Below are positions 1 through 8,328 of a stretch of 8,328 nucleotides of DNA, one piece after another (the first letter of the stretch is position 1; each line of letters starts with the position of its first letter). The notes beneath the pieces were generated by a model. It was not told the DNA's origin and made no database searches. It saw only the letters and a list, made by a program, of their open reading frames with translations. Both the position numbers and the translations under genes were made by a program. Origin of the DNA: a bacterium (GTDB lineage: Bacteria; ARS69); the NCBI GenBank assembly GCA_025774865.1, contig JALGZO010000431.1, positions 1 through 8,328 on the forward strand, given 5' to 3'.

Positions 1-101
1 GTCACGGTGGGGTCGTCCCCTCGGAGTGTCCGTTTCAGCACCACGCCGGCGACGATGAGTGCTGCGGCCCCGAGCACGATGGCGATACGGGGGAGTCTCA
101 T
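1..101 (-). CDS. Start of a small membrane-anchored protein (partial, cut by window edge)
   Basis: An ATG at 101-99 opens a frame with no stop to the window edge, giving 33 codons. The visible protein starts MRLPRI and then has a hydrophobic stretch of about 17 residues (roughly 5-22, rich in I, A, V, L and G). It continues with a basic KRTLRGDD segment. This looks like an N-terminal membrane anchor or uncleaved signal. The start is supported by GGAGGAG nine nucleotides upstream, inside the end of the preceding gene. The stop of that gene and this ATG are only four nucleotides apart (TGA-CACC-ATG), so the two are probably cotranscribed and translationally coupled. The rest of the protein lies outside the window, so no function can be assigned. 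A membrane-tethered thioredoxin-like or metal-handling protein would suit the operon, but nothing visible shows it. Confidence 0.72.
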   Translation of the reverse strand, partial: MRLPRIAIVLGAAALIVAGVVLKRTLRGDDPTV

Positions 102-105
102 GGTG

Positions 106-1251
106 TCACGCTCCTCCGCCGCACCCTTCGTGGCACGGGGGCTCGGGTGCCCGGTCCTGGACGTACGGTTCACCCGTCTCGAGGGATCTCTCGGCCCGCG
201 CGAGCTCGCTGCCCAGGTAGGCAGCGTGGTCGAGTCGCGAGACGAGCTCCCGGGCGATGATAGTCGCGTAGAGCTCGTGCGCCGTCCGGCCGGTGAATGC
301 GCGGGCGAGCGTGCCGTCGTTCTCGTAGTGCTCGACGAGGATGACCTTGCGGATACGGTCCGGGAAGAGGACGAAGTAGCCCTTCGGATCGAGCACGAGA
401 TGCGGTGGTGGCTCGGGCGCCACGGCGTCGGGTTCGTCCGGTGCTGAGACACGCGGACCTCGCGACTCGTTCGGAAACGGCACTGTCGCGAGGGCCTCGA
501 GGATGGTCTCGGCACTCTCTTCGCCGAGCTGATCGACCGCGGTGACCTCGCGACGGAACGTTTCGACCGTCTCCGACGGGAGGTTCCGCAGCACCGGCCG
601 CCGCCCCTTCGCCCCACGGATCCGGCCGCCCTCGTCCACACCGTGGGTCATGAGGCTCAGGAGCGATTGTCCCGGCCGGTGGCCGATCCGCTGCTGCGAG
701 TCCGTACCGCAGACGAGCAGGGTCAGGAGGTTCGGGTTCGCCATGACGTTCGTGATCACGCGCTCGATGCCGAGGTTCTCCGTATGGAGCGTGCCGACGA
801 TCGCCACCTGGGGCGGACGCGCGGCCATCAGGGCATCCATGAGGGACGTGGACGTGAGGACGCAGACGGCGATGTGGCCGCCGGCGTCGAGGACCTGGTA
901 CTCCCCGGGGAGTGGCGGCCACGTCTGCCCGCGAGTCGGCGTATCCGTCGGGCAGGCGTCGCCCGCGACCACCTCGGGATAGGCTTCGGCCGCCACGTTG
1001 AGTCCGTTGGCCGGCCAGCAGGTGTCGCAGCCGAGGCAGTCGTACTTGCGCGGGAGGACTCGGTCGGTTCCTTTCCGAAGGGCCGGTGTCAGGTGCTCCC
1101 GGTCGGGGTGGGGCAGCGACGGAAGCGAATCCGAGAGCTGCGCGAGCGCATCCTGGAAGCAGCCGCAGGGCCAGCACTTTCGTGCGGCCGCGGCTTCGCG
1201 CATCTCTTCGGCGATTCGGAGGACGGGGTCGTGCGTGCGGATGTCGCTCAC
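106..1251 (-). CDS. MtrA-like corrinoid-methyltransferase domain fused to DUF4346, Cys-rich
   Basis: This 381-residue protein has, in order: a Cys-rich N-terminus (C26-W-P-C29-G-C31); a second cluster (C72-L-G-C75-D-T-C78-W-P); an MtrA-like domain at about 111-243; and a DUF4346-like domain at about 286-366. The MtrA-like domain carries PPLPGEY, VAIVGTLHTENLGIERV and a GQSLLSL...GAKG stretch. The DUF4346-like domain carries DPKGYFV, EHY and SRLDHAAYLGSELARAE. A short tail carries C373 and C377 next to a GGG run. MtrA is the corrinoid-binding subunit of the archaeal tetrahydromethanopterin S-methyltransferase; H156 in LHTEN is the candidate cobalt ligand by analogy. No other Mtr subunit is visible, so a stand-alone methyl-transfer or corrinoid role is inferred. 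The GTG at 1251 was chosen because it overlaps the arsR stop (GTGA) and has AGGAGGT ten bases upstream. An in-frame start at 1302 would lie well inside arsR. Product class is fairly sure; the reaction is unknown. Confidence 0.85.
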   Translation of the reverse strand: MSDIRTHDPVLRIAEEMREAAAARKCWPCGCFQDALAQLSDSLPSLPHPDREHLTPALRKGTDRVLPRKYDCLGCDTCWPANGLNVAAEAYPEVVAGDACPTDTPTRGQTWPPLPGEYQVLDAGGHIAVCVLTSTSLMDALMAARPPQVAIVGTLHTENLGIERVITNVMANPNLLTLLVCGTDSQQRIGHRPGQSLLSLMTHGVDEGGRIRGAKGRRPVLRNLPSETVETFRREVTAVDQLGEESAETILEALATVPFPNESRGPRVSAPDEPDAVAPEPPPHLVLDPKGYFVLFPDRIRKVILVEHYENDGTLARAFTGRTAHELYATIIARELVSRLDHAAYLGSELARAERSLETGEPYVQDRAPEPPCHEGCGGGA

Positions 1252-1640
1252 GGGACGGCCAACCTCCTGAGGAGGTGTTCTTTCTGGACGCCCCGGAGAC
1301 ACTTGCCGCCCTCGCGGAGCCGCAACCGCTTCCGGAGCTCCCTCCGGTCACGGTCCAGGACCATGGTCGGAATGGTCGCGACCGCCCGAAAGAGCAGCTC
1401 CTGGAACGGCTCGGGAGCGTCGGCCGGGCGGTAGTAGACCCACCGGCCTTCCTTGCGGTTCTGGAGCAGGCCGACCGACTTCAGGGCCGCGAGATGCTTC
1501 GACACATTGTATTGGGGCTGCTCCAGACTATCGACGAACTCGCAGACGCAGAGCTCCGCTCCCGCGTCGAGGAGCAGTCGCAGGATCCGGAGCCGCGTCG
1601 GGTCGCCCAGCGTCTTGAGCATCGCGGTGTAGGTCTCCAT
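1248..1640 (-). CDS. ArsR/SmtB-family metal-sensing transcriptional repressor
   Basis: This 130-residue winged-helix protein is of typical ArsR length. Residues 8-22 (LKTLGDPTRLRILRL) are the classic N-terminal helix. Residues 29-34 (ELCVCE) match the ELCVC metal box, where C31 and C33 bind thiophilic metals such as As(III), Sb(III) or Cd(II) in known members. The recognition helix is near QPQYNVSKHLAALKSVGLL (42-60), followed by the wing KEGRWVYYR (63-71). C114 in the tail (GGKCLRGVQ) could be an extra ligand. In this family metal binding releases the operator. The ATG at 1640 fits the family's usual N-terminus and has AGGAG five bases upstream. An in-frame start at 1703 would add 21 residues with no family match and lacks a good ribosome site. 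The gene overlaps the MtrA-like gene by four bases and probably controls its own operon. Whether it senses arsenic or another metal cannot be read here. Confidence 0.93.
   Translation of the reverse strand: METYTAMLKTLGDPTRLRILRLLLDAGAELCVCEFVDSLEQPQYNVSKHLAALKSVGLLQNRKEGRWVYYRPADAPEPFQELLFRAVATIPTMVLDRDRRELRKRLRLREGGKCLRGVQKEHLLRRLAVP
1262..1276 (-). promoter_or_regulatory. Hairpin enclosing the ribosome binding site of the MtrA-like gene
   Basis: On the mRNA strand the sequence reads ACCTCC-TCA-GGAGGT, a perfect 6-bp stem with a 3-nt loop. The 3' arm is the Shine-Dalgarno sequence of the GTG start at 1251. The hairpin lies inside the last codons of arsR (encoding HLLRRL). A ribosome finishing arsR would therefore melt it and expose the site. 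Together with the GTGA overlap this suggests that translation of the MtrA-like protein depends on arsR translation. The pairing is seen; the regulatory effect is inferred. Confidence 0.6.
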
Positions 1641-1674
1641 CGGGTCTCCTGCTCGGTTGCGCATCCAGGCATGT

Positions 1675-1703
1675 ATTATCGGCGGCTGCGGTGGCCGTGG
1701 CAA
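1675..1703 (-). promoter_or_regulatory. Putative sigma-70-type promoter of the arsR operon
   Basis: On the minus strand TTGCCA (1703-1698) and GATAAT (1680-1675) are separated by exactly 17 nt. They match the -35 and -10 consensus boxes at 4 of 6 and 5 of 6 positions. The -10 box ends 34 nt before the arsR ATG, leaving a short leader with an AGGAG site. Promoter consensus in this lineage is not known from the window, so the call rests on spacing and match alone. Confidence 0.5.
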
Positions 1704-1739
1704 GGGTCAGCCGCCGGCGCCTCATCGCGAGGCCGAGAT

Positions 1740-1756
1740 CGGTATGTCACATATCG
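1740..1756. promoter_or_regulatory. Near-perfect palindrome between arsR and the spondin-domain gene (candidate operator)
   Basis: CGGTATGT-C-ACATATCG is a 17-bp inverted repeat around C1748 with one mismatched pair; the inner TATGT-C-ACATA is perfect. It lies 48 bp upstream of the spondin-domain ATG and about 36 bp upstream of the putative arsR -35 box. It is an AT-rich island in GC-rich DNA. AT-rich interrupted palindromes are typical of ArsR-family operators, so ArsR binding is a reasonable inference. A regulator of the spondin gene is equally possible. Confidence 0.4.
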
Positions 1757-1804
1757 CCGCCGGGACGCATAAGGGGAGTAACCACCTCAATCAGGAGGAA
1801 ACAG

Positions 1805-2770
1805 ATGCCCCTATCGAGACTCGCCGGTCGCGCTGCTCTGGCTCTTGGCATTCTGTGTGCTGCCATGCCTGGCGTCGCTTCTGCGCAAACGACGGAGTAC
1901 GAGGTCACCTTCGAGAGCACCTGGAGCGCGGCGACCCACCCCATCGACTTCCCGCCCAACCCTCACTTCTCGGGCCTCATCGGCGGGTCGCACTCCGATC
2001 AGGTCTCGTTCTGGGACGAGGGTGAGCTGGCGAGCCTGGGGATCAAGAACATGGCGGAGACGGGCAGCAAGACCGCGTTGACGCAGGAGGTTCAGGCTGC
2101 GATCACGGCGGGAACGGCGGATGCGGTTCTCTCGGGCGGCGGGATCGCTTCCTCGCCGGGATCGGTGACGTTGACTTTCGATGTCGACGCGGCGTTTCCG
2201 CTCGTGACGCTGGTCTCGATGCTCGCGCCGAGCCCCGACTGGTTCGTGGGCGTTTCGGGCTTGAGTCTCCGCGAGAGCGGCGAATGGATTCCCCAGCTCG
2301 TCGTCGTCCTCGTCGTTTACGATGCGGGTACGGACAGCGGCATGTCGTACAGGTCGCCCAACCAGCCGACCGTGCCGCCCGTTCCGATCTTCGAAAACAC
2401 CATGGGACCCTTCGCGGAGAACAACGTCGTGGGGACCTTTACGTTCGTACGGACGGAGGCGGTCGGCGTCGCGGAGGGTCTTCCCAGGGACCAGGAACAC
2501 CTCGTATCGCTGGGGCCGAATCCGGTCCGTCAAACAACTCGGTTCGAGATCCGAGTTCCGAGTGGTCGCTCCGGCGACCTCGCCGTGTACGGCGTCGGGG
2601 GGCAGCTCGTCCGGGGACTCTTCCACGGTCAGACGTCAGGCGAAATGAGCCTCGTGAGCTGGAACGGGCGCGATGACCGCGGCGCTCTCGTGCCGGCGGG
2701 CGTGTACTTCGTGGCTCTCCGCGTCGATGGCCTCCCGCAGGGCACGGAAAAGGTCGTGGTGACGCGGTAG
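1805..2770 (+). CDS. Secreted Spondin_N domain protein with FlgD-Ig/type-IX-like C-terminal tail
   Basis: This 321-residue protein has a signal peptide at 1-28 (LAGRAALALGILCAA, cleavage near GVASA-Q). A Spondin_N domain follows at about 31-215, with the family hallmarks HPIDFP (45-50), GSHSDQVSFW (61-70), PSPDWFVGV (142-150) and DAGTDSG (173-179). The final 85 residues (about 236-321) form an Ig-like tail (LGPNPVRQTTRFEI ... SWNGRDDRG ... VPAGVYFVALRV). Such tails are used in FCB-group bacteria as C-terminal sorting or anchoring modules. Spondin_N domains mediate matrix adhesion in animals; in bacteria their ligand is unknown. The ATG at 1805 is chosen because AGGAGG lies six bases upstream and the signal peptide starts there; a frame start at 1691 adds an implausible basic leader. 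It is divergent from arsR. No strong promoter was seen beyond weak hexamers near 1745-1773. Family is sure, role is not. Confidence 0.92.
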   Translation: MPLSRLAGRAALALGILCAAMPGVASAQTTEYEVTFESTWSAATHPIDFPPNPHFSGLIGGSHSDQVSFWDEGELASLGIKNMAETGSKTALTQEVQAAITAGTADAVLSGGGIASSPGSVTLTFDVDAAFPLVTLVSMLAPSPDWFVGVSGLSLRESGEWIPQLVVVLVVYDAGTDSGMSYRSPNQPTVPPVPIFENTMGPFAENNVVGTFTFVRTEAVGVAEGLPRDQEHLVSLGPNPVRQTTRFEIRVPSGRSGDLAVYGVGGQLVRGLFHGQTSGEMSLVSWNGRDDRGALVPAGVYFVALRVDGLPQGTEKVVVTR

Positions 2771-3077
2771 GAGTTCGCTCGGGCACGAGGTTTCCTTCTG
2801 TGAAGCGGCGCCCCGTGTCAAGTCCGCTGACTCGTCATTCCATAAGGTTTCCTTCAGACGATGGGGTCCACGTCTCCCGCGAGGTTCGTCATCCTTCTGT
2901 TCGCGCTCCGCTAGGGGGACGCTCTGGTCCCCGGCGCATGAGGGGGTCCGAAGGGCGGGGGGCGCCATCTAATCCACGGCTCTGCCAGGCGGCCAAGGAA
3001 ACCCTCGCGCTCACCCCACCCATCCTTGTGAATCCGTCGAGAGACAGGCGGCTCCCTTCTTCTGCGATTCCAGATTC
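2771..3077. other. Intergenic region without a convincing gene
   Basis: This stretch separates the spondin-domain gene from the IS110 remnant. It contains a 6-bp hairpin (GGGGAC-GCTCTG-GTCCCC, 2915-2932) with no T-run, so it is only a weak terminator candidate. Two direct copies of GGTTTCCTTC occur at 2789-2798 and 2846-2855, and a related GGTTTCCTT is on the other strand near 2995-3003. Short open frames across it have biased R/S/P composition and no recognisable domain. One end of the IS110 element probably lies here or just inside, but no terminal sequence could be fixed. Confidence 0.5.
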
Positions 3078-4009
3078 CTAGGAGGCAACCAATGCGCGAG
3101 GCCTTCGACCCATTCTCACCGGGTCGTAGTCGCTCCCGTCGCGCCACATCGCATAGAGAATCCCCGCCAGGCGTCGTGCCAGCGCCACGGCGGCCACGCG
3201 CCGGCCTCGTCGATGTGCGATCCGATCGGTCCACTGCCACAAGGGCTCCGTCGAGGGACGCCTCCAGCGAAGAATCGACCACGCGGCCTCCACCAACAGC
3301 CACCGAGTGCGACCGCCACCCGCTTTCGTGATTCGCCCTCGGTGCTGTCTCTCTCCCGAGCTCATCTCTCGAGGCACAAGCCCGAGGTAGGACTCCACTT
3401 GATGCGCACCTCGAAACCGATCCACCCGATCGACGCGATCTGTTCGTTGAGCCGGCCCATCACCTCGAGCAGCGGAGCAATCTCCCCCTGCAGAATGTCG
3501 GGCAGTTCCTCCTTCTCCAACCGATCAAGAAAACCCGCTCCACTACCACTCCCCACCCGCAGTCCCTCTCGCCTCAACAGAGCCCGGATCAGCGAAATGT
3601 ACCGGCTGCGCGTGCGCACCAACGCCTCTCGTACGGAAAGCCTCGCTCGGACGTGGCGTTGCTCGTCCGAGCTGCGATGAGCCGCTCGATACGCTCCCAA
3701 CCGACAAGCCTGGGCCAAGGCCTGCGCATCTCGCCGATCCGTCTTCACCCGACGGGATCGAGTCGAGTACATCGGCGCGAAGTTCGGATCCGCCACCACC
3801 ACCTCGTGCCCCAGACCCTCCAGACAACGCGCCACCCACTCACTCTCCGTGGATGCCTCGATGAGAATCCTGGACCCGCAACGTCCACCCAGCACCGAAG
3901 CGAACCGATCCCGCACGGTTCGGATCCTCTGCTCCACAAGCTCGCCCTCGTCAGTGAGGATGCAGATCTGGCTTTGATTCTTGTGAACGTCGATGCCAAT
4001 ATGATCCAT
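3078..4009 (-). pseudogene. IS110-family DEDD transposase, internally deleted and frame-shifted
   Basis: The 5' part (4009-3362) encodes the RuvC-like DEDD domain with all four acidic residues: D7 in HIGIDVHKN, E51 in LIEAST, and D91 and D94 in KTDRRDAQA. The ATG has GGAGG six bases upstream. Near 3417-3431 the frame changes. The C-terminal Transposase_20 part then continues in another frame down to the TAG at 3080-3078, with HQVESYLGLVPREMSSG, HRGRITKAG and a final helix-rich region. The serine in the LVPREMSSG stretch is the probable second catalytic residue by analogy with IS621-type recombinases. About 50 residues that normally link the two parts (the PGVGPxTA region) are missing. The two pieces total about 308 residues against a usual 300-400. 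CCGATC occurs twice, three bases apart, at the junction, consistent with a small deletion. The enzyme should be inactive. Confidence 0.9.
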
Positions 4010-4204
4010 GGCTGGCCTCCTTCCATTGCGCCTTCGAGCGCGTCCTGAACGTGTGGGGCACAACGTGCCACCACGCCCAGATGGGGGCCAGCCGCTTCAT
4101 TCCATCTATCCTTCAGGAAGAGACCTGACGCCGTGGTGGAGTGCCGGGTTCGTGTCTTGATCTGGTACGGCCACGACCACGCATCTCCGGCCGTCAGCCG
4201 GCCA
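4010..4204 (-). ncRNA. Candidate bridge RNA region of the IS110 element
   Basis: IS110-group elements encode a bridge RNA of roughly 150-250 nt in the non-coding end upstream of the transposase. Here that stretch holds several stems. An 8-bp pair GGCTGGCC (4010-4017) / GGCCAGCC (4086-4093) encloses two hairpins. One is GCGC-CTTCGA-GCGC (4028-4041). The other is GTGG-GGCAC / GTGCC-CCAC (4053-4074), with a 3-nt loop and one bulged base. A further hairpin, CCGGC-CGTCA-GCCGG, lies at 4187-4201. The position and multi-stem fold suit a bridge RNA. Target and donor guide loops could not be assigned because the element's ends are unknown, and a simple leader with chance stems remains possible. Confidence 0.35.
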
Positions 4205-4431
4205 AGAATCATCTCCTCGTATGACGCGGATCATTGCCCCGTACCATCCCAGGCGTGTTCCCTCACTCTCAGGTCGATCTCGGTCCGCCATGCCGCGGCG
4301 CCCACGATGAGCCGCCAGTAGCAACAGGCCGCAGGGGTGCCACGTGGCAGCTTGGATGGACGGGACGGCTGTGGTCTGCGCGTAGCCAATCAATGATGTC
4401 TTCCCCAAGCGATTCGCGGAGGTGCGTGCGA
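4205..4431. other. Intergenic leader of the cytochrome c peroxidase gene
   Basis: No gene is supported here. The stretch links the IS110 remnant to the peroxidase ATG. It contains the perfect 12-bp palindrome TGCCACGTGGCA (4338-4349) and, at its end, the GGAGGT ribosome site (4418-4423). No clear -35/-10 pair was found. Open frames that cross it on either strand show no recognisable domain; the peroxidase frame stays open upstream to 4234, but that extension has no signal-peptide character. Confidence 0.5.
4338..4349. promoter_or_regulatory. 12-bp palindrome upstream of the peroxidase gene
   Basis: TGCCACGTGGCA is perfectly self-complementary and lies 82 bp before the peroxidase ATG, a usual distance for an operator. 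Around two perfect 12-bp palindromes are expected by chance in a window of this size, so its position is the main reason for listing it. No regulator is recognised. Confidence 0.25.
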
Positions 4432-6006
4432 ATGAGCAAGATCATCGGAGTCCTGGCCATCGTTGTGGCAGCAAGCGTGTGGGGTAGCACCGCTGTCGCG
4501 ACCGAGTTCGTATTGACTCCCAAGGAAGAGCTCGGAAGGTTCCTGTTCTTCGACAAGATCTCGGAGCCTAACTCCATGTCGTGCGCGGAGTGTCACGGAC
4601 CCAGCGTCGGATTCACTGGTCCGATCCCGGGTGTCAATCGGCGTGGTGCAGTGTACCGAGGCGCGATACCCCAGCGTTTCGGCAATCGGAAGCCGCCAAG
4701 CGCCAGCTATGCGACGGTGAGCCCTGTCTTCGACTTCGACGCCGGGGAAGGGCTCTTCATCGGCGGCAACTTCTGGGATGGTCGCGCCACGGGCGAGCAC
4801 CTCGGGAACCCAGCGGCCGATCAGGCCCTCGGTCCGTTCCTGAACCCCGTGGAACAGAACAACCCGAGCAAGCAGGTCGTTCTGGAGAAGGTGGCGGGCA
4901 GCTCCTACGCATCGTTGTGGGAGGTCGTTTGGGGCGAGCCGTTGGCGTACGGGACGCCGGCGGAAATCGAAGAGAACTACGATCGGATCGGCCGCGCCAT
5001 CGGCGAGTTCGAAGCATCTCCCGAAGTCAATCAGTTCTCGTCCAAATTCGACGTCTTCTGGGAGAACGCCGGAATCGCCGGAATGAACGTCGCCGCGATC
5101 AACATCGGCAACTGGCAAGACTACTCGAGCCTGGGCTTGAGTCGTAAGGAGCTCGAGGGGCTGGCTCTGTTCAACGACGAGAGCAAGGGGAAGTGCGCCC
5201 TCTGCCATGTTCTCGATCCAGTCGAGGGCGCGTCCGGCAACGAACTGCCCCCGGTGTTCACCGATTTCTCGTTCGACAACCTCGGCGTCCCCAAGAATCT
5301 CGACAACCCGTTCTACGACATGGACGAGGTGTACTTGGACGACGGCTCGCCGATCAACCCCGAGGGCGCGGCCTGGATCGATCCCGGTCTGGGCGGCTTC
5401 CTGGAGAATCACCCGAATCCGGCGTGGCAGGCCATGGCCGCCGAGAACTACGGCAAGCACAAGGTCCCCACGCTCCGGAACGTGGCCAAGGCTCCGAGCG
5501 AGAACTTCACGAAGGCGTACATGCACAACGGAGTCTTCAAGTCGCTGAGGGAGGTCGTTCACTTCTACAACACTCGAGACGTCGAAGACTGGCCGGATCC
5601 CGAAGTCCCCGAGAACGTGAATACCGATGAACTAGGTGATCTCGGGCTGAGCAGGGCCGAGGAGAAGCTGATCGTGCAGTTCATGGGGACCCTGTCCGAC
5701 GGCTACAACACGGGCAGGTCGCACAATACCCGCCGGAGCTCCACGGTTTTCGATCAGCCTCGAATCGCCCCGAATCCTTTCACGCGACACACGACGCTCG
5801 ACTACTCGCTGCCGAGTCCGGGCAGTGTGGAGATCCACGTCTTCAACGTCGCCGGCCAAAGGGTCGCGACGCTGGTCGACGGATTTCAAGAGTCGGGTCG
5901 GCACACGACGCGATTCGTCGCGGACGGACTTCCCAACGGTGTCTACTTCGTTCGACTCACCACGGAGCACGCCACGGCGACCACCAAGGCGATCGTGCTC
6001 GAGTAG
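4432..6006 (+). CDS. Secreted di-haem cytochrome c peroxidase (MauG/CcpA family) with C-terminal sorting tail
   Basis: This 524-residue protein starts with a signal peptide (1-24, MSKIIGVLAIVVAASVWG, cleavage near AVA-TE). It has two c-type haem motifs, C51-A-E-C54-H55 and C255-A-L-C258-H259, at the spacing of bacterial di-haem peroxidases. FWDGRATG (114-121) and YMHNGVFKSLREVVHFYN (363-380) are further family hallmarks. M364 is the expected axial Met of the electron-transfer haem; MauG proper has Tyr there, so a peroxidase is favoured. Such enzymes reduce H2O2 in the periplasm with electrons from small cytochromes. The extra C-terminal tail (about 445-524: IAPNPFTRHTTLDYSLP ... LPNGVYFVRL) is an Ig-like type-IX-style sorting module, unusual for this family and suggesting surface display. 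The ATG at 4432 has GGAGGT eight bases upstream and begins the signal peptide. It ends at a strong hairpin and is flanked by two mobile elements. Confidence 0.93.
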   Translation: MSKIIGVLAIVVAASVWGSTAVATEFVLTPKEELGRFLFFDKISEPNSMSCAECHGPSVGFTGPIPGVNRRGAVYRGAIPQRFGNRKPPSASYATVSPVFDFDAGEGLFIGGNFWDGRATGEHLGNPAADQALGPFLNPVEQNNPSKQVVLEKVAGSSYASLWEVVWGEPLAYGTPAEIEENYDRIGRAIGEFEASPEVNQFSSKFDVFWENAGIAGMNVAAINIGNWQDYSSLGLSRKELEGLALFNDESKGKCALCHVLDPVEGASGNELPPVFTDFSFDNLGVPKNLDNPFYDMDEVYLDDGSPINPEGAAWIDPGLGGFLENHPNPAWQAMAAENYGKHKVPTLRNVAKAPSENFTKAYMHNGVFKSLREVVHFYNTRDVEDWPDPEVPENVNTDELGDLGLSRAEEKLIVQFMGTLSDGYNTGRSHNTRRSSTVFDQPRIAPNPFTRHTTLDYSLPSPGSVEIHVFNVAGQRVATLVDGFQESGRHTTRFVADGLPNGVYFVRLTTEHATATTKAIVLE

Positions 6007-6039
6007 AACCGGGACGGGGCTGATACCGCCCGGCCCTCA

Positions 6040-6065
6040 GGGGGCGGCTGCCCGGAGCCGCCCCC
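6040..6065 (+). terminator. Terminator hairpin after the peroxidase gene
   Basis: GGGGGCGGCT (6040-6049) and AGCCGCCCCC (6056-6065) form a perfect 10-bp stem with a 6-nt loop, 33 bp after the peroxidase stop. The following bases, GTCTTCTC, are only moderately T-rich. It lies between two convergent reading frames and may serve both. The stem is certain; strict rho-independence is not. Confidence 0.75.
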
Positions 6066-6080
6066 GTCTTCTCGGTCGAG

Positions 6081-6350
6081 TCATCGCGGAGTGACGAGTC
6101 GCTGCCGTGCCGCCGCCTCACTCTCGTCTCGCGCCAGGACGACGAAGTACACGCCCGCTCCGACCGGAACCCCGGACCGGTCGGCCAGATCCCAGGTTAC
6201 GGAGGAAGGTCCGAGGGGAAGGCGGCGAACGAGTCGTCCGGCGACGTCATAGGCGGTGAGGTGCCAGCCGCCGAGGTCGGTGACGCCGTCGACCCGGAAG
6301 CGGGCCCGCTCCCGGATCGGATTACCGAGCAGACGGGAGAGGTCGGGAGG
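6081..6350 (-). pseudogene. Orphan FlgD-Ig/type-IX-like C-terminal tail of a lost secreted protein
   Basis: Reading the minus strand gives 89 codons ending in TGA at 6083-6081. They match the tail of the two neighbouring secreted proteins in order: LLGNPIRERARFRV, then LTAYDVAGRLVRRL, then VTWDLADRSG and VGAGVYFVVLARDE, ending LVTPR. There is no start codon, and an in-frame TGA (6353-6351) lies just upstream of the tail, where the body of the protein should be. The rest of the gene has therefore been deleted or separated by rearrangement. The breakpoint is close to 6350, next to an inverted repeat and about 150 bp from the end of the group II intron. The lost domain cannot be known. The tail keeps good reading-frame quality, which suggests fairly recent loss. 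Confidence 0.8.
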
Positions 6351-6360
6351 TCATCGTGCA

Positions 6361-6432
6361 GCTCCCATTGAATTCATTTGCCGGGGACAAGAGCCCACAG
6401 AATAACATGAGTGAATTCAGTGAGTTGGGAGC
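6361..6432. repeat. Imperfect inverted repeat containing two TGAATTCA palindromes
   Basis: GCTCCCA (6361-6367) pairs with TGGGAGC (6426-6432), and TGAATTCA at 6369-6376 pairs with the identical self-complementary copy at 6412-6419. The arms differ by an asymmetric internal loop, and 35 nt lie between them. The structure sits exactly between the broken sorting tail and the group II intron. It could be an end of another mobile element, a terminator-like structure, or a recombination scar. No known element was recognised. Confidence 0.5.
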
Positions 6433-6503
6433 CCCTGTCCGCGCCCCGAAGAACGCTGGTCCACTACACCACCACTATGAGCGCCGAGCGGCATGATATG
6501 GGG

Positions 6504-6540
6504 GTCGAGTCGCGCGGGGGAGTCGCACCCCCACGCGCTC
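6504..6540 (-). ncRNA. Group II intron domain VI with bulged branch-point A and 3' splice site
   Basis: On the minus strand GAG-CGCG-T-GGGGG (6540-6528) pairs with CCCCC-G-CGCG-[A]-CTC (6520-6507), leaving a 7-nt loop. All 13 pairs form (one T-G wobble), with a single unpaired A at 6510, three pairs above the base. This is the standard layout of domain VI, where the bulged A makes the 2'-5' lariat bond. The intron then ends GAC at 6504, and the 3' exon starts CCCCATATC. Confidence 0.88.
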
Positions 6541-6543
6541 ACA

Positions 6544-6577
6544 GAACCGGACGTGAACCTCTCAGCTCATCCGGCTC
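6544..6577 (-). ncRNA. Group II intron domain V (catalytic core)
   Basis: This is a 34-nt hairpin of the canonical kind. A lower stem GAGCCGGA/TCCGGTTC contains the catalytic AGC triad. A two-base AC bulge follows, then an upper stem GAGCT/GGTTC closed by a GAGA tetraloop of the GNRA type. It begins directly after the maturase stop codon (TAA, 6580-6578) and is joined to domain VI by three nucleotides (TGT). Size, triad, bulge and loop all match, so this identification is firm. Confidence 0.95.
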
Positions 6578-7834
6578 TTACCGTCCAGCCGCCGGTCTCG
6601 CTCCGAAGCTCCAATGGGTAAACAACTCCCCATCGCGGGCGGCGATGCGTCCCAACCAGCGAGACGCTCGCACCCATCGACCTCGGAAACGCTTGTATTT
6701 CCGCATCGCCCATTTCACAAGAGCGAAGGTCAAGCTGCGGCCCAGGACAGCAAGGCAGCGCGACCGATAGAATCGGCCGTAGTAAGCCACCCATCCCCGC
6801 ACGACGGGATTGATGAACTGTGCGAGTTCGTCCAAAGATCGGGCGTTCCCTTTGGTGGCAAGATGCCATCCTCGGATAGTCGCCCTAATCTTCTTGGCCG
6901 CCTTGTCACTCATGGCCGGCAGGAATCCCACAAAGGTCTTCCGGCTTGGACCCTGAGCCCTTCGTGGTCTGAAGGTGTACCCAAGGAAATCGAACTCGTG
7001 TTCACCGTACTTGCCCCGGCGACGATCGTCCTTGCAGTAGACGATCCTCGTTTTCTCCGGATGCAGCTCCAGCTGGCACTCGCTCAGTCTCCTGCGCACC
7101 GCCTCTAAGACATGTCGGGCCTGGTCCAGGATCACGCAGTGGATCACAACGTCGTCGGCGTACCGCTCGAACGGAACCGAGGGAAACGTCCTCCGCATCC
7201 AATCGTCGAACGCATAGTGCATGAACAGGTTCGCCAGCAAGGGACTGATAACTCCCCCTTGCGGTGTTCCAGCGGTGCGGGCCTCGAGGGTCCCATCCGC
7301 CCATTGCACCGGTGCTTTCAGCCACCGTTCCACGTACAGATGGATCCACTTCAAGTCCGTGTGATGCTTCACCGCCTTCATCAAAAGGTCATGATCCAAG
7401 CTCCCGAAAAAGTCTCGGATATCCAGATCGATGACCCAGTCCATGCGAAAGCAGCGCTTCCGCGCCACCTCCACCGCGTCCAGTGCCGACTTGCCAGGCC
7501 GATAACCGTACGAGTCGCGGTGAAACACAGGCTCCACCTCGGGCTCGAACGTCAGCTTAGCCACCATCTGCGCGATCCGGTCTGCCACCGTCGGGATTCC
7601 CAACGGTCGCATCCCACCTTCACCTTTGGGGATCTCCACCAGACGAACCGGAGGTGGGAAGTAGCTCCCCGACGACATCCGATTCCAGACCTTATAAAGG
7701 TTATCCTTCAGGTCCTTATCGAATGCCCGGAGCGATTCACCATCCACTCCGGCTGCCCCCCGGTTGGCTTTCACCAACCGGTACGCCTTCGCGACAAGAT
7801 GCTTGGAAATACTGAACGGCTTCGCCTCAACCAT
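6578..7834 (-). CDS. ltrA: Group II intron reverse transcriptase/maturase
   Basis: This 418-residue protein splices its host intron RNA and copies it into DNA during retrohoming. The reverse transcriptase core spans about 25-290, with RPLGIPTVADRIAQ (76-89), SYGYRPGKSALDAV (108-121), VIDLDIRDFFGSLDH (134-148, catalytic D138), GTPQGGVISPLLANLF (189-204), YADD (225-228) and FLGYTFRPR (283-291). The maturase (X/GIIM) domain follows at about 300-410, with AQFINPVVRGWVAYYGRFY. There is no HNH endonuclease, so it is shorter than LtrA of Lactococcus (about 600 residues). Such enzymes usually insert using a nascent replication strand or other priming. The ATG at 7834 has GGGGAGG close upstream and gives the family's normal N-terminus (KPFSISKH). 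The stop touches domain V. All motifs are intact, so it may be functional. The exact intron class was not assigned. Confidence 0.96.
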   Translation of the reverse strand: MVEAKPFSISKHLVAKAYRLVKANRGAAGVDGESLRAFDKDLKDNLYKVWNRMSSGSYFPPPVRLVEIPKGEGGMRPLGIPTVADRIAQMVAKLTFEPEVEPVFHRDSYGYRPGKSALDAVEVARKRCFRMDWVIDLDIRDFFGSLDHDLLMKAVKHHTDLKWIHLYVERWLKAPVQWADGTLEARTAGTPQGGVISPLLANLFMHYAFDDWMRRTFPSVPFERYADDVVIHCVILDQARHVLEAVRRRLSECQLELHPEKTRIVYCKDDRRRGKYGEHEFDFLGYTFRPRRAQGPSRKTFVGFLPAMSDKAAKKIRATIRGWHLATKGNARSLDELAQFINPVVRGWVAYYGRFYRSRCLAVLGRSLTFALVKWAMRKYKRFRGRWVRASRWLGRIAARDGELFTHWSFGARPAAGR

Positions 7835-8328
7835 GAGCTCCTCCCCTTGCGGGTTGACTCACCTTTGAGACTGGATGGTTCAGCCCCTTCGCTCCACCCG
7901 CATTACCAGGTTTCATCGCTACTACGAGCTGATCCGCCCCTGCGCTCCGCCTCGGTACTCTGGCCCTTGGAGTTCCGGCTCCTCGGACTTCTCCCTTCGC
8001 ATCGGAGCACCAGGTTCCCACGTTCCGCATGAAAGCCTGAACCAGGTTCGCGCCGCCTCTCTGCCGGCCACCGTCCAGCCAGTAAGCAGGTTCCCGCTGG
8101 ACTCATTCCCAGATCCCGAAAAGTGACCTGGTTTCGATGACGTCTGTATCTGTTTCGACAGCTCTTCGGCGGTTCACTCGCGTTCGCCTTCCTGATCCTC
8201 ACCTGACGGGGTCTTCCCCGCCTTTTCCCGGTCCGCTCACCACCTGGGATCTCATCCCCACGCAGCGCCGGGTGGTTTGAGAACTGGTCCTGCAACCCGT
8301 ACTCGGGGGGCCCACCCCCATCTTCCAT
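7835..8328 (-). ncRNA. Group II intron 5' RNA (domains I-III region)
   Basis: This stretch precedes the maturase on the same strand and has no real gene. It is full of self-complementary segments, for example GGCGGGG-AAGA-CCCCGTC at 8222-8205 and GAACC-TGGTTC near 8055-8045. A 141-codon open frame crosses it on the minus strand (7903-8328). Its composition is rich in R, G and S, and similar frames are commonly annotated over this part of related introns, so it is taken as RNA read as protein. Domain I should hold the exon-binding sites, but these were not assigned with confidence. The GTGGG at 8315-8311 is the best 5' splice-site candidate. Confidence 0.7.

Follow-up and report, generated by a model that had tools for sequence, protein, structure and literature searches.

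A hitherto unstudied 381-residue protein that joins an MtrA corrinoid domain to a DUF4346 domain suggests an unrecognized, vitamin B12-based handling of toxic metals. The protein is encoded in a window of 8,328 nucleotides, the whole stretch of DNA analyzed here, which constitutes an entire contig (G000:C435) of a metagenome bin; the bacterial phylum concerned is poorly sampled, with five genomes in our collection. Comparison of the locus with its relatives places it in a metal-resistance context, an assignment we regard as well supported. We tentatively favor, at somewhat less than an even chance, the reading that the locus confers inducible metal resistance through an operon with, at its catalytic core, a single corrinoid polypeptide that transfers methyl groups and acts on a thiophilic metal; the metal would presumably be methylated, and the methyl group would presumably travel toward it.

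On the minus strand, promoter-like boxes, a palindrome, arsR and mtrA-DUF4346 follow one another before the contig ends 33 codons into a further gene. The candidate promoter consists of a -35-like box TTGCCA (1698–1703, minus strand; a consensus match) located 17 nt before a -10-like box GATAAT (1675–1680, minus strand; read directly from the sequence). A repeat search identified a 22-nt imperfect palindrome, TGCCTGGATGCGCAACCGAGCA (1650–1671, minus strand), downstream of the -10 box and ahead of the arsR start; it is the putative ArsR operator. The palindrome pattern TGCGTCTATGCGCAACTAAGCA occupies the same position, within different flanks, in two loci from Krumholzibacteriia (L035, L036), and these loci encode the nearest relatives of the window protein among the best 80 of 499 (56–57% identity). 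The arsR gene itself (1248–1640, minus strand) encodes a 130-residue ArsR/SmtB metalloregulator (PF01022, E 1.5e-12; NF033788, E 7.9e-25 and 86.5 bits against a cut-off of 55) with the cysteine site ELCVC, within ELCVCE, and a C-terminal GKC, in agreement with the CVC-type ArsR proposed in the first-pass annotation. The gene overlap reported there is also real: the arsR stop and the GTG start of mtrA-DUF4346 (106–1251, minus strand) share 4 nt (GTGA), and a GGAGG Shine-Dalgarno sequence precedes the GTG at 1251. As read from the sequence, the two genes are translationally coupled.

The remainder of the window has a different content. Divergent from the arsR operon lies a gene for a Spondin_N protein whose C-terminal domain weakly resembles FlgD in Pfam (1805–2770, plus strand). 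It is followed by the N-terminal part of an IS110-type transposase (PF01548; 3362–4063, minus strand), apparently a fragment, and by a di-heme protein of the cytochrome c peroxidase/MauG kind that ends in a sorting domain in the style of type IX secretion (4387–6006, plus strand). A group II intron occupies 6504–8319 (minus strand), with Rfam intron parts at 8201–8319 and 6504–6579 and a reverse transcriptase/maturase above the NCBIfam cut-off at 6578–7834. No merA was present among the open reading frames scanned in the window.

The MtrA and DUF4346 domains claimed from the sequence alone were both confirmed in Pfam. Residues 109–253 (493–927, minus strand) match the MtrA corrinoid-binding domain (PF04208, E 2.6e-32; 112.3 bits against a curated cut-off of 25), and residues 287–366 (154–393, minus strand) match the PterinBD-DUF4346 domain (PF14251, E 6.3e-24; 85 bits against a curated cut-off of 29.6). 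The first 105 residues have no Pfam match; a helical cysteine domain (residues 9–105; 937–1227, minus strand) was delimited there from modeled helices and invariant cysteines. An AlphaFold model of the protein, made with 64 sequences (mean pLDDT 86, pTM 0.58), contains a helical N-terminal domain (9–90, with helices at 9–22, 30–45, 48–64 and 79–90), the MtrA domain and, at the C terminus, a small alpha/beta domain. The MtrA part of the model superimposes on cobalamin-bound MtrA (5laa) with a Z score of 23.0 and an rmsd of 1.5 Å over 151 residues. Across 376 genomes, the N-terminal cysteine domain was always joined to MtrA-DUF4346 and was used in no protein besides the full-length relatives. 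The closest NCBI model, NF002128, aligns with residues 12–370 (359 residues; E 8e-131) at 436.8 bits, below its cut-off of 568.

A pterin-binding role for DUF4346 is suggested by its Pfam name and by its gene associations. The domain co-occurs with thymidylate synthase (ThyA) and a DHPS-like protein and adjoins metE, and its company of folate enzymes fits a folate-type ligand. One locus (L029, 3695–5164) encodes a 490-residue protein composed of thymidylate synthase, DUF4346 and a weak MtrA-like stretch, next to a dCTP deaminase-like gene; L028 has a similar weak MtrA-like match. On a Nostoc plasmid the gene order is DUF1636, metE and DUF4346 (L033, 25–3330).

Conservation of the cobalamin site argues that the MtrA domain binds a corrinoid, a function strongly supported by homology. 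In MtrA, cobalamin is contacted by Tyr18, Thr53, Glu54, Asn55, Gly57 and Asn64, and His84 is the cobalt ligand (PMC4915002). Counting along the alignment mapped these residues to Y118, T157, E158, N159, G161, N168 and H191 of the window protein. T157, N159, G161, N168 and H191 are present in 85 of 85 relatives, E158 in 84 and Tyr at position 118 in 79; T157, E158 and N159 fall within one search pattern, so that the search itself accounts for part of their conservation, and H191 and the N-terminal cysteines lie outside that pattern. The expectation that H156 faces cobalt had to be abandoned: H156 aligns with MtrA position 52 and is His in only 48 of the 85 relatives, and the ligand position His84 corresponds to the universal H191.

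The three cysteine clusters noted earlier fared unequally. C26/C29/C31 (CxxCxC) and C72/C75/C78 (CxxCxxCxP) are invariant wherever the region is present (82–84 of 85 relatives), whereas C373/C377 are kept in only 51–53 of 85 and form an optional pair. A seventh cysteine, C100, had been missed; 82 of the 85 relatives have a Cys in that stretch. The pattern CxxCxxC...C(P) formed by C72/C75/C78 and C100 recalls a [4Fe-4S] site, and such a cluster is probable, while CxxCxC could constitute a separate thiolate site.

Relatives were collected by an alignment scan of 84,980 species genomes, which found 499 encoding stretches; a single-sequence scan of the genome contigs with the window protein had found none. 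The best 80 of the 499 were retained, so that the frequencies given here describe near relatives. These 80 span about 15 phyla, and two archaeal bins are among them. The gene also occurs in a plasmid collection, in Paraburkholderia and on three Planococcus plasmids, and the two fully linear ones among the latter share the order arsR, HMA protein, P1B ATPase and mtrA-DUF4346. Cultured carriers include Dechloromonas hortensis, Methylomonas methanica and the plasmid-bearing Planococcus kocurii.

ArsR is a regular companion of these genes. Using a home-made ArsR profile, we detected a co-directional ArsR gene within 3 kb upstream in 55 of the 79 loci (70%) with enough upstream sequence, and at a distance of at most 150 nt in 37, all from the best 80 of 499. 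Given the 8 ArsR genes that the host carries over 4.7 Mb, chance alone would place one upstream in about 0.25% of cases. The ArsR neighbors carry three cysteine patterns: ELCVC with GKC as in the window, a CadC-like CxxxC with ELCVC, and C-terminal DPC/GLC; CadR/PbrR- or MerR-type regulators occur at some loci. A deep branch (L104–L114 and kin) is mostly without ArsR. The predicted co-occurrence with ArsR is thereby borne out, and with an MtrA match, ArsR linkage and retained cysteines all found, neither of the outcomes that the first-pass annotation had listed as telling against it (no MtrA match, or homologs always apart from ArsR and with H156 or the cysteine clusters lost) was encountered.

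Membrane and metal-transport genes recur in the same neighborhoods. Among 84 loci, the downstream pair was a thioredoxin-like protein (TrxP) with CcdA in 20, an OB-like protein with a four-helix (4TM) membrane protein in 14 and OB with FtsX in 4; a 4TM gene lay upstream in 4 more, and no recognized downstream partner was seen at 34. The place between arsR and mtrA is taken by MerC-family proteins in 7 Gammaproteobacteria and by SMR pairs in 3 loci. A metal/drug transporter, MerC-family protein or arsenic gene was found within about 6.5 kb in 42 of the 84 loci, and recurrent neighbors also include SMR pumps, P1B ATPases, CzcA and CDF proteins; no ArsM was found among them. A mercuric reductase gene is located beside the operon in two loci only: merA, merC, merP and merR directly adjoin it in Dechloromonas hortensis (L043), and merR, merC and merA lie just upstream of mtrA-DUF4346 in L067. 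The P1B, CzcA, MerC-family, SMR, CadR/MerR-type and merA neighbors fit the thiophilic-metal-responsive corrinoid system originally proposed, in which the handling or methylation of the metal itself would be the presumptive part. Together these partners point to several metals (arsenic/antimony, cadmium/lead and mercury) rather than to one particular substrate. Two other arrangements were observed. In L027 (5166–7981, minus strand), genes for ArsR and an ArsP_1 permease run in one direction with that for a lone MtrA lacking DUF4346, a second link between MtrA and ArsR. In two Acidobacteria loci (L057, 2243–2782; L062, 5436–5897), the gene between arsR and mtrA-DUF4346 encodes a V4R-domain protein that weakly matches MsvR, a redox regulator of methanogens.

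The third gene of the window operon (1–101, minus strand), described earlier simply as a membrane protein, encodes a small membrane-anchored protein and runs off the contig after its first 33 codons; the full arrangement, an anchored protein and then a GCCGSP membrane protein, is present on contig C682 of the same bin. That contig overlaps the first ~165 bases of the window (L022 4511–4697 against window 1–165) with ~99% identity apart from a 21-nt insertion, and therefore represents either this site in a variant strain or a second copy of it. The insertion falls at the 3' end of mtrA-DUF4346, and the C-terminal cysteine tail differs between the two versions. On C682 the anchored protein (L022 4214–4612, minus strand) has 132 residues, a single N-terminal hydrophobic segment and a CxxxxC pair; it had no meaningful match in Pfam, NCBIfam or the PDB, and our label 'OB' or 'OB-like' for it comes from the appearance of its sequence. 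The 4TM protein (L022 3693–4217, minus strand) follows. Four main helices and a motif, GCCGSP, that never varies characterize its family alignment, and the protein gave no meaningful match in Pfam or NCBIfam, nor to any PDB chain by sequence or fold. We considered it as a relative of MerC or CcdA, and set this aside after profile comparison lent no support and the PDB searches returned no match; its CC pair within a helix gives an impression of MerT. L112 encodes an in-frame fusion of a 4TM membrane protein with MtrA-DUF4346, which argues that the membrane protein and MtrA-DUF4346 work together.

From these elements the following mechanism can be drawn for the favored methyl-transfer operon. 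The palindrome, the promoter and the CVC motif suggest that a thiophilic metal or metalloid would free ArsR from the 22-nt operator at its own promoter. By analogy with MerP, MerT and MerC, the GCCGSP membrane protein and its anchored extracytoplasmic neighbor may pass metal or reducing power across the membrane, a role that thioredoxin-like proteins with CcdA/DsbD, or a MerC-family protein, would take in other lineages. The corrinoid would be held in the MtrA domain with H191 as the lower cobalt ligand, for which homology gives strong support. DUF4346 may supply methyl-pterin in cis, in place of MtrH, and methylene-folate reductase (MTHFR), which the host genome encodes in addition to a single MtrA and a single DUF4346, makes a methyl-pterin donor available. 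An Fe-S cluster carried by C72/C75/C78/C100 may keep the cobalt reduced, C26/C29/C31 may present the metal, and the methyl group would pass from pterin to cobalt to metal to yield a volatile or exportable methyl-metal, nearby efflux pumps forming a possible second line. In mer systems, metal is imported because a cytoplasmic protein will convert it. The dedicated cysteine-bearing membrane proteins and the MerC-family proteins recall this logic, which makes metal methylation the leading hypothesis. To our knowledge, methylation of cadmium or lead in cells is little documented. In the host bin itself, a search with PF00122 found no P-type ATPase in all 4.7 Mb, and the control search was positive in 14 of 14 control genomes.

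The same components could work in the opposite direction, with organometals such as methylmercury or methylated arsenic or lead being demethylated, the methyl group moving to cob(I)alamin and on to tetrahydrofolate, and ArsR sensing the freed inorganic metal. The NCBIfam models matched by the MerC-family proteins between arsR and mtrA in Gammaproteobacteria are named organomercurial transporter, the adjacent merA of two loci could remove freed Hg(II), and L027 combines ArsR, the ArsP_1 permease and a lone MtrA. The sensors, however, belong to the type that responds to inorganic metal, SMR and P1B pumps suit the export of metal or cationic products at least equally well, and no MerB was noticed in an unsystematic look through the neighborhoods; we consider demethylation unlikely. 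A metal might instead be no more than the inducer of a bypass in one-carbon metabolism, in which a metal-tolerant carrier takes methyl groups from methyl-folate and delivers them to homocysteine or some other acceptor in the cell when metals inactivate thiol or zinc enzymes such as MetE/MetH. This agrees with the folate enzymes around DUF4346 and the metE adjoining it on the Nostoc plasmid, and with the prediction that MtrA is the methyl donor of the core methionine synthases MesA (PMC7857596). Across the 84 neighborhoods, metal transporters, MerC-family proteins and membrane redox proteins recur, but no methionine synthase or other one-carbon gene does, and a dedicated membrane partner would be superfluous, all of which makes the bypass rather doubtful.

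Six to seven conserved cysteines, and CcdA and thioredoxin-like partners, would also suit a protein whose corrinoid chemistry has been lost, its cysteine domain sequestering or reducing metal and its MtrA domain persisting as a relic scaffold. A relic would not keep cobalamin-contact residues, including the cobalt-ligand His, unchanged or almost unchanged across 85 diverse sequences, and we hold this account to be quite improbable. We find it scarcely credible that the protein is a stray subunit of an Mtr complex of the methanogen type that adjoins arsR by chance. The name of the closest NCBI model, tetrahydromethanopterin S-methyltransferase subunit A, speaks for it, yet the score is 437 bits against a cut-off of 568, and the MtrA of Mtr lacks the extra cysteine and DUF4346 domains. 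A PF02007 search, positive in methanogens as a control, found no MtrH in the host bin (93% complete), and a single MtrA without MtrH makes membership of an Mtr complex unlikely; the missing complex and the ArsR linkage in 70% of loci already contradict it.

Methylation governs the toxicity and mobility of mercury, arsenic and similar elements. We know of no dedicated corrinoid metal methylase described so far other than HgcA. It is possible, rather than probable, that the family represents a second, independently evolved biological route of metal methylation, in which an MtrA-fold B12 enzyme transfers the methyl group of a folate-type pterin to a thiophilic metal or metalloid, as part of a regulated resistance with its own metal-transfer membrane proteins that is spread over many phyla, aerobes included, and carried on plasmids. 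If true, plain bacteria would widely possess a metal-regulated B12/pterin protein that represents a new type of metal-resistance enzyme and could explain methylated metals where hgcAB is absent; the misleading name Mtr subunit A in the database would also be corrected. Even with another substrate, the operon presents a clear and testable unknown in cultured hosts. A search of the open-access literature, with subscription papers outside its scope, returned no paper on DUF4346 and none tying MtrA to metal resistance.

Among known systems, the methanogen Mtr subunit MtrA (PF04208) shares with the window protein its fold (Z 23), its B12 contacts and its cobalt-ligand His (H191 corresponding to His84). 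The window protein differs in having no C-terminal transmembrane helix and in its added cysteine and DUF4346 domains, and its host has no MtrH and its operon has ArsR, with metal genes in relatives. The proteins of NF002128 (PRK00964.1-6, 390 aa) have the same length and domain order; the window protein scores below the cut-off and is a non-member by the NCBI rule, and the name Mtr subunit A misfits its context. ArsM operons are likewise under ArsR control and would share metalloid methylation if the hypothesis holds, whereas the arsenite methyltransferase ArsM depends on S-adenosylmethionine and uses no corrinoid. The mer operon, adjacent in L043 and L067, is similarly metal-controlled and can include a MerC-family membrane protein together with a cytoplasmic protein; in the window operon, by contrast, mercuric reductase is lacking, ArsR replaces MerR and the core is a B12 protein instead of a flavoprotein. 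The closest analog is HgcAB, in which a corrinoid protein, ferredoxin-type CxxCxxCxxxCP clusters and a membrane part methylate mercury (PMC11588087), and some strains have an ArsR-like regulator upstream of hgcAB (PMC7438021); the window operon resembles it in its predicted corrinoid protein, cysteine clusters, membrane part and ArsR-type regulator. HgcA belongs to another corrinoid family with a Cys ligand, whereas the window protein has the MtrA fold and a His at the ligand position; in Pfam, only MtrA and DUF4346 reach E 0.1 with the 381-residue protein, and the HgcA/CdhD-type corrinoid domain is not matched. Metal methylation, the activity of HgcAB, is what we infer for the window protein, which differs further in combining a cysteine, a corrinoid and a pterin domain in a single polypeptide and in having relatives also in aerobes.
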